The notes under the pieces were generated by a model that was given only the letters and a program-made list of their open reading frames with translations, made no database searches and had not been told where the DNA came from. Shown here piece by piece: positions 1-64,000 of a stretch of 64,000 nt of DNA (the first letter of the stretch is position 1; each line of letters opens with the position of its first letter). The DNA is from Caenispirillum bisanense (GTDB lineage: Bacteria > Pseudomonadota > Alphaproteobacteria > Rhodospirillales > UBA2165): the NCBI GenBank assembly GCA_945877815.1, contig CAMDWJ010000002.1, positions 62,001-126,000 on the forward strand, written 5' to 3'. Both the position numbers and the translations under genes were made by a program.

Positions 1-365
1 TCGAGGATGCGGGACTGACCGTCATCGATATCGAATTTCTCGGTCCTCACTACGCCGAAACCTTGCGCGCCTGTCAAAACCGTTTCCAAGCCAATCGTGA
101 AAAAGTGAAGGCGCTGTAAGACGAATGATTTTGCCGAATGTGGGAATATTATCTGGCCGGAAGCGAAGTATCGTACCGTCACATGGGCACGACATTATTT
201 CAGATCCAGATGGTGAAGAACCGCGAATCGGTCCCCATGACTCGTGACTATATCGCGAAATCGGAGAAGAGAATTGCGTCCCCAGGCGCGGCGTACCCCA
301 AGTTATCCCCGCTATTCTCCGTTATACAAAACTCCTCGCTATCGATGCGCTGCCAAGAGGTCTAG
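1..365 (+). pseudogene. cfa: Cyclopropane-fatty-acyl-phospholipid synthase, C-terminal part, broken by two in-frame stops
   Basis: The frame beginning at base 3 gives the C-terminal end of a Cfa-type SAM-dependent methyltransferase, which adds a methylene group across the double bond of membrane phospholipid acyl chains. The segment includes the family-typical HYAETLRA, FCRMWEYYLAGSEV and VPMTRDYI. TAA at 117-119 stands where homologues usually have Tyr and TGA at 126-128 where they usually have Arg (expected ALYDERFCRMW). Homology continues in the same frame after both stops, so these are substitutions, not a frameshift. The open frame runs to 365 and the recognisable family sequence fades after about 275. 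The 5' part lies outside the window. It could be a true pseudogene or a base-calling error. A fragment starting at the ATG at 138 is unlikely to be a real protein. Confidence 0.8.
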
Positions 366-375
366 TTTCCCTTTC

Positions 376-1893
376 ATGGCAACGGTATTACAGAACAACT
401 CGAACATCGCCCCTTTCGAGGGCGATCAACGCTCACTTCCCGCCTTCCGCTCGCCGCCGCACAACTTCGAAGCCGAAAAGGCTTTGCTGGGCGCGATCCT
501 CGCCAACAACAACGCCTTCGACCGCGTTACCGATTTCCTGAAATCGGAACATTTCGCCGATCCCGTGCATGGCCGCATCTTCGACGCGCTGGCACGGCTG
601 ATCCTGCGCAACCAGATCGCCGATCCGGTGACGCTACGCATGTTTTTCGAGCAGGACGGTTCGCTCGCCGATGTCGGCGGCCCGCGCTACCTCGCCGAAC
701 TCGCCGCCTCGATGGTCAGCATCATCAATGTCAACGATTACGGGCGGTTGATCTACGATTTACACGTAAAACGTCAGCTCATCGATCTTGGCGAGCAGGT
801 CGTCAACCGCGCCTACGATCCGGAACTCGAAGCCGAGCAACAGATCTCCGAAGCCGAAAACCATCTCTACAAACTCGCCGAAACCGGCGAGATGGAAAAC
901 GGCTTCAGTGCCTTCTCCAATGCCGTCACCGAAGCGATCAAGATCGCAGAGGCCGCGCACAAGCGCGATGGCCGGCTGGCCGGCGTCGGTACCGGGTTTC
1001 GCGATATCGATGAAATGCTGGGCGGACTGCATCCGTCCGACCTCATTATTCTCGCCGGTCGCCCATCGATGGGCAAAACGGCGCTCGCCACCAATATCGC
1101 TTACAACGCCGCCGCCAATTATAAGACTGAGATGGATTCCAGCGGCCGCGCCCAAGTAGTCAGCGGCGCCGTGGTCGGCTTCTTCTCGCTCGAAATGTCG
1201 TCCGACCAGTTGGCCGCGCGTATCTTGTCGGAGCAATCCAACATCGCGTCCGACGCGATGCGCCGCGGCAAACTCACCGATTCCGAGTTCGACCGCCTCG
1301 CCCAATGCGCGACCGATCTGCACCGTCTGCCGCTCTACATCGACGACACCCCTGCCATGTCAATTAGCATGCTGCGCACCCGCGCCAAGCGCCTAAAACG
1401 CGAGCACGGATTGGGGCTCGTCATCGTGGACTACCTCCAGCTCATGACCGGCTCGCAACGCACCGACAACCGCGTGCTGGAAATCGGCGAAATCACGCGC
1501 GGCCTCAAGACACTGGCCAAGGAACTCAAGATCCCGGTCATTGCCCTGTCGCAGTTGAGCCGCCAAGTGGAAAACCGCGAAGACAAACGCCCGCAGCTCG
1601 CCGACCTGCGCGAATCGGGCACCATCGAGCAGGACGCCGACGTCGTCAGCTTTATCTATCGCGAGGCTTATTATCTCGAGCGGGCCGAGCCGCAGCAGCG
1701 CCCCGAGGATAGTCCGGACAAATACGCAGAGCGGCATGAGCGTTGGCAAAGCCGAATCGACGAATGCCGACATATCGCCGATCTGATCCTTGCCAAGCAA
1801 CGCCACGGCCCGACGGGGACGGTCAGCCTCTATTTCGATGGCATGTACACGCGCTTCGGCGATTTGGATACCCAGCACACCAACGCACACTAG
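376..1893 (+). CDS. dnaB: Replicative DNA helicase DnaB
   Basis: Hexameric 5'-3' helicase that unwinds DNA at the replication fork and recruits primase. The 505-residue product has the N-terminal DnaB domain (about 25-130, beginning PPHNFEAEKALLGAIL), then the RecA-like domain with Walker A GRPSMGKT (about 228-235) and Walker B VIVDYLQLM (about 348). No intein interrupts the ATPase domain. The open frame extends upstream to 244, but those 44 residues are unlike any DnaB and overlap the cfa remnant, so the ATG at 376 is chosen; an AGAGG lies 16 bases upstream, a weak ribosome site. alr follows after 6 bases on the same strand, so cotranscription is likely. Confidence 0.96.
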   Translation: MATVLQNNSNIAPFEGDQRSLPAFRSPPHNFEAEKALLGAILANNNAFDRVTDFLKSEHFADPVHGRIFDALARLILRNQIADPVTLRMFFEQDGSLADVGGPRYLAELAASMVSIINVNDYGRLIYDLHVKRQLIDLGEQVVNRAYDPELEAEQQISEAENHLYKLAETGEMENGFSAFSNAVTEAIKIAEAAHKRDGRLAGVGTGFRDIDEMLGGLHPSDLIILAGRPSMGKTALATNIAYNAAANYKTEMDSSGRAQVVSGAVVGFFSLEMSSDQLAARILSEQSNIASDAMRRGKLTDSEFDRLAQCATDLHRLPLYIDDTPAMSISMLRTRAKRLKREHGLGLVIVDYLQLMTGSQRTDNRVLEIGEITRGLKTLAKELKIPVIALSQLSRQVENREDKRPQLADLRESGTIEQDADVVSFIYREAYYLERAEPQQRPEDSPDKYAERHERWQSRIDECRHIADLILAKQRHGPTGTVSLYFDGMYTRFGDLDTQHTNAH

Positions 1894-1899
1894 ACGTCG

Positions 1900-2994
1900 A
1901 TGAATACTGCGGGCGCCATTCTGACGATCGATCTCGGCGCCGTGCGGCGCAACTACCGTACCGTGCGCCAGCACCTCGGCACCGCCGAGCTTGCTGGCGT
2001 CGTGAAGGCCGATGCCTACGGTCTCGGGATAGAACGGGTGGCACTGGCGCTGGCGCGCGAGGGCTGCCGCACATTCTTCGTCGCCACCGCAGGCGAAGCC
2101 TTCGCCCTGCGCTCGATCATGCCCGAGGCGGATATCCACGTCTTCGACGGCATCCAGCCGGGCGAGGAAGGCGAATTCGCGGCCAAGCAAATCCGGCCCG
2201 TGCTCAACAGCCTGCTCCAAATCGAGACTTGGTCTGCCCATGCGCGTGCGGCGAGGCGCACACTGACAGCCGATATCCATCTCGATACCGGGATGTCCCG
2301 TCTGGGTCTCGATGCGGCCGAGCAGAAACACCTGCTGATCCACCCCGAAGTCCTGGCCGGGATCGATCTCGATATTATCCTCAGCCACCTCGCGGTCGCC
2401 GAAGACCGGGCCAATCCGATGAACGAGACCCAACGCGCGGCCTTTGGCGAAATCGCCGGCAAGCTGCCCGGTCGGCGGCGCAGCCTCGCCAACTCGTCCG
2501 GGGTCTTTCTGGGCCCATCGTTTCACTTCGATCTGGCGCGCGTGGGGGTTGCACTGTACGGGGCGAATCCGACGCCCGACGCCCTGTCCCCAATGGTGCA
2601 AGTCATTCGATTACAAGGAAGAATCCTACAAGTACGGTCCGTGGACCAAGCCAGGAGCGTCGGCTACGGCGCGACCCATCGCGTTTCCCGGCCTTCAAGG
2701 ATTGCTACCGTGGCCATTGGCTATGCCGACGGCTATCCCTTATCGTTGAGCAATCGGGGAATCGCATATATAGACGAGCACGAAATTCCCGTGGTGGGGC
2801 GCGTGTCGATGGATTTGACGACTGTCGACGTGACCGACCTTGCCGAGCATCTCGCGGTGCCTGGCCGTTTGGTCGATTTTGTCGGACCCCATAATCCGGT
2901 CGATGCCGTCGCAGATCGCGCGGGAACCATTCCCTACACGATCATGACCGGGTTCGGCCGGCGGTTGCACCGTATCTATGTCGACGAGAACTAA
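1900..2994 (+). CDS. alr: Alanine racemase
   Basis: PLP enzyme that interconverts L- and D-alanine and supplies D-Ala for peptidoglycan. The 364-residue length is normal. The PLP-binding Lys lies in VVKADAYGLG (Lys36), and the second catalytic base is the Tyr in SVGYGATHR (about 255). The C-terminal domain contains GRVSMDLTTVDV. Its ATG is 6 bases after the dnaB stop, and the next gene begins 3 bases after its own stop, which suggests one transcript through dnaB-alr-mlaE-mlaF. It is the only alanine racemase in the window. Confidence 0.96.
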   Translation: MNTAGAILTIDLGAVRRNYRTVRQHLGTAELAGVVKADAYGLGIERVALALAREGCRTFFVATAGEAFALRSIMPEADIHVFDGIQPGEEGEFAAKQIRPVLNSLLQIETWSAHARAARRTLTADIHLDTGMSRLGLDAAEQKHLLIHPEVLAGIDLDIILSHLAVAEDRANPMNETQRAAFGEIAGKLPGRRRSLANSSGVFLGPSFHFDLARVGVALYGANPTPDALSPMVQVIRLQGRILQVRSVDQARSVGYGATHRVSRPSRIATVAIGYADGYPLSLSNRGIAYIDEHEIPVVGRVSMDLTTVDVTDLAEHLAVPGRLVDFVGPHNPVDAVADRAGTIPYTIMTGFGRRLHRIYVDEN

Positions 2995-2997
2995 AGC

Positions 2998-3777
2998 ATG
3001 AACGTGTTTCAGCCCATCGGTCACGTCGTCTTCGCCTTTCTGGCGGCCGTCGGACGTCTCGCCGTCTTCACGGGTTTGGCCCTATCTCACGCTGTTCGCC
3101 CGCCGTTCTATTTCCGCATCATCGGGCGCCATATGCTCGAGATCGGATATTTCTCGCTGCCGGTCGTCGGCATGACAGCGATCTTCGCCGGCATGGTGAT
3201 CGCGCTGCAAAGCTTCACAGGCTTTGCCCGTTTCAACGCCGAAGGCGCCATCGCCAATGTGGTGGCACTCTCCATCACGCGCGAACTTGCCCCGGTGCTG
3301 ACCGGCTTGATGGTATCCGGGCGTATCGGCGCGGCGATCGCCGCCGAAATCGGCACCATGCGCGTGACCGAGCAGGTAGATGCGCTCACCACGCTCTCGA
3401 CCAACCCATTCAAATATCTGGTGGCGCCCCGCCTCATCGCCGGCCTGACGATGCTTCCGATCCTGGTTTTCGTCGCGGACATCATCGGCATACTCGGCGG
3501 CTATATCGTCGGCGTCTATCAGCTCGGCTTCAACCCGGCGAACTATCTGCAAAACACATACGATTTCATCGAAACCCTGGATGTCGTTTCGGGCCTCGTG
3601 AAGGCCGGCGTATTCGGCTTCATCGTCACTTTGATGGGCTGCTACCACGGCTATTATTCGAAGGGCGGCGCGCAAGGCGTAGGTCAGGCGACGACCAACG
3701 CAGTCGTGTCCGCCTCCATCCTGATCTTGCTGTTCAACTATATCCTGACAGGGATTTTTTTCGCGGCAGATGTCTGA
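2998..3777 (+). CDS. mlaE: MlaE-family ABC transporter permease
   Basis: Inner-membrane permease of the Mla/Ttg2/MCE-type phospholipid transporter, which moves lipids between inner and outer membrane for outer-membrane asymmetry. The 259-residue protein has about five hydrophobic segments and the family-typical patterns FAGMVIALQ, ELAPVLTGLMVSGRIGAAIAAEIGTM (split here only for description) and ATTNAVVSASILILLFNYILT near the end. It overlaps the next ATPase gene by 8 bases, showing translational coupling. The periplasmic MCE protein (MlaD) and MlaB/C are not in the window, so the partner substrate-binding subunit must be encoded elsewhere. Confidence 0.9.
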   Translation: MNVFQPIGHVVFAFLAAVGRLAVFTGLALSHAVRPPFYFRIIGRHMLEIGYFSLPVVGMTAIFAGMVIALQSFTGFARFNAEGAIANVVALSITRELAPVLTGLMVSGRIGAAIAAEIGTMRVTEQVDALTTLSTNPFKYLVAPRLIAGLTMLPILVFVADIIGILGGYIVGVYQLGFNPANYLQNTYDFIETLDVVSGLVKAGVFGFIVTLMGCYHGYYSKGGAQGVGQATTNAVVSASILILLFNYILTGIFFAADV

Positions 3778-4546
3778 ACCACAGATCAAAATTCGCATGC
3801 GGGACGTGCACAAACGGTTCGGCGCAAAGGTCGTGCTCGACGGCTTCGATCTCGATGTGCGGGCCGGCGAGTCGCTCGTCGTCATCGGCGGATCTGGCGT
3901 CGGCAAATCCGTAATGCTGAAATGCATCCTCGGCATACTCAGCCCGGACAGCGGATCGATCACGGTCGACGGGATCGAAGTCGCAGGTGCGGGTTCCACC
4001 GAACATGAAGCCGTCAACGCCAAGATCGGCATGCTGTTCCAAGGTGCCGCCTTGTTCGACAGCATGACCGTTGTCGAAAATGTCGCCTTCAGCGTGACCG
4101 CGCGCCACAACGTCGGCCGCCGAGCCGCGCGCGAAATCGCGTTGCAGAAGCTGGCGATGGTCGGCCTCAAGCCCGACGTCGCCGAGCGCTATCCGTCGGA
4201 ATTGTCGGGTGGCATGAAGAAGCGCGCGGGCCTTGCCCGTGCCATCGCCGCCGATCCCGAGATTCTGTTCTTCGACGAGCCAACAACCGGGCTAGATCCG
4301 TTGATGGGCGACATCATCAACGACCTGATCGTGCATTGTGTGGAGGAAACCGGCGCCACTGCGCTGACCATCACCCACGACATGCACAGTGCTCGCAAGA
4401 TCGCCGATCGCATCGCCATGATCTATAACGGCAAGATCATATGGATCGGCAACGTGGACGAAATCGATCGCGCCGCCGATCCGTATCTCGATCAATTCAT
4501 CCATGGGCGCACCGAAGGGCCGATCAAAATGGCGGTGCGACGATGA
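3770..4546 (+). CDS. mlaF: MlaF-family ABC transporter ATPase
   Basis: ATPase partner of the upstream MlaE-type permease. The 258-residue protein has Walker A GGSGVGKS (about 40-47), signature LSGGMKKR (about 145) with the Met-Lys-Lys typical of the lipid-transport branch, Walker B LFFDEPTTGLDP and the switch His in TITHDM. Its start lies inside the last codons of mlaE. A palindromic C-rich repeat follows the gene and separates it from radA, so the operon may end here. Confidence 0.93.
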   Translation: MSEPQIKIRMRDVHKRFGAKVVLDGFDLDVRAGESLVVIGGSGVGKSVMLKCILGILSPDSGSITVDGIEVAGAGSTEHEAVNAKIGMLFQGAALFDSMTVVENVAFSVTARHNVGRRAAREIALQKLAMVGLKPDVAERYPSELSGGMKKRAGLARAIAADPEILFFDEPTTGLDPLMGDIINDLIVHCVEETGATALTITHDMHSARKIADRIAMIYNGKIIWIGNVDEIDRAADPYLDQFIHGRTEGPIKMAVRR

Positions 4547-4577
4547 GCACGGATGCGATTTCCGCTTATTCCTTATT

Positions 4578-4697
4578 CCCCCTCTCCTCCCATGGGGAGG
4601 AGAGGTTTGGGATGAGGTGGGCGCGCAGCCGCAATCATCCACCTCACCCCGCTCGCTACGCGAGCGACCCTCTCCCCCCTGAAGGGCGGAGAGGGTT
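4578..4697. repeat. C-rich/G-rich palindromic intergenic repeat (REP-like), copy 1
   Basis: Nested inverted repeats fill the gap between mlaF and radA: CCTCTCCTCCC opposite GGGGAGGAGAGG, and CCTCTCCCCCC opposite GGGCGGAGAGGG, with GCTCGC...GCGAGC between them. Related elements occur at 17277-17340, 17709-17743 and 56677-56807. The element could act as a transcription attenuator or be a mobile REP-type sequence; which one cannot be told from the sequence. Confidence 0.7.
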
Positions 4698-4712
4698 TGA
4701 GGAAGAATGCTG

Positions 4713-6155
4713 ATGGCAAAATCCAGCTCCGTCTTCGTCTGTCAGGAATGCGGCGCGACGCATCCGAAATGGGGCGGACGGTGCGAAGCCTGCGGCGCCT
4801 GGAACACGATCATCGAGGAAGTGACAAGCGAGGCAGCCCGCCCCGGCGGCCTTGGCAAGGGCCGCGGCAAGAAGATCGAATTCGTCGGCCTGGCCTCGAC
4901 TGATCGCGCCCGCCCACCGCGTCTTCCCACAGGTCTCGCCGAATTCGACCGCGTTGCCGGCGGCGGCCTGGTTCCCGGTTCGGCCATCCTGGTCGGCGGC
5001 GATCCGGGCATCGGCAAATCCACCTTATTGCTACAGGCGACCGCGGCACTAGCTTCGCCGCCATATTCGAACCGCTGCGTCTATATCTCGGGCGAAGAAG
5101 CCATCGATCAGGTGCGCTTGCGCGCCGAACGGCTGGGATTGGCCGGCGCACCTGTGGACCTCGCCTCGGCGACCAATGTGCGCGACATCGTCGCTTCGCT
5201 CGATGACACCAACGCCCCCCAGGTGGTAGTCGCCGATTCGATCCAGACCTTGTTCATGGATACCCTCGATTCGGCGCCCGGCACCGTCGCCCAGGTGCGC
5301 GCCTCGGCCCAGGAGTTGATCCGCCTAGCCAAGCGGCGCGGCATCGTGCTGTTCCTGGTCGGCCACGTCACCAAGGAAGGCACGATCGCGGGTCCCAAGG
5401 TGCTCGAACACATGGTCGATACCGTTCTCTATTTCGAGGGCGAACGCGGACATCAATTCCGTATCCTGCGCGCGGTCAAAAATCGCTTCGGTCCGGCCGA
5501 CGAAATCGGTGTCTTCGAGATGACCGATGCCGGCCTATCGCAAGTCACCAATCCCTCGGCGCTGTTCCTTGCCGACCGCGACCAGGCGGTGTCCGGAGCC
5601 TCGGTCTTTGCGGGAATCGAGGGAACCCGGCCCATGCTGGTCGAAATCCAGGCCCTGACGGCGCCGACCTCCTTCGGAACCCCCCGCCGTGCCGTGGTCG
5701 GCTGGGACGGCGGGCGGCTCAATATGGTGCTGGCTGTGCTCGAAGCCCGCTGCGGCCTTTCCATGGGTCAGAACGATGTTTACTTGAATGTCGCGGGCGG
5801 CCTGCGTATATCCGAGCCGGCAGCCGATCTGGCCGTGGCGGCAGCCCTTATTTCTTCGCTCAATGGAGCGGTCGTGCCGGCCGATACAGTGGTTTTCGGC
5901 GAAATCGGCCTGTCCGGCGAGGTTCGGCCAGTGAGCCGCGAGGATGCGCGGCTGAAGGAAGCGGGAAAATTGGGATTCCGGCGCGCCATAGTGCCCGAGA
6001 CCCGCGGCACCAAGAAGGACCGCGGCCAGGATCGCACGGCCGACGCGGTACAAACGATTCGTATCCGGCATCTTAACGAACTTCTCGAAGTCCTGAAGGC
6101 GCCCCGGCGCTCCGATACCCTCGGCCCGCGTCCGGCAGCGGTTGCGGAGATCTAG
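4713..6155 (+). CDS. radA: DNA repair protein RadA
   Basis: RecA-like ATPase that promotes branch migration of recombination intermediates. The 480-residue product has the N-terminal C4 zinc finger (Cys10, Cys13, Cys24, Cys27), Walker A GGDPGIGKST (about 95-104), the RadA-specific KNRFG motif (about 255) and a C-terminal Lon-protease-like domain lacking an obvious protease active site, as is usual. The ATG at 4713 is preferred over 4707 because AGGA at 4700-4703 is then about 9 bases upstream and the protein begins MAKSSS, the usual family N terminus. cvpA follows after 3 bases. Confidence 0.95.
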   Translation: MAKSSSVFVCQECGATHPKWGGRCEACGAWNTIIEEVTSEAARPGGLGKGRGKKIEFVGLASTDRARPPRLPTGLAEFDRVAGGGLVPGSAILVGGDPGIGKSTLLLQATAALASPPYSNRCVYISGEEAIDQVRLRAERLGLAGAPVDLASATNVRDIVASLDDTNAPQVVVADSIQTLFMDTLDSAPGTVAQVRASAQELIRLAKRRGIVLFLVGHVTKEGTIAGPKVLEHMVDTVLYFEGERGHQFRILRAVKNRFGPADEIGVFEMTDAGLSQVTNPSALFLADRDQAVSGASVFAGIEGTRPMLVEIQALTAPTSFGTPRRAVVGWDGGRLNMVLAVLEARCGLSMGQNDVYLNVAGGLRISEPAADLAVAAALISSLNGAVVPADTVVFGEIGLSGEVRPVSREDARLKEAGKLGFRRAIVPETRGTKKDRGQDRTADAVQTIRIRHLNELLEVLKAPRRSDTLGPRPAAVAEI

Positions 6156-6158
6156 GAC

Positions 6159-6827
6159 TTGGACACATTGGCCAATAACGGTTTCGACATAGCGGCGGCG
6201 CTGATCCTGTTTTTGGGCGCCTTGATCGGCCTTGCCGTCGGCTTCGTACGCGGCGGGCTGTTCATCATGTCGTGGCTGGGCGCAGCAGCCGTCACCCTGT
6301 TCGGGTTCACCACGATCCGCCCGATCGCACGCCAATATATCGACAATACCCTGTTCGCCGATATTGCCGGCGGTGCGGTCCTGTTCATCGGGGCCTTGAT
6401 CGTCTTTTTCCTGATCAGTTCGATTCTCGGCGGCTGGGTCCGCAACAGCCGACTCAACGCGCTCGACCGCTCCTTGGGGATGATGGCCGGGCTGGCCACT
6501 GGGGCACTCGCCCTCGCGGTCGCCTATATGGGTGCCGAGCAGATCTGGACACCGGATAAACAGCCAAAATGGATGAAGGACGCGCGCTCGGTCCCGTTGA
6601 TTCGCACCAGCGCCTATATGTTGAACGATGTCCTGCCTGCCGACTTCAAATTGATGAGCCGGCGCGCGGCCAGCGCCGCGGCCCAAGAATCCCAGGAGCT
6701 TATCGAGAAAAAAAAGGCGTTCGACCGGCTAATTCAGCCGTCCGCGAAGGATGATAATGCGCAGGACCGCTCCGGGTATGATAATAAGGAGCGCAAAAGC
6801 CTGGATCGACTGATCGAGGGCAGATAG
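6159..6827 (+). CDS. cvpA: CvpA family membrane protein
   Basis: CvpA proteins are inner-membrane proteins first tied to colicin V production and commonly found beside purF, as here. The 222-residue protein has about four hydrophobic segments (roughly 10-28, 32-52, 68-90 and 105-122) and a charged, Lys/Asp-rich C-terminal tail of about 90 residues predicted to be cytoplasmic. The start is a TTG at 6159 with GGAGA 8 bases upstream, so expression may be weak. Biochemical role is not known with certainty. The gene lies 3 bases after radA and 7 bases before purF. Confidence 0.88.
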   Translation: MDTLANNGFDIAAALILFLGALIGLAVGFVRGGLFIMSWLGAAAVTLFGFTTIRPIARQYIDNTLFADIAGGAVLFIGALIVFFLISSILGGWVRNSRLNALDRSLGMMAGLATGALALAVAYMGAEQIWTPDKQPKWMKDARSVPLIRTSAYMLNDVLPADFKLMSRRAASAAAQESQELIEKKKAFDRLIQPSAKDDNAQDRSGYDNKERKSLDRLIEGR

Positions 6828-6834
6828 TAAGTCA

Positions 6835-8304
6835 ATGCAACAGACCAATCATTATCCGACGACCGATCCGGACGACGACCATTTCCACGACGAGTGTGGC
6901 GTGTTCGGGGTCTTCCGTCACCGCGATGCGGCGGCGCTTGTTGCGCTCGGCCTGCACGCGCTTCAGCATCGCGGGCAAGAAGCCGCCGGTATCGTCTCCT
7001 ATAACGGCGGACAATTCTATTCCCACCGCGCGGCCGGCCTCGTCGGCGACAATTTCAATTCCGAAGAAGTCATCAATCGCCTCAAGGGGGATATGTCGAT
7101 CGGTCACAACCGCTACGCCACCACCGGCGAAACCATGCTGCGCAACGTGCAGCCGCTGTTCGCCGAGTTCGAGTTCGGCGGATTCGCAGTCGGGCACAAC
7201 GGCAATCTCACCAACGCCTATTCGATCCGCAAGCAGCTCGTCCAGCGCGGCTGCATCTTCCAGTCGACGACCGATACCGAAATCATCATCCATCTGATCG
7301 CCATCAGCCAGTTCTCCAACGTGGTGGACCGGATCATCGACGCGCTGCATCAGGTCGAAGGCGCCTATTCGCTGGTTATGCTCACCGACAACGCGATGAT
7401 CGGTGCCCGCGATCCGCTCGGCGTGCGCCCGCTCGTGCTCGGTCGGCTCGGGCCGACCTATATCCTGTGTTCGGAAACCTGCGCGCTCGATATCATCGGC
7501 GCCGAATATGTCCGCGATGTCGCACCTGGCGAAATCGTCGTGATCGACAACGACGGCATTCGCAGCATCCGCCCCTTCACCAAGAAACCGCAACGTTTCT
7601 GCGTTTTCGAATATATCTATTTTGCCCGTCCCGACAGCCAGGTCGAGAACCGTAACGTCTACGAGGTGCGCAAGCGCATCGGCATGGAATTGGCGCGCGA
7701 AAGCCATATCGATGCCGACGTCGTGGTGCCGGTTCCCGATTCCGGTGTGCCCGCCGCCATCGGTTATGCGGCGCAGTCCGGCATTTCGTTCGATCTCGGC
7801 ATCATCCGCAATCACTATGTCGGACGCACCTTTATCGAGCCGTCACGCCATATCCGCAATCTCGGCGTCCGTCTCAAGCACAATGCCAACCGCGAGGGCC
7901 TGAAAGGCAAGCGCGTGATCCTGGTCGACGATTCGATTGTGCGCGGCACGACCTCGGAGAAAATCGTCTCAATGGTGCGTCAGGCCGGCGCCGCCGAAGT
8001 GCATATGCGGATTTCGAGCCCGCCGACCACCCATCCGTGCTTCTACGGCATCGACACGCCGAAACAGGAAGACCTATTGGCCGCTCATAAAAATGTCGAT
8101 GAGATCGCCAAACATATCGGCGTCGACAGCCTCGCCTTCATCAGCATGGACGGGCTCTATCGCGCCGTCGGCGAATCTAACCGCGATGCCGCCTCGCCGC
8201 AATTCTGCGATGCTTGTTTCTCCGGCGACTATCCGATTTTCCTGACGGACCAGAACGGCGGTCCCCGTCCGGCCCAGCTGTCGCTGCTCACCGAGCAGGA
8301 ATAA
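6835..8304 (+). CDS. purF: Amidophosphoribosyltransferase (PurF)
   Basis: First committed enzyme of de novo purine synthesis; it makes 5-phosphoribosylamine from PRPP and glutamine. The 489-residue protein begins with a 20-residue propeptide ending Asp-Glu before Cys21, which would become the N-terminal catalytic nucleophile (CGVFGVFRHRDA). The PRPP-binding motif VILVDDSIVRGTT is at about 361-373. Cysteines at about 256, 402, 458 and 461 match the [4Fe-4S] ligands of the Bacillus-type enzyme, so this is the propeptide plus Fe-S class. A short-chain dehydrogenase starts 2 bases after its stop. Confidence 0.97.
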   Translation: MQQTNHYPTTDPDDDHFHDECGVFGVFRHRDAAALVALGLHALQHRGQEAAGIVSYNGGQFYSHRAAGLVGDNFNSEEVINRLKGDMSIGHNRYATTGETMLRNVQPLFAEFEFGGFAVGHNGNLTNAYSIRKQLVQRGCIFQSTTDTEIIIHLIAISQFSNVVDRIIDALHQVEGAYSLVMLTDNAMIGARDPLGVRPLVLGRLGPTYILCSETCALDIIGAEYVRDVAPGEIVVIDNDGIRSIRPFTKKPQRFCVFEYIYFARPDSQVENRNVYEVRKRIGMELARESHIDADVVVPVPDSGVPAAIGYAAQSGISFDLGIIRNHYVGRTFIEPSRHIRNLGVRLKHNANREGLKGKRVILVDDSIVRGTTSEKIVSMVRQAGAAEVHMRISSPPTTHPCFYGIDTPKQEDLLAAHKNVDEIAKHIGVDSLAFISMDGLYRAVGESNRDAASPQFCDACFSGDYPIFLTDQNGGPRPAQLSLLTEQE

Positions 8305-8306
8305 TC

Positions 8307-9044
8307 GTGAACGGTCCGGCTGATCCGAAGCGCCTCGCCGGGCGTGTGGCGCTTGTTACCGGCGCATCGCGGGGCATCGGCGCCGCGACCGCCAAACTTC
8401 TTGCCGCCGAGGGCGCGCATGTCATCCTTGTAGCGCGTACCCAAGGCGGGCTCGAAGAAGTCGACGACGAAATCCATGGTATTGGCGGCTCCGCCACCCT
8501 CATGCCGCTCGATCTAACTCATTACGATCTCATCGACCGCATGGGTGCCGCGATCTTTGAGCGCTGGAAAAAACTCGACATCCTCATCGGCAACGCGGCC
8601 CTTCTCGGCGGAACGAGCCCCATCGTCCACTACAAGCCGGATGTGTGGGATAATACTTTCGCTGTTAACGTCACGGCCAATTGGCGCCTGATCCGCAGCC
8701 TCGATCCTCTGCTGCGCATGTCGGATGCCGGCCGCGCCGTGTTCGTCACCTCGGTCGCCGCGCGTCGCGCACGCGCCTATTGGGGTCTCTATGCCGCCTC
8801 CAAGGCCGCGCTCGAAATGCTCGTTCAAACCTACGCGGCCGAAATGACGAAAACGGCGGTCCGCGTCAATCTGTTCAATCCGGGAGCGACCCGCACCTCG
8901 ATGCGCGCGGAAGCCTATCCCGGCGAAAATCCGGATACGTTGAAAACGGCCGAAGATGCCGCCAGCCAGATCATCGATCTGGTCTTGCCCGATTGCGCGC
9001 GCAACGGCGAGATGATCGACGCGCTCGAGCCGTCGCGAACCTAG
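8307..9044 (+). CDS. Short-chain dehydrogenase/reductase
   Basis: A 245-residue NAD(P)-dependent SDR with the cofactor motif TGASRGIG (18-25), a GNAALLG variant of the usual NNAG, and the catalytic YAASK (Tyr162, Lys166) preceded by Ser in VTSVAA. The substrate cannot be inferred. The GTG at 8307 is chosen because it follows the purF stop immediately and puts the nucleotide-binding motif at the usual distance from the N terminus. A gene directly downstream of purF is often an SDR in alphaproteobacteria, and cotranscription is likely. Confidence 0.88.
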   Translation: MNGPADPKRLAGRVALVTGASRGIGAATAKLLAAEGAHVILVARTQGGLEEVDDEIHGIGGSATLMPLDLTHYDLIDRMGAAIFERWKKLDILIGNAALLGGTSPIVHYKPDVWDNTFAVNVTANWRLIRSLDPLLRMSDAGRAVFVTSVAARRARAYWGLYAASKAALEMLVQTYAAEMTKTAVRVNLFNPGATRTSMRAEAYPGENPDTLKTAEDAASQIIDLVLPDCARNGEMIDALEPSRT

Positions 9045-9050
9045 ACATGC

Positions 9051-9070
9051 TGCTTCGACAAGCTCAGCAT
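9051..9070. repeat. Degenerate copy of the dispersed TCGACA-GCTCAG repeat
   Basis: TGCTTCGACAAGCTCAGCAT between the dehydrogenase and the methyltransferase matches the dispersed palindromic family seen at 15.85, 21.4, 58.76, 59.23 and 62.12 kb. Only one half is well preserved here. Confidence 0.6.
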
Positions 9071-9105
9071 CGAGCCGATCGAAGAATGCGCGGAGACCCC
9101 GAACC

Positions 9106-9783
9106 ATGAAGGAATGCTCGAAATCGATCGTGCGCCGGATGCGCGAGCCCAACTTCATCATCCGTTATTTTGTCGGCAGTGGGCTCGACGTAGGCGGCGG
9201 CCCCGATCCGCTCAGCCTGTACCGCGAATTTTTTCCGCGCCTGCGCGGCGTCCAGACCTTCGACAAGGAGGATGGTGATGCCGAAACGCTGGATTCGATC
9301 GCCGATGAAAGCATGGACTTCGTGCATTCCAGCCACACGCTGGAACATATGAAGGATCCGGCGCGCGCGCTGGCCAACTGGTTTCGCGCCGTCAAACCCG
9401 GCGGCCATCTCGTCGTCACCGTTCCCGATGAAGACCTTTACGAGCAAGGCCAATTCCCGAGCACCTGGAACGGCGATCACAAATATACCTTCACGGTCTG
9501 GAAGACACGCTCGTGGAGCAGCCATTCCCACAATCTCGTGGAGCTGATGACGGCACTTGGGCCCGCGGCGGAAATCGTCCTGATGCAGAAACTCGATGAC
9601 AGTTTCAGATACACGCTGCCGCGCTTCGACCAAACCCTGACGCCGGTCGGCGAATGCGGGATCGAATGCGTCGTACGCAAACGCACCGCGGACGAAATTG
9701 AATTCGGCGGCCGTAAATCGAAAATTGGCGTGGTCAGCAGCGTCGAAGCCGCACTTTTGACCGGATTCGGGCCGGAAAAATAA
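9106..9783 (+). CDS. Class I SAM-dependent methyltransferase
   Basis: A 225-residue protein with the SAM-binding glycine motif LDVGGGPDP (about 25-33), an acidic loop, and HSSHTLEHMKDP followed by the LKNW-like segment LANWFRAVKPGGHLVVTVPDED, the arrangement of the Methyltransf_11/12 families. The acceptor is unknown; such enzymes often act on small molecules or surface sugars. It converges on the Sel1-repeat gene with only 3 bases between the stops. The gap before it (9045-9105) carries a dispersed repeat half-site, so it may have its own promoter. Confidence 0.82.
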   Translation: MKECSKSIVRRMREPNFIIRYFVGSGLDVGGGPDPLSLYREFFPRLRGVQTFDKEDGDAETLDSIADESMDFVHSSHTLEHMKDPARALANWFRAVKPGGHLVVTVPDEDLYEQGQFPSTWNGDHKYTFTVWKTRSWSSHSHNLVELMTALGPAAEIVLMQKLDDSFRYTLPRFDQTLTPVGECGIECVVRKRTADEIEFGGRKSKIGVVSSVEAALLTGFGPEK

Positions 9784-9786
9784 TCC

Positions 9787-10560
9787 TTACCCGGCGGGGC
9801 GGGAAATCTTGCGCCGTGTGGCGGTCAACGCGCGTTCAGCATCGCGCACTTGCAGCCGTGTCATTCCGGACTTGAGTTTCTCGAGTGCTACGCGCGGATC
9901 GATATCTGGGCGGTAGCTCATTGCGACGGCCGCTCGTTCGCCGGCGAGCGAATACCAGACAAAGGCCTCGGTGGGATCTCTATCGACCCCGAAGCCGTTC
10001 TCGTACATCGATCCGAGAAAGCTTTGCGCGCCTGCATGGCCCCCCAACGCGGCCTTGCGGAACATATCCACGGCCGTCAGGTAATCCAGCGCTACACCGC
10101 GGCCATGGGCGTAGAGATCGCCCAACAGATATTGCGCCTGTACATTGCGTCCGAACCCCGCTGCACTCCGATATAGCTCGGCCGCGCGCGCATAATCCTG
10201 GCGAACGCCCAAGCCCCGTGCATAGAGCTCGCCCAATGCCAACTGGGCTTCGCCGTCGCCGCGCTTCATTGCTTCGCCGAACCAGCGCGCGGCTTCGTTG
10301 CCGTCTACCTGCCCGGTCAGACCGTCGCGGTAGATGATCCCGACGCGATATTGCGCGGCCCGGTCGCCGTTGTGCGCGGCAGGAAGGATTTGGCGGAGTT
10401 CGGCACGCGCCGCGAGGAGTTTCGGATCCGGCGGTTTCTGGAATAAGCCGCCGAATAGCCACCAGCCCGCGAAAAGCACGAACGGGATGACGATGGGAAG
10501 CGCAATGATCACCCAGCGGCGGGGGATCGTTCGCCATATGGCAATCAACCAGAAGTGCAT
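9787..10560 (-). CDS. Sel1-repeat (TPR-like) membrane-anchored protein
   Basis: A 257-residue protein with an N-terminal membrane anchor (about 17-39, WVIIALPIVIPFVLFAGWWL) followed by Sel1-type repeats, each near 36 residues: AAQYRVGIIYRDG, EAQLALGELYARGLGV, NAQYLLGDLYAHGRGV-like and GAQSFLGSMYENGFGV. Sel1 repeats mediate protein-protein contacts. The C-terminal region is basic and lies outside the repeats. It is transcribed towards and nearly touches the methyltransferase gene. Exact function is unknown. Confidence 0.82.
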   Translation of the reverse strand: MHFWLIAIWRTIPRRWVIIALPIVIPFVLFAGWWLFGGLFQKPPDPKLLAARAELRQILPAAHNGDRAAQYRVGIIYRDGLTGQVDGNEAARWFGEAMKRGDGEAQLALGELYARGLGVRQDYARAAELYRSAAGFGRNVQAQYLLGDLYAHGRGVALDYLTAVDMFRKAALGGHAGAQSFLGSMYENGFGVDRDPTEAFVWYSLAGERAAVAMSYRPDIDPRVALEKLKSGMTRLQVRDAERALTATRRKISRPAG

Positions 10561-10628
10561 CGTCTCTGATGTAATCGGACGTTGCGGCGTCCGTCCATGA
10601 CCAGAATCGCTATATCAGCGCACCAATC

Positions 10629-10979
10629 TTAGCGTGGGGGACCTGATCCCGGTGGCGTATGGTCGACCCGGTTCGTTTCCCCATGCGGCGACGGCACGGC
10701 ATAACAAGTCACCTTGGCGAGGGTGCGATAGCAATAAACCTCATCAACGTGGCCTTTTTCGTCTTCCTCGCAGTAAGTCCGCCCGAGTTCCTGACGGACC
10801 CGCGAACAGTTTTTACCGGTGGCGAATGAAATGACGTGGTCGCCGAGGGTCTTGTCGGTGCCGATGACACTCAACAGCTCGAGACCCGCAGCCTGCGGCG
10901 CCACCGAATTGGCGCTCGACGCGGCACTACAGGCGCCCAAAAGAAACAGCCCCATCAGGAGCCCGAACCGCACCACCAC
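10629..10979 (-). CDS. Small cysteine-containing lipoprotein, function unknown
   Basis: A 116-residue protein beginning at one of a run of GTG codons (10979), with a short hydrophobic signal and a lipobox LLGAC, so it should be a lipid-anchored envelope protein. Four further Cys residues (GKNCSRV, TYCEED, VYCYRT, VTCYAV) could form disulfides. The sequence ends in a Pro/Gly-rich tail. I do not recognise a named family beyond conserved alphaproteobacterial lipoproteins. It is transcribed away from yfgM, leaving a 234-base divergent promoter region (10980-11213). Confidence 0.7.
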   Translation of the reverse strand: MVVRFGLLMGLFLLGACSAASSANSVAPQAAGLELLSVIGTDKTLGDHVISFATGKNCSRVRQELGRTYCEEDEKGHVDEVYCYRTLAKVTCYAVPSPHGETNRVDHTPPGSGPPR

Positions 10980-11213
10980 GTTAAATCCCCCGTTATCCGG
11001 AGCTATATCGAATGTCCGGACTCTAGCAAAGGTGACTTAAGGAGCGATTAATAGCCAGGACCGACCCCCCAACCCAATCGCCCAAACACACCCCTAGATG
11101 GCGGATTCCTAAGCATTTGCCTTGGCTTACGGCGCGGGCTATTTTAGCGCGCATTTGGCGGCGCGGAGCGCGCGGCCCAATCCGAAATTGCGTTTATACG
11201 AGGTATTGTCCGG

Positions 11214-11879
11214 ATGGCGGACAGGGATCCGGGGCAAGACAGCCTCTTCAAGGAAATCGACGAGGAACTGCGTCACGAGCAATTCGCCAAGCTTTGGGCG
11301 AAATACGGCAATTACGCGATCGCCGTGGCGATTCTGCTCGTCGTCGGCGTCGCCGGCTATCAGGGCTGGCGCTCCTATGACCATGATCAGCGCGCCAGCG
11401 AAAGTGCCGTATTCTCCGCTGCGCTGCGCACGGCGGATCGTGACAAGGCGCCGGAGGCCGTCACGGCCCTGACGAAATTGGCCGAAACCGGCACGGCCGG
11501 CTATGCCCTCTTGTCGAAGTTGGATCAGGCCGGGCTCAAGGCCCGCGCCGGCGACAAGAAAGAAGCCGCCGACGCCTATCTCGCCGTCGCCAGCGATAAG
11601 AATACCGACGAGGAACTCCGCAATCTCGCGATCCTGCTGTCGGTCTTACACGAACTCGACGACGGCGATCCGAAAACGCTGAGCGAACGGGTGGCGCCGC
11701 TGTCGGCACCGGCCAATCCATGGCGTCATACCGCCAAGGAATTTACCGCCTTGTTGGCGCAACGCATGGGCGAAACCCAGCGCGCCGGCCAGCTGTTCCG
11801 CGAGTTGGCCGACGATGCGACCGCACCGGCCGGGGTGCGCGCCCGCGCCGCGGAAATGACCGCAATCCTCGGCGGCTGA
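11214..11879 (+). CDS. YfgM-like TPR protein (ancillary SecYEG/BAM-linked factor)
   Basis: A 221-residue protein with a cytoplasmic N-terminal segment, one membrane anchor (about 35-55, YAIAVAILLVVGVAGYQGW) and a periplasmic tetratricopeptide-like region, the architecture of YfgM, which associates with the Sec translocon and periplasmic chaperones in E. coli. Position supports this: yfgM-bamB-der is the usual order and bamB starts 7 bases downstream. The role is inferred from family and context. Confidence 0.82.
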   Translation: MADRDPGQDSLFKEIDEELRHEQFAKLWAKYGNYAIAVAILLVVGVAGYQGWRSYDHDQRASESAVFSAALRTADRDKAPEAVTALTKLAETGTAGYALLSKLDQAGLKARAGDKKEAADAYLAVASDKNTDEELRNLAILLSVLHELDDGDPKTLSERVAPLSAPANPWRHTAKEFTALLAQRMGETQRAGQLFRELADDATAPAGVRARAAEMTAILGG

Positions 11880-11886
11880 CGGAACT

Positions 11887-13218
11887 ATGATCATGAACGT
11901 CCGTTCCGTCTTTACCGCTCTAGCCGTTGTCCTCTCACTTTCGGCCTGCGACACCCTCGACGGCATGTTCAAGAAGGTGAATCCGCCTCTACCGGGCAAA
12001 CGCATCGCGATCTTGGTGCAGGAACAAAACCTCGCCGCCGATGAAAACGTCAAGGATCAGGAAATCCTTCTACCCGAACCGACGGTTAATGAGAATTGGC
12101 CGCAGGCCGGTGGCTATGCCAATCATGCGATGCATCATATTAAGATCGGCGCCAATATCCAGAAGGCATGGACCGCCGATATTGGGGACGGCAACGACGA
12201 CGCCGACCGACTTATCGCGCAGCCCGTCGTCCAGGGCGGACGAATATTTACGATGGATGCCTCTTCCGAAGTACGCGCGGGCAATGCCGCGACCGGCTCC
12301 AAGATCTGGAGCGTCGATCTGACCCCCAAGGACGACGACGACGGCCATATCGGCGGCGGCCTCGCGGTAGACGGCAATAAAGTCTACATCGCCACCGGCT
12401 TCGGCGAAGTCTTCGCCCTGGATGCTGCAAGCGGCAAAATCGTCTGGCAGCGCGGCGTCACCGCGCCGATGCGCTCGGCTCCGACCGTGAATGCCGGTCG
12501 TGTCTTTGTCGTCACCGTCACCAACAAGCTTTATGCCCTCGACGCCGAAGACGGCCGCATCTTGTGGAATCACAACGGGATCGAGGAATCGACCGGCCTG
12601 CTCGGCGGCGCCAGCCCCGCCGTCGATTCAGGCGTGGTCGTCGTCCCCTATTCGTCGGGCGAATTGTTCGCGCTCAGGATCGAGACCGGCCAGGAACTTT
12701 GGAACGATTCGCTTGCCGGACAGCGCCGCACACGCGGCACAACATCCCTGTCGGCCATCCGCGGGCGCCCGATCATCGATCGCGGCGTCGTCTATGCCAC
12801 CAGCTTCGGCGGGGTGACGACCGCCATCAATCTGCGGACCGGACGGCGCGTCTGGGACCGCGAGATCGCCTCCATCGAAAGCCCATGGATCGCCGGCGAT
12901 TATTTGTTCCTGCTCAGCGTCAATTCAGAAGTGGTCGCGCTCAATCGCGCCGATGGCCGCATCCATTGGGTGAACGCGCTGCCGGAATTCGAAGATCCGA
13001 AAAGCAAGAGCGACCGCATCATCTGGACCGGGCCGGTACTCGCCTCCGATCGCCTAATCGTCGCCGGTTCGAACGAGGAGGCATGGTCGCTTTCGCCTTA
13101 CGACGGACGCGTGATGGGCAAGGTCTCCCTGCCGGACGGCGTCACCATCGGTCCGATCATCGCAGGCAATACCGTCTATTTCCTGTCGGACGTCGCCGAA
13201 CTCGTCGCCTACCGCTGA
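11887..13218 (+). CDS. bamB: Outer membrane assembly lipoprotein BamB
   Basis: PQQ-type beta-propeller lipoprotein of the BAM complex, which inserts beta-barrel proteins into the outer membrane. The 443-residue product has a signal peptide with lipobox LSLSAC (acylated Cys21) and then repeated propeller blades with the pattern ALDAxxGxxxW (VFALDAASGKIVWQ, LYALDAEDGRILWN, VVALNRADGRIHWV). An ATG at 11893 is an alternative start. der begins 7 bases downstream. Confidence 0.92.
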   Translation: MIMNVRSVFTALAVVLSLSACDTLDGMFKKVNPPLPGKRIAILVQEQNLAADENVKDQEILLPEPTVNENWPQAGGYANHAMHHIKIGANIQKAWTADIGDGNDDADRLIAQPVVQGGRIFTMDASSEVRAGNAATGSKIWSVDLTPKDDDDGHIGGGLAVDGNKVYIATGFGEVFALDAASGKIVWQRGVTAPMRSAPTVNAGRVFVVTVTNKLYALDAEDGRILWNHNGIEESTGLLGGASPAVDSGVVVVPYSSGELFALRIETGQELWNDSLAGQRRTRGTTSLSAIRGRPIIDRGVVYATSFGGVTTAINLRTGRRVWDREIASIESPWIAGDYLFLLSVNSEVVALNRADGRIHWVNALPEFEDPKSKSDRIIWTGPVLASDRLIVAGSNEEAWSLSPYDGRVMGKVSLPDGVTIGPIIAGNTVYFLSDVAELVAYR

Positions 13219-13225
13219 GATTGCA

Positions 13226-14590
13226 ATGCCGCTCCGCGTCGCCATCGTCGGCCGTCCGAATGTCGGCAAATCCACGCTTTTCAATCGTCTGGCGGGCCGC
13301 CGGTTGGCGATCGTGGACGACACGCCGGGGGTGACCCGCGACCGGCGCGAAGCGCCCGGACGCATTGGCGATCTCGACATCACCTTGATCGATACGGCGG
13401 GCTATGAAGTCGGGCCTGGCGGTACGCTCGAATCGCGCATGCGCGCACAGACCGAAATGGCCGTCGATGAAGCCGACGTGGCGCTATTCCTTGTCGATGC
13501 GCGCAGCGGCATCCTGCCGCTCGACCGTCATTTCGCCGAATGGCTACGCGGCCGCAACCGGCCGATAATCCTGATCGCCAACAAATGCGAAGGGCGCGCG
13601 GCGACCGCCGGCATGTACGATGCCTATAGTCTCGGCCTTGGCGAACCTCTGGGGCTGTCCGCCGAACATGGCGACGGCATGGGCGAGCTTTATGGTCTGT
13701 TGCAGCCCATGGCCGACCAATCCGACGCGGACGCCGAACCTGTCGAAGCGGTCTCGCCGCTGAACGACACGCCGCTGCAAATGGCCATCGTCGGCCAACC
13801 CAATGTCGGCAAATCCACACTGGTCAATCGGCTGCTCGGCAAGGAGCGCATGGTGACCGGGCCGGAAGCGGGCATTACGCGCGATTCCATCACGATTCCC
13901 TGGAGCTGGGGCGGACGCGGCGTGCGCCTCGTCGATACGGCCGGCCTGCGCCGCCAGGCACGCATCGAAGATAAACTCGAAACCCTCTCGGCCGAGGATT
14001 CCTTCCGCTCCGTTCAATATGCACAGCTGGTCGTGCTCGTGATCGATGCCACGCTCGACATCGCGCGCCAGGATCTCACCATCGCACGCCGCACGATCGA
14101 GGAAGGCCGCATTCTCGTGATCGCCGCCAACAAGTGGGACCTCGTCACCGACCGAAACGCGACACGGCGCGCCATCGACGACCGGCTGGAGGAATCCCTG
14201 CCCCAGGTGCGCGGCATCCATGTCATTCAGATGTCCGGGATGACTGGCGACGGACTCGACAAGCTGATGCCCGCCTGCTTCGAAGCCTACGATGTGTGGA
14301 ATCGTCGCGTGCCGACGGCGCGTCTCAACGAGTGGCTGAGCCACGCGACCGAACGCCATCCGCCGCCGTTGGTGCATGGGCGGCGCATCCGCCTGCGCTA
14401 CATGACGCAGGCCCGCACGCGCCCGCCGACCTTCATCGTCTTCTCCTCGATGGGGAACGAGCTGCCCGAGGATTACAAACGCTACCTGCTCAACGGCATC
14501 CGCGACGATTTCGACCTACCCGGCGTGCCGCTGCGCCTGCTGGTGCGTCAGCGCGGCAATCCCTTCGCGGAAGATCAGAAGAAGAACTAG
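13226..14590 (+). CDS. der: Ribosome biogenesis GTPase Der (EngA)
   Basis: Essential double GTPase needed for 50S subunit maturation. The 454-residue protein carries two GTPase domains, each with G1 (GRPNVGKST at 10-18 and GQPNVGKST at about 190-198), G3 (DTAGY and DTAGL) and G4 (NKCE, NKWD), and ends with the KH-like domain. The first G4 is NKCE instead of the commoner NKxD, a tolerated variant. Its stop overlaps the end of the convergent VWA gene by 4 bases. Confidence 0.97.
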   Translation: MPLRVAIVGRPNVGKSTLFNRLAGRRLAIVDDTPGVTRDRREAPGRIGDLDITLIDTAGYEVGPGGTLESRMRAQTEMAVDEADVALFLVDARSGILPLDRHFAEWLRGRNRPIILIANKCEGRAATAGMYDAYSLGLGEPLGLSAEHGDGMGELYGLLQPMADQSDADAEPVEAVSPLNDTPLQMAIVGQPNVGKSTLVNRLLGKERMVTGPEAGITRDSITIPWSWGGRGVRLVDTAGLRRQARIEDKLETLSAEDSFRSVQYAQLVVLVIDATLDIARQDLTIARRTIEEGRILVIAANKWDLVTDRNATRRAIDDRLEESLPQVRGIHVIQMSGMTGDGLDKLMPACFEAYDVWNRRVPTARLNEWLSHATERHPPPLVHGRRIRLRYMTQARTRPPTFIVFSSMGNELPEDYKRYLLNGIRDDFDLPGVPLRLLVRQRGNPFAEDQKKN

Positions 14591-15834
14591 GCCGCTTCGT
14601 CCTTGAACATGCGCATGCCGCCCTGGCGGCGCGGCGCATCGAGGCTCAACGCGGCTACAAGTTCCTTCATGCTTTCCAGATTGTGGATCGTGCGGAACTC
14701 GTCCACATGCGGCAGGATCGCGCGGATGCCGACCGATTTCGGCTGGAATCCTTCGAAGCGCAGGAGCGGATTGAGCCAGATCAGGCGGCGGCAGGATTTG
14801 TGCAGCCGCTCCATCTCGATCGTCAGGCCGGCTGCCTCGTCGCGGTCGAGCCCGTCGGAGATCATCAAAACGACCGCGCCCTGGGTGAGCACGCGCCGCG
14901 ACCAATATTGATTGAATTCGTGAAGACTGTGTCCGATGCGCGTGCCGCCCGACCAATCGTTGACCGCATCGCCGCAGCGCGCCAACGCCTCGTCCACATC
15001 CTTGTAACGCAAATAGCGCGTCACATTCGTCAGCCGCGTGCCGAACAGGAAGGTGAAGACGCGGTCGCGGTCGTTGGTCACCGCATGCAGGAAATGAAGC
15101 AGCATCCGCGAGTAGCGTTCCATCGAGCCGGAGATATCGCACAGGATCACCAGAGGCGGGCGGCGCACGCGCTTCTCGCGCTTCATCAGCGGAATATAGC
15201 CCTGCCCGCCCCTGAGCGCCGCACGCAGGGTGCGCCGCATATCGACGCGGGAGCCCGTGAGCGATGCGCGATAGCGCCGGGTCTTGACCTCCATCGCCGG
15301 CAGGCGCATGCGCTGGATCGCGGCGACGGCGGCGCGGATTTCCTCGGACGACATTTTCTCGAAATCTTTCTTGGCGAGGACCTCGTTGGCGCTCCAGGTC
15401 AGTGTCGCATCCAGCGTGATCTCTTCGTCCTCGAGTTGTTCCTTGGCTTTGTTGTTGGACGGGTTGAGCGCCTCGGCCAGCCGGCGTGACATTTCCTCGC
15501 CCTTGGGTGCGTTATCCTGCATGGCGCCCATCTCGGGCAGCATCAGGCTCATCATGCGGCCGAGAATGTCGGGGTTACGCCAGAAAATATGGAAGGCCTG
15601 ATCGAACAGTTCGCGCTGGTCGCGCCGGTTCACGAAGACGGCATGCAGCGTCCAGTAGAAATCCTCGCGGTTGTCGAGGCCCACTGCGGCCACCGCGCGC
15701 AAAGCTTCGAGCACCTGGCCCGGCCCGATGGGGAGCCCTGCGCGCCGCAACACGCGCGCGAAATGCATGATGTTCTCGGCGAGCCGTCCTCCGGGAGTCG
15801 CGTCCGGAAGCTCGCGGAGCGAGGCGTCAAGCAT
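14587..15834 (-). CDS. VWA-domain protein, CoxE-like
   Basis: A 415-residue protein whose C-terminal half is a von Willebrand A domain with an intact metal-binding MIDAS motif DISGSMERYS (about 230-239) and a later conserved Asp in MISDGLDRD. The N-terminal half (ENIMHFARVLRRAGLPIGPGQV) matches the CoxE/DUF58-like VWA family that works with MoxR ATPases as a chaperone or metal-insertion pair. The MoxR gene lies immediately upstream on the same strand, with a repeat between. No obvious client enzyme (CO dehydrogenase or similar) is nearby. Confidence 0.88.
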   Translation of the reverse strand: MLDASLRELPDATPGGRLAENIMHFARVLRRAGLPIGPGQVLEALRAVAAVGLDNREDFYWTLHAVFVNRRDQRELFDQAFHIFWRNPDILGRMMSLMLPEMGAMQDNAPKGEEMSRRLAEALNPSNNKAKEQLEDEEITLDATLTWSANEVLAKKDFEKMSSEEIRAAVAAIQRMRLPAMEVKTRRYRASLTGSRVDMRRTLRAALRGGQGYIPLMKREKRVRRPPLVILCDISGSMERYSRMLLHFLHAVTNDRDRVFTFLFGTRLTNVTRYLRYKDVDEALARCGDAVNDWSGGTRIGHSLHEFNQYWSRRVLTQGAVVLMISDGLDRDEAAGLTIEMERLHKSCRRLIWLNPLLRFEGFQPKSVGIRAILPHVDEFRTIHNLESMKELVAALSLDAPRRQGGMRMFKDEAA

Positions 15835-15850
15835 ATTTTCGTGCCTCGCC

Positions 15851-15901
15851 TTTCGACAGGCTCAAGGTGAGGCCCTCATGCTGAGCTTGTCGAAGCATGA
15901 G
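15851..15901. repeat. Dispersed palindromic repeat (TCGACAGGCTCA family), double copy
   Basis: Two halves in inverted orientation: TTTCGACAGGCTCAAGGTGA followed directly by CCTCATGCTGAGCTTGTCGA. Lies between the MoxR and VWA genes. The family recurs at five other places in the window, always between genes. Confidence 0.75.
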
Positions 15902-15902
15902 A

Positions 15903-16832
15903 TCAGGCACGCGCGGCCGCCAGTTCGGTGCGTACGTCGTTGAGGATGCGCGAGGCTTCGCTGCCCTGGATCTTGGTGATGTCATCTTGGTATTTGAGCA
16001 AGGTGCCGAGGGTGTCGTTGATCACTTCGGGGTCGAGCGACATGACATCGAGCTGGGTCAGCGCATGCGCCCAATCGATGGTCTCGGCGACGCCCGGCTG
16101 TTTGAACAGATCCATCTTGCGCAGACGATGCACGAAACCGACGACTTCCTTCGATAATTCTTCGGCCGCTTGGGGCGTACGGATTTTGAGAATTTCCAGC
16201 TCGCGCTCGGCGGTCGGGTAATCGACCCAGTGATAGAAGCAGCGGCGCTTCAACGCGTCGTGGATTTCGCGCGTGCGGTTGGACGTGATGATGACGATGG
16301 GCGGATGTTCGGCCTTGATGGTGCCGAGTTCCGGAATGGTCACCTGATAATCCGAAAGTATTTCGAGCAGATAGGCCTCGAACGGCTCGTCGGTGCGGTC
16401 CAATTCATCGATCAGCAGGATCGGCGGACCGGCGACGTCGGGCTCCAGCGCCTGCAGCAACGGCCGCTTGATGAGAAACGCGTCGCTGAACAGGTTGGAT
16501 TCCAGCGCGTCCTTGTCGCCTGTCCCCGTCGCTTCCGCCATGCGGATTTCGACCATCTGGCGCGAATAATTCCACTCATAGACGGCGGTGGTGACGTCGA
16601 GCCCTTCGTAGCATTGCAGGCGCAATAGTTTGCGGCCCAGCGTGGCCGACAGCACCTTGGCGATCTCGGTCTTGCCGACGCCCGCCTCGCCTTCGAGGAA
16701 CAGCGGCCGATTGAGCTTCAACGCCAGGAACAGGGCGGTGGCGAGGCTGCGATTGGCGAGATAATTGCCGTTGCGCAGCAGGGTCAGTGTTTCTTCCACC
16801 GATGTGGGCAGATGGGCGCTTTGGCTAGCCAT
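15903..16832 (-). CDS. MoxR-family AAA+ ATPase
   Basis: A 309-residue AAA+ ATPase with Walker A GEAGVGKT (about 48-55), Walker B LLIDELDR (about 135) and the sensor segment IITSNRTREIHDAL. MoxR proteins act with VWA partners in maturation of metal enzymes or in stress responses. The ATG at 16832 is chosen over one at 16856 because AAGGA sits 5 bases before it, while the upstream ATG follows a stop codon with no ribosome site. The VWA gene is next in the same direction, so the two form a unit. Confidence 0.9.
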   Translation of the reverse strand: MASQSAHLPTSVEETLTLLRNGNYLANRSLATALFLALKLNRPLFLEGEAGVGKTEIAKVLSATLGRKLLRLQCYEGLDVTTAVYEWNYSRQMVEIRMAEATGTGDKDALESNLFSDAFLIKRPLLQALEPDVAGPPILLIDELDRTDEPFEAYLLEILSDYQVTIPELGTIKAEHPPIVIITSNRTREIHDALKRRCFYHWVDYPTAERELEILKIRTPQAAEELSKEVVGFVHRLRKMDLFKQPGVAETIDWAHALTQLDVMSLDPEVINDTLGTLLKYQDDITKIQGSEASRILNDVRTELAAARA

Positions 16833-16972
16833 GGGTTTCCTTGTTTTTCCAGGCATTTAAAGGTCGCGGAGCATAGGAAACGCGGACTCACCTGTCCATG
16901 CCGGGTGCCAAAAATGCCGCGCTATCCCGGTGCCAAAAATCGCGGATTTTCGCGACATCCGCGTTCCGACCC

Positions 16973-17090
16973 ATCGACATTGGACCGACATCGCATCGCC
17001 ATCCCATCGACTTCGGATCGACATTTCATCGACATCGGATCGACATTCGATAGTCCGGCGATCGACAGGAAATCAGCCCCTCATCGACAT
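16973..17090. repeat. ATCGACAT motif array A
   Basis: Exact ATCGACAT occurs at 16973-16980, 17017-17024, 17028-17035, 17039-17046 and 17083-17090, with near copies (ACCGACATCG, ATCGACTTCGG, GATCGACAG) between. Spacing is irregular, so it is not a simple tandem repeat or a CRISPR. A similar cluster is at about 59013-59123. Confidence 0.7.
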
Positions 17091-17276
17091 TGTTTCTTAG
17101 GGCCAATCGTCCAATGCCATACGCATCCCGCGCGCCACCCGGTTTCGGAAGGACGCGATGCCGACAACGGCGAAGTTCATGAACGGCGGTCAGTCTAGCG
17201 CGGATAGCCATCGCGAGTCAAGAAAATAATTCCAATTAACGGGGGTTATTTATATGGCTGCGGCGCTAATGCGCGT

Positions 17277-17340
17277 CCTCCCTCCCCCCACGCGCGCTCG
17301 CGCGCAGCTACCGCGCGACGGGAGGGTTGGGGTAGGGGAC
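17277..17340. repeat. C-rich/G-rich palindromic repeat (REP-like), copy 2
   Basis: CCTCCCTCCCCCC opposite ACGGGAGGGTTGGGG, with a GC-rich stem CGCGCGCTCGCGCG in the middle. It ends directly before the DUF559 gene, and another half-copy follows that gene at 17709-17743. Confidence 0.65.
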
Positions 17341-17350
17341 TGGTGTGTCC

Positions 17351-17701
17351 ATGTTAAACTCGCCGGCCATGGCCTCGCCTGTCGCCCGACGTTTGCGCGC
17401 CAATCTCACCTATGCCGAACAGCGTTTGTGGGAGCGGTTGCGACGCAAACAATTCAACGGTGCTCATTTTCGCAGACAACGGCCGATCGCATCTTACGTC
17501 GTCGATTTTTATTGCCACGAAGCGCGCCTCATCATCGAACTGGACGGCGGGCAGCATTCCGAACAAAACGAAAAAGATGCTGCGCGGACGCGCGAATTAA
17601 AGTCACTCGGATTTCATGTCATCCGTTTCTGGAACAACGATGTTCTTGAAAATATGGACAGAGTCTTGGAGCGGATAGCTGAGGAATTGCGAACCCGTTG
17701 A
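17351..17701 (+). CDS. DUF559 endonuclease-like protein
   Basis: A 116-residue protein of the DUF559 family, related to very-short-patch-repair (Vsr) and restriction-type endonucleases. Visible features are an N-terminal basic stretch ARRLRANLTYAEQRLWERLR, then RRQRPIASYVVDFYCHEARL and IIELDGGQHSEQ, which carry the conserved Asp/Glu and Gln-His expected of the nuclease core. It is a single-domain protein. A GTG at 17345 is an alternative start; the ATG at 17351 is used. The gene sits between two C-rich palindromic repeats and faces neither neighbour operon. Biological role unknown. Confidence 0.82.
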   Translation: MLNSPAMASPVARRLRANLTYAEQRLWERLRRKQFNGAHFRRQRPIASYVVDFYCHEARLIIELDGGQHSEQNEKDAARTRELKSLGFHVIRFWNNDVLENMDRVLERIAEELRTR

Positions 17702-17708
17702 GATCGGT

Positions 17709-17743
17709 CCCCCACCCTACCCTCCCCCTCAAGGGGGAGGGTT
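17709..17743. repeat. C-rich/G-rich palindromic repeat (REP-like), copy 3
   Basis: CCCACCCTACCCTCCCCCTC opposite AAGGGGGAGGG immediately after the DUF559 stop. Could form a hairpin (CCCTCCCCCTCAAGGGGGAGGG is nearly perfect) and end transcription of both flanking genes. Confidence 0.65.
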
Positions 17744-17752
17744 ATGTTTCCC

Positions 17753-18901
17753 TCACCACAACTGCGCGCTCGCCAGCCTCGCCCCTTCGGCCATCGCTTT
17801 GAATTTTTCCCAGATCACGGTGGGATGAACCTCGGTCTTGTAGGAGGCCTGCGAGGAAAAGCCGCAATCGGCCCCGGCAATCACGTTGTCGCGCCCGACC
17901 CGTTCGGCGAAGCGCACGAGGCGTTCGGCGATCAGTTCAGGATGTTCGACGATATTGCTGGCATGGGTGATGACGCCGGGGATGAGTTTCTTGCCGGGCG
18001 CCAGCTTCACCTTTTCCCACAGGTGATATTCGTGCTCGTGGCGGCAATTGGCGGCCTCGAAGGAATATTCGCCGGCCTTCACACCGAGCATGTGCTGCAC
18101 CACATCCGATAAGGCGGCCTCGTGGATGCGCGGCCCCTCGTTGATGCCGTAGCAGGTATGGAAGCGGATTTTTTCCGGCGCGATGCCACGAATGGAGTGA
18201 TTGATCGCCTCGACATAGCTGGCAGCTGTGCGGTTGCGCCCTTTGTCGTCGAGCACCGGATCGGCGTAGATGTCGCACAGGAACGGATCGTCCACCTGAA
18301 GCTGAAACCCCGCTTCGACAATGGCGAGATATTCGACTCGCAAGGCTTCGCCGACCGCCTCGAAAAACTCCGCGTCGCTTTTATAATAGTCGTTGATGCC
18401 GCAGCCGCTTGGGGCGACGGCCGGAACGAAGGCGCCCTCGCAAGCCACCCCTTGGAGCGCCGCCTTGAGGTGCGCGAGATCGGCGCGCAGATCGGCCTCG
18501 CCTTTGTAGGTCACCGGCCCGATGCAAAACATCGGCGCGGTCGGCGCGACACCACCGCCGCCCATCGCGCGCTTGAAATAATCCTCGTAATATTCGGGAA
18601 AGGCCGCAACCTCCGCCGGGAACAAAATCGGCGCTTGGCCCGGGCGCGCTTCAAATCCAGTGAGCCGTTCGCGCACATAGGTAAAGAAGCCGGGTTTGGA
18701 CAGCTCGCCGTCGGCGAGGATGTCGAGCCCACTCTGCGCCTGTTGACGCACCGTATCGGCGATCGCGCCCGCGACCTTTTTGTTGTAGGCGACAGCGTCG
18801 ATTTTTTCGCCGGCCAGCTTCGCCTTCATGGCGTCGAGCAGATCGTGCGGACGCGGCAGGCTGCCGACATGGGTCGTGAGAATACGATTAGCATTGGCCA
18901 T
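17753..18901 (-). CDS. MetE C-terminal-like (cobalamin-independent methionine synthase family) protein
   Basis: A 382-residue protein with only the catalytic barrel of MetE; it lacks the N-terminal half of a full MetE (about 750 residues). It starts HVGSLPRP and keeps the zinc-type ligands: His and Cys in FHTCYG (about 247-249) and Cys in GADCGF (about 346). Related stand-alone proteins include methyltransferases and epoxyalkane:coenzyme M transferase-like enzymes, so the thiol substrate is uncertain. GGGAGG lies 5 bases before the ATG. It is divergent from the class II aldolase gene, with 101 bases between. Confidence 0.8.
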   Translation of the reverse strand: MANANRILTTHVGSLPRPHDLLDAMKAKLAGEKIDAVAYNKKVAGAIADTVRQQAQSGLDILADGELSKPGFFTYVRERLTGFEARPGQAPILFPAEVAAFPEYYEDYFKRAMGGGGVAPTAPMFCIGPVTYKGEADLRADLAHLKAALQGVACEGAFVPAVAPSGCGINDYYKSDAEFFEAVGEALRVEYLAIVEAGFQLQVDDPFLCDIYADPVLDDKGRNRTAASYVEAINHSIRGIAPEKIRFHTCYGINEGPRIHEAALSDVVQHMLGVKAGEYSFEAANCRHEHEYHLWEKVKLAPGKKLIPGVITHASNIVEHPELIAERLVRFAERVGRDNVIAGADCGFSSQASYKTEVHPTVIWEKFKAMAEGARLASAQLW

Positions 18902-19002
18902 GGGTGCCTCCCTTTTGCCGCATGCTGGCGCGCCCGAACCACTCTGGCAAGCGGACCGCGGGATGGCTGGCGAGGGCGGAGAAAATGTGATGAAGTCGGT
19001 TG

Positions 19003-19755
19003 ATGGCGAGTTTCAGCACCAGCGAATGGCAGGCAAGGACCGATCTGGCGGCGCTCTATCGCCTCGTCGATCTCAACGGCTGGTCCGATCTTCTGGGTTC
19101 GCATATCTCGCACCGCGTGCCGGACGAGCCCGAAAATTTCCTCCTCAATCCCTACGGATTCTTGTGGGAGGAGATGACCGCCTCGATGCTGCTCAAGGTC
19201 GATCCGGACGGCAAGGTGTTGACCGAGAGCAACCACAAGATCAATCCGGCCGGCTATACGATCCATAGCGCCATCATGGCCGCGCGGCCCGACGTGATGT
19301 GCGCGATCCATACTCATACCCAGCCGAGCGTCGGCGTCTCCACCCAGAAGAATGGCCTGCTGCCGCTGACCCAGCACGCGCTGCATGTGATCGCGCATGC
19401 GGGCTATTACGAATATGGCGGGATCGAGACCGATCCGCGCGAACGCGACCGCATCGCCGCCGCGGTCGGTCATTACAACGTGCTGTTCCTGCGCAATCAC
19501 GGATTGATCGCGATGGGCCGTACGCCCGGCGAAGCCTTCATGTGGCTTTACCGCGCCGAACGCGCCTGCCGCATGCAGCTCTCGATCCAGCAGGCCGGCG
19601 CCGAGACGGTGCCGCTGCCCGACGAGGTCATCGCGGAAACGGTGGAGCGCAATCGCTTCCTCAATTCAGCCGACGGCTACCGCCCCATCGGCGTCAACGA
19701 ATGGCCGGCCTTGCTGCGCAAGCTCGACCGGCTCGATCCTAGCTACAAGACATAA
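19003..19755 (+). CDS. Class II aldolase/adducin family protein
   Basis: A 250-residue member of the class II aldolase/adducin fold, which uses a divalent metal to cleave or isomerise sugar phosphates or related acids. Metal-binding residues are visible as HTHTQ (two His) and RNHGLIAMG (third His), with Glu in the loop near YEYGGIE. The ATG at 19003 is used; a TTG at 19000 is possible. Substrate unknown. The divergent MetE-like gene shares the promoter region, and a hairpin terminator follows at about 19756-19792. Confidence 0.85.
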   Translation: MASFSTSEWQARTDLAALYRLVDLNGWSDLLGSHISHRVPDEPENFLLNPYGFLWEEMTASMLLKVDPDGKVLTESNHKINPAGYTIHSAIMAARPDVMCAIHTHTQPSVGVSTQKNGLLPLTQHALHVIAHAGYYEYGGIETDPRERDRIAAAVGHYNVLFLRNHGLIAMGRTPGEAFMWLYRAERACRMQLSIQQAGAETVPLPDEVIAETVERNRFLNSADGYRPIGVNEWPALLRKLDRLDPSYKT

Positions 19756-19792
19756 AAAAGGCCCCGCTCTAGTGGGCGAGGCCCTTTCCTTG
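19756..19792. terminator. Probable bidirectional hairpin terminator
   Basis: AAAAAAGGCCCCGCTC pairs imperfectly with GGGCGAGGCCCTTT around a short loop, between the convergent aldolase (+) and serA (-) genes, with A and T runs on the two sides. Confidence 0.6.
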
Positions 19793-19803
19793 CCTGGTAT
19801 CAA

Positions 19804-21381
19804 CTAGAAGCTGAGCGGCAACGCGCGCACGACATGCGGCAAGGCCTTCACCTTCTCGACCACGGCGGCCGAGACGGGCTGATCGACCTCGACCAGCGCG
19901 ACGGCATCGCCACCCGGCTTGTCGCGGCCAAGATGGAAGGTTGCGATATTGATCTTCTGCTCGCCGAGCAGAGAGCCCAGCGCGCCGATGAAGCCCGGCT
20001 TATCCTCGTTGATGATGAGCAGCATATTCGGGCCGAGCTCGGCATCGATGGAGATGCCGCGGATCTCGACCAAACGCGGCTTGTTGCGATCGAACAAAGT
20101 GCCCGCAACCGAACGCGCCTGGTGTTCCGTCGTCACCGTCACGCGGATGAGGGTCTGGAATTCCTCCAACATCTCACAGGTGACTTCCGAAACCTCAATA
20201 TTGCGTTCCTTGGCCACCGCAGGCGCGCTCACCATATTGACGCTTTCGAGCAACGGCGTCAGCAGGCCCTTGAGGATGATCGCGGTCAGCGGCTTGTGGT
20301 TCACTTCGGAAACCTGGCCGCAATATTCGATCTGCACCTTCTTGATGGCGCTCTCGGTGATCTGGCCCGCGAAACCGCCGAGCTGTTCGGCGAGCTTCAT
20401 ATAGGGTTTGAGCTTCGGCGCGTCCTCGGCGCTGACCGAGGGCATGTTGAGCGCGTTCACGACCGCGCCCGACATCAGGTAATCGGCCATCTGATCGGCA
20501 ACCTGAAGGGCCACGTTCACTTGCGCCTCGTTGGTGGATGCGCCGAGATGCGGCGTCGCCACCACGTTTTCCAGACCGAACAAGATGTTCGTCTTGGCCG
20601 GTTCCTCGAGGAACACATCGATGCCGGCGCCGGCAACCTTGCCGGAATCGAGCGCCGCCTTCAGATCTTCCTCGACCACGAGGCCGCCGCGCGCGCAATT
20701 GATGATGCGCACGCCGTCCTTCATCTGCGCGATCGCTTTCGCATCGATGATATTCTTAGTGGCTTCGGTCAGCGGCGTATGGAGCGTGATGAAATCGGCC
20801 CGTGCGAACAGTTCGGACAATTCGACCTTTTCCACACCGATATCGCGCGCGCGCTCGGCCGATAGGAACGGATCGTAGGCGACGACCTTCATCTTCAGGC
20901 CGATCGCACGATCGGCGACGATGGCGCCGATATTGCCGCAGCCGATGACACCGAGCGTCTTACCGGTGACCTCGACGCCCATGAAGCGATTCTTTTCCCA
21001 CTTGCCGGCATGGGTCGAGGCGGAGGCCGTCGGCAGATCGCGCGCAAGCGCGAAGATCATTGCGATGGCGTGTTCAGCCGTCGTAATCGAATTGCCGAAG
21101 GGCGTGTTCATGACCACGACGCCGCGCGCGGTCGCGGCCGGGATATCGACGTTGTCGACGCCGATACCGGCGCGGCCGACGACTTTGAGGTTGGTCGCAG
21201 TCGACAGGATATCGGCCGTCACCTTGGTCGAGGAGCGGATGGCGAGGCCGTCGTATTTGCCGATGATGGCCTTAAGCTCGGCCGGCTTCAGGCCGGTGAT
21301 CTCGTCGACCACGATGCCGCGGCTTTCGAAGATTTCCTTGGCGAGCGGCGACATGCTGTCGGAGATGAGGACTTTGGGCAT
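19804..21381 (-). CDS. serA: D-3-phosphoglycerate dehydrogenase
   Basis: First enzyme of serine synthesis; it oxidises 3-phosphoglycerate to 3-phosphohydroxypyruvate with NAD. The 525-residue long form has the NAD-binding GxGxxG (VIGCGNIGAIV, about 150), the substrate-binding and catalytic region with HLGAST, an intervening ASB domain and a C-terminal ACT domain (about 450-525) usually used for serine feedback. AAGGAAA stands 6 bases before the ATG. serC lies upstream in the same direction, separated by a dispersed repeat, so serC-serA is likely one unit. Confidence 0.96.
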   Translation of the reverse strand: MPKVLISDSMSPLAKEIFESRGIVVDEITGLKPAELKAIIGKYDGLAIRSSTKVTADILSTATNLKVVGRAGIGVDNVDIPAATARGVVVMNTPFGNSITTAEHAIAMIFALARDLPTASASTHAGKWEKNRFMGVEVTGKTLGVIGCGNIGAIVADRAIGLKMKVVAYDPFLSAERARDIGVEKVELSELFARADFITLHTPLTEATKNIIDAKAIAQMKDGVRIINCARGGLVVEEDLKAALDSGKVAGAGIDVFLEEPAKTNILFGLENVVATPHLGASTNEAQVNVALQVADQMADYLMSGAVVNALNMPSVSAEDAPKLKPYMKLAEQLGGFAGQITESAIKKVQIEYCGQVSEVNHKPLTAIILKGLLTPLLESVNMVSAPAVAKERNIEVSEVTCEMLEEFQTLIRVTVTTEHQARSVAGTLFDRNKPRLVEIRGISIDAELGPNMLLIINEDKPGFIGALGSLLGEQKINIATFHLGRDKPGGDAVALVEVDQPVSAAVVEKVKALPHVVRALPLSF

Positions 21382-21400
21382 GGGATGTTTCCTTTCAGAT

Positions 21401-21489
21401 CCTCATCCTGAGCTTGTCGAAGGATGAAGATGCGCGACGCGCGGCGAATGCCGGGCTCCCTCATGCTTCGACAGGCTCAGCATGAGGGG
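21401..21489. repeat. Dispersed palindromic repeat between serC and serA
   Basis: Two inverted copies: CCTCATCCTGAGCTTGTCGA (21401-21420) and TGCTTCGACAGGCTCAGCAT (21463-21482), with about 42 bases between. They could pair in the serC-serA transcript and affect its processing. Confidence 0.75.
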
Positions 21490-21502
21490 CTCGATCAAAT
21501 CG

Positions 21503-22672
21503 TTATTTGGAAAACTCGGACGCGACGATGGCAAGCGCCCAGTCGATCCATCTGGTGAGCGCCTTGAGATCGGACGCCTCGATGGTCGAGCCGGCCCAGA
21601 CGCGCAGGCCCGCAGGCGCATCGCGATAGCCGTCGATATCGTAGGCGACGTTCTCGTCCTCCAGGATGCTAGCGACGCGCTTCGCAGCCTTCGCCTGATC
21701 GTCGGCGCTCAGTTTTGTGAACCACGGAGCGACGATTTTGAGGCACACGGAGGTCGAGGAACGGATCGCGGGCGTCTCGGCCAGGAAATCGATGTCCTTC
21801 GAATTCTCGACCCAGCGCGCGAGCACTTCGAGATTGCCTTCGGCGCGCGCGACGAGCGCATCCTGCCCGCCGATCGATTGCGCCCATTTGAGCCCGTCCA
21901 AGGCATCCTCGACGCACAACATCGAGGGCGTGTTGATGGTCGCCGCCTTGAAGATGTCTTCGCTCACCTTGCCGCCCGAGGTCATGCGGAACAGCTTCGG
22001 CATCGGCCAGGTCGGCTGATAGGTGTTGAGCCTTTCGATGGCGCGCGGAGACAGAACGAGCATGCCGTGCGCGCCCTCGCCGCCCATCACCTTCTGCCAG
22101 GACCATGTGACGACATCCAGCTTGTCCCACGGTAGGCGCATGGCGAAAACGGCGGACGTCGCGTCGCAGATGGTGAGGCCTTCGCGATTGTCCGGGATCC
22201 ACTTGCCGTCCGGCACGCGCACACCCGAGGTCGTGCCGTTCCAAGTGAAGACGACGTCGTGGCTGAAATCGACCGTGCTCAGATCCACGATCTTGCCGTA
22301 ATCGGCCTCCAGTGTACGCACGTCCTTCAGTTTCAATTGCTTGACGATATCGGTGATCCAGCCGGCGCCAAAGCTTTCCCAGGCCAGCACGTCGACGCCT
22401 TTGGGGCCAAGCAGCGACCATAGCGCCATTTCGACGGCGCCGGTATCGGAGCCCGCGACGATGCCGATACGGTAATCCTTGGGAATGCCGAGAATGTCGC
22501 GCGACATGTCGAGCACGGCTTGAAGGCGCGCGCGGCCGATCTTGGAACGATGCGAACGCCCGAGCGTGGCATCGGCAAGAACCGCAGGCGTCCAGCCGGG
22601 ACGCTTGGCACAGGGACCAGAAGAAAAATTGGGGTTGGCCGGACGGGTGTCCGGCTTAGCGGGTGTGTTCAT
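21503..22672 (-). CDS. serC: Phosphoserine aminotransferase
   Basis: PLP aminotransferase making phosphoserine from phosphohydroxypyruvate and glutamate, the second serine step, also used in pyridoxine synthesis. The 389-residue product belongs to the alphaproteobacterial branch. It has [12 protein letters not shown] near the N terminus and the PLP Lys in [11 protein letters not shown] (about 190). The open frame runs 53 codons further upstream, but MNTPAKPD at 22672 is preferred: it has GGGAG about 7 bases upstream, and the extension has no homology. Confidence 0.95.
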
Positions 22673-22727
22673 CGTTTTACTCCCATCCTTGCAGATGAGT
22701 CGCGACCCGTTGGGGGATCGTGGCCCG
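22673..22727 (-). ncRNA. Candidate serC leader RNA
   Basis: The 5' leader between the proposed promoter and serC can fold ACTCATC (22700-22694) with GATGGGAGT (22687-22679, two bulged G), enclosing the loop TGCAAG. This stem includes GGGAG, the serC ribosome site. A conserved serC RNA motif upstream of serC in alphaproteobacteria is known; whether this sequence belongs to it was inferred from position and from the ribosome-site-sequestering stem, not from a model match. Confidence 0.5.
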
Positions 22728-22733
22728 CCGGAG

Positions 22734-22762
22734 ATTTTATAGGTAGTCCAGCCCCTCGTCAA
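22734..22762 (-). promoter_or_regulatory. Probable serC promoter
   Basis: On the minus strand TTGACG (22762-22757) is followed by TATAAAAT (22741-22734). Read as TAAAAT the spacer is 17 bases. It sits 62 bases upstream of the serC start. Confidence 0.55.
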
Positions 22763-22843
22763 ATGACAAATACGTTTGAAACCTACCCGCCGAGTTGCAA
22801 GTCCGGGGTATGACGAACCTGCTGCCAGCATCTAAGGTCGCTG

Positions 22844-23764
22844 ATGCCCACCTCGCTCAAAGCCATTTGGCCGTATCTGCTGCTTACGCTGTCCCAGGTC
22901 TGCTTTTCCAGCAATCACATATTGGGTCGCGCGGTCACCGACGTGGTTCCGCCCATCGGCCTGTCGTTCTGGCGCTGGATGGGGGCCGTAATCATCCTGC
23001 TGCCCTTCACGTGGCGGAATATCCTGTCGGCCTGGCCAGCGATTCGCGCGAAGTGGAAAGAACTCGCCTTCATCTCCTTTTCGCTCGTCATCCTAGGCAA
23101 TACCTCGATCTATATCGGGCTCAATTATACGACCGCGATCAACGCATCGGTCCTCGCGGTGGCTCAGCCCGCCATCACCTTCATCCTGTCGTGGCTGATC
23201 TTCCGCGACTCCATCACGCTCGGTCAGGCGGCGGGTGTCGCGATTGCCATGGTCGGCGTCCTGACGGTGCTGAGCCACGGCAATCCGCTGTCGCTTGCCG
23301 AATTCGACCTCAATATCGGCGATCTTTTCATCCTGGTCGCCGTGACCGGCTTGGCGCTCTATTCGATCCTGCTGCGCAATGTGCCGAAGGAACTCACCCC
23401 GATAGCCCAAATCACCGTGCTGCAGGCCATGGGCGCGATCATGCTGTCACCAGCCTATCTGTGGGAATCGATCTATGTGGCGCCTCTGCGTTTCACCGCG
23501 GAAACCTTGTTCGCCATCCTGTGGGCGGCCATTGTCATCGCGATCCTCGCCATGTGGCTATGGAATCTGGGCGTGCGGGAGATCGGCGCCAATAAGGCCA
23601 GCGTCTATGTCTATGTGCGGTTGCTGTTCGTCACCGTGGGCGCGATCCTGATTTTAGGCGAAACTTAGCATGCCTATCACTTCATCGCCTTCGGCTTGGT
23701 TTTCGCGGGAATTTGGTTCGTCAGTCGCACCCGTATAAAGAGCAATTCGGGGCCTAAAGTTTGA
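22844..23764 (+). pseudogene. EamA/DMT-family transporter interrupted by a TAG before the last helix
   Basis: The frame codes for an EamA-type drug/metabolite transporter with repeated hydrophobic helices and EamA halves (about 1-150 and 150-300). After ILILGET at 23665 there is TAG (23666-23668), but the frame continues as HAYHFIAFGLVFAGIWFVSR and ends at TGA 23762-23764. The continuation is the expected final transmembrane helix, and the whole 306 codons match the family's usual length. A Leu codon (TTG) changed to TAG would explain it. The product to the TAG (274 residues) would lack the tenth helix. Substrate unknown. Confidence 0.8.
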
Positions 23765-23975
23765 CTTTCGGTCGAATCGCGTTAAGTTCAGCACTGTACG
23801 TCGGTCCATAAATCGGGGCCGGTCTACCGTTTTCGGCCGGTGGCGCCATTCCGACATTGTCAGTCCAACTGATAAGCTCGCACCGCGGATGGCACGTTCG
23901 GCCCACCAATTTGGGGATGCTACGCAGCCTTCGGCGATCCGTCGAGGGCACGAACTCATAACGAAAGGAAGATCT

Positions 23976-24230
23976 ATGGCGAAGTCGGTCAGGATGACTG
24001 CCGAGGAACAATTCGCCAAGCTTCGTCAGAAAGAAAAAGAAGCCCTCAAGGAACGCGAAGCCGTCGAACGCGCCAAATCGGAAAAGGTCGCCAAACTACG
24101 CGGCCTTCGCCTTGCGAAGGAAGCCGCCGACAAGGTGGACGCTGACCGCGTCGCCGCCGAAAAGGCCGCCGCCGCTCCGAAAAAACGGGTCGCGAAGCCG
24201 GCCGCTAAGGTGGTGGAGAAGTCGGCCTAA
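23976..24230 (+). CDS. Small Lys/Ala-rich basic coiled-coil protein
   Basis: An 84-residue protein with a charged helical front (EEQFAKLRQKEKEALKER) and a Lys/Ala/Pro tail (AAAAPKKRVAKPAAKVVEKS) like a histone H1-type tail. AAGGAAG precedes the ATG by about 7 bases. It stands alone between a broken transporter and the MAPEG gene, with a 211-base upstream gap that should hold its promoter. Nucleic-acid binding is a guess from composition only; I recognise no named family. Confidence 0.65.
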   Translation: MAKSVRMTAEEQFAKLRQKEKEALKEREAVERAKSEKVAKLRGLRLAKEAADKVDADRVAAEKAAAAPKKRVAKPAAKVVEKSA

Positions 24231-24631
24231 AAGCCGCCGCTCAAGATCCAGCGGTAGATCGCCAAGCAGGCGGCAACAAGCAGTACGAGGGTCGATCCGC
24301 CCGCGCCGACCGCTCTTTGCCACGTCTCGCCCTTTTGGAAATCAAGCCCGAAGGGATGAATGAGGCGGGAGACGAACAGGACGATGCCGAGGGCGTGTAT
24401 GACGTAGATCGACACGCCCTGGAGTTCCAGGATTCCGATCAGGATCAGGCACATCGGCACCATTTCGATGAAATTGCCGTGTTGACGGATGGCCACCATC
24501 AGTTCGGAATTGCCGCCGTCCATAAGCGCAACGCGCACCCGCTTCCGGGTCAATCCGACCCGTACAATCAAAGCGACCAGCAAAATTCCGAGCAGGCCGG
24601 CATAAAGACCTGTAATGACGGGAACGTGCAT
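24227..24631 (-). CDS. MAPEG family membrane protein
   Basis: A 134-residue integral membrane protein with four hydrophobic segments and the MAPEG-type pattern RVGLTRKRVRVALMDGG, then RQHGNFIEMVPMCLILIGILE, typical of the bacterial MAPEG group (microsomal glutathione transferase relatives). The usual open frame extends further; the ATG at 24631 is chosen because GGGAGG is 6 bases upstream. The 3' end overlaps the last 4 bases of the small basic protein gene on the opposite strand. Confidence 0.85.
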   Translation of the reverse strand: MHVPVITGLYAGLLGILLVALIVRVGLTRKRVRVALMDGGNSELMVAIRQHGNFIEMVPMCLILIGILELQGVSIYVIHALGIVLFVSRLIHPFGLDFQKGETWQRAVGAGGSTLVLLVAACLAIYRWILSGGF

Positions 24632-24677
24632 TCTATCCTCCCTGAAGTCCCAGCAATCTTGGGCCGATTCGCACATC

Positions 24678-25139
24678 ATGGCCATGCCCCGTACCGTTCT
24701 GTTCCTGGGAACCGCCAATTCGGCGCGGAGCATTCTCGCCGAAGCGATGCTCGCCCGTCACGGCCAGGACGCATTTCGCGCCTATAGCGCCGGCGCTCGG
24801 CCAACCGGCCGCGTCGATCCCGCCACACTCGCTTTTCTCGCGCAGCATGGATACGCGACGGCCGGGTTGCAGTCCAAATCCTGGGACATATTCGCGGGCG
24901 AACGCGCACCTGCGCTCGATATTGTCATCACCCTGGAAAACAGTCTGATCGGCGAAATTTGTCCGGTCTTTTGGACTGGGCGGCCGGCTTCTTCGCATTG
25001 GCCCTTACCGGAAGAAGATGGGCTGGATGCCGTTCACGCGATTCTGGAACGCCGCATCGCGGCGCTCATCGCCCTGCCCTTTCCGGACCTCGACGCGCTC
25101 GGACTTCAGATGCGCTTGGACGCGATCGGGCGAAACTGA
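24678..25139 (+). CDS. Low-molecular-weight phosphatase/arsenate-reductase-like protein lacking the catalytic Cys
   Basis: A 153-residue member of the LMW protein tyrosine phosphatase fold, nearest to thioredoxin-linked arsenate reductases (RAYSAGARPTGRVDPATLAFL, SKSWDIF, RLDAIG at the end). The active loop, normally CTGNSAR (CX5R), reads GTANSARS here: the nucleophilic Cys is Gly at about residue 10. The second conserved Cys of the ITVCD segment is also missing (ITLENS). One Cys remains in GEICPV. So it is unlikely to be a working phosphatase or arsenate reductase, though a binding or regulatory role is possible. ATG at 24678 (or 24684). Confidence 0.75.
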   Translation: MAMPRTVLFLGTANSARSILAEAMLARHGQDAFRAYSAGARPTGRVDPATLAFLAQHGYATAGLQSKSWDIFAGERAPALDIVITLENSLIGEICPVFWTGRPASSHWPLPEEDGLDAVHAILERRIAALIALPFPDLDALGLQMRLDAIGRN

Positions 25140-25145
25140 CAGCCG

Positions 25146-26216
25146 CTAGAGCGCCGCTTCGACGGCGCGGCCCAATTGCGACGTATTTGCCTTGCCGCCC
25201 ATATCCGGCGTCAGCAGACTCTTGTCGGCAACTACCTTTTCGATCGCTTTCACGATGGCCGCCGCCGCTTCGGGCTCACCCAGATGATCTAGCATCATGG
25301 CACCCGACCAAATCTGTCCAATGGGATTGGCAATGCCGCGTCCCGCGATATCGGGTGCCGAGCCGTGCACCGGCTCGAACATCGACGGATGTTTGCGTTC
25401 CGGGTTGATGTTGCCGGACGGCGCGATGCCGATGGTACCGGTCACGGCGGGGCCGAGATCGGACAGGATATCGCCGAACAGATTGCTGCCGACGACGACA
25501 TCGAACCAATCCGGATTACGCACGAAATGCGCGGTCAATATGTCGATGTGATATTGGTCGACCTTCACATCGGGAAAGCGCGCCGAGGCAACTTTCACGC
25601 GTTCGTCCCAATAGGGCATGGTGTGGATGATGCCGTTGGACTTGGTCGCCGAGGTCAAATGCTTCTTCGGCCGTTTTTGCGCGAGCTTGAAGGCATAGTC
25701 GAGGATGCGATCCACACCCTTGCGGGTAAACATGGTTTCCTGCACCACGGTTTCCTGATCGGTTCCGGCATAGATACGCCCACCGATCTCCGAATATTCG
25801 CCTTCGCAATTCTCGCGCACGACAAAGAAATCGATATCGCCAGGCTTGCGGCCGGCGAGCGGCGTCGGTACGCCTTCGAGTAAGCGTACCGGGCGTAGAT
25901 TGACGTATTGATCGAACACGCGGCGGATCGGGATCAGCAATCCCCACAAGGAAACGTGATCGGGCACGCCCGGGAAGCCGACCGCGCCCAGAAAGATCGA
26001 ATCGAATGCGCGCAATTGGTCGAGTCCGTCGTCCGGCATCATCTTGCCGGTTTTCTTAAAGACCTCGCAGCTCCAATCGAAGGACTGGAATTTCAACGTG
26101 AAGCCGAACCGTCGCGCCGCGGCTTCGAGAACCCGCACCCCTTCGGGGCCGACCTCGGTACCGATCCCGTCGCCCGGAATCAACGCGATCTTGTAACTCC
26201 GCGTAGTGTCGCTCAT
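25146..26216 (-). CDS. Tartrate dehydrogenase/decarboxylase-like isopropylmalate-dehydrogenase family enzyme
   Basis: A 356-residue NAD-dependent beta-decarboxylating dehydrogenase: IPGDGIGTEVGPEGVRVL at the start, ENCEGEYSEIGGR (instead of the leuB RELTGG), NLFGDILSDLGPAVTG and FEPVHGSAPDIAGRG. The residues in the EGEYSEIGG segment are those of tartrate or D-malate dehydrogenases rather than leuB or icd. The exact acid is not certain. The ATG at 26216 (MSDTTRSYKIALIPGDG) is used; the frame extends upstream without homology. A 55-base gap separates it from the thiD stop. Confidence 0.83.
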   Translation of the reverse strand: MSDTTRSYKIALIPGDGIGTEVGPEGVRVLEAAARRFGFTLKFQSFDWSCEVFKKTGKMMPDDGLDQLRAFDSIFLGAVGFPGVPDHVSLWGLLIPIRRVFDQYVNLRPVRLLEGVPTPLAGRKPGDIDFFVVRENCEGEYSEIGGRIYAGTDQETVVQETMFTRKGVDRILDYAFKLAQKRPKKHLTSATKSNGIIHTMPYWDERVKVASARFPDVKVDQYHIDILTAHFVRNPDWFDVVVGSNLFGDILSDLGPAVTGTIGIAPSGNINPERKHPSMFEPVHGSAPDIAGRGIANPIGQIWSGAMMLDHLGEPEAAAAIVKAIEKVVADKSLLTPDMGGKANTSQLGRAVEAAL

Positions 26217-26271
26217 CGGTGTTTCCCCTATCTGCTTTTTGCGATCCGGCAAGGCCGGAGATAATAACGAA

Positions 26272-27078
26272 TTATAGCTCGCTCGGCTTGACCGTATGCG
26301 TATGATTGAGCGGACCGTGGCCCGCGCCGAAACCCGGCGCGGTTCGGATCGCTTCCAGCACGTAGGCCCGCGCGCGCGCGACCGCCTGATCGAGCGGCAA
26401 TCCTTGTGCGATGCCCACTGCAATCGCCGAGGCCAAGGTGCAGCCGGTTCCGTGGGTATGGCGCGTGTCGATCCGCTTGCTGGTGAAGCGAATCGGCGAC
26501 TTCCCGCTCTCCATCAAAAGGTCCATGACCTCAGCATCCTCACGATGTCCGCCCTTCACCAGCGCGGCGTAACAACCGAGCCCGAGCAGTGCCTGTGCGA
26601 GATCGTGCGCGTGCGCCGCGTCCGGTGCGGACAATCCGGTCAAGGCTTCGGCCTCGGGCAAATTCGGCGTGAGAATCGTGGCGCGCGGAACGATGTCGCG
26701 GGTCAGGGCCGTCTGCGCGGCGGGTTCAAGCAGGCGCGCTCCGCCCTTGGCCACCATGACCGGATCGACGACGACGGGAATGCCGGGCGCGAAGCGATCC
26801 AATCCTTCGCATACGGCCGTGATTATATCGGCGCGGTGCAACATGCCGAGTTTGATGCAATCGGCGCCGAGATCGGACAGCACGACCTCGATCTGTTCGC
26901 TAAGAAATTGCACCGGCACATCGTGGATACCGAATACGCCACGCGTGTTTTGCGCAGTCAGCGCCGTGATCGCCGTCATGGCGAAGCCGCCGAGCGCGGT
27001 GATCGCCTTGATGTCGGCCTGGATGCCCGCGCCGCCACCTGAGTCGGAACCGGCGATAACGAGGACTCGTCCTCTCAC
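26272..27078 (-). CDS. thiD: Hydroxymethylpyrimidine/phosphomethylpyrimidine kinase
   Basis: Thiamine pathway kinase phosphorylating HMP and HMP-P. The 268-residue protein has the substrate-binding GSDSGGGAGIQADIK near the start, the catalytic-loop pattern GTGCTLASAIA with HGTGCT for anion binding, and DPVMVAKGG. The GTG at 27078 (VRGRVLVIAGSD) is preferred since upstream codons in the same frame overlap glmM and lack homology. It follows glmM by 16 bases on the same strand. Together with the ThiE-like gene at 49.8 kb it gives parts of thiamine synthesis, but the rest is not in the window. Confidence 0.92.
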   Translation of the reverse strand: MRGRVLVIAGSDSGGGAGIQADIKAITALGGFAMTAITALTAQNTRGVFGIHDVPVQFLSEQIEVVLSDLGADCIKLGMLHRADIITAVCEGLDRFAPGIPVVVDPVMVAKGGARLLEPAAQTALTRDIVPRATILTPNLPEAEALTGLSAPDAAHAHDLAQALLGLGCYAALVKGGHREDAEVMDLLMESGKSPIRFTSKRIDTRHTHGTGCTLASAIAVGIAQGLPLDQAVARARAYVLEAIRTAPGFGAGHGPLNHTHTVKPSEL

Positions 27079-27094
27079 GATCGAAATGCTCTGC

Positions 27095-28456
27095 CTAGAC
27101 TCTGCATGCACGCTCGATCTCGCCGACGATATCGTCGACGACCCGGCCAATCAGCGCCGCATCGAGCCCTTCGGCCATGACGCGGATCAATGGCTCAGTT
27201 CCGGATTTTCGGATCAGGACGCGTCCAGACGAACTCAACTGCGCTTCGCCCGACGCGATGGCACGACGCACCAGCTCCGCCTCCAGCGGCTCGCCACCGG
27301 CGAAGCGCACGCTTTTGAGAAGTTGCGGCATCGGCTCGAACAGGCGGCACACCGCGCTCACCGGTTTTCCGGTCGTCACGATCAGTGCCAGAACCTGAAG
27401 GGCTGCGACTAGCCCGTCACCCGTGGTCGCGAAATCGGACAGGATGATGTGGCCGGATTGCTCGCCGCCGAGATTGCATTCCAAATCGCGCATGCGTTCG
27501 ACGACATAGCGATCGCCGACCTGGGTGCGCACCAGCGACAGGCCGATCGAGCCAAGATAGCGTTCGAGTCCAAGATTCGACATGACGGTGGCGACGATGT
27601 CGGGTCGTTGCAGGCGTCCGGCGGCGGACCAGGCCTGCGCGATCGCCGCCATGATCTGATCGCCATCGACCAGCGCGCCATATTGATCTGCAATGATGAC
27701 CCGGTCGGCATCGCCGTCGAGCGCAATGCCGATATCGGCGCCGTGCAGAACCACCTGTTCCTGCATGAAGGACGGATCGGTCGAACCGCACCCGCGATTG
27801 ATGTTGGTTCCGTCGGGCTCGGTGCCGATCTCGATCACCTCGCCGCCCAATTCCCACAGCACGCTGGGCGCGACGCGATAGGCGGCGCCGTTGGCGCAAT
27901 CCAGCACGATCTTGAGCCCGTCGAGGCGCAAGCCGCGCGGGAAGGTCTGCTTCACGAATTCGATATAGCGGCCTTGCGCGTCATCCAGGCGCAAGGCACG
28001 GCCAAGATCGGCGGAGGCCGCCAATTGTTCGGTCATATCGCCGCCGATGCGCTGTTCGATTTCGGTTTCGACCTCGTCGGACAGCTTGAAGCCGTCCGGT
28101 CCGAACAGCTTGATGCCGTTATCTTGATAGGGATTGTGCGAAGCCGAGATCATCACGCCGAGATCGGCGCGCAAGGATCGCGTGAGCATGGCGACCGCCG
28201 GTGTCGGCATCGGCCCGACCAGGATCGGATCCATCCCGGCAGCAACGAAGCCTGCGGTCAAAGCCGGCTCCAGCATGTAGCCCGACAGGCGCGTATCCTT
28301 ACCGATCACGACACGGTGGCGATGGGTGCCGCGGGTGAAATGCAGCCCGGCGGCCATGCCGACGCGCAATGCCGTCTCCGCAGTCATGGGTTCCCGGTTC
28401 GCCGTACCGCGAATTCCATCCGTCCCGAACAGCTTGCGTGTCGAAATATTGGCCAT
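27095..28456 (-). CDS. glmM: Phosphoglucosamine mutase
   Basis: Converts glucosamine-6-phosphate to glucosamine-1-phosphate for peptidoglycan and LPS precursors. The 453-residue product begins [13 protein letters not shown], has the phospho-Ser motif [12 protein letters not shown] (Ser about 103), the metal-binding DGDADR (LDGDADRVI) and the C-terminal [12 protein letters not shown]. The ATG at 28456 is used: AAGGTGG is 8 bases upstream, while a GTG at 28468 is an alternative. It follows folP by 72 bases in the same direction. Confidence 0.97.
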
Positions 28457-28528
28457 AAGTCGTTCCACCTTCCCGCTATGACTAGCGTATGTCTATCAAT
28501 GCGTCACTTAACACTTTATTTCAGTTCA

Positions 28529-29344
28529 TTACCGCCCGGCGTCCAATAGGTGGCCGCGCAAGGCCGCGACGGTTTCCGCCACGTCGTGCACGCGCAGGAT
28601 GTCGGCCCCCTTGGCGACGGCTTGCCGCGCCTTCGCAATCGATTCGGCCAGACGCTCCTTCGGTCCCTTTCCTTTGCCGAATTTGCGCGACAGACCGACG
28701 AGAATGGGGCAGCCGAGAGTCCTGAAACGATCGAGCCCGGCCAACAGCCGATCGTTATCGTCGACGTACTTCCCGAAACCGAAGCCCGGGTCGACGGCGA
28801 GACGTTCGCGCGCGATGCCGGCCGCCTCGCAGGCTGCGATTCGGCCCTCGAGATAGACCATGACCTCCTCGACAACGTCGTCATAGCGGGACTGGTCGCG
28901 CATGGTTTGTGGCGTTCCCGGCATATGCATCAGAACGATATCCGCCCCGCTACGCGCCGCGATATCGAGTGCCGCCGCTTCGGTGCTCAGGGCCGAGACA
29001 TCGTTGATGATACGCGCGCCTATCGCGGCCGCTGCCCGCATGACGGCGGCATGGCGGGTATCGATGGACACGATCGCCCCGGCCTTGGCCAGCGCTGAGA
29101 CGACCGGAAGCACGCGGCCGATCTCGTCCTCCGACGACACAGGTACCGCCCCCGGACGGGTCGATTCGCCGCCGACATCGACGATATCGGCGCCGTCCAT
29201 CATATGCCGAAGACCCCGTGTGATCGCCTGTTCGTGTGCGAAGGTTTCGCCGCCGTCCGAAAAGCTATCCGGGGTGACGTTCACGATCCCCATAACAAGA
29301 GGGCGGTTCAAGGGAATACCCCCGAACCGCCGTACATTGTTCAT
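28529..29344 (-). CDS. folP: Dihydropteroate synthase
   Basis: Joins p-aminobenzoate to the pterin pyrophosphate, the step targeted by sulfonamides. The 271-residue protein has VMGIVNVTPDSFSDGG near the N terminus, DVGGESTRPGA, INDVSAL and DPGFGFGK, all key substrate-binding motifs. The ATG at 29344 is chosen (upstream codons overlap ftsH and are unlike the family). It lies 22 bases downstream of ftsH and upstream of glmM, as in other Proteobacteria. Confidence 0.96.
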   Translation of the reverse strand: MNNVRRFGGIPLNRPLVMGIVNVTPDSFSDGGETFAHEQAITRGLRHMMDGADIVDVGGESTRPGAVPVSSEDEIGRVLPVVSALAKAGAIVSIDTRHAAVMRAAAAIGARIINDVSALSTEAAALDIAARSGADIVLMHMPGTPQTMRDQSRYDDVVEEVMVYLEGRIAACEAAGIARERLAVDPGFGFGKYVDDNDRLLAGLDRFRTLGCPILVGLSRKFGKGKGPKERLAESIAKARQAVAKGADILRVHDVAETVAALRGHLLDAGR

Positions 29345-29366
29345 GGCGCCGCGTTCATGGACGGGA

Positions 29367-31307
<1,941 letters not shown>

Positions 31308-31458
31308 GTACCAGATCCTTCCAACGTTAGCCGCCGCACAGACGATCGATCCATGGGGGCGGTCCTGAGTGGTAGCCTAAGCCCGGCTCCCCAGCTAATC
31401 AAATAGTCCAAGCGGCGCTTGCGACAAGGCTGCAAACCACTGCCCGCGTGGCTTTTCA

Positions 31459-32622
31459 TTATATCTCAATCGGAACCTCGCGGAAACTCTTAGGAATACG
31501 GCCCAATTCAGGGCGAATGCGGATCCAATCCCTGTCCGCCGCGATGCGGCAATAACCCAGGGTGAAGGCAATTTTTCCGCCCGCCACCGCGCCCACTCCC
31601 TGGAGCCGCTGCTGAGCCCGCGCCAATCGGTCGGAACGGGGTGCCTGTTCCCGGTTGCCGATAGACGCCAGCGCGCGGCGCAGAACCGCAGCAGCGACGG
31701 GGCCAGGCAAGGCAACATAGGAGCGGCGATTCAGCCTCAAGGCGCCATCCGGCGACCAGACCGCAGCCTGACCCAGAAAGCAGCGGACCGCAGCATCCAT
31801 CAATCCATCCAGACGCGCGAAGGACTCCGAGATGCGCGCCAGGCAATCGGCACCCGCCTCGTAGTCCTCCAATGCCGTCGCGAGACGCCGATAGGAGGTA
31901 CGCGCGAATCGCGGCGATTCGTTCGACGGATCCTCGATCCAGATTTGCCCGACGGCGCGCAGCGACGCACGTAGACGCGCGCGCGGCACGGTCAGAAGCG
32001 GGCGACACAAACGAAGCCCTCCGCGCTCGCTCAGCCCGCGCATCGCAGCCAACCCGGCAATGCCGCTGCCGCGCGCCACGCGCATCAAGAATGTCTCGGC
32101 TTGGTCTTCGCGCTGATGGCCGAGAAAGAGGTGCCGAATGCCACACCCGCGCGCCCAATCGCCGATCAGGCGATAGCGGGCATCGCGAGCCGCCGCCTGG
32201 ATTGCCGCCGTCGGTTTGTCGCCGGTCCAGCTTAGAATTTCGTGGGCAATCCCGCGCGCCTCCAGCCAGCGGCCGACCGTTTCAGCCTCGGCACGGGAAT
32301 CGGGGCGCAATCGATGATCGACTGTGACGGTAAGGATTTCATGACCCTCCGCACGTGCCCAGGCGGTGGCCAGTAGCGCGAGCGCCATGCTGTCACCGCC
32401 GCCCGAAACCGCGATCGCGATCGGCTCGCCCCTGGCGACAGGACAAGAGCGCGCGACCAGCCCACCGAATTCGTGCCGGTCGATGGGCGTCTGAGCAGGC
32501 TCGACAATCCTGCGCGCAACGACGACGTCAGGCGCAGCCCGCGCGCTTTCGTTCTGCGGAAAGACGGGTGAAATTGTTGGCTGCAGCGGGAAAATCCTTC
32601 GAAAGCTTGTCAAAGGTCGCAC
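31459..32622 (-). CDS. tilS: tRNA(Ile)-lysidine synthase TilS
   Basis: Adds lysine to C34 of tRNA-Ile (CAU), letting it read AUA. The protein has the PP-loop SGGGDS (about 73-78), the RLRPDSRAEAETV and GHQREDQAETFLMR segments, and a C-terminal substrate-binding part. The start is uncertain: homologues begin near residue 40 of this frame, but no ATG, GTG or TTG occurs there, and the only plausible codons are GTG at 32622 and TTG at 32613, both inside cpoB. An ATT or CTG start is also possible. The 3' region has no unusual feature. Confidence 0.88.
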   Translation of the reverse strand: MRPLTSFRRIFPLQPTISPVFPQNESARAAPDVVVARRIVEPAQTPIDRHEFGGLVARSCPVARGEPIAIAVSGGGDSMALALLATAWARAEGHEILTVTVDHRLRPDSRAEAETVGRWLEARGIAHEILSWTGDKPTAAIQAAARDARYRLIGDWARGCGIRHLFLGHQREDQAETFLMRVARGSGIAGLAAMRGLSERGGLRLCRPLLTVPRARLRASLRAVGQIWIEDPSNESPRFARTSYRRLATALEDYEAGADCLARISESFARLDGLMDAAVRCFLGQAAVWSPDGALRLNRRSYVALPGPVAAAVLRRALASIGNREQAPRSDRLARAQQRLQGVGAVAGGKIAFTLGYCRIAADRDWIRIRPELGRIPKSFREVPIEI

Positions 32623-33493
32623 AGGCTTCTTTTTTCTTGTCGAGATTGGTCAGCGACATGCCAAGCTTCAACAAGGAATCGGGTGCCTTCGGCCCTTTTT
32701 GATCCTTTTGGTAGCCGTCAAGGAAGACGCGGGCCGCCCCGCCGTAATCCTTGTTCGCGTAATAACTTTCGCCCATCCAATAGCGCGCGTTCGACGCCAA
32801 AGGCCCGCTCGGATTTTTGTCGAGGAAGTCCTGAAACGCCTGTGCTGCGTTGGTATAGTCCGCGTCCGAACGAGCCTTGTTGATCAGGCCGAACGCATAA
32901 TCGTATTGCTGCTGGGGCGATCCTTGCGGAAGCGACGCCGATTTCGTCGCCGGCGCCTGCGCACCCTTCGGAGCCCCAGCGGTTATATCGCGCTGATTGA
33001 GCGTTCCAAGCGCAGCCGGCGGCGCTCCACTCGTCGGCCCAATCGCGGCAGGCGCCTCGGCACGCGGCGCCGACGCTGACACAGAACCTCCGCCCTTCTC
33101 GATTTCCTGAAAGCGTAATTCGTAATCTTTGCTCATCCGCTCAATGCGCGCGGTCAATTCGCTGTTCGTATGCGACAGCGTCTCGACATTGCCGGTCATC
33201 TGGGTGATCTGGCCTTCCAATTCACCGATCCGCGATTCGAGACGGGACACATAATCGCCGCCCGGCACCGGGCCACTGCCGACAGAACCCGATGGGGCAC
33301 CTTTGGGAGCATCCCCACGATAAACTTGGCGGCTCAACGCGGCGAGATCGCGCTCCATGCGTTCGAGCCGATTGACCATCGATTCGATCCGCTGATCCTG
33401 CGCAAGAGCCGGGCCGAGCGGAACCGTGCCCAGCGCGAGCAGAACACCAACAAGCGCCGCCTTCGGTGCCGCGGATGCGATCCAGCTGACCAT
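32528..33493 (-). CDS. cpoB: Tol-Pal system protein CpoB (YbgF)
   Basis: Periplasmic protein that links cell constriction (PBP1B) to Tol function. The 321-residue product has a signal peptide (about 1-27, ending ALAQ), a predicted coiled coil (VNRLERMERDLAALSRQV, then SRLESRIGELEGQ), a Ser/Pro/Ala linker and C-terminal TPRs (YDYAFGLINKARSDADYTNAAQAF). The ATG at 33493 is chosen since AAGGAAAG precedes it by a few bases. It lies last in the Tol cluster, with the pal gene upstream. Confidence 0.93.
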   Translation of the reverse strand: MVSWIASAAPKAALVGVLLALGTVPLGPALAQDQRIESMVNRLERMERDLAALSRQVYRGDAPKGAPSGSVGSGPVPGGDYVSRLESRIGELEGQITQMTGNVETLSHTNSELTARIERMSKDYELRFQEIEKGGGSVSASAPRAEAPAAIGPTSGAPPAALGTLNQRDITAGAPKGAQAPATKSASLPQGSPQQQYDYAFGLINKARSDADYTNAAQAFQDFLDKNPSGPLASNARYWMGESYYANKDYGGAARVFLDGYQKDQKGPKAPDSLLKLGMSLTNLDKKKEACATFDKLSKDFPAAANNFTRLSAERKRAGCA

Positions 33494-33613
33494 CAGACTT
33501 TCCTTATCGAAATGTTGCCTGACCAATGTTGCGGATGGTCACAGCATGAATTGGGCACAGAACACGAATTAGAATCCAGCAAAAATCTGCAATCGCTTCG
33601 TGTCAAAAACAAG

Positions 33614-33647
33614 GCGCCCGCGCCTCCCGTTAGGGAAGCGCGGGCGC
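33614..33647 (-). terminator. Rho-independent terminator after pal
   Basis: Perfect 10-base stem GCGCCCGCGC / GCGCGGGCGC around a 14-base loop (itself able to pair CCC/GGG), followed on the minus strand by CTTGTTTTTGACA. It lies 31 bases after the pal stop, so cpoB downstream probably has its own promoter or readthrough. Confidence 0.8.
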
Positions 33648-33677
33648 TGTTAGGTCGCTTACCCTACGGAGCGGAAA

Positions 33678-34187
33678 TTAGCTTCCCGCTGCACCCGAGG
33701 TGATAACCGTGACGGCCCGGCGATTCTGGGCCCATGACGCTTCGTCATGGCCGAGCGCAACCGGACGCTCCTTACCATACGAGATCACCTTCACGCGATT
33801 GGCGGGGATCCCATTGGCAACGAGGAAATCTTTCGCTGAGTTGGCGCGCTTTTCGCCGAGCGCCAAGTTGTATTCGCGCGTGCCGCGTTCGTCGGCATGG
33901 CCTTCGACCGTGACCTGAACCGCCGGATAGCGCTTCAGCCAAGCGGCCTGCTTCTCAAGCTGGGCGCGCTGATCGTTGCGAATGTTGAATTTGTCGAGAT
34001 CGAAATAAACGCGATCACCGACATTGACGATGAAATCGCGATCCGATCCAGCGACGATCTGGCCAGCGCCAGCAGCGCCAGCAGCGCCACCGCTGCCCGC
34101 ACCAGCACCCTGGTCGGACGGAGTCGACGAGCACGCCGACAATAAGAGCAAACTCGCGACCACATAAGTTAGACTTCTAAAGCTCAT
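33678..34187 (-). CDS. pal: Peptidoglycan-associated lipoprotein Pal
   Basis: Outer-membrane lipoprotein that holds the envelope together by binding peptidoglycan and TolB. The 169-residue product has lipobox LLLLSAC (Cys19), a Gly/Ala linker, and an OmpA-like domain with YFDLDKFNI, VEGHADERGTREYNLALGEKRA and RVKVISYGKERPVALGHDE. AGGGGA lies about 6 bases upstream. A 159-base gap separates it from tolB. Confidence 0.97.
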   Translation of the reverse strand: MSFRSLTYVVASLLLLSACSSTPSDQGAGAGSGGAAGAAGAGQIVAGSDRDFIVNVGDRVYFDLDKFNIRNDQRAQLEKQAAWLKRYPAVQVTVEGHADERGTREYNLALGEKRANSAKDFLVANGIPANRVKVISYGKERPVALGHDEASWAQNRRAVTVITSGAAGS

Positions 34188-34346
34188 TTTATTTCCCCTG
34201 ATCGGAAAACGTTGTCATAGTCAAAGTGTAAGATCGAGATCGCGAACTGATTGGCCCGATATATTGGGAAACAGCCGAAGCGATTGATCGATAAACAAGT
34301 CCGCGATGCTGTTAAAGCATTGAGAACAGAATATAAAGCGGAAAAT

Positions 34347-35708
34347 CTAAGGAATCAAGGGGGACCACGCAGGATCGGACGCGTCCGAGGGCGTCAATAT
34401 TTCCCGTTCATTTTGCCCCGTCAGGTCAATCGTGTAAAGTCTGGTGGACTTGCTGGTCTTGCCGGTCGTTTTTTCCCGGAAAAACATAATAACCCGGCCA
34501 TTTGGCGCCCAAGTCGGCGATTCCACCAAGTAGCCGTCCGCCAGTATCCGCTCCCCTTTCCCATCGACATTCATAACGCCAATGGAAAACGGCTGGCCAC
34601 CGCCGATTTTTGTGAAGGCAATCAAATCTCCGCGCGGCGACCATACCGGCGTCGCATAGCGCCCGTTGCCGCTTCCGAAGCTGATTCGCTTGGCCGGAGC
34701 GCCGCTGACCTCGCCCGCCGCGTCCATGACATAAAGCTGTTGCGTGCCGCTGCGATCCGAATTGAAGACGATTTGCTTTCCGTCCGGCGAATAATACGGC
34801 GAGGTATCGATGGACGGATGGTTGGTCAGCCGCGTGACGGCGCGCGTGCGCAGATCCATCGTGTAGATCTCGGTGTTGCCGTCGCGCGCCATGCTCATGA
34901 TGACCTTGTTGCCATCCGGTGAGAAACGCGGCGCGAACGTCATGCCGGGGAAATCGCCGAGCACTTCCTGGCGGCCGGTTTCGATATTGTAGATATAGAC
35001 GCGCGGCAGATTGCCGTAATAGGACATGTACGTGATTTCTTGGCGCGACGGAGAGAAGCGCGGCGTGAGAACAAGATCTTTCCCGTCCGTCAGGAAGTGT
35101 TGGTTCTCGCCGTCCTGATCCATGATCGACAGGCGCTTAGCCTTGCGCGTTTCCGGTCCCGATTCGGCGATATAGACGATTCGCGTATCGAAATAGCCAT
35201 CTTCGCCCGTCATCCGTTTGTAGATCGCATCGGCGATGATGTGTGAGATGCGGCGCCAGTTCGAACGCACCGTCGTATAGACTTGCCCGACCATCTGCTG
35301 TTCGCCGAACACATCCCAGAGGCGGAACTGAACGCGAAGACGGTCGCCGCCCTCAGCGGTTACGCTGCCCTGCACGAGCGCCTGCGCCTTAAGGACGCGC
35401 CAATTGTTGAACTGCGGCACCGCCTCCATCGATTTCTCAACGGAGATGAAGGCTTTCGGATCGATCGGCTTGAACAGGCCGGAGCGTTCGAGATCGGCGC
35501 TGATGACGCGCGAGATATTGCGGCCCAGACCTTCATCCTGTCCCTGGCCCAAGAAATCGGTGATCGCGATCGGCATGGGCTGCGCGTTGCCCTTCGTGAT
35601 GTCGACCCGAATTTCGGCATGAGCGACGGAGAGGCCGGCGATCGAAACGAGCACGATAGCAAGGCTCGCGAAAATCGACCGAATGAAGATTTGCCGTTGG
35701 CGTTTCAT
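34347..35708 (-). CDS. tolB: Tol-Pal system beta propeller protein TolB
   Basis: Periplasmic protein with an N-terminal alpha/beta domain and a six-blade beta propeller that binds Pal. The 453-residue product starts with a signal peptide (about 1-32, ending AHA). The N-terminal domain ([15 protein letters not shown]) is followed by repeats of the D-G/WSPD type ([73 protein letters not shown]). It lies 187 bases after tolA. Confidence 0.97.
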
Positions 35709-35895
35709 TGTTACCGTCCAGAGTTGATCGAATCTTGGGCGAATTTATTCTTCTCGCCGTTAAGATGTTCGGAAACTACGACCGAGACATAGTGGCCGAG
35801 ATTTAGCCAATTTTGTGGCACGGTGCCGTTTACCGCCACATCCTCTCCGCGATTCGGGTTAGCGATTGGTAAAGATTCCATCCCGACGAACCGGG

Positions 35896-36810
35896 TCAGC
35901 CGCCGAACATCTCCGCAGGATTAAAGCTCAAAACTGATTCTTTCCACTGAGGGTATAGGTTTCTCGGAAGTTCGGAAAAAGGGCTGCAGACCAAAACGGC
36001 GCGGCGGGCGCTTTCTGCAGCCGCCCTCCAAAAATCGGACTTTCCCAAGCCACTGTCGTCGACTGCAGCTCTAAGCACCGTGCCATCTTCGGCAAGATTG
36101 ATGCGGATATTTACCACCAAGTCCTTAGCGTCCTTAGCGCCAACAGGCGGATTCCAACACCGCGCCATCGCCTTCGTGAAGATGTTCTTGATCGCATCCT
36201 GCTCGGTCATGGTCAGCGGCTTGGTCGGATCAGCAATATTGCGCCTGTTGCTTGGAATCGCCTTGGACATCAAATCGTCGAAATTGGTTTTTGGTTCTGC
36301 TTTCTTTTCGGCTTTCGGCTCGGCCTTCTGCTGCGGCAGACTTTTGGCGAGGTTCTTGAGGACCGAATCGAAATCTTCCTGCGGCGCCTTCGGCTTCTTT
36401 GCGGGCTTAGTGTTGGCCAATTCCTGCGGCGCAACGGGCTTCGGCTCGGGCTTAGGCTCCTCCGCCTTGGGCAGCGGCTTGGGTGTCGGGGTCGGCTCGG
36501 GCGGCGGGGGGGACGGCGCCTCGGCTGCCTTCGGTTCGGGTTTCGGTGGTGTCGGGGTGGGCGGAGGTGGCGGTGTTTCCAGCGGCTTGGCAGGCTCCGG
36601 CTTCGGCGGCTCCGGTTTCGGCTCTTCCTTTTTGGGCTCGGGCTCGCGCGGCTTGGTCGGCACGTTGGTCACATCGGAGATCGTCACAAGCTCCACCACC
36701 AGCGGTACCGGCTCGGGAGCCGGCGGCTTGAGAAGCGACGGCAGGCCGACCGTCGCGAGAATCACGACGGCGACATGCAACGCAACGGAAGCAATGACAC
36801 TCGAACGCAT
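35896..36810 (-). CDS. tolA: TolA-like energy transducer
   Basis: Links the TolQR motor to TolB/Pal. The 304-residue product has one N-terminal membrane helix (VIASVALHVAVVILATVGL), a long Pro/Glu/Lys-rich spacer (PEPKKEEPKPEPPKPEP-type runs, residues about 55-160) and a C-terminal globular domain with CWNPPVGAKDAKDLVVNI. The spacer is rich in Pro rather than the Ala-rich helices of E. coli TolA, as is common in alphaproteobacteria. Family assignment (TolA versus TonB) rests mainly on its position after tolR. Confidence 0.92.
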   Translation of the reverse strand: MRSSVIASVALHVAVVILATVGLPSLLKPPAPEPVPLVVELVTISDVTNVPTKPREPEPKKEEPKPEPPKPEPAKPLETPPPPPTPTPPKPEPKAAEAPSPPPPEPTPTPKPLPKAEEPKPEPKPVAPQELANTKPAKKPKAPQEDFDSVLKNLAKSLPQQKAEPKAEKKAEPKTNFDDLMSKAIPSNRRNIADPTKPLTMTEQDAIKNIFTKAMARCWNPPVGAKDAKDLVVNIRINLAEDGTVLRAAVDDSGLGKSDFWRAAAESARRAVLVCSPFSELPRNLYPQWKESVLSFNPAEMFGG

Positions 36811-36813
36811 TCG

Positions 36814-37293
36814 CTACTTCTTCTTTGCGCGGGCTTTCCCCGGGGCCTCGTCGGCGCGCGGCTGTTGGGTGATCAGCGCGACCTTGTTGAATCCCCCCGA
36901 ATTGATGACCCCCATGACTTCCATCACGCGGCCATAGTCGATCGACTTGTCGCCACGTACGAAGATGCGCAAATCAGGATTGGTGCCCGCGATGGCGCGC
37001 AGGCGCCGAACCAACGCGGTAAGTTCGATTTCCGCATCCTGCAAGAAGACCTTTCCTTCCGCGTTGATCGAAACCGCCATCGGTTCGTCTGGGTCGCGGA
37101 TCGCGCTCGCCTGCGTCTGCGGCAGATCGATCGGCACGCCGACCGTCAGCAACGGCGCAGTGATCATGAAAATGACGAGCAGCACCAGCATCACGTCGAC
37201 CATCGGCGTGACGTTGATCTCGCTCACCGGGCGGCCGCGGCCGCGGCGCTTGCGCCCGCCGCCGCGTTCCTCGACCTGGACTCCCATCGACAT
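36814..37293 (-). CDS. tolR: Tol-Pal protein TolR
   Basis: ExbD/TolR family inner-membrane protein, part of the proton-driven motor. The 159-residue protein has one membrane helix with the essential Asp (MVDVMLVLLVIFMI, Asp33) and a periplasmic domain. ATG at 37293 follows the tolQ stop by 2 bases; the frame reads on upstream without homology. The C-terminal extension (RADEAPGKARAKKK) is basic. Confidence 0.95.
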   Translation of the reverse strand: MSMGVQVEERGGGRKRRGRGRPVSEINVTPMVDVMLVLLVIFMITAPLLTVGVPIDLPQTQASAIRDPDEPMAVSINAEGKVFLQDAEIELTALVRRLRAIAGTNPDLRIFVRGDKSIDYGRVMEVMGVINSGGFNKVALITQQPRADEAPGKARAKKK

Positions 37294-37295
37294 GG

Positions 37296-38021
37296 CTAAT
37301 CGCGCCCTTCGATCTGGCGGGAAATGATCGCCGAAAACTCGGTCGCGAAATCGTCGAGCCGCTGGCCGTAGCGGTCGAGATCGCGCGTGATCTTGTTGTA
37401 GGCGATCACCGCCGGAATGGCCGCGACCAGTCCGAGCGCGGTCGCGAACAACGCCTCGGCGATACCGGGCGCGACCACGGCCAGGCTCGTATTCTTGGAC
37501 AGCGCAATCGACTGGAAGCTGTTCATGATGCCCCAGACCGTGCCGAACAAGCCGATGAAGGGCGCGGTCGCCGCGGTCGAGGCGAGCACCGTCATCTGAC
37601 GTTCGACCCGCGTCATCTCGCGGTTGACGGTGACATCCATGACGCGGTCGATGCGCTGCATCAGGCTGCCCGAACGTTCGCTCATCGTGCCGCCGATATC
37701 GCGCGTACGGCGCCATTCGCGCATCGCGGCGCCGAAGACCGCCGACATCGGTTCCTGCGGCGTGCCGCCAATCTTGTCGTAGAGGGTATCGAGCGATCCG
37801 CCGGACCAGAAATTGTCCTCAAACTTGGTCGCAGCACCATTGAGGCGGCGCAGCCGGAGGAACTTCTCAATGATGATCGCCCAACACCAGATCGACAGGC
37901 CGAACAACATGATCATCACGCTTTTGACGATGAAGTCCGCCTGCATGAACAGGCCCCACATCGAAAAATCATGGGCTGCCCCGACCATACCGGCGGCGGC
38001 TACGGCATTATCCATACTCAA
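37296..38021 (-). CDS. tolQ: Tol-Pal protein TolQ
   Basis: ExbB/TolQ proton channel subunit. The 241-residue protein has three hydrophobic segments and the family-typical APFIGLFGTVWGIMNSF, with a conserved Thr and Pro in the membrane region (LGLVAAIPAVIAYN). It starts inside the ybgC stop (ATGA overlap), so translation is coupled. Confidence 0.97.
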   Translation of the reverse strand: MSMDNAVAAAGMVGAAHDFSMWGLFMQADFIVKSVMIMLFGLSIWCWAIIIEKFLRLRRLNGAATKFEDNFWSGGSLDTLYDKIGGTPQEPMSAVFGAAMREWRRTRDIGGTMSERSGSLMQRIDRVMDVTVNREMTRVERQMTVLASTAATAPFIGLFGTVWGIMNSFQSIALSKNTSLAVVAPGIAEALFATALGLVAAIPAVIAYNKITRDLDRYGQRLDDFATEFSAIISRQIEGRD

Positions 38022-38476
38022 TCCTCTTTCGTTGATTCGGCCAGCGCCTGAAGCACCCCGCGCACGCGCGCAGGGATACGTGTGGCTCGGCCGTCGCTAT
38101 GCATACAAACAAGTGTGATCCGCATGACCACCAATTCCACATCGTCGCACACAACGCTTTGACGCAGTGTGATGGAGGCCCCCCCCACCTTTTCGATCGC
38201 CGTCCGCACGGCGATGAGATCGCCCAAACGCGCCGGGCGAAGATAATCGGCATTACAGGCGCGCACGGCAAAGACGACATCGTCCTCCGCCTTGATGTGC
38301 ATTTGATCGAGACCGGCCTGATGCAACAATTCGGTTCGCGCGCGTTCCGCAAACTTCAGATAGTTCGCGTAATAGACAACGCCAGCCGCGTCGGTATCTT
38401 CGTAATAGACGCGCAGCGGCCAGCTATGCACCACATGTGCGTCTTTTGCGGCTTCAATCGGGCTCTGGTCATCCAT
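38018..38476 (-). CDS. ybgC: Acyl-CoA thioester hydrolase YbgC
   Basis: Hot-dog-fold thioesterase found as first gene of the tol cluster in many Proteobacteria. The 152-residue product has [28 protein letters not shown] (broken here in description), where the conserved Asp of YEDTDA is the catalytic residue. It overlaps ruvB by 8 bases and tolQ by 4. Confidence 0.93.
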
Positions 38477-39521
38477 TGCGCACCTCCACGACCGGTTCGA
38501 TGGAGGCGAGCAGTTCAAGCTGACGGATATTGGTCGGCGGAATAATCCCAAGATGCCGATAGGCACCCTCGGCGAGCACGCGGCCGCGCGAGGTACGCAT
38601 CAAAAGACCCTGGCGGATCAAGTAAGGCTCGATCACTTCTTCGATCGTGTCGCGCTCTTCCGACAAGGCCGCCGACAATGTTTCGACACCGACCGGGCCG
38701 CCGCCGTAATTCTGGGCGATGCAGCCGAGGAAGCGTCGATCCAAGGCGTCGAGGCCAAGCTGATCGACATCGAGCCGGCCGAGCGCCGCATCGGCGACCT
38801 TGTCGTCGACGACCTTGTGTCCGTCGACGGCGGCGAAATCGCGCACCCGGCGCAACAGGCGTCCGGCCACGCGCGGTGTGCCGCGCGAACGTCGCGCGAT
38901 CTCGACCGCGCCGGCGGCCGTGATGCCTAGTGCCAAAAGGTTCGCGCTGCGATCGACGATCGTGGTCAGTTCCGGGACGTCATAAAAACTCATGTGCAGC
39001 AGAATGCCGAATCGGTCGCGGAGCGGCGTCGTCAGCAATCCCGAGCGCGTGGTAGCACCCACTAGCGTGAAGGGCGGCAGGTCGATCTTAACCGAGCGCG
39101 CCGCCGGTCCTTCGCCGATCATCAGATCGAGCTGGCGGTCTTCCATCGCGGGATAGAGGATTTCTTCGACGGCCGGGCTGAGCCGATGAATTTCGTCGAT
39201 GAATAGAACGTCGTTCGGCTGCAAGTTGGTGAGAATGGCGGCAAGATCGCCGGCCTTGACGATCACCGGGCCGGAGGTCGCGCGAAAGCCCACGCCGAGT
39301 TCGCGCGCGACGATCTGGGCCAGCGTGGTTTTGCCGAGCCCGGGCGGCCCCGACAACAAAACATGATCCATCGCCTCGCCGCGCATCTTGGCGGCCTGCA
39401 CGCTGACGCGCAGATTTTCACGCACCTTGGCCTGGCCGATGAATTCGTCGAGGGTCTGCGGGCGCAACGAAACCTCGTCGCTGTCGGCCGGCAATTGGAG
39501 CGCGGTTGTCGCTTCAGACAC
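38469..39521 (-). CDS. ruvB: Holliday junction branch migration helicase RuvB
   Basis: AAA+ motor that drives branch migration with RuvA. The 350-residue product has the N-terminal [13 protein letters not shown], Walker A GPPGLGKT (about 58-65), Walker B with DEIHR (FIDEIHRL), a sensor [18 protein letters not shown] and a winged-helix tail. It overlaps ruvA by 8 bases and ybgC by 8, so ruvCAB-ybgC-tol is one unit. Confidence 0.98.
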
Positions 39522-40161
39522 GCTCGCCTCCTGCCAGATGGGCGAGACCGTCGCGGATCAAGGTTTCGACCGGCACGTCGGTGCCGCGCGACCGTGTCGC
39601 GCGTGCGACGGCGGCAAAGGCTTCGGTGCGCCCATAGCCGAGATTGACCAAGGCCGAAACCGCATCTGCCGCCGCGGCGCCCGTGGACGGCGCGTCCGTA
39701 GCCGCGGCCGGTGCCGCCGCTAGCGCCAACGCGCTCGCCACGCCGAAGGGTGCGGCGATCAGCGCGGCCTTGTCCTTCAATTCGGTGAGGATACGAACGG
39801 CGAGCTTCGGCCCGACGCCGGGCGCTTGGGTGAGTGCCGCGCGATCGGCGGCGGCGATCGCCTGGGCAAGAATGTCGGCCGGAAGCACCGACAGGATCGC
39901 GAGCGCCAATTTGGCGCCAACACCTTGAACCGTGGTGAGCAGACGAAAGGCGCCACGCTCGGCTTCATCGAGGAAACCATAGAGATGAATGTGATCTTCG
40001 CGGACATGGGTCTCGATGGGCAGGCTGACGGTGCCCACAGCCCCGCCGACCGCCGCGATAGTGCGCGCCGAACAAAAGACGAGATAGCCGACACCGCCGA
40101 CATCGAGAACGACGCTGTCCGAAGACGTGGAATCGATCCTGCCCGTCAGCTTGGCGATCAT
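39514..40161 (-). CDS. ruvA: Holliday junction branch migration protein RuvA
   Basis: Tetrameric junction-binding partner of RuvB. The 215-residue product has domain I ([23 protein letters not shown]), helix-hairpin-helix motifs ([32 protein letters not shown]) and domain III ([18 protein letters not shown]). Its Ala-rich linker is longer than in E. coli. Overlaps ruvC by 4 bases. Confidence 0.97.
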
Positions 40162-40664
40162 AGCCGGCTCTCCACCGCCGGCGCGGTCCAGCCGGGCGCG
40201 GTGCGATGATGCGCGTGGCAGATCGCAATGGCGAGCGCGTCCGCCGCGTCAGCCGAGGTCGCGAGGGAACTGGGTAACAGCACGCGCACCATCATCTGAA
40301 TTTGCCCTTTGTCGGCGTGACCGACGCCAACCACGGATTTCTTGACCAGATTCGCGGGGTATTCGGCAACCGGCAACGCGAATCGGGCCGGAACAAGAAG
40401 GGCGATGCCCCGCGCCTGCCCGAGCTTGAGGGTCGACGCGCCGTTCTTGTTGACGAAGGTTTCCTCGACAGCCACCTCATCGGGCGCGAACTTTTCAATA
40501 ACCTCGGCGATCCCGTCATACAATTGCAGCAAGCGCTGCGATAACGGCAGCGTCGCGGTGCTGCGCACCACGCCGTCAGCGATGTAAGATAGACGATTGC
40601 CTCGGGATTCGATGATTCCCCAACCGGTATTCCTCAATCCTGGGTCTATGCCTAAAAGGCGCAT
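40158..40664 (-). CDS. ruvC: Crossover junction endodeoxyribonuclease RuvC
   Basis: Resolves Holliday junctions by symmetric nicking. The 168-residue product begins [16 protein letters not shown] (catalytic Asp7) and has [21 protein letters not shown] (Glu) and [15 protein letters not shown] (Asp pair). The open frame overlaps ruvA by 4 bases. The 5' gap to the yebC stop is 30 bases. Confidence 0.97.
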
Positions 40665-40694
40665 CGCCTGACTTCTTATCCCCTCAGCCCAGCC

Positions 40695-41444
40695 TCACGA
40701 ACTGAGGCGGGCCATGACCTCCTCGGGAATGTCGAAATTGGCGGCGACGCGCTGAACGTCGTCGCTGTCTTCGAGCACATCGAGAAGCTTGAGCAATGTT
40801 TCCGCGTCCTTCTCATCGACCGGAATGGTGTTCTGCGGCCGCCAATCGAATCGGGCCGCATCGGGCTCGCCGAGCCGTTTCGTCAATTCTTCACGCACCA
40901 TGCCGAGATTGTCGGTAGCACAATAAATATCGTGCCCCGTGTCGTCGGACACCACGTCGTCCGCGCCGACATCCAGCGCCGCCTCAAAGATCGCATCGGC
41001 CGTTCCCGCCGCGACCGGATAACGGATCATTCCGACGCGGTCGAACATGAAACTGACAGCGCCGTTTTCGGCCATGTTGCCGGCATGCTTGCCGAAGGCC
41101 GTACGCACATCCGAAGCCGTGCGATTGCGATTGTCGGTCAAGGCCTCGACGATGATCGCGACGCCGCCAGGTCCGAAGCCCTCGTAACGCACCTCTTCGT
41201 AATTCGCATCGTCGTCGCCGCCGGCTGCGCGCTTGATCGCCCGGTCGATATTGTCCTTCGGCATATTGGCCTGGCGCGCCGCCTGGATCGCCGAGCGTAG
41301 CCGGGGATTGAGGGTGGGATCTGGTAACCCCTGTTTCGCGGAGACGGTGACTTCTCGGATCAGCTTCGCGAAGAGTCGGGCGCGCTTTTGATCCTGCGCA
41401 CCTTTTCGATACATGATGTTCTTAAATTGGGAATGGCCTGCCAT
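40695..41444 (-). CDS. YebC/PmpR family transcriptional regulator
   Basis: Member of the TACO1/YebC family, 249 residues, beginning [21 protein letters not shown]. It contains [32 protein letters not shown] and acidic C-terminal parts. Members act as DNA-binding regulators (PmpR) or translation factors; which applies here cannot be told. It is the first gene of the yebC-ruv-tol block; the 235-base region upstream must hold the promoter. Confidence 0.93.
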
Positions 41445-41679
41445 GTGCGCTCTTTACCGATAGGGATAGTCCGAATCGGTTGCATAGCACGAATCGCACT
41501 ACCGGACCACAGTCCGAGAGCTAACAATCCAATATGGCAAGTTTGCGGCCCAAAGGCCGCGAACCGCTGTAGGGTGCGGAAATCGGGCGGCTCGCCGCAT
41601 AGGTCGTTGACGGTCGCCCCGGCGCTCAGGGCATAATCGGAACCGGCGCCAGACGTAACGCCAACAGGGGGAAGTCAAA
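41445..41679. promoter_or_regulatory. Divergent promoter region of yebC and the chemoreceptor-like gene
   Basis: No gene. TTGACG (41607-41612) and CATAAT (41632-41637) with a 19-base spacer could serve the rightward gene. A hairpin GCGGCC-CAAA-GGCCGC lies at 41545-41560. No clear promoter was seen for yebC. Confidence 0.4.
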
Positions 41680-44538
41680 ATGCTCAATATGCGACGGAAT
41701 CGGACGACCGATACCGTCGAGACCGGTGCCGATGGCGCACCGGCCGACGACTCCGCCTTGGGAGAGCCGACACAGCGCCGGCTCCCGTTGATCGGGATCG
41801 GCATGCAGGTGGCGGCCCTGATCGTCGTCGGCATACTCATGATCGCCGGGCTCGCGCTGGTCGGCGACGCACGCCTCGCTGCCACCGTCGCCCACGACCA
41901 ATCCGATCGCCGCGTATTGGACAGCGACCGCGCCGACGTTGCGCTGAGTTTGGCCAATGCCCAGCGCGCCGAAGCCATGAGCGCCGGCTTCCTCGATTCC
42001 TTTTCCCGAGCTGGGCAGAATATCATCCTGGGGCGCGCCGTATCGGCGGCAGCCGATGCCGCCGAACGCTCGCTGACCGATTTTGCCCAATCGCTGCAAA
42101 CCCTCGATAACGCCAGCCGAACCTACGCCGTGGCCGCCGCCAAATCCTTCTATCTGCGTGCATGGGACGAGACAGTGGAGAATGCCCAGGAGGCTTCCTT
42201 CATCCGTGTCAATCGTGAACGCGTCGCCTTAATCTTGAAGACCAGCCAGGAGCTTCCGGCAGCACTCGCGGGCATCGTGCTCGACAACCAAGAAACGATG
42301 GCGACCGTGCGCGGCGGCAATGTCGCCGATGCGCGTGAAATTTTCCTCACCCGCCAGGCGCCGAAGATCGCCGGGCTCGATCAATCCTTGGTGACCATCC
42401 GCACAGCGATGATCGACTTCTCCGCCGATATGGCGACCCGCCATGCCGGACTGTCCCGCGCGATCGAGACCGACACCCAAAATCGCTATGACGATCAGCG
42501 CCAATCGATCCGCCTGCAAATCCTGCTTCTGGTGCTCGTCCTGTGCGCGGGCGGCGCCTTGATCGCGATCTATGGCCTCGCCATACCGCTTGCCGATCTG
42601 GCGGCCGCCGCCGGTCGCTTCGCCCAAGGCCGCTTCGAGGTACCGACGACGGTGCTCGGACGACGCGACGAGCTCGGGCGCCTCTCGAGCGCGCTCGAAC
42701 GGCTGCGCGAAACCATTTTCACGGAGAAGCAAGCCGAAACGCAAAAGGATCACGAACAGAAGGAAGCCGACCGGCTGTCGCGCATGACGCTGGAGCGCGA
42801 AGTTCAACAGCTCCGCCGCGACCGCGACCGGCTGGAGAAAGAACGCGCCGAGCGCGAGCAGGCCGATTCCGAACGCCCGCAGATCTCCCCCGAAACGATC
42901 GACCGAGAGCGCGCGACATTGCGCGCCGAACTGGCGGCCGAGGCGGACCGCAAGCTCGCCGAGCTTGGCACCCAGTATCGTACCGCGCTCGATCAGGCCA
43001 ACGCCGAAGTCGCGCGTCTCACGACGGAACTTGAAAAACAGAAGGCCATCCCCGCACCTGCCCCGGTTGAAGACAAGGCGCAGCGCGAGGCATTGGACAA
43101 AGCCCACGCCGAGATCATCCGCCTGAGCACTGAGTTGCTCAGGCTGCGCAACGTCCCGCCATCCGCTCCGGTGGAGGACAAGGCACAGCGCGAAGCGCTG
43201 GAAAAAGCCCAAGCCGAGATCACGCGCCTGATCGCCGAGTTGCAGAAGGCACGCAACGTCCCGCCGCCAGCCCCGGTCGAGAACAAAGCACAGCGCGAAG
43301 CGCTGGAGAAAGCCCAAGCCGAAATCACGCGCCTGACCGCAGAATTGGGAAAAGCCCGCGCGACACCGGCCCCGGTTGTCGACCCGAATATCCGCGATGC
43401 CCTCGCGGCAGCACGCACCGAAGCGGTGCGGCTGCGCAACGAACAGACCCGCGAGCGCGCCGTCGCGCGCAAAGCCGCAACCGACGCGGCGGCACAACTC
43501 GCCGCAGCGACGGCCGCCGCCGCAGAATTGCGCATTTCCATCGCAGCTGCGGAAGAAGACAAGCGCCGTCTAGGTTCGGAACTGGCATTCGTAAAGCAGT
43601 TGCGCGACGACGAATTGGAGAATGCGCGCACCAACCAGGCACGTGCGGTTGCCGAGACGGAACACCGCCTCGGTGAACAATATGCCGACCGGCTGCAAGT
43701 TCTGAGCGAACTCGCCAATAGTTTCGAAAGTTCGATCGCGAACGCCATGACCGCCGTGCAGCACGCCTCCGACGGGGTCAGGCAAGCCTCCGATCGCATC
43801 GGCGACGCTGCCCAGCGCTCGACCCAATATAGCGGCGAGACAGCGGAGCGCGTTGGCCGCGCCTCCACCAGTATCCACGCGGCAGCCACGTCAGCCGAGC
43901 AGATCGCCACCGCCATAGACGAGATCGCGCGTCAGTCGTCGCAATCCTCGCAAGTCGCCGGCAACGCCGTCGTTTCCGCGCGCGCCGCGATCGACGCAGT
44001 GCAAGCCCTCGAAGGAGCTGCCAACCGGATGAACGAGGCCGGCGCGGTTCTGAACGATATCGCGGAACGGACCAATGTGCTGTCGCTGAACGCCACCATC
44101 GAAGCCGCGCGCGCCGGCGATTCCGGCAAAGGCTTCGTCGTCGTCGCGGCCGAGATCAAGTCGCTCGCCAACCGCGCCGGTCGCACGGCTAAGGAATTGG
44201 CCGAGCGCGTGAAGGCGGTCGCTTCCGCGACCGGATCTGTCCGCACGGCATTCACGGGCGTCAGTACGGCGATCACGCAGATCGAGACACTCTCGGCCAC
44301 CACGACGCGCGACATCACGCAGCAGGGCGCGACAGCGCGAACCGTCGTCCAGGGCGTTCACGCAGCCGCTGATGGAACCGATGGGATCGGTCGAGCACTT
44401 GGCGAGACCAATGCATCGGTCGCGAGTGCCGGCCACGTTGTCGCCCAGGCGCACACGGCGTCTGACATCCTGACGGTACAGGCCCAGGAGCTGCGTAAGC
44501 AGATCGATGAATTCCTGGCCGCGATCCGCGCGGCCTGA
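41680..44538 (+). CDS. Large methyl-accepting chemotaxis-type protein with internal tandem repeats
   Basis: A 952-residue protein. Two membrane helices (about 35-57 and 270-295) bound an extracytoplasmic sensor domain of about 210 residues. A HAMP-like segment follows, then a very long charged coiled coil (about 345-660), then an MCP signalling domain near the C terminus whose hairpin tip reads [21 protein letters not shown]. The coiled coil holds three tandem 33-35-residue repeats of the [17 protein letters not shown] type at DNA 43066-43374. Most MCPs lack such an insert. No che genes are adjacent. A class with KNRAG-like tip variation is possible; the ligand is unknown. AGGGGGAAG precedes the ATG. 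Confidence 0.88.
43066..43374 (+). repeat. In-frame 105-base tandem repeats in the chemoreceptor-like gene
   Basis: Three successive units encode [40 protein letters not shown] and [20 protein letters not shown], each followed by a Leu-rich heptad segment and ending in PPxA (35, 35 and 33 residues). The units keep the reading frame and the coiled-coil heptads, so they lengthen the rod between the HAMP and signalling domains. Confidence 0.85.
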
Positions 44539-44547
44539 CCTCCGTCG

Positions 44548-45357
44548 TTAGACGGGGGTCGGCGCCAATCCGCCGCCGATGCGCAACGGCCGGCAGCTCA
44601 ACGCGAGCCCGGTGGCATCGTCGGTTTCCACCAGAACGGCGCACACGGTCGCTTCGCCTTCGGCCGGTTGCAGCCGATCGCCCGGCACCTTGCGGATGAA
44701 GCGCGCGAGCGCCGCTTCCTTCTTCATGCCGATCACCGAATTGTAATCGCCGCACATGCCGGCATCCGTCTGATAGGCGGTGCCTCTCGGTAGAACGCGC
44801 GCGTCCGCCGTGGGAATGTGCGAATGCGAGCCGACCACCATCGAGACCCGGCCGTCGAGGAAAACGCCCATCGCGGATTTTTCGCTCGTCGCCTCGGCAT
44901 GCACGTCGACGACGATGGCATCGACAGTGGCGCCGAGACGATGATTGGCGAGCGCACTTTCCACCGAAGCAAAAGGATCGTCGAGCGGTTCCATGAACAG
45001 ACGCCCCATTACCTGGATAACCAGGACGCGGCGGCCGCTCGCCGTCTGCGCAACGATAGAGCCCTTGCCGGGCGTGAGCTGCGGATAATTGTTGGGACGC
45101 AGCAACCGCGGCTCGCGGTCGATATAAGTGACGACCTCGCGCTGATCCCAGGCATGGTTTCCCGTCACGATCACATCGATACCGGCGTCGAAGAATTCGT
45201 TACAGATTTTTTCGGTGATTCCGAAGCCATGCGCTGCATTCTCTCCATTGGCGATAAACATGTCGGGTGCGTAGCGCGCACGGATTTCAACAAGACTCGA
45301 CAGCACCGCCTCGCGCCCACTCTTGCCGACGATATCTCCGAAATAGACGATTTTCAT
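44548..45357 (-). CDS. YmdB-family metallophosphoesterase
   Basis: A 269-residue protein of the YmdB/TIGR00282 type, phosphodiesterases reported to act on 2',3'-cyclic nucleotides. Metal ligands are visible in FGDIVGKSGRE, NGENAAHGFG, TGNHAWDQRE and VVGSHSHIPTAD. ATG at 45357 overlaps the fau stop (ATGA), so the two are coupled. It ends 10 bases from the convergent chemoreceptor gene. Confidence 0.93.
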   Translation of the reverse strand: MKIVYFGDIVGKSGREAVLSSLVEIRARYAPDMFIANGENAAHGFGITEKICNEFFDAGIDVIVTGNHAWDQREVVTYIDREPRLLRPNNYPQLTPGKGSIVAQTASGRRVLVIQVMGRLFMEPLDDPFASVESALANHRLGATVDAIVVDVHAEATSEKSAMGVFLDGRVSMVVGSHSHIPTADARVLPRGTAYQTDAGMCGDYNSVIGMKKEAALARFIRKVPGDRLQPAEGEATVCAVLVETDDATGLALSCRPLRIGGGLAPTPV

Positions 45358-45953
45358 GCAACGGCCTTTGCGATCTCTAACACGGATTCCTCTGTCAGTA
45401 TCCAATCCAGCGGCTGGTCGAACGGCTCGTGCGGAAACGAGTCAACTCGCTGGCCGGCGAAGGCAACCCCGACCGCGAGAAATGGAGGCGTGCGCCGCAG
45501 CATGCGCAACTGCTCGATCGTGCGGTCATAGTAGCCGCCGCCATATCCGAGCCGGTAGCCCGCTTCGTCGAACGCCAACAGCGGAACGAGCGAGATATCC
45601 GGCGTGACCGGCGGACGATCCGGCCCCGGTTCGGGAATACCGAAGGACGAAACGATGAACGGCATGCCGGGCTCCCAGACGCGGAAGGTGAGCGGCATAT
45701 GCTTCACCGTCACCACCGGCAGGGCGCAGACGCAGCCGCGTTCGTTTAGAGCCTCGATCAAGGGAAGGACATCGAATTCTTCCGCCACCGGCCAAAAGGC
45801 CGAGACGACCGTGCCGCGCGTTGGCGAAAAGGTTTCGAGGAAACGGTCGCGCACCGCCAGGGCCGCAGCATTCGGATCGATGCGACCGAGCAGGGCCGCA
45901 CGCGCGGCGATTGCCTGTTTGCGCAGATCGCGCTTGAAAAGCCTAGTATTCAT
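45354..45953 (-). CDS. fau: 5-formyltetrahydrofolate cyclo-ligase
   Basis: Converts 5-formyl-THF to 5,10-methenyl-THF with ATP. The 199-residue product starts KRDLRKQAIAARAAL, with the substrate-loop region LPVVTVKHMPLTFRVWEPG and the ATP-binding GYRLGYGGGYYDRTI near the C terminus. In E. coli the homologue ygfA lies beside ssrS and zapA; the same order is kept here with the candidate 6S RNA upstream. Confidence 0.94.
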   Translation of the reverse strand: MNTRLFKRDLRKQAIAARAALLGRIDPNAAALAVRDRFLETFSPTRGTVVSAFWPVAEEFDVLPLIEALNERGCVCALPVVTVKHMPLTFRVWEPGMPFIVSSFGIPEPGPDRPPVTPDISLVPLLAFDEAGYRLGYGGGYYDRTIEQLRMLRRTPPFLAVGVAFAGQRVDSFPHEPFDQPLDWILTEESVLEIAKAVA

Positions 45954-45969
45954 CGAACCGAACGGGAAA

Positions 45970-46137
45970 GGGTGGGTGACGCCGCAAGAACCGTCGAGGT
46001 CGTATCGCCCTAGGCCCTACGGTCTAGGTGGGCGCCATATACCGAGCCCGAAGGCCCGACAGGGACAGCTCCCTTTGGAAGTGAATCGGCCCTGGGGATT
46101 TTCACATCTAACGCGAGCCGCAGCGTCAACCCGACCT
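45970..46137 (-). ncRNA. ssrS: Candidate 6S RNA
   Basis: The interval between zapA and fau is the usual 6S RNA position in Proteobacteria. On the minus strand GGGTTGACGCTGC near the 5' end can pair with GCGGCGTCACCC near the 3' end, about 160 bases apart, giving the closing stem. Inside is a bulged region, and a long hairpin with GCTGTCCCTG, CTCGGTATATGGCGCCCACC and the stem CGCCCACCTAGACC / GGCCTAGGGCG. The size, closing stem and synteny fit 6S RNA, which inhibits sigma-70 RNA polymerase. The ends are approximate, and no covariance model was run. The 5' end nearly touches the zapA stop, so it may be processed from the zapA transcript. Confidence 0.7.
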
Positions 46138-46141
46138 ACAC

Positions 46142-46471
46142 TTAGGCTCGTTCGAGCCGCTCGGCAATGCCTTCGATTCTGTTGGCCAGGCGGTCGAGAT
46201 CGGTCAGAGCCATGGATCCCGCGCCCGAAGCGGCCCCGCGCCGCTCGTTTCGGACGTTATCGAGTTCGCTGTAGACCTCCGACAATTCGTCGGCCACCAA
46301 CAGGGACGCCATCACCAACAGGCGCGCATCGCCCACCTGGCCGACCGCCGCCACCAGTTCGTCGACCCGCTTGTCGACATATCGGGCGAGCCGCGCCAAA
46401 TGCGCCTCCTGTCCGTCGTCGCAGGCGATATCGTATTTTCGTCCATTAATGGTGACCGCGACCTTGGCCAT
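46142..46471 (-). CDS. zapA: Cell division protein ZapA
   Basis: Small FtsZ-ring stabiliser. The 109-residue product starts with VTINGRKYDIACDDGQE (VAVTING-type), then ARYVDKRVDELVAAVGQVGDARLLVMASLLVADELSEVYSELD (shown only in part) and a C-terminal coiled coil with LDRLANRIEGIAERLE. Located after the DUF4164-like gene and before 6S RNA, all on the minus strand. Confidence 0.95.
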   Translation of the reverse strand: MAKVAVTINGRKYDIACDDGQEAHLARLARYVDKRVDELVAAVGQVGDARLLVMASLLVADELSEVYSELDNVRNERRGAASGAGSMALTDLDRLANRIEGIAERLERA

Positions 46472-46518
46472 CTGTTACTCCCGCCGGCATCGTCCCAATT
46501 GGACTCAGCCGTCATGTT

Positions 46519-46797
46519 TCATTCGTCGAGTAGGACTTTAACTCTGCCGATCGCCGCATCGAGGCGCGCCGTCACCGCCCGGTTGCTATCCTTCAACCGG
46601 CTGATTTCCGCGCGCGCCGCGGCTAATTCGCTGGCGGTTTGCACCTGGGTGCCGGTCGATCCCGCCCGCGCCTCAACCGCACGCTCAAGGCGCTCGATAG
46701 CCGTCTCCAGCCGCGACTTGGCCTGCTGGATGTTGTTCGATGGGTCGTTGGGTTTGATCGTCACCAGGAGCCTGACATCCGTGTGATTCGCGGGCAC
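46519..46797 (-). CDS. DUF4164-like small coiled-coil protein
   Basis: A 92-residue, highly charged, mostly helical protein (SRLETAIERLERAVEAR, then SELAAARAEISRLKDSNR and LDAAIGRVKVLLDE). Its position next to zapA suggests the DUF4164 group found there in other alphaproteobacteria and perhaps a ZapB-like role in division. The family was recognised by position and coiled-coil pattern. The start is not certain; ATG at 46797 is used. Confidence 0.68.
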   Translation of the reverse strand: MPANHTDVRLLVTIKPNDPSNNIQQAKSRLETAIERLERAVEARAGSTGTQVQTASELAAARAEISRLKDSNRAVTARLDAAIGRVKVLLDE

Positions 46798-46966
46798 CTT
46801 ACGCCGCGTCGTCGAAATCCGTCAACCGGGACAAGGGCATACGGACCTGTTTTTGACTGAAATTTGATAGTTGACGATCCGGCCCTCAGACCCGATTGTG
46901 CCCCGCGTTCAGCGCCCGCGAGCGGGCCCGGACCGCCTTATTTCAGATACGGAGGATTCAATATCC

Positions 46967-47971
46967 ATGCGCGTCGCCATTAACGGATTTGGACGCATCG
47001 GGCGTCTCGTTTATCGGGCCATTCTGGAATCGAAACGCTCCGACATCGAGGTCGTGGGCATCAACGATCTCGGCCCCGCAGCGACCAGCGCGCATCTTCT
47101 GAAATACGATTCCGTGCACGGCATCCTGCCCTTCGACGTCAAGGCGACCGAGACCAGTCTCGACGCCGGCCAAGGCCCGGTGAAGATCACCGCCGAGCGC
47201 GATCCCGCCAAGCTGCCGTGGAAGGATCTGGGCGTCGACATTGCACTCGAATGCACCGGCATCTTCACCAGCAAAGCGAAGGCGGGCGCGCATCTCACCG
47301 CAGGCGCCAAGCGCGTGTTGATCTCCGCCCCAGCCGACGACGCCGACCTGACCGTCGTCTACGGCGTCAATAACGACAAGCTGACGGCTCAGCACACGAT
47401 CGTCTCCAACGCGTCGTGCACAACCAACTGCCTCGCCCCCGTCGCCTTTGTGCTCAACAATTCCATCGGAATCGTGCGCGGCTTCATGACCACCGTGCAC
47501 TCCTATACGGGCGACCAGATGGTGGTCGATACGCTGCACAAGGATCTGCGCCGCTCACGTGCCGCCGCAGTCTCGATGATCCCGACCTCGACCGGTGCCG
47601 CCCGAGCCATCGGGCTCGTGTTGCCGGAACTCAAAGGCAAGCTCGACGGCAGCGCCATCCGCGTGCCAACGCCCAACGTCTCGATGATCGACCTCACCTT
47701 CGTCGCCTGCAAGAAGACCTCGGTGCAGGAAGTAAACGACGCGGTCCGCAAGGCGGCAACGTCCGGCAGCCTCAAAGGCATCCTCGGCATCAGTGACGAG
47801 CCGTTGGTGTCGCACGACTTCAATCACGATCCGCGCTCGTCGATTCTCGACAGCATGGAAACGCAGGTAATCGACGGCGATTTCGTGCGCGTGCTGTCGT
47901 GGTACGACAACGAATGGGGTTTCTCCAATCGTATGGTCGATACCATGGGTGCGATCGGCAGGACTCTCTAG
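46967..47971 (+). CDS. gap: Type I glyceraldehyde-3-phosphate dehydrogenase
   Basis: Central glycolysis/gluconeogenesis and Calvin-type enzyme oxidising G3P to 1,3-bisphosphoglycerate. The 334-residue product begins MRVAINGFGRIGRLVYRAIL, contains the catalytic Cys in SNASCTTNCLAP (about 151) and ends with WYDNEWGFSNRM. The ATG at 46967 has GGAGGA about 10 bases upstream; upstream in-frame codons lack homology. It is divergent from the 46519 gene. A GC-rich hairpin follows. Confidence 0.97.
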   Translation: MRVAINGFGRIGRLVYRAILESKRSDIEVVGINDLGPAATSAHLLKYDSVHGILPFDVKATETSLDAGQGPVKITAERDPAKLPWKDLGVDIALECTGIFTSKAKAGAHLTAGAKRVLISAPADDADLTVVYGVNNDKLTAQHTIVSNASCTTNCLAPVAFVLNNSIGIVRGFMTTVHSYTGDQMVVDTLHKDLRRSRAAAVSMIPTSTGAARAIGLVLPELKGKLDGSAIRVPTPNVSMIDLTFVACKKTSVQEVNDAVRKAATSGSLKGILGISDEPLVSHDFNHDPRSSILDSMETQVIDGDFVRVLSWYDNEWGFSNRMVDTMGAIGRTL

Positions 47972-47986
47972 GCGATAACCTAAACT

Positions 47987-48011
47987 GGCGCGGCACGTCC
48001 GGTGCCGCGCC
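47987..48011 (+). terminator. Hairpin after gap
   Basis: GGCGCGGCAC (47987-47996) and GTGCCGCGCC (48002-48011) pair perfectly around a 5-base loop. The following sequence is only weakly T-rich (GCCTTCTCC), so termination may be partial or factor-dependent. Confidence 0.6.
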
Positions 48012-48040
48012 GCCTTCTCCAAGGATGATGGCGGGGCTCC

Positions 48041-48967
48041 ATGCAGCCGATCATATCCATCGTCAATCTATCCAAGACCTATGGATCCGGGTTCCAGGCG
48101 CTCAAAAACGTCAACCTCGAGATCCGCAAAGGCGAAATTTTCGCCCTGCTCGGCCCCAACGGCGCCGGCAAGACGACACTGATCAATATCGTCTGCGGCA
48201 TCGTCAATCCGGGCGAAGGCCATGTCTCGGCCGACGGCCATGATGTCGTTACCGACTATCGCGCCGCACGCACCAAGATCGGACTGGTACCCCAGGAATT
48301 GGTGACCGACGCCTTCGAGACCGTCTGGGCGACCGTCAGCTTCAGCCGCGGCCTGTTCGGACGCCCACGCAACCCCGCCTATATCGAGAAAGTCCTCAAA
48401 GACCTGTCGCTCTGGGACAAGAAGGACAGCAAGATCATGACGCTGTCCGGCGGCATGAAGCGCCGCGTGCTGATCGCCAAGGCGCTTTCGCACGAACCGC
48501 AAATTCTGTTCCTCGACGAACCGACGGCCGGCGTCGATGTCGAACTGCGTCGCGACATGTGGGGCATGGTGCGCACACTACGCGATTCCGGCGTCACGAT
48601 CGTGCTCACCACGCATTATATCGAAGAGGCCGAGGACATGGCCGACCGGGTCGGCGTGATCAGCGGCGGCGAAATAATTTTGGTCGAGGACAAAGCCGAA
48701 CTCATGCGCAAGCTCGGCAAGAAGCAATTGACAATGCAGCTCACAGACAAGCTCGACAGCATCCCCGACTCGCTCGTGCCCTATGGTCTGACGCTGGCCC
48801 CCGACGGCACCGCGTTGGTCTATAGTTACGACACCCGGGCCGAACGCACGGGTATCACCGCCCTGCTTGGTGCGATGAACGAAGCCGGCGTGCGGTTCAG
48901 CGACGTGCAAACTACGCAAAGTTCGCTCGAGGATATTTTCGTCAGTCTGGTGCAGGCCAAACCATGA
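48041..48967 (+). CDS. ABC-2 type exporter ATPase
   Basis: A 308-residue ABC ATPase of the multidrug/polysaccharide export (ABC-2) type: Walker [10 protein letters not shown], signature [15 protein letters not shown], Walker [16 protein letters not shown], and the His switch TTHYIEEAE. The C-terminal extension of about 80 residues is typical of drug-type (CcmA/NatA-like) ATPases. The permease follows 10 bases downstream. Substrate unknown. Confidence 0.9.
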
Positions 48968-48977
48968 AGGATCAGCT

Positions 48978-49739
48978 ATGAACCTGCACGCCGTCCGCGC
49001 GATCTATATTTTCGAGATGTCGCGCACGGCCCGGACCGTGCTGCAAAGCATCGTCTCGCCGGTGATTTCCACATCGCTCTATTTCGTCGTCTTCGGCGCC
49101 GCCATGGGGTCGCGCATCGCCGAGATCGGCGGGGTATCGTATGGCGCCTTCATCATTCCGGGATTGGTCATGATGTCCCTGCTGACCGTGAGCATCAGCA
49201 ACGCCTCCTTCGGGATCTATTTCCCGAAATGGGCGGGCACCATATATGAAATCCTGTCGGCGCCCGTGTCCTATGTCGAGATCGTGCTCGGCTATGTCGG
49301 CGCGGCGGCGTCGAAATCCATCATTCTCGGCGCGATCATCCTCGTGACCGCTCGGCTGTTCGTGCCCTACGAGATTGCCCACCCGGTCTGGATGTTTGCT
49401 TTCCTCGTCCTGACGTCCGCGACCTTCAGTCTCTTCGGGTTCATCATCGGTATCTGGGCCAGCGGGTTCGAAGAGCTGCAATTCATCCCGACCTTGATCG
49501 TGGCGCCTTTGGCATTCCTCGGCGGCAGTTTCTATTCCATCGATATGCTGCCGCCCATCTGGCAAAAAATCGCGCTGTTCAATCCGGTCGTCTATCTGAT
49601 CAGCGGTTTCCGATGGAGCTTTTTCGACATATCCGACGTCGGCGTCGAGATTAGCCTCGCTATGACGCTCGGCTTCCTCGCCCTGTGCCTCACGACGGTC
49701 TGGTGGATATTCAAGACCGGCTACAAACTCAAGACGTGA
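48978..49739 (+). CDS. ABC-2 type transporter permease
   Basis: A 253-residue ABC-2 permease with about six hydrophobic segments and the motif region around [12 protein letters not shown] at the end; [16 protein letters not shown] and [25 protein letters not shown] match the ABC-2 membrane family. It pairs with the ATPase upstream. The ThiE-like gene begins 37 bases after its stop. Confidence 0.9.
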
Positions 49740-49776
49740 GTTGTCGGCGGGCCCGCAACGGGTTAAGGGAACGGGC

Positions 49777-50427
49777 ATGAGCGAATCTGCAAAACAATCC
49801 GCCTGCCGCCTTTATCTGATCACGCCGCCGCGCCTCGAAGCCTCGAGCTTCGCCGACACCCTCGCCCTGGCGCTCGATGCGGGCGACGTCGCCTGCGTTC
49901 AGCTCCGCCTGAAGGACATCGCAGAGGACGAGATCGCGCGCGCCGCCGAAATGCTGGCGCCCATCGCGCAAAGCCGAGACGTCGCGTTCATCATGAACGA
50001 TTTTCCCGAGATCGCGCACGCGACGGGGTGCGACGGCGTGCATGTCGGCCAGGAGGATGCGAGCTACGAGGATGCGCGGCGCATCGTCGGCGCCGATGCG
50101 ATCGTCGGCGTGACCTGTCATGCGTCCCGCCACCTCGCCATGGAGGCCGCCGAACAGGGGGCCGACTATGTCGCCTTCGGCGCTTTCTTTCCGACCGCCA
50201 CCAAGGATGCCAAGGGAAATGCGTCGCCCGAAATCCTCGTGGCCTGGAGCGAGATGGTCACGGTTCCCTCCGTCGCCATCGGCGGCATCACGCCGACCAA
50301 TTGCCCAATCCTCGTGCAAGCCGGCGCCGACTTCCTCGCCGTCGTCTCCGCCGTATGGGATCACCCGGACGGACCGGGCGCCGCTGTGAAGGCGTTCAAC
50401 GCGGCCATCGCGAGCGCAAAGGGCTAG
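49777..50427 (+). CDS. ThiE-like thiamine phosphate synthase family protein
   Basis: A 216-residue TIM-barrel protein with ThiE/TenI hallmarks: [10 protein letters not shown] at the front, VQLRLKD (beta-2 loop, QLRxK), [24 protein letters not shown] and [13 protein letters not shown]. The usual NDR of the pyrophosphate-binding loop is NDF, and GVSTH is GVTCH, so true synthase activity (joining HMP-PP and thiazole-P) is not assured. ATG at 49777 is used. Next is efp. Confidence 0.85.
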
Positions 50428-50533
50428 ACGCCGCGACACCTTGCCGTTCCCGGACCCAAATGCTAGCTTCCGCGCCCGTCGCCGAAGCCCGGCGGTCTCA
50501 ATCAATTTTAGTCAGGCAAGACGGCAAGAGCCC

Positions 50534-51103
50534 ATGAAAATCAACGGCAATGCGATCAAGGTGGGTTACGTCCTCGAACATGAAGGACGTCTGTGGCGCG
50601 CCATGAAGACGCAGCACACCCACCCCGGCAAGGGCGGCGCCTTCATGCAAGTCGAACTCAAGGACATCCGCACGGGCACCAAGCAGAACACCCGTTTCCG
50701 CTCCGCCGACACGGTCGAGCAGGTCAGCCTGGAGTTCAAGGATTTCCAGTTCCTCTACAAAGAGGGTGACAGCTACACCTTCATGAACACCGAGACCTAC
50801 GATCAGGTCTCGCTGGGCGAAGACATGCTCGGCGAGGATCAGGTCCCGTACTTGACCGACGGCATGATGGTGAAGGTCGAAAGCTTCGAGGACAGCGTCA
50901 TCGGCGTCAGCTTGCCGGAATTCGTCACCTTGGAGATCACCGAGGCCGACGCGGTGGTGAAGGGCCAGACGGCATCGTCGTCCTACAAACCGGCCGTGCT
51001 TGCGAATGGCGTGCGCACCTCCGTGCCGCCCTACATCGGAGCCGGCACTCGTGTCGTCATCCGGACCGACGACGGATCCTACGTCGAACGCGCGAAAGAT
51101 TAA
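50534..51103 (+). CDS. efp: Elongation factor P
   Basis: Translation factor that relieves stalling at proline runs. The 189-residue product starts MKINGNAIKVGYVLEHEGRL and has HPGKGGAFMQVELKDIRTG, where the conserved Lys of GKGG is the usual modification site. A Lys in this loop is compatible with the EpmA-type lysylation or with no modification. The ATG at 50534 is used; the longer upstream frame is non-homologous. suhB begins 8 bases after the stop. Confidence 0.97.
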   Translation: MKINGNAIKVGYVLEHEGRLWRAMKTQHTHPGKGGAFMQVELKDIRTGTKQNTRFRSADTVEQVSLEFKDFQFLYKEGDSYTFMNTETYDQVSLGEDMLGEDQVPYLTDGMMVKVESFEDSVIGVSLPEFVTLEITEADAVVKGQTASSSYKPAVLANGVRTSVPPYIGAGTRVVIRTDDGSYVERAKD

Positions 51104-51111
51104 GGCACACA

Positions 51112-51918
51112 GTGGCGCTCCGTTCCGCGACCCTCAATGTCATGACCAAGGCGGCCCGTGCGGCCGCCGTGCGCCTCAAACGCGACTATGGCGAGGTCGA
51201 ACAGCTTCAGGTCTCGCGCAAGGGGCCGGCCGATTTCGTCACAGCGGCCGACGAGCGTACCGAGAAGATCCTGCGCAACGAGCTTGAGCGCGCGCGGCCC
51301 GATTACGGCTTCCTGATGGAAGAAGGCGGCATCGTCAAAGGCAAGGATCCAACCAAACGCTGGATCATCGACCCGATCGACGGCACCACCAACTTCATCC
51401 ACGGCATCGCCCATTTCGCCATGTCGATCGCGTTGGAGGACAACGGCGAAATCGTAGCGGGCCTCATTTTCGATCCGATCAACGAACAGATGTTCACGGC
51501 CGAAAAGGGCCAAGGCGCCTATCTCAACGAGCGCCGCCTGCGCGTTTCCAAGCGCGAAAGCCTGGATGTGTCGCTGTTCGCCACCGGCATTCCGTTCCTG
51601 GGCCGCGGCACCGCAGCCGACCATCAGAGGTTTCTGGTCGAGGTCAACGCGGTCATGGCGGTTTCAGCCGGCATCCGCCGCTTCGGTTCGGCGGCGCTCG
51701 ATCTCGCCTATGTTGCCGCCGGTCGTTTCGAGGGATTCTGGGAATCCGAGCTTCAACCTTGGGACATCGCCGCTGGCATCTTGTTGGTGCGCGAGGCAGG
51801 CGGGATCATCACCGAAATCGACGGCGGTGATAAGATGTTGGAGAGCGGCAGTGTGATCGCGGCCAACTCCGCCATGCACGGCCCGCTCAGACAGATTTTG
51901 CGCAGCGCGAAAGCCTGA
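51112..51918 (+). CDS. suhB: Inositol monophosphatase family protein SuhB
   Basis: Metal-dependent phosphatase, also a Nus-factor/rRNA transcription protein in E. coli. The 268-residue product has DPIDGTTNFIHG (metal site) and PWDIAAG near the C terminus, the two family signatures, plus VTAADERTEK. GTG start at 51112, 8 bases after efp. The tungstate transporter genes begin 16 bases downstream on the same strand. Confidence 0.95.
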   Translation: MALRSATLNVMTKAARAAAVRLKRDYGEVEQLQVSRKGPADFVTAADERTEKILRNELERARPDYGFLMEEGGIVKGKDPTKRWIIDPIDGTTNFIHGIAHFAMSIALEDNGEIVAGLIFDPINEQMFTAEKGQGAYLNERRLRVSKRESLDVSLFATGIPFLGRGTAADHQRFLVEVNAVMAVSAGIRRFGSAALDLAYVAAGRFEGFWESELQPWDIAAGILLVREAGGIITEIDGGDKMLESGSVIAANSAMHGPLRQILRSAKA

Positions 51919-51934
51919 TCCGGAGGACACGAGC

Positions 51935-52642
51935 GTGTCCGAGATATTGAGTGCCTTCTCGATCGCCTTCGACTTGATCGTTTCGCTCGACCGCGAATTG
52001 ATCGAAATCATCCGACGCACCTTCCTCGTCAGTCTCTCCGCCGTCGCCATCGCGACGCTCATCGGCCTGCCGGCTGGCGCGGTGCTCGCCGTCGTGCGCT
52101 TCCCCGGACGGCGCGCACTCGTCATCCTTATCAATGCGCTGATGGGATTGCCGCCGGTCGTCGTCGGGCTCGTCATCTATCTCGTTTTGTCGCGCAGCGG
52201 CCCGCTCGGTTTCATGGGCCTGATGTTTTCTCCGACCGCGATGATCGTCGCGCAATGCGTGCTCATCGTGCCCATCGTGACCGCGCTGTCGCACCAGGTG
52301 CTGCGCGAGCTTTACGAGGAATATCGCGAGCAGTTGTGCTCCTTCGGCGCCACCCTGCCGCAGATGATCCTGACCATCCTGTGGGACGGGCGGCGCAATC
52401 TCGTCACCTCGGTCATGGCGGGATTCGGGCGCGCGGTCGCCGAAGTTGGCGCGGTGCTGATTGTCGGCGGCAATATCGCCGGCGTGACCCGCGTCATGAC
52501 CACGACCATCGCGCTCGAAACCAGCAAGGGCGATCTGGCGCTCGCGCTGGCGCTCGGCATGATCCTGGTAGTGACCGCGATCGCGCTCAATGCCAGCGCC
52601 TTCCTGGTCGGCGACGCCGCGCCGGCTCGCCAGGGCGGGTAA
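51935..52642 (+). CDS. tupB: Tungstate ABC transporter permease TupB
   Basis: A 235-residue permease with about five hydrophobic helices and the TupB pattern LMGLPPVVVGLVIYLVLSRSGPLG and VMTTTIALETSKGDLALALALG (split here in description), and EEYREQLCSFGATLPQMI in the EAA-loop position. GTG start with GGAGGA about 8 bases upstream. It is the first gene of tupBCA. Confidence 0.9.
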   Translation: MSEILSAFSIAFDLIVSLDRELIEIIRRTFLVSLSAVAIATLIGLPAGAVLAVVRFPGRRALVILINALMGLPPVVVGLVIYLVLSRSGPLGFMGLMFSPTAMIVAQCVLIVPIVTALSHQVLRELYEEYREQLCSFGATLPQMILTILWDGRRNLVTSVMAGFGRAVAEVGAVLIVGGNIAGVTRVMTTTIALETSKGDLALALALGMILVVTAIALNASAFLVGDAAPARQGG

Positions 52643-52646
52643 AGCG

Positions 52647-53363
52647 ATGCCGTCGCTTCCCCTCAGTCTCGAAAATGTCAGCCTCTCGATCGGCGGCGCG
52701 AGCCTGATCGAGGATGTCTCGCTCACCCTTCATCACGGGCCGCGCACCATCATCCTCGGCGCCAACGGGGCGGGCAAAAGCCTGATCCTGCGCTTGAGTC
52801 ATGGATTGCTGGGGCCGACGCGGGGTTCCGTGCGCTGGGGCGGCGCCGAACGGCTCGGCCCCTTGCGCCGCCGCCAGGCAATGGTCTTCCAAAAACCGAT
52901 CATGCTGCGCCGCTCGACCCGGGCCAATGCGGGCTACGGGCTCAAGATAGCGGGGATGCCGCGCAGCGAACGCGAGGCCCGCGTGGCTCAGGTTTTGGAA
53001 CGCGTCGGTCTCGCGCGGCTGGCCGAGCGCGATGCCCGCGTGCTGTCCGGTGGCGAGCAGCAGAAGCTGGCGCTGGCGCGCGCCTGGGCGCTCGATCCCG
53101 AAATCATGTTCCTGGACGAACCGACGGCCAATCTCGATCCGACCGCGACAGCCGCCGTCGAAGCTATCGTCAACGAGATCCACGCGGGCGGCGCAAAGAT
53201 CGTCATGACGACGCAAAGCCTGTCGCAAGCCAAACGCCTCGCCGACGAGGTGATTTTCGTACATCGCGGGCGGGTCGCCGAGCAAACCCCGGCGGACGAA
53301 TTCTTCGCCAATCCCCGCAGCGCCGAAGCCGCCGCGTTTCTGAAGGGCGAACTCGCCTGGTGA
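52647..53363 (+). CDS. tupC: Tungstate ABC transporter ATPase TupC
   Basis: A 238-residue ATPase with Walker A GANGAGKS (about 40-47), signature LSGGEQQKLALARAW, Walker B MFLDEPTANLDP, and a His-free Q-loop/switch region TTQSLSQAKR (the usual His switch is Gln-Ser here). The ATG at 52647 follows tupB by 4 bases; the open frame upstream is inside tupB. The tupA gene follows 94 bases later. Confidence 0.9.
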   Translation: MPSLPLSLENVSLSIGGASLIEDVSLTLHHGPRTIILGANGAGKSLILRLSHGLLGPTRGSVRWGGAERLGPLRRRQAMVFQKPIMLRRSTRANAGYGLKIAGMPRSEREARVAQVLERVGLARLAERDARVLSGGEQQKLALARAWALDPEIMFLDEPTANLDPTATAAVEAIVNEIHAGGAKIVMTTQSLSQAKRLADEVIFVHRGRVAEQTPADEFFANPRSAEAAAFLKGELAW

Positions 53364-53457
53364 ATTGGGCGCTTCGCCCTGGGGAATTTTCCCCGCCGCC
53401 CAAGCCTTGTCAGCCAAGCGCGCGAAGACGATGATGCGTCATTCTACCGAGGAACGC

Positions 53458-54291
53458 ATGATGTACTTTGCCCGCCGAGCCTTGCTTGCCGTCCTCGCGG
53501 TGCTGTTCCTTACCCTGCCCGCGACCGCCCAGGACAAATTCATCACCGTCGCTTCGACCACCTCGACCGAGCAGTCGGGCCTGTTCAAGCACCTGCTCCC
53601 GGCCTTCACCAGGGCGAGCGCCATCGAGGTGCGCGTGGTCGCGGTCGGCACCGGCCAGGCGATCAAGCTCGGCGAAAAAGGCGATGCCGACGTGCTGCTG
53701 GTCCACCACAAGCCGTCGGAAGAAAAATTCATCGCCGAAGGCTGGGGCGTGAAACGGCTCGAAGTCATGTACAACGATTTCGTCGTCGTCGGGCCGGACA
53801 GCGATCCCGCCAAGATCAAGGGCATCACGGACGTCAGCGCTGCCTTCCGCAAGATCGCCGAGACCAAATCCACCTGGGCGTCGCGCGGCGATGCCAGCGG
53901 CACCGACTTGGCCGAAAAGGAGATCTGGCAGGCGCTCGGAATCGCGGTGAGCAAATCCGGCCCCGAATGGTACCGCGAGCTTGGCCAGGGCATGGGGCCG
54001 ACGCTCAATACTTCGGCGCAGCTGCCCGCCTATACGCTGTCCGACCGCGGCACCTGGATCAGCTTCAAGAATCGCGGACCATTGCAGATCGTGGTCGAGG
54101 GCGACCAGAAGCTGTTCAACCAATATGGCGTGATGCTGGTGAACCCGGCGAAGCACCCCCATGTGAAGGTCGAGCTCGGCCAGCAGTTCATCGACTGGAT
54201 CGTCGCCGACGCCGGACAGAAGACAATCGCGGATTACAAGATCGAAGGGCAGCAGCTTTTCTTCCCCAACGCGCGCAAGCAGGGCAGCTAA
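53458..54291 (+). CDS. tupA: Tungstate-binding periplasmic protein TupA
   Basis: A 277-residue substrate-binding protein: signal peptide ending ATAQ, then the oxyanion-binding TTST segment (VASTTSTEQSGLFKHLLPAF) that is the TupA signature, plus DVLLVHHKPSEEKF, and SRGDASGTDLAEKEIW. It selects tungstate over molybdate in the known family. The start is the ATG at 53458 (53461 also possible), with GAGGAA upstream. No tungsten-enzyme gene is in the window. Confidence 0.93.
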   Translation: MMYFARRALLAVLAVLFLTLPATAQDKFITVASTTSTEQSGLFKHLLPAFTRASAIEVRVVAVGTGQAIKLGEKGDADVLLVHHKPSEEKFIAEGWGVKRLEVMYNDFVVVGPDSDPAKIKGITDVSAAFRKIAETKSTWASRGDASGTDLAEKEIWQALGIAVSKSGPEWYRELGQGMGPTLNTSAQLPAYTLSDRGTWISFKNRGPLQIVVEGDQKLFNQYGVMLVNPAKHPHVKVELGQQFIDWIVADAGQKTIADYKIEGQQLFFPNARKQGS

Positions 54292-54299
54292 AACCGCCC

Positions 54300-55337
54300 A
54301 TGCGCAAACCTGCCGTCCCGCTTCAGCCCGTCGTCGATCCGGCCGGATGGCGCGCGGACGAGGTCGAAGACGCTGTGAGCTTTGCGCTCGACGAAGGCCA
54401 TCTTACCGAACTGGACGCGGCTCTGGCCCGGCTCGAACGATCGAGCCTGCCCATCGAGGCGATGCGCCGCACCGACTTCCAACTGGGCCGCCTCGCGATG
54501 CTCCTGAACGAGATCCGCCATGAATTGATGGACGGGCGCGGCTTCGCGCTGATGCGCAATTTTCCGGTCGAGCGTTTTACGCGCCGGTAAACGGCGACGG
54601 CCTATTGGGGCCTCGGCGCCTATCTCGGCAAAGCCGTCATGCAAAATGCGCTCGGTCATATGATCGGGCACGAGCAGGATCTGGGCTTCGATGCACGCGA
54701 CCCCACGCGGCGCAACTATCACACCAACCAGAATACCGACTTCCATGCCGAGCGGTGCGACATCGTAGGCCTGCTGTGTCTGCGCAATGCCAAAAGCGGC
54801 GGCGAGCTTCGAATCGTCTCCTCGATCACCGTCTATAACGAGATGCTGAAACGCCGCCCAGATCTGGTGGCCGAGATGGTCAAGCCGCTCTATCGCGACC
54901 GGCGCGGCGAGGTGCCGGAAGGCAAGGAGCCCTGGTATACGCTGCCCATGTTCAGCTTCCACAACGGGTATCTGTCGATCCGCGGCGGCAATTCGTTCGT
55001 GAAAACAGCCCAGCGCTTTCCCGAGGTCCCGCGCCTGAGCGAGGCGCAACTCGAAGCCCTGGCCCTGATGCAGGAGATCGCGAGCGAATTCCACCTCGAC
55101 GTTCGGCTCCAGCCGGGCGAAATCTTGTTCGCGCATAGCCACGTCATTCTCCATGCCCGCACCCAGTATGAGGATTGGCCGGAGCCGGAGCGCAAACGCC
55201 ATATGCTCCGTCTGTGGCTCAATACCGATCTGGCGTTCGGCGATTCGGCGCGGCCGTTGAGCGCGGATTTCGCCGAGACCGTCCAAGGCCTCCCGACGCA
55301 GATGGCGAAACCCAACGTTCCCCTGGAGGCCGAGTAG
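54300..55337 (+). pseudogene. TauD/TfdA-family dioxygenase interrupted by a TAA
   Basis: The 346-codon frame matches TauD/TfdA non-haem Fe(II)/2-oxoglutarate dioxygenases. After FPVERFTRR the codon 54588-54590 is TAA, then the same frame continues with TATAYWGLGAYLGKAV, NYHTNQNTDFHAERCDIVG (the HxE/D metal site) and PGEILFAHSHVILHARTQYED. Glu (GAA) to TAA is a single-base change at a position usually Glu/Asp. A protein starting at the ATG at 54639 would keep the metal site but lose the N-terminal part. It lies between tupA and an MFS transporter. Confidence 0.8.
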
Positions 55338-55387
55338 GCCCGGCAAGAACGTCTCGACAGCGCGCGCGCGCGCGCCGACAATAGCGC

Positions 55388-56671
55388 GTGGCCTTCTTTA
55401 CCAAACTTCACGATCTGATCACCCGCCGAAGCGCGCTGCGCGTCCTGCGCCATCGCGCCTATGCGATCTATCTCGTCACCGACTTCATGTCCAATGTCGG
55501 CCAATGGGCCTTCCGCGTCGGCACCGGCTGGCTCGCCTGGGAGTTGACCCATTCGGGCCTATGGCTCGGCATCGTCGCCCTGATGGCAGCCCTGCCCTTC
55601 TTCACCATCCTGCCGATCGCCGGCGCCTTCGCCGACCGCACCGACAAGCTGACCATCATCCGCATCACGCGCACCTGCGGCATCGCGCTGACCCTGCTGC
55701 TGTTCTTCCTCACGATCATGGACTGGATCGAAATCTATACCCTGTGCGTGCTCACCTTCTTCATCGCGGTCAACCAGACCTTCACCCAGCCGGTGCGCCT
55801 GACCATGGCGCCGGCGCTGGTGCCGCGCGAAGACATCGCCGCCGCCATCGGCCTCAATGCCGGGATGCAAAGCTCGGCCCGCTTCGTCGGCCCGATGATC
55901 GGCGGATTGATGATCGCGAGCCTCGGCGTCGCCTCGGTCTTCATCCTCAACAGCTTCTCCTTTTCCATCGCCGTGATCGGGCTGATGAACATCAAGCTGA
56001 CCTTCGACGACCGCGACACCGGCGTGCGCGCGAGCCTGATCGCCGACATCATCGCCGGAATCCGCTATTCCTTCACCCACGAGACCATCGGCCCGATGAT
56101 CGTCATTGTCTTCGTGATCTCGATCTTCACGCGGCCCTTTCTCGAACTCTTCCCGGGCTTCAACGACGACATCTTCAACAAGGGGCCGGAAGGCCTCGGA
56201 ACGCTGATGTCCGCGGTCGGCATCGGCGGCATTCTGGGCAGTATCTTCATTTCGAACTTCTCGCGCTCCAAGCTGCTGCTGATGCTCTCCTTCAGCCTGA
56301 TGGCGGTGACCTGCCTGCTCGTCATAACCTTCGCCTGGACCAACATCTTCGAGGTCGGCGTCGCCTGCGTGATCGGACTCGGCTTCTGCATCACCTGTTG
56401 GCAATCGACCACGACGGTGCTGATCCAGACCGCCGTCGAGGGCCGCATGCGCGCGCGCGTGATGAGCATCTACGCGCTGACCTTCCGCGCCTGCTCCAGC
56501 ATGGGCGCCATGATCGTCGGCGGCGCGTCGCACTATTTCGGCCTCAAGATCCCGCTCGCCGCCGGCGGCGTGATCGCGCTGATCACGCTCATCGCCTATC
56601 TGCCCAAGATGAAGATTCTGGGCGTGGCCTTCGAGAAGAACATGCAGGCGGTAACGAAGAAGATCGAGTAG
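55388..56671 (+). CDS. MFS transporter
   Basis: A 427-residue major-facilitator protein with about eleven or twelve hydrophobic helices, the loop motif RTDKLTIIRITRT between helices 2 and 3, and GLNAGMQSSARFVGPMIGG in the middle, as in the enterobactin-exporter (DUF894/MFS_3) group. GTG start at 55388. The TauD remnant precedes it by 50 bases. It is followed by a C-rich repeat block. Substrate not determined. Confidence 0.88.
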   Translation: MAFFTKLHDLITRRSALRVLRHRAYAIYLVTDFMSNVGQWAFRVGTGWLAWELTHSGLWLGIVALMAALPFFTILPIAGAFADRTDKLTIIRITRTCGIALTLLLFFLTIMDWIEIYTLCVLTFFIAVNQTFTQPVRLTMAPALVPREDIAAAIGLNAGMQSSARFVGPMIGGLMIASLGVASVFILNSFSFSIAVIGLMNIKLTFDDRDTGVRASLIADIIAGIRYSFTHETIGPMIVIVFVISIFTRPFLELFPGFNDDIFNKGPEGLGTLMSAVGIGGILGSIFISNFSRSKLLLMLSFSLMAVTCLLVITFAWTNIFEVGVACVIGLGFCITCWQSTTTVLIQTAVEGRMRARVMSIYALTFRACSSMGAMIVGGASHYFGLKIPLAAGGVIALITLIAYLPKMKILGVAFEKNMQAVTKKIE

Positions 56672-56676
56672 AAGGC

Positions 56677-56807
56677 CCCCCCTCCCTAACCCTCCCCCTC
56701 AAGGGGGGAGGGAACGAAAAAGAATCGCCCTCTCCCCTCACGGGCGGAGGGGATAAAAAAGAATCACCCTCCCCCTTGAGGGGGGAGGGTCGGGGTGGGG
56801 GTGACGG
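56677..56807. repeat. C-rich/G-rich palindromic repeat block, three nested copies
   Basis: Three palindromes in a row, CCTCCCCCTCAAGGGGGGAG, CCCTCTCCCCTCACGGGCGGA and CCTCCCCCTTGAGGGGGGAG, are separated by A-rich AACGAAAAAGAATCG and ATAAAAAAGAATCA spacers, and end with TCGGGGTGGGGGTGACGGG. It lies between convergent MFS and TauD genes. It is the longest copy of the family in the window. Confidence 0.8.
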
Positions 56808-56816
56808 GTTCGCCGC

Positions 56817-57716
56817 CTACGCCGCCATTGCCTTCAACCGCGCATACTCATCGACCGGCTTGCCGTCGATGACGTCCGGACCGGTGCCGCGCACGGTGGT
56901 GCGCACGACGACGCGCGGAAACTTCGCCTCATCGAACGGCCGCTGGCGATGCACGACGCGGCGATTGTCCCAACAGACGAGATCGCCCTCGCGCCACACA
57001 TGCGTATGAACGAACTTATCTTGCGTGGCGAAATCCATCAGCTCGGCGAAAAGTTTTTGCGACTCCACTTCGCCCGCGCCGACGATGCATGTGGCTTGGC
57101 TTCCGACATAAAGTGCCTTGCGCCCCGTCTCCTCATGCACGCGCACCATCGGGTGCGTGACCGGCGGCCACTTCGCCCTCTCTTCGGGCGAGAGCAACCG
57201 CCCGGTCTTGGCGCGTGAGGTCTGCATATCGTGGACAGCCACCTTGCCCTCGATCGCGGCGCGCGAAGCCTCCGGCAATTCATCATAGGCCGCGCGCATA
57301 TCGGCCCATTGGGTTTCGCCGCCGATCATGTCGGGCGCTATCCGGCGCCCGTTCAGGAACGAGAGCTTGGCGGCGGCCGGAAAATAGGCGCTGTCGGAAT
57401 GCCACAGCTGATTGGCGCGCAGAAACCGCGATTTGAGCGAGGCCGGATCGCGCAATTTCCCGTCTTCGTCGAGGTTCCCCAAATTCGCGATGAACTTGGT
57501 CGGATCGATCAGGTCTTCTTCCAAATCGCCAAAGCGAAGCGAGAAGGCGACCTGCTGGGCATCGGTGAGCAATTGGCCGGGAAAGACGAGCACACCGTGC
57601 TCCATCCACGCACTTCGAATCTCGGCCACCGTTTCGTTTCCGAGCATGCTCCGCAGGTCGATGTTTCGCACTTCGGCGAAAAATGTGCGCCCCAACCTCT
57701 TGACCTGAAGCCCCAT
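56817..57716 (-). CDS. TauD/TfdA-family dioxygenase (copy 1 of a tandem pair)
   Basis: A 299-residue Fe(II)/2-oxoglutarate dioxygenase. The metal site is HSDSAYFP (His and Asp about 110-112), with the distal His in RRVVHRQRPFDEAKFPR, and the 2-oxoglutarate Arg in that same segment. Very similar to the next upstream gene, which it follows by 3 bases, so the pair arose by duplication and is cotranscribed. Substrates of this family include taurine, aryloxyalkanoates and others; none can be picked here. Confidence 0.9.
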   Translation of the reverse strand: MGLQVKRLGRTFFAEVRNIDLRSMLGNETVAEIRSAWMEHGVLVFPGQLLTDAQQVAFSLRFGDLEEDLIDPTKFIANLGNLDEDGKLRDPASLKSRFLRANQLWHSDSAYFPAAAKLSFLNGRRIAPDMIGGETQWADMRAAYDELPEASRAAIEGKVAVHDMQTSRAKTGRLLSPEERAKWPPVTHPMVRVHEETGRKALYVGSQATCIVGAGEVESQKLFAELMDFATQDKFVHTHVWREGDLVCWDNRRVVHRQRPFDEAKFPRVVVRTTVRGTGPDVIDGKPVDEYARLKAMAA

Positions 57717-57719
57717 AAC

Positions 57720-58643
57720 TTATTCCGCGGCGGCTCGTTGCTTGCCGCCGTGGATCGCCTGGAAGCGTTCGTATTCGTTGACGCCCACGCCGTCGATCAC
57801 ATCCGGTGCGGTGCCGGCGACGACGGCGCGGAAAACGACGCGCGGCCATTTCGCCTCATCGAAGGTGCATTGGCGATGGACGACGCGGCGATTGTCCCAG
57901 CACACGAAATCCCATTTCGTCCATGTGTGGTCGTGGACGTATTTGTCCTGCGTCGCGTGGCGCATCAATTCGCGGAAGAGTTTCTTGCTGCGCTCTTCGT
58001 CCCAGCCCACCACGCAGGTGGCTTGGCTTCCGACATACATGATCGGCTTGCCGGTCTCCTCGTGGATGCGGGTCATGCGGTGATAGACCGGCGGCCACTT
58101 CTTGCGCTCGTCGGGATCGAGGATGCGGCCGGTGACCGAGCGCGATGTCTGCATATCGTGCATCACCACCAGCTCGGCGATCTCGTCGCGTTTGCTTTGC
58201 GGCAGATCGTCGTAGGCGGCCTGCATGTCGGCCCATTGGGTGTGGCCGTCCGGCATGGCGGGATCGATGACGCGGCCGTTGAGGAAGGACAGCATGGCGG
58301 CGGCGGGGAAATAGGCGCTGTCGGAATGCCACAGCTGGTTCGCGCGCAGAAATTTCGATTGCTCGGAGTCCGGATCGCGGATGGTGCCGTCGGGATTGAG
58401 ATTGCCGAGCGGGGCCACGAAGGCATTGTCGTCGCGCAGATTGTGTTCAAGCGCGCCGAAGCGTTTGGCATAGGCGATCTGCTGCTCGTTGGTGAATTGC
58501 TGATCGCGGAACAGCAGCACCGCATGTTCCATCCAGGCGGCGCGGATCTCGGCGATGGTATCGTCGCTTTGCTCCTGGCGCAGATCGAGGCCGCTCACTT
58601 CCGCGAAAAAGGTCCGTCCCAGCCGTTTCACCTGTAATGGCAT
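57720..58643 (-). CDS. TauD/TfdA-family dioxygenase (copy 2 of a tandem pair)
   Basis: A 307-residue paralogue of the 56817 gene, starting MPLQVKRLGRTFFAEVSGLDL against MGLQVKRLGRTFFAEVRNIDL. The metal site HSDSAYFP, RRVVHRQ and TxPxVxxWPPVYHRMTRIHEETGK-type segments are intact (KKWPPVYHRMTRIHEET). As the promoter-proximal copy it lies after a 760-base repeat region. Its C terminus has an extra short tail compared with copy 1. Confidence 0.9.
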   Translation of the reverse strand: MPLQVKRLGRTFFAEVSGLDLRQEQSDDTIAEIRAAWMEHAVLLFRDQQFTNEQQIAYAKRFGALEHNLRDDNAFVAPLGNLNPDGTIRDPDSEQSKFLRANQLWHSDSAYFPAAAMLSFLNGRVIDPAMPDGHTQWADMQAAYDDLPQSKRDEIAELVVMHDMQTSRSVTGRILDPDERKKWPPVYHRMTRIHEETGKPIMYVGSQATCVVGWDEERSKKLFRELMRHATQDKYVHDHTWTKWDFVCWDNRRVVHRQCTFDEAKWPRVVFRAVVAGTAPDVIDGVGVNEYERFQAIHGGKQRAAAE

Positions 58644-58755
58644 TGTTCGTGTCCCGTTTCGGTTATCGTTCGGTTATCGTTTGTGACCCTGTTGAAAGAT
58701 CAATTTACGCGCGGCCGGTAACCGGCGCAACGGTTTGGCCGGAGGCAGCACTAAG

Positions 58756-58831
58756 CCCTCATCCTGAGCATGTCGAAGGATGAGCTTGTCGAAGGATGAG
58801 CCTGTCGAAGGACGAGCTTGTCGAAGGAGGA
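58756..58831. repeat. Dispersed palindromic repeat, four partial copies in tandem
   Basis: CCTCATCCTGAGCATGTCGA is followed by GAGCTTGTCGAAGGATGAGC, GCCTGTCGAAGGACGAGC and CTTGTCGAAGGAGGAG, so the GAGCNTGTCGAAGGA half is repeated four times. Confidence 0.75.
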
Positions 58832-59012
58832 GGGCGCCGGTCCTCTATCCAAAAGCCTACATTCCCGCCGATCTCCGTACGTAGGCTTTGTCGGCATTTG
58901 TCGGCTTTTGTCGGCATTTCCGGGAGAAAGCCCATCGATCCCCCCAGCAAAGCGCATTTTCTCGACATCGCCTCCGAAAAACGTTGGATTTCCGCCAATC
59001 CGCTTCTGGCCA

Positions 59013-59123
59013 TCGCGACATTCCCTAGGCCGGTTTCTCGACATTCTCTCGACATTCCCTCGACACAATCTCTACATTTCATAGACCGGAACTCGACATT
59101 TTCTCGACCACGTCTCGACACCT
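59013..59123. repeat. TCGACATT motif array B
   Basis: TCGACATT or a close variant appears at about 59015, 59036, 59047, 59058, 59091 and 59103 (TCTCGACATTCTC, CTCGACATTCCC, CTCGACACAATC, CTCGACATTTTC, CTCGACC). The irregular spacing and motif parallel array A at 16973-17090. Confidence 0.65.
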
Positions 59124-59227
59124 TTTTGGCCGTTTTTCCGAGGGTTTCCGGGCCGAACGAGGCGCCGCAAAACCCCGAGAGAGCCGCCCTGCCCGCACTG
59201 TTGCGGGCATCCACGGAAACACAAAGT

Positions 59228-59258
59228 CCTCATCCTGAGCCTGTCGAAGGATGAGGGG
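59228..59258. repeat. Dispersed palindromic repeat
   Basis: CCTCATCCTGAGCCTGTCGA, then AGGATGAGGGG, a well-preserved single copy between array B and the AT-rich cassette. Confidence 0.75.
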
Positions 59259-59324
59259 CCGATACGCGGCTAAAGCTGAATGAGCGAGGAAGAGCTTACC
59301 AAAAAGGCAAATCGGAATCAAGAA

Positions 59325-59372
59325 TTTAATTCTAATTAAACAATTCGTTTAGGACAATTATTGTTTTACAAT
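59325..59372. promoter_or_regulatory. Possible operator region of the two-gene cassette
   Basis: TTTAATT-CT-AATTAAA (59325-59340) is an inverted repeat with a 2-base spacer. Next ACAAT-T-ATTGT (59354-59364) and ATTGT-TTT-ACAAT (59360-59372) overlap, so three ACAAT/ATTGT half-sites alternate in orientation about 35-50 bases before the GTG start. This pattern fits a repressor site, but no regulator is identified. Confidence 0.4.
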
Positions 59373-59404
59373 TACCGTCCCCCTTGAGCAAAGAGGTGTC
59401 CTTC

Positions 59405-60001
59405 GTGGACCGAAATCAACTCATCCAAAAATGCGAAGCATCTATTCGATGGCTTGACCATCATATCGACGACCTTTCAGTACCTAATAAACTTCGAACA
59501 CGCTTGGCAGGTGGTTGTCTTGACCAAGCCTTGGAACACCAAAAAGCAATTGTTTTGCTCGTCGCCAACCAATTGCACGGATCAGCGTTCGCGATCATGC
59601 GAATGCTTCTTGAAGCGTATGTAAGGGGTATCTGGCTCAATCGATGCGCAACAGATTCCGAATTAGAAAGGATATCGAATGGTGGCGGGTTAAAATCATT
59701 CGGAAAACTAGTAGAAGCAATCGACAAACTGGAGGGATTTGAAGCTACGTTATTTACTCAAATCAAAGAACAATCTTGGACGATAATGAATGGTTTCATT
59801 CACACTGGGCTTGAACAAATCTCTCGCCGAAACACCGAAAAAACGATCGAACCAAACCATGACGAAGACGAGATATTAAAGGCGTTAAATTTTTCGGCAG
59901 GAATTGGATGGCTTGCTGCGATTGAGATTTGCCACGTTGCTCAGAACGATAAGCTTGCAGCAACGATACTTGAGAAGATGAAAGAGTCATTCGCAGTTTA
60001 A
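59405..60001 (+). CDS. Uncharacterised protein, DUF5677/DUF6988-like
   Basis: A 198-residue, mostly helical soluble protein with no catalytic motif that I can name. Visible parts are CEASIRWLDHHIDDL, CLDQALEHQKAIVLLVANQLHGSAFAIMRMLLEAYVRGIWL and FIHTGLEQISRR, with conserved-looking His and Arg in the central helices, the pattern of the DUF5677/DUF6988 proteins of unknown function. GTG at 59405 is chosen because AAGAGGTG lies 6-7 bases upstream; TTG 59384 and GTG 59396 are alternatives. Codon use is visibly more AT-rich than in neighbours, suggesting transfer. The next gene follows after 18 bases. Confidence 0.7.
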   Translation: MDRNQLIQKCEASIRWLDHHIDDLSVPNKLRTRLAGGCLDQALEHQKAIVLLVANQLHGSAFAIMRMLLEAYVRGIWLNRCATDSELERISNGGGLKSFGKLVEAIDKLEGFEATLFTQIKEQSWTIMNGFIHTGLEQISRRNTEKTIEPNHDEDEILKALNFSAGIGWLAAIEICHVAQNDKLAATILEKMKESFAV

Positions 60002-60019
60002 TAAACGAGAATTACAAAT

Positions 60020-60478
60020 ATGGCTGACGGCATCGACCGCAGAGCACAGATCGACCAGGAAACGGTAAAAGCACTTCTGCTAATTAATGGCGGTGGCGCG
60101 ATCGCGCTTTTGACTCTGCTGCCGAACATCCTGGACAAGGAAGGTTATCGGCCATTGGCATTCGCCATATTGATCGGGATTTCCATATTGATCGCAGGCC
60201 TTGTTCTTGCAATCGCCCACAATCGGCTACGGCGCAAATGTTCGCTGATATATGAACAACACGACATGCGCCCACCGAGAGGCAAACTTCTCGGAATTTT
60301 ATTGCCGGAACCGTGCGTATGTTTCGCGAGCACTGCATGCATGTGGCTATCTATGGCCGCATTCATCGGAGCCGGCATTTTCGTAACGATCAATGGAATT
60401 CGTACGCTTAATGAAATCGAATCGAAGGCACAAACGGCGAGCGAACCTTCACAATTAAAGACCACACCTCCGCTGTAA
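60020..60478 (+). CDS. Small membrane protein of unknown function
   Basis: A 152-residue protein with three predicted membrane helices (about 19-37, 44-66 and 105-127), cytoplasmic N-terminal charge (MADGIDRRAQIDQETVK) and an RRK-rich loop between helices 2 and 3. It has two Cys near the third helix (EPCVCFAS). No family is recognised. It starts 18 bases after the helical protein and is probably translated from the same transcript; the pair resembles soluble-plus-membrane gene pairs. It converges on the toxin gene with 19 bases between. Confidence 0.68.
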   Translation: MADGIDRRAQIDQETVKALLLINGGGAIALLTLLPNILDKEGYRPLAFAILIGISILIAGLVLAIAHNRLRRKCSLIYEQHDMRPPRGKLLGILLPEPCVCFASTACMWLSMAAFIGAGIFVTINGIRTLNEIESKAQTASEPSQLKTTPPL

Positions 60479-60497
60479 CGATTAAGGTTCAGTACGC

Positions 60498-60815
60498 TCA
60501 TCTAGCCCCGGTATCGTCGCGAACCCATCGCTCCCAATCTTGCCCGCCGTGAAAAATACGCGCGATGTCCACGATGGAGCCGGTCACCTTGAAGACGATG
60601 ATCGTGCGCCGTTCGAAGACGAGAATCCGCAAGCCCGGAAGAATATCGTCGCGTGGCGCGCCCCGTTGGGGTGATGTTTCCAGAGTGAGGCAAGCAGCTT
60701 CTATGCGCCCGATAAAATTACCGGCGACAGCCGCGCCCGCTTCTTCCGCTATATAGTCGAAAAGCGCATTCAGATCGGCTTCGGCCTGGGGCCGGAAGAC
60801 AATCTCAAACGTCAC
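60498..60815 (-). CDS. parE: ParE-family toxin (type II toxin-antitoxin)
   Basis: A 105-residue RelE/ParE-fold toxin: VTFEIVFRPQAEADLNALFDYIAEEAG, RRTIIVFKVTGSIVDIARIFHGGQDWE. ParE poisons DNA gyrase, RelE cuts mRNA; this one is closer to ParE by its helical N-terminal start. GTG at 60815 overlaps the antitoxin stop by 11 bases (GTGACGTTTGA), which ties toxin synthesis to the antitoxin. Confidence 0.85.
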   Translation of the reverse strand: MTFEIVFRPQAEADLNALFDYIAEEAGAAVAGNFIGRIEAACLTLETSPQRGAPRDDILPGLRILVFERRTIIVFKVTGSIVDIARIFHGGQDWERWVRDDTGAR

Positions 60816-61083
60816 CCTGCTCGGCCTTAACCCGTTCGGCATGGCGCGCGCGCAATCGCGCGAAAACGTCTTTCGCGGGGATGCTCGGACGAGGATCGGC
60901 GAAGGACTCGTTCACGCGGTCGCGCAGCCAATCTGACATCGCGGCCTCTTCGCGATCGAGCGCCCGAACGGCGGCGCGCATAACCTCGCTCGCCGAGGCA
61001 TAGGCACCGGATTTCACGCGTTCTTCGACGTGGGTGTGAAGGTCGCCCAGGGTCACTGTAATAGGGCGGCTGGCGCGGGGCAT
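60805..61083 (-). CDS. parD: ParD-family antitoxin
   Basis: A 92-residue protein with an N-terminal ribbon-helix-helix type DNA-binding region (ITVTLGDLHTHVEERVKSGAYASASEVMRAAVRAL) and a C-terminal charged tail for toxin binding (KDVFARLRARHAERVKAEQ). AAGGAG lies 6 bases upstream. It is first in the operon with parE. The palindrome at 61125-61137 is the likely autoregulatory site. Confidence 0.85.
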   Translation of the reverse strand: MPRASRPITVTLGDLHTHVEERVKSGAYASASEVMRAAVRALDREEAAMSDWLRDRVNESFADPRPSIPAKDVFARLRARHAERVKAEQGDV

Positions 61084-61124
61084 TGTTTACTCCTTCAGCA
61101 TGAGACTTCTGAATGAGAATAAGA

Positions 61125-61137
61125 ATGACACTGTCAT
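61125..61137. promoter_or_regulatory. ParD-type operator palindrome
   Basis: ATGACA-C-TGTCAT is a 6-base perfect inverted repeat about 42 bases upstream of parD. On the minus strand it lies between TTGGCT and TTCTTAT, consistent with a site between the -35 and -10 boxes. Confidence 0.55.
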
Positions 61138-61285
61138 ACTATAGCCAAAACGGAATTCCGAGTCGACTGTCTGCGGCCGATCCGCACCGTTTTCCGGGAA
61201 CCAAAAGGTTAACGCTCTCTTAACGGATGCCGCCTAGACTCAAGGCGCGCAATCTGTCGGCAGAAGGCCGGCCCTGGAGGTTTTG

Positions 61286-62104
61286 ATGAAAATCGCAATG
61301 TTCGCCGCCGCACTCGGCGCCACCGCCATGTGTGTGCTCGCGGCGCCTCCCGCCCTTGCTCAATCGGCGCTCAAATATTCCGGCAGCCTCGGAATCGAGA
61401 CGCATTACCAGGATTACCGCGAGCCCTCGATCTCGGTGTCGGAAACCGGGTATTTCGTCGGCGGCACCGCGGAAGGGCGCATCGAGTCCGATATCTGGCA
61501 GTTGCGCGGCGATATCCGTTACGCCGTCGGTTCGATGGATTACACCGGCAGCGGCCGGATCAACGACATCGACGATACGGTATTCGAAGGCCGCCTCCTC
61601 GTCGCCGTCTCCATGCCCTTCGGCGATGGCGGCGCGCATCGCGCGATCTCCTATGTCGGCTACGGCTATCGCTACCTGCTGGACGAGTTGGGCGGGCGCA
61701 CCTCGACCACGGGTGCCCGCGGCTACGACCGCATCTCGCAATACCATTATGTGCCGATCGGATTGGAAACGGTGATCGCGGCGGCCGGCGGTTGGACCTT
61801 CAAGCCGACCGTCGAATACGATTATTTCATCTCGGGCAGCCAGGACAGCAAACTGTCGCAAGCGGTCGCCGGGCTCGGCGATCTCTCCAACAGCCAGGAT
61901 TCGGGATACGGACTGCGCGCCTCCTTCATGGCGGGCACGAAGCTCGGCACGGTGCCGGTCGAATTCGGCCCCTTCCTGCGTTACTGGAACATCGACAATT
62001 CCGATATCGGCCCGGTCAGCTACAACGGTGTCACGGTCGCCGGCGGCTACGAGCCCGCCAACGAGACGGTCGAAGTGGGTTTGGCGGTGAAGGTGTGGTT
62101 CTGA
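61286..62104 (+). CDS. Outer membrane beta-barrel protein, function unknown
   Basis: A 272-residue exported protein: signal peptide (MKIAMFAAALGATAMCVLA, ending ALAQ), then alternating hydrophobic strands such as GSLGIETHYQDYRE, GRLLVAVSMPFGDG, YVGYGYRYLLDELG, and ending VGLAVKVWF, with the C-terminal aromatic typical of outer-membrane barrels. It stands alone between the toxin-antitoxin pair and a dispersed repeat. GGAGG precedes the ATG by 5-6 bases; a TTG one codon earlier is possible. Specific function unknown. Confidence 0.78.
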   Translation: MKIAMFAAALGATAMCVLAAPPALAQSALKYSGSLGIETHYQDYREPSISVSETGYFVGGTAEGRIESDIWQLRGDIRYAVGSMDYTGSGRINDIDDTVFEGRLLVAVSMPFGDGGAHRAISYVGYGYRYLLDELGGRTSTTGARGYDRISQYHYVPIGLETVIAAAGGWTFKPTVEYDYFISGSQDSKLSQAVAGLGDLSNSQDSGYGLRASFMAGTKLGTVPVEFGPFLRYWNIDNSDIGPVSYNGVTVAGGYEPANETVEVGLAVKVWF

Positions 62105-62122
62105 GCGAGAGACGCGGCGCGG

Positions 62123-62154
62123 CCCCTCATCCTTCGACAGGCTCAGGATGAGGG
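62123..62154. repeat. Dispersed palindromic repeat
   Basis: CCCCTCATCCTTCGACAGGC followed by TCAGGATGAGGG, between the outer-membrane protein gene (+) and the solute-binding protein gene (-). Confidence 0.75.
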
Positions 62155-62272
62155 CTTTGTTTTAGTCCGTGGATGCCCCCAACAAGTGCGGGCATGACGG
62201 CACTCTATAAGGCGGGCCGTTAAACGACTCCACGAAAAGTGAGCGCGCTCCAAGCACCCTCGCCTTCTCCCG

Positions 62273-63802
62273 TCACTTCCATTCGAAATCGTTCGGGTTC
62301 ACCAGGGTCTCGCGCACGCCGACATCTTTCATCTTGATGTCCTTGGTGTGCGTGAAGGTCGCCATGCTGGGCAGTGTGACGAACAGGTAGCCCTGCTCGT
62401 TCATGTGATCCAAGACCTTGGCCGTCGCCTTGCGGCGCTCCGCATCGTCCATGATCTTGTCGATGCCGGTCGCGAGATCGGTCAGCGTCTTGTCTTGGTA
62501 TTCCTCGGTCTCGATATGGCGGGTGAAGACGGGCGAGACCTCGAAAATGCCGCCGCCGCTCCAACCGTAATAACCGATCGCGATCTTGCCCTGCTGCATC
62601 ATCTGCAAGCGCTGCGGCGTCGGATGGAAGGCGACGTTGGCGCGCACGCCGACCGCGCGCAGCATGCCGGCGAAGGCCATCGTCTCGGTCGAACGGTTGG
62701 GCGTGGTATGGACGGTGACGTCGAAGCCGTCGGGATAACCGGCCTCGGCCAACAGCTTCTTCGCACCCGCCGGATCGAAGGCAGGCGTCAGCTTGGTATA
62801 GCCGCAGCCCAATTGTTCCTTCGCGCAGATCGCCTCGTGCGGCTTGATGCCCTTGCTCATCGAGCCGAACTGCACATCGATCAGCGCCTGGCGATCGACC
62901 GCCATGGCGATGGCGCGGCGCACGCGCGCATCGGCGAGCGGCTTGTTGTCCTTCTGCCCGCTCGTCGGAAATCCAAAGAAGGTATATTCGAGCCCGGGCG
63001 GCGATAGGGTCACGTCGAATTTGCCGCTGTCCTTCAGCCCGGTCGCCTGATCGGCAGGCAGATTGAGCGCCATGTTCGCCTTGCCGACCAGAAGGGCCGC
63101 GACGAGCGTGCCGGTATCGGGGATGAATTCGCCGACCACCTTGCCGATGGAGGCGGCGTTTTTCGACACGCTCGGCTTGAAGTTCGCGTTCTTCTCGGCC
63201 GCCAGGCCGCCATTGCGGTCGAACTTGGTGATCTTGTAAGGACCGGTGCCGACCGGCGCATTGCCGAATTCGATCTTATCGGCGAGCGGCGCATGTTTGT
63301 GTTCGGGATACAGAAATGTGTTGGACGCCATCCACATCAGGCCGTAGGGCACCGGCGTTTTCGCGGTGATGCGGATTTTGTGGCTGCCGAGCTTCTCGAC
63401 CTTGTCGATCCAGGCCCAATTGGCCTTGTAGCGCAGCGGCACTTTCGGATCGATCAGATAGCCGAGGAAATAGACGACATCGTCGGCGTCGAACTTCTCG
63501 CCGTCGTGCCAAATGACATCATCGCGCAATTCGAACTCGTAGGTCGTCGGGCTCGGCTGCGACCACGCCTTGGCGAGATGCGGCGCGTAGGTTCCCTTCT
63601 TCGAATCGTAGGAGAGCAGCGTGTCGTACACGGCGGGCTCCCACACATTGTCGAACAGGCCGGGATTGAGATAGGGATCGAGCGTCGGCTCCGCGCGGCG
63701 CACCGGAAAGCGCAAGGTGTCTTCGGATTTCTGCGCGAGGACCGGCTCGACGATGCCGAACACGCCCACGATCGCCGTAAGGGCCAAAAGACCGAGCTTC
63801 AT
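62273..63802 (-). CDS. Peptide/nickel-type ABC transporter substrate-binding protein
   Basis: A 509-residue periplasmic solute-binding protein of the SBP_bac_5 family: signal peptide (MKLGLLALTAIVGVFGIV, ending LAQ), then LRFPVRRAEPTLDPYLNPGLFDN, ELRDDVIWHDGEKFDADDVVYFL (the family's DGxxxxAxDV pattern) and SRRAIAMAVDRQALIDV-like RRAIAMAVDRQALID. Its ligand class cannot be deduced. The partial gene upstream may be part of the same operon. Confidence 0.9.
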   Translation of the reverse strand: MKLGLLALTAIVGVFGIVEPVLAQKSEDTLRFPVRRAEPTLDPYLNPGLFDNVWEPAVYDTLLSYDSKKGTYAPHLAKAWSQPSPTTYEFELRDDVIWHDGEKFDADDVVYFLGYLIDPKVPLRYKANWAWIDKVEKLGSHKIRITAKTPVPYGLMWMASNTFLYPEHKHAPLADKIEFGNAPVGTGPYKITKFDRNGGLAAEKNANFKPSVSKNAASIGKVVGEFIPDTGTLVAALLVGKANMALNLPADQATGLKDSGKFDVTLSPPGLEYTFFGFPTSGQKDNKPLADARVRRAIAMAVDRQALIDVQFGSMSKGIKPHEAICAKEQLGCGYTKLTPAFDPAGAKKLLAEAGYPDGFDVTVHTTPNRSTETMAFAGMLRAVGVRANVAFHPTPQRLQMMQQGKIAIGYYGWSGGGIFEVSPVFTRHIETEEYQDKTLTDLATGIDKIMDDAERRKATAKVLDHMNEQGYLFVTLPSMATFTHTKDIKMKDVGVRETLVNPNDFEWK

Positions 63803-63886
63803 GAAACGTCTCCCTGTTAACGACTTTGTTGGGAGCAGCGTTTCACGGACCGGGGCGGCGCGTCAATCGGCCCGACGCGCGCTGCG

Positions 63887-64000
63887 CTAGGCTTCGCCGC
63901 GCGCCGGCGTGCCGCGTTCGATCGCCATATCGATCCCGCGCAGCACCTGATCCAACGCCGGGCGGCCCCACGGCGCGCTGCCGCGCGCGGCATAGAAGAT
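63887..64000 (-). CDS. 3' end of a gene entering from the right edge, unidentified
   Basis: The 38-codon frame up to the window edge reads IFYAARGSAPWGRPALDQVL, then RGIDMAIERG and RGEA before TAG. Codon use fits coding sequence. It is upstream and on the same strand as the solute-binding protein. The fragment is too short to name. Confidence 0.4.
   Translation of the reverse strand: MFYAARGSAPWGRPALDQVLRGIDMAIERGTPARGEA

Follow-up and report, generated by a model that had tools for sequence, protein, structure and literature searches.

Proteins of the LMW-phosphatase/ArsC family depend on the thiolate of a P-loop cysteine for catalysis, and animals are well known to possess dead phosphatases with a binding function. 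In STYX, the active-site Cys of the CX5R loop is replaced by Gly while the Arg is kept, and the protein is reported to act by binding (PMC8269279). Fusions of ArsR with ArsC are already in print as well (PMC6205960), whereas dead versions of such fusions were not found in the literature searched, as judged from listings. Likewise, the papers found in the open-licence literature searched describe no binder pseudophosphatase on the bacterial arsenate-reductase fold.

Here, we describe P0001, a gene located in a 64,000-nt stretch of the Caenispirillum bisanense genome (the window), and its protein product. The thioredoxin/glutaredoxin-coupled arsenate reductases (pI258 ArsC, Bacillus subtilis ArsC and Deinococcus indicus ArsC2) share with P0001 the fold (Z 15–17), the sequence profile, the Asn, Arg and Ser of the P-loop and the third Cys; unlike them, P0001 lacks the nucleophile Cys, the second Cys and the Asp-Pro general acid, and has a shorter loop. 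With STYX and the eukaryotic pseudophosphatases of the dual-specificity type it has in common the replacement of Cys by Gly with retention of the Arg (GTANSARS), although these belong to another phosphatase fold class and kingdom, and STYX lost a single residue whereas three catalytic sites are affected in P0001. ArsR-ArsC fusions occur around the family of P0001, e.g., in the genome of the window (intact) and in genome G206 (with a dead domain), but P0001 carries no fused regulator and no ars gene lies near it. The ArsC-like proteins linked to ppdK in the f21 and f27 genomes belong to the same family and have also lost active-site residues in a preserved frame; they differ in their fixed ppdK-methyltransferase locus in many species, in the order of losses (the third Cys is gone) and in not being closest to P0001 in a 45-row tree. 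Finally, the Trypanosoma brucei mitoribosome assembly factor mt-SAF26 presents an LMW-phosphatase fold within an assembly complex (Z 14.3; profile E 3.5e-5), but is a structural neighbour of P0001 only. This factor (chain FW of PDB 6sga/7pua/9hny) also matches the profile of the ppdK-linked proteins at 7.4e-6.

Results

The P0001 protein matched the Pfam profile LMWPc with E 5.7e-14 (53 bits, curated cut-off 23.2), a family match far above chance. It missed the cut-offs of the NCBIfam equivalogs TIGR02689 (26.4 bits, cut-off 157.6) and TIGR02691 (24.9 bits, cut-off 174.3), which says little about P0001 because an active-looking relative, L135, also stays below the cut-offs of the arsenate-reductase equivalogs (80.3 bits). 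The nearest solved relative by sequence is D. indicus ArsC2 (8p5n). An AlphaFold model, computed from an input alignment of five sequences, reached a pLDDT of 86.2 and a pTM of 0.85, with residues 91–100 as its weakest block (pLDDT 59). Among solved chains, arsenate reductases come closest to this model (8p6m with Z 17.1 and an rmsd of 1.7 over 120 residues; pI258 ArsC 1ljl with Z 16.5), followed by tyrosine phosphatases of the same fold with Z 13–14 (1xww, Z 13.6). All structural matches inspected among the rows listed (Foldseek, VIA) were chains of the LMW-PTP/ArsC type, with arsenate reductases and LMW phosphatases ranking first. Starting from an ATG located upstream in the same frame (24615), the protein would have 174 aa; a clear ribosome-binding site upstream of 24678 was not seen by eye. 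The gene also contains an imperfect 23-nt inverted repeat (24870–24892 and 24956–24978, 74% complementary), which is probably due to chance.

Table 1. Location of P0001, its motifs, its neighbours and related loci
Feature	Position	Strand	Remarks
P0001 gene, LMW-phosphatase/ArsC-fold putative pseudoenzyme	24678..25139	+	153 aa plus stop; translation, profile, predicted structure
P0001 phosphate loop GTANSARS	24708..24731	+	Gly11 (GGA) at the family's nucleophile-Cys position; Asn14, Arg17 and Ser18 kept
P0001 ITLENS	24927..24944	+	Glu87 at the site of the second redox Cys of active relatives (VTVCD)
P0001 CP motif	24960..24965	+	Cys95, the family's third Cys; kept (alignment)
P0001 Glu112-Glu113	25011..25016	+	Replaces general-acid Asp-Pro; about 11 residues then missing in frame versus relatives
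Upstream neighbour, MAPEG-family membrane protein	24227..24632	-	Divergent, 45 bp from P0001; also present in same-genus G001
Downstream neighbour, isocitrate/isopropylmalate dehydrogenase family (Iso_dh)	25146..26216	-	Convergent, 6 bp from P0001
Ordinary arsenic cluster of the window's own genome, contig C39	L143:3579-9000		Intact ArsR-ArsC fusion (CTRNSARS), ArsJ-associated GAPDH, MFS transporter weakly like ArsK
ppdK-linked ArsC-like set (f21, f27 genomes)	L102-L110, L112-L116, e.g. L107:7486-7995		Fixed position, flanked by ppdK (with glyS) and by a methyltransferase/ygfZ pair; most members have lost active-site residues

The original prediction held that this protein lacks the catalytic Cys of the P-loop (GTANSARS) and the second Cys (ITLENS), while the remaining fold motifs YSAGARPTGRVDP and SKSWDIF are kept. 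The translation of 24678–25139 (+) bears this out in every part. In this family, Cys11 is the nucleophile, while the roles of second redox Cys and general acid fall to Cys87 and Asp112, respectively; the correspondence to pI258 ArsC is based on alignment. Beyond the two losses already proposed, the alignment revealed a third one, the exchange of the general-acid Asp-Pro for Glu-Glu beside the in-frame deletion. Compared with 67 canonical relatives, P0001 keeps 37 of the 52 columns that are at least 85% conserved. Thirteen columns are invariant among these relatives, from which P0001 retains nine (Asn14, Arg17, Ser18, Glu22, Ser37, Ala38, Lys67, Cys95 and Pro96) and has lost four (Cys11 to Gly, Cys87 to Glu, and Asp112-Pro113 to Glu-Glu). 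The canonical relatives were picked by a motif demanding C, N, R and S of the P-loop together with the second Cys, by which 35 of the 102 rows were set aside; thus, invariance of these columns is given by construction, whereas that of Asp-Pro (67 of 67 relatives), Glu22, Ser37, Ala38, Lys67 and Cys95-Pro96 was not imposed. P0001 has one additional residue behind the CP motif, and its indels relative to the relatives are in frame. With nucleophile, redox partner and general acid lost, and fold and phosphate loop remaining, the proposed non-catalytic character is well supported, and P0001 almost certainly has no Cys-dependent enzyme activity.

Two other explanations bear directly on these residues. 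P0001 could still be active via a rewired chemistry, involving Glu112/113, Cys95 or another side chain, as Cys95, Arg17 and acidic residues are still in place; we regard this as quite improbable, because the mechanism of the family requires the P-loop thiolate and no residue takes the place of the nucleophile in the sequence. STYX, according to PMC8269279, is inactive due to the same Cys to Gly change. Still less credible is an artefact of sequencing or assembly affecting an ordinary ArsC. The gene is known from one draft genome of 84 contigs, and a second sequence of it was not found, but turning either Cys codon into the GGA of Gly11 takes two or more base changes, so that a single sequencing error does not account for it. 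Furthermore, the losses lie at three separate places, and about half of all P0001 residues differ from every relative among the matches listed.

Searching for orthologues of P0001, we found none in its own genome, in 24 genomes of the family, in one scan of genome contigs, in viral contigs or on plasmids, and none among the matches listed for 317 genomes of the order and 385 of a class sample. Matches of lower similarity were recorded in 3 of the 24 family genomes (the window's own included; those in the other two possess the Cys and lie in different contexts), in 202 of the 317 order genomes and in 173 of the 385 class-sample genomes. L033 was the best among the matches listed, with 57% identity and the motifs CTGNSARS and VCD. 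The scan of genome contigs yielded one relative from Albimonas (42%), the viral contigs three, all with Cys, and the 553 plasmid records only matches below 60% identity. P-loops were read in 100 tree rows, in 17 of 18 further loci (L117–L134) and in the three viral loci; among the matches listed, all 17 class-sample relatives (L118 to L134) carry the Cys. As no orthologue was found and the nearest relatives listed have the Cys, P0001 is a singleton, and a direct dN/dS is impossible for lack of a close orthologue. The proposed search for homologues sharing the Gly therefore had a divided outcome. An orthologue with Gly did not turn up and the nearest inspected relatives have Cys, which in part realises the situation that the original prediction had named as speaking against it, i.e., a single deviating copy among relatives with Cys; on the other hand, further lineages of the order show equivalent losses, in several cases also to Gly.

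In the 45-row tree, P0001 is the sister of the active L033 with a support of 97/85, the end branches measuring 1.41 for P0001 versus 0.17. A quick tree of 100 rows left its position open, and the placement is unsure because of the long branch.

The gene lies between neighbours that also occur in the same-genus genome G001, where the order EamA, cold-shock-like, MAPEG and dehydrogenase is kept and the dehydrogenase is 91% identical. In G001, the gap between the MAPEG and dehydrogenase genes is shorter than 100 bp and holds no ArsC-like gene, and the entire genome lacks a match to P0001. Therefore, P0001 was either gained in its own lineage or lost in G001, and it probably evolved fast after catalysis had gone. 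GC3 (0.69, neighbours 0.66–0.83) gives no hint on the origin, and a repeat search identified no insertion scar around the gene. The codon adaptation of P0001 (0.580) is below that of all 13 neighbouring genes (0.593–0.818), and codon usage fails to separate it from its antisense frame (0.568 for the opposite strand).

Several of these observations fit an explanation in which P0001 is a decaying ArsC relict that has not yet acquired a stop codon and is redundant with the intact arsenic cluster on contig C39 (Table 1). Besides the intact fusion beside the GAPDH and transporter genes of that cluster, it is the absence from G001, the very long branch and a codon adaptation ranking last among 14 genes that speak for decay. 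A simple scan of 24400–25300 found no promoter-like or terminator-like site, and the missing promoter-like site counts against a binder. Besides P0001, the genome encodes two LMWPc proteins, both with Cys, and the ArsR-ArsC fusion is one of them. We consider decay a serious contender, though not the leading one.

The original prediction had taken the preserved frame as an argument for some retained role. This argument is weaker than it looks: in simulations of neutral evolution to 54% identity (1000 runs per start, no indels), the frame was still open in 62 of 1000 runs starting from L033 and in 123 of 1000 starting from P0001. Such neutral survival of 6–12% does not exclude decay and stands on its side. 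A better argument for a role may be seen in the positions at which the sequence changed. Using columns unanimous in six near relatives, with the catalytic ones omitted, P0001 kept 29 of 35 positions conserved in the family vs 9 of 18 that vary in it (p 0.022), and a second choice of cut-offs gave 36 of 46 vs 3 of 9 (p 0.013). Compared with L033 alone, 29 of 35 vs 19 of 61 positions were kept, with a p value of 1.6e-6 that is inflated by changes in L033 itself. The contrast weakened once the four catalytic positions were counted as well, giving p values of 0.13 (six relatives), 0.05 (second cut-offs) and 3.3e-5 (L033 alone). The test pools change before the catalytic loss with change after it, so that the timing of the constraint lies outside its reach. 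This preferential keeping of conserved non-catalytic positions argues against decay, as do the changes that hit the catalytic centre but spared the YSAG and CP motifs, Lys67 and the oxyanion loop, and the gaps that keep the frame on a branch with much change, yet no stop. The predicted fold is confident too, though it leans on the family.

Additionally, we identified equivalent losses elsewhere in the order. The P-loop Cys is absent in 10 of the 100 rows of the large tree, P0001 counted, being replaced by Gly in P0001, L066, L071, L075 and L090 and by Ser in L062, L064, L065, L070 and L078. L071 and L075 are fused to ArsR, their open frames comprising 330 and 307 aa, respectively, and the fusion was read through in L071. 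An ArsR-type DNA-binding domain joined to an ArsC domain in which the nucleophile Cys is Gly is found at L099:8208-9197 and L100:7998-8843 (GAANSGRS and GAGNSGRS), suggesting a possible sensor.

Eighteen loci were chosen for context analysis because of their degenerate look, and 15 of them adjoin ppdK and/or a methyltransferase gene. Among these 15, the alignment showed seven without the P-loop Cys and six others in which the CX5R Arg is replaced (by Leu in L109 and L113, by His in L112, L114 and L115, and by Asp in L116), while L107 and L108 keep Cys and Arg of CX5R and lack the second Cys. The same site holds an intact active site in G190 (L135) and in G057 (L181, with residues as in L008), which indicates that the locus began as an enzyme; in L182 the gene is absent. 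NG86 dN/dS values of the degenerate pairs were 0.062, 0.112, 0.086, 0.099, 0.180, 0.279 and 0.160, the eighth pair being not computable; dS was saturated in most pairs, and the values are safe only for L104/L105 (0.062, dS 0.74) and L112/L115 (0.279, dS 0.77). Values of 0.06–0.28 in seven of eight pairs thus point to retention of the ppdK-linked degenerate proteins by selection, with a role kept.

P0001 could be a displaced member of this set or of the ArsR-fused one, without an independent loss of its own. Grouping with them was not rejected (AU p 0.106 for the f21 set, 0.182 for L071/L075 and 0.234 for L090), and the change from Cys to Gly is common to P0001, L066, L071, L075 and L090; altogether, the tree tests neither reject nor show that the Gly forms arose only once. 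We nevertheless judge such a displacement unlikely, as the free 45-row tree places P0001 beside L033, Cys95 is kept in P0001 and lost in the f21 set, and the gene contexts differ. P0001 lies outside the ppdK locus, with MAPEG and Iso_dh as neighbours; the methyltransferase copy of its genome is on contig C23, where the 13 kb examined contain no ArsC-like gene beside it.

Discussion

We favour, over decay, the explanation that P0001 is a binding-only pseudoenzyme, in which fold and oxyanion loop are kept and the whole catalytic apparatus is lost, and give it an even chance. It is favoured because the phosphate/arsenate loop has been kept while nucleophile and acid are gone, and because of the parallel to STYX. 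An ancestral arsenate reductase of the LMW-phosphatase fold would have lost its nucleophile, its second redox Cys and, together with a loop deletion, its general acid, whereas its fold and the loop that holds the oxyanion (N-S-A-R-S) were retained. The resulting protein would work by binding without turnover, similar to STYX, and may hold a phosphorylated partner or a phosphate- or arsenate-like oxyanion; alternatively, it may compete with active ArsC for a partner. In its sequence features, P0001 would then resemble a natural substrate trap.

The initial proposal of a sensor, a decoy or an early decay product is left partly open by these results. What has been gained is backing for a retained non-catalytic role, by analogy: equivalent losses recur elsewhere in the order, and one syntenic set is under purifying selection. 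Extending this thought, the arsenate reductases of this order might be a repeated source of STYX-like pseudophosphatases, which through several losses (Cys replaced by Gly or Ser, Arg by Leu or His) would give rise to regulators binding oxyanions or phosphoproteins, some fused to ArsR, some fixed beside ppdK, and P0001 being one more; this wider scheme is tentative and, at present, rather doubtful.

P0001 is a modest single example, and the conserved ppdK-linked degenerate set is the stronger by-product of this analysis. If P0001 is merely decaying, it represents ordinary gene loss. The ppdK-linked set, being under purifying selection, offers a directly testable case, more so than P0001. Should such degenerate proteins turn out to bind phosphate, arsenate or phosphoproteins, they would represent natural substrate traps and perhaps a new kind of regulator.
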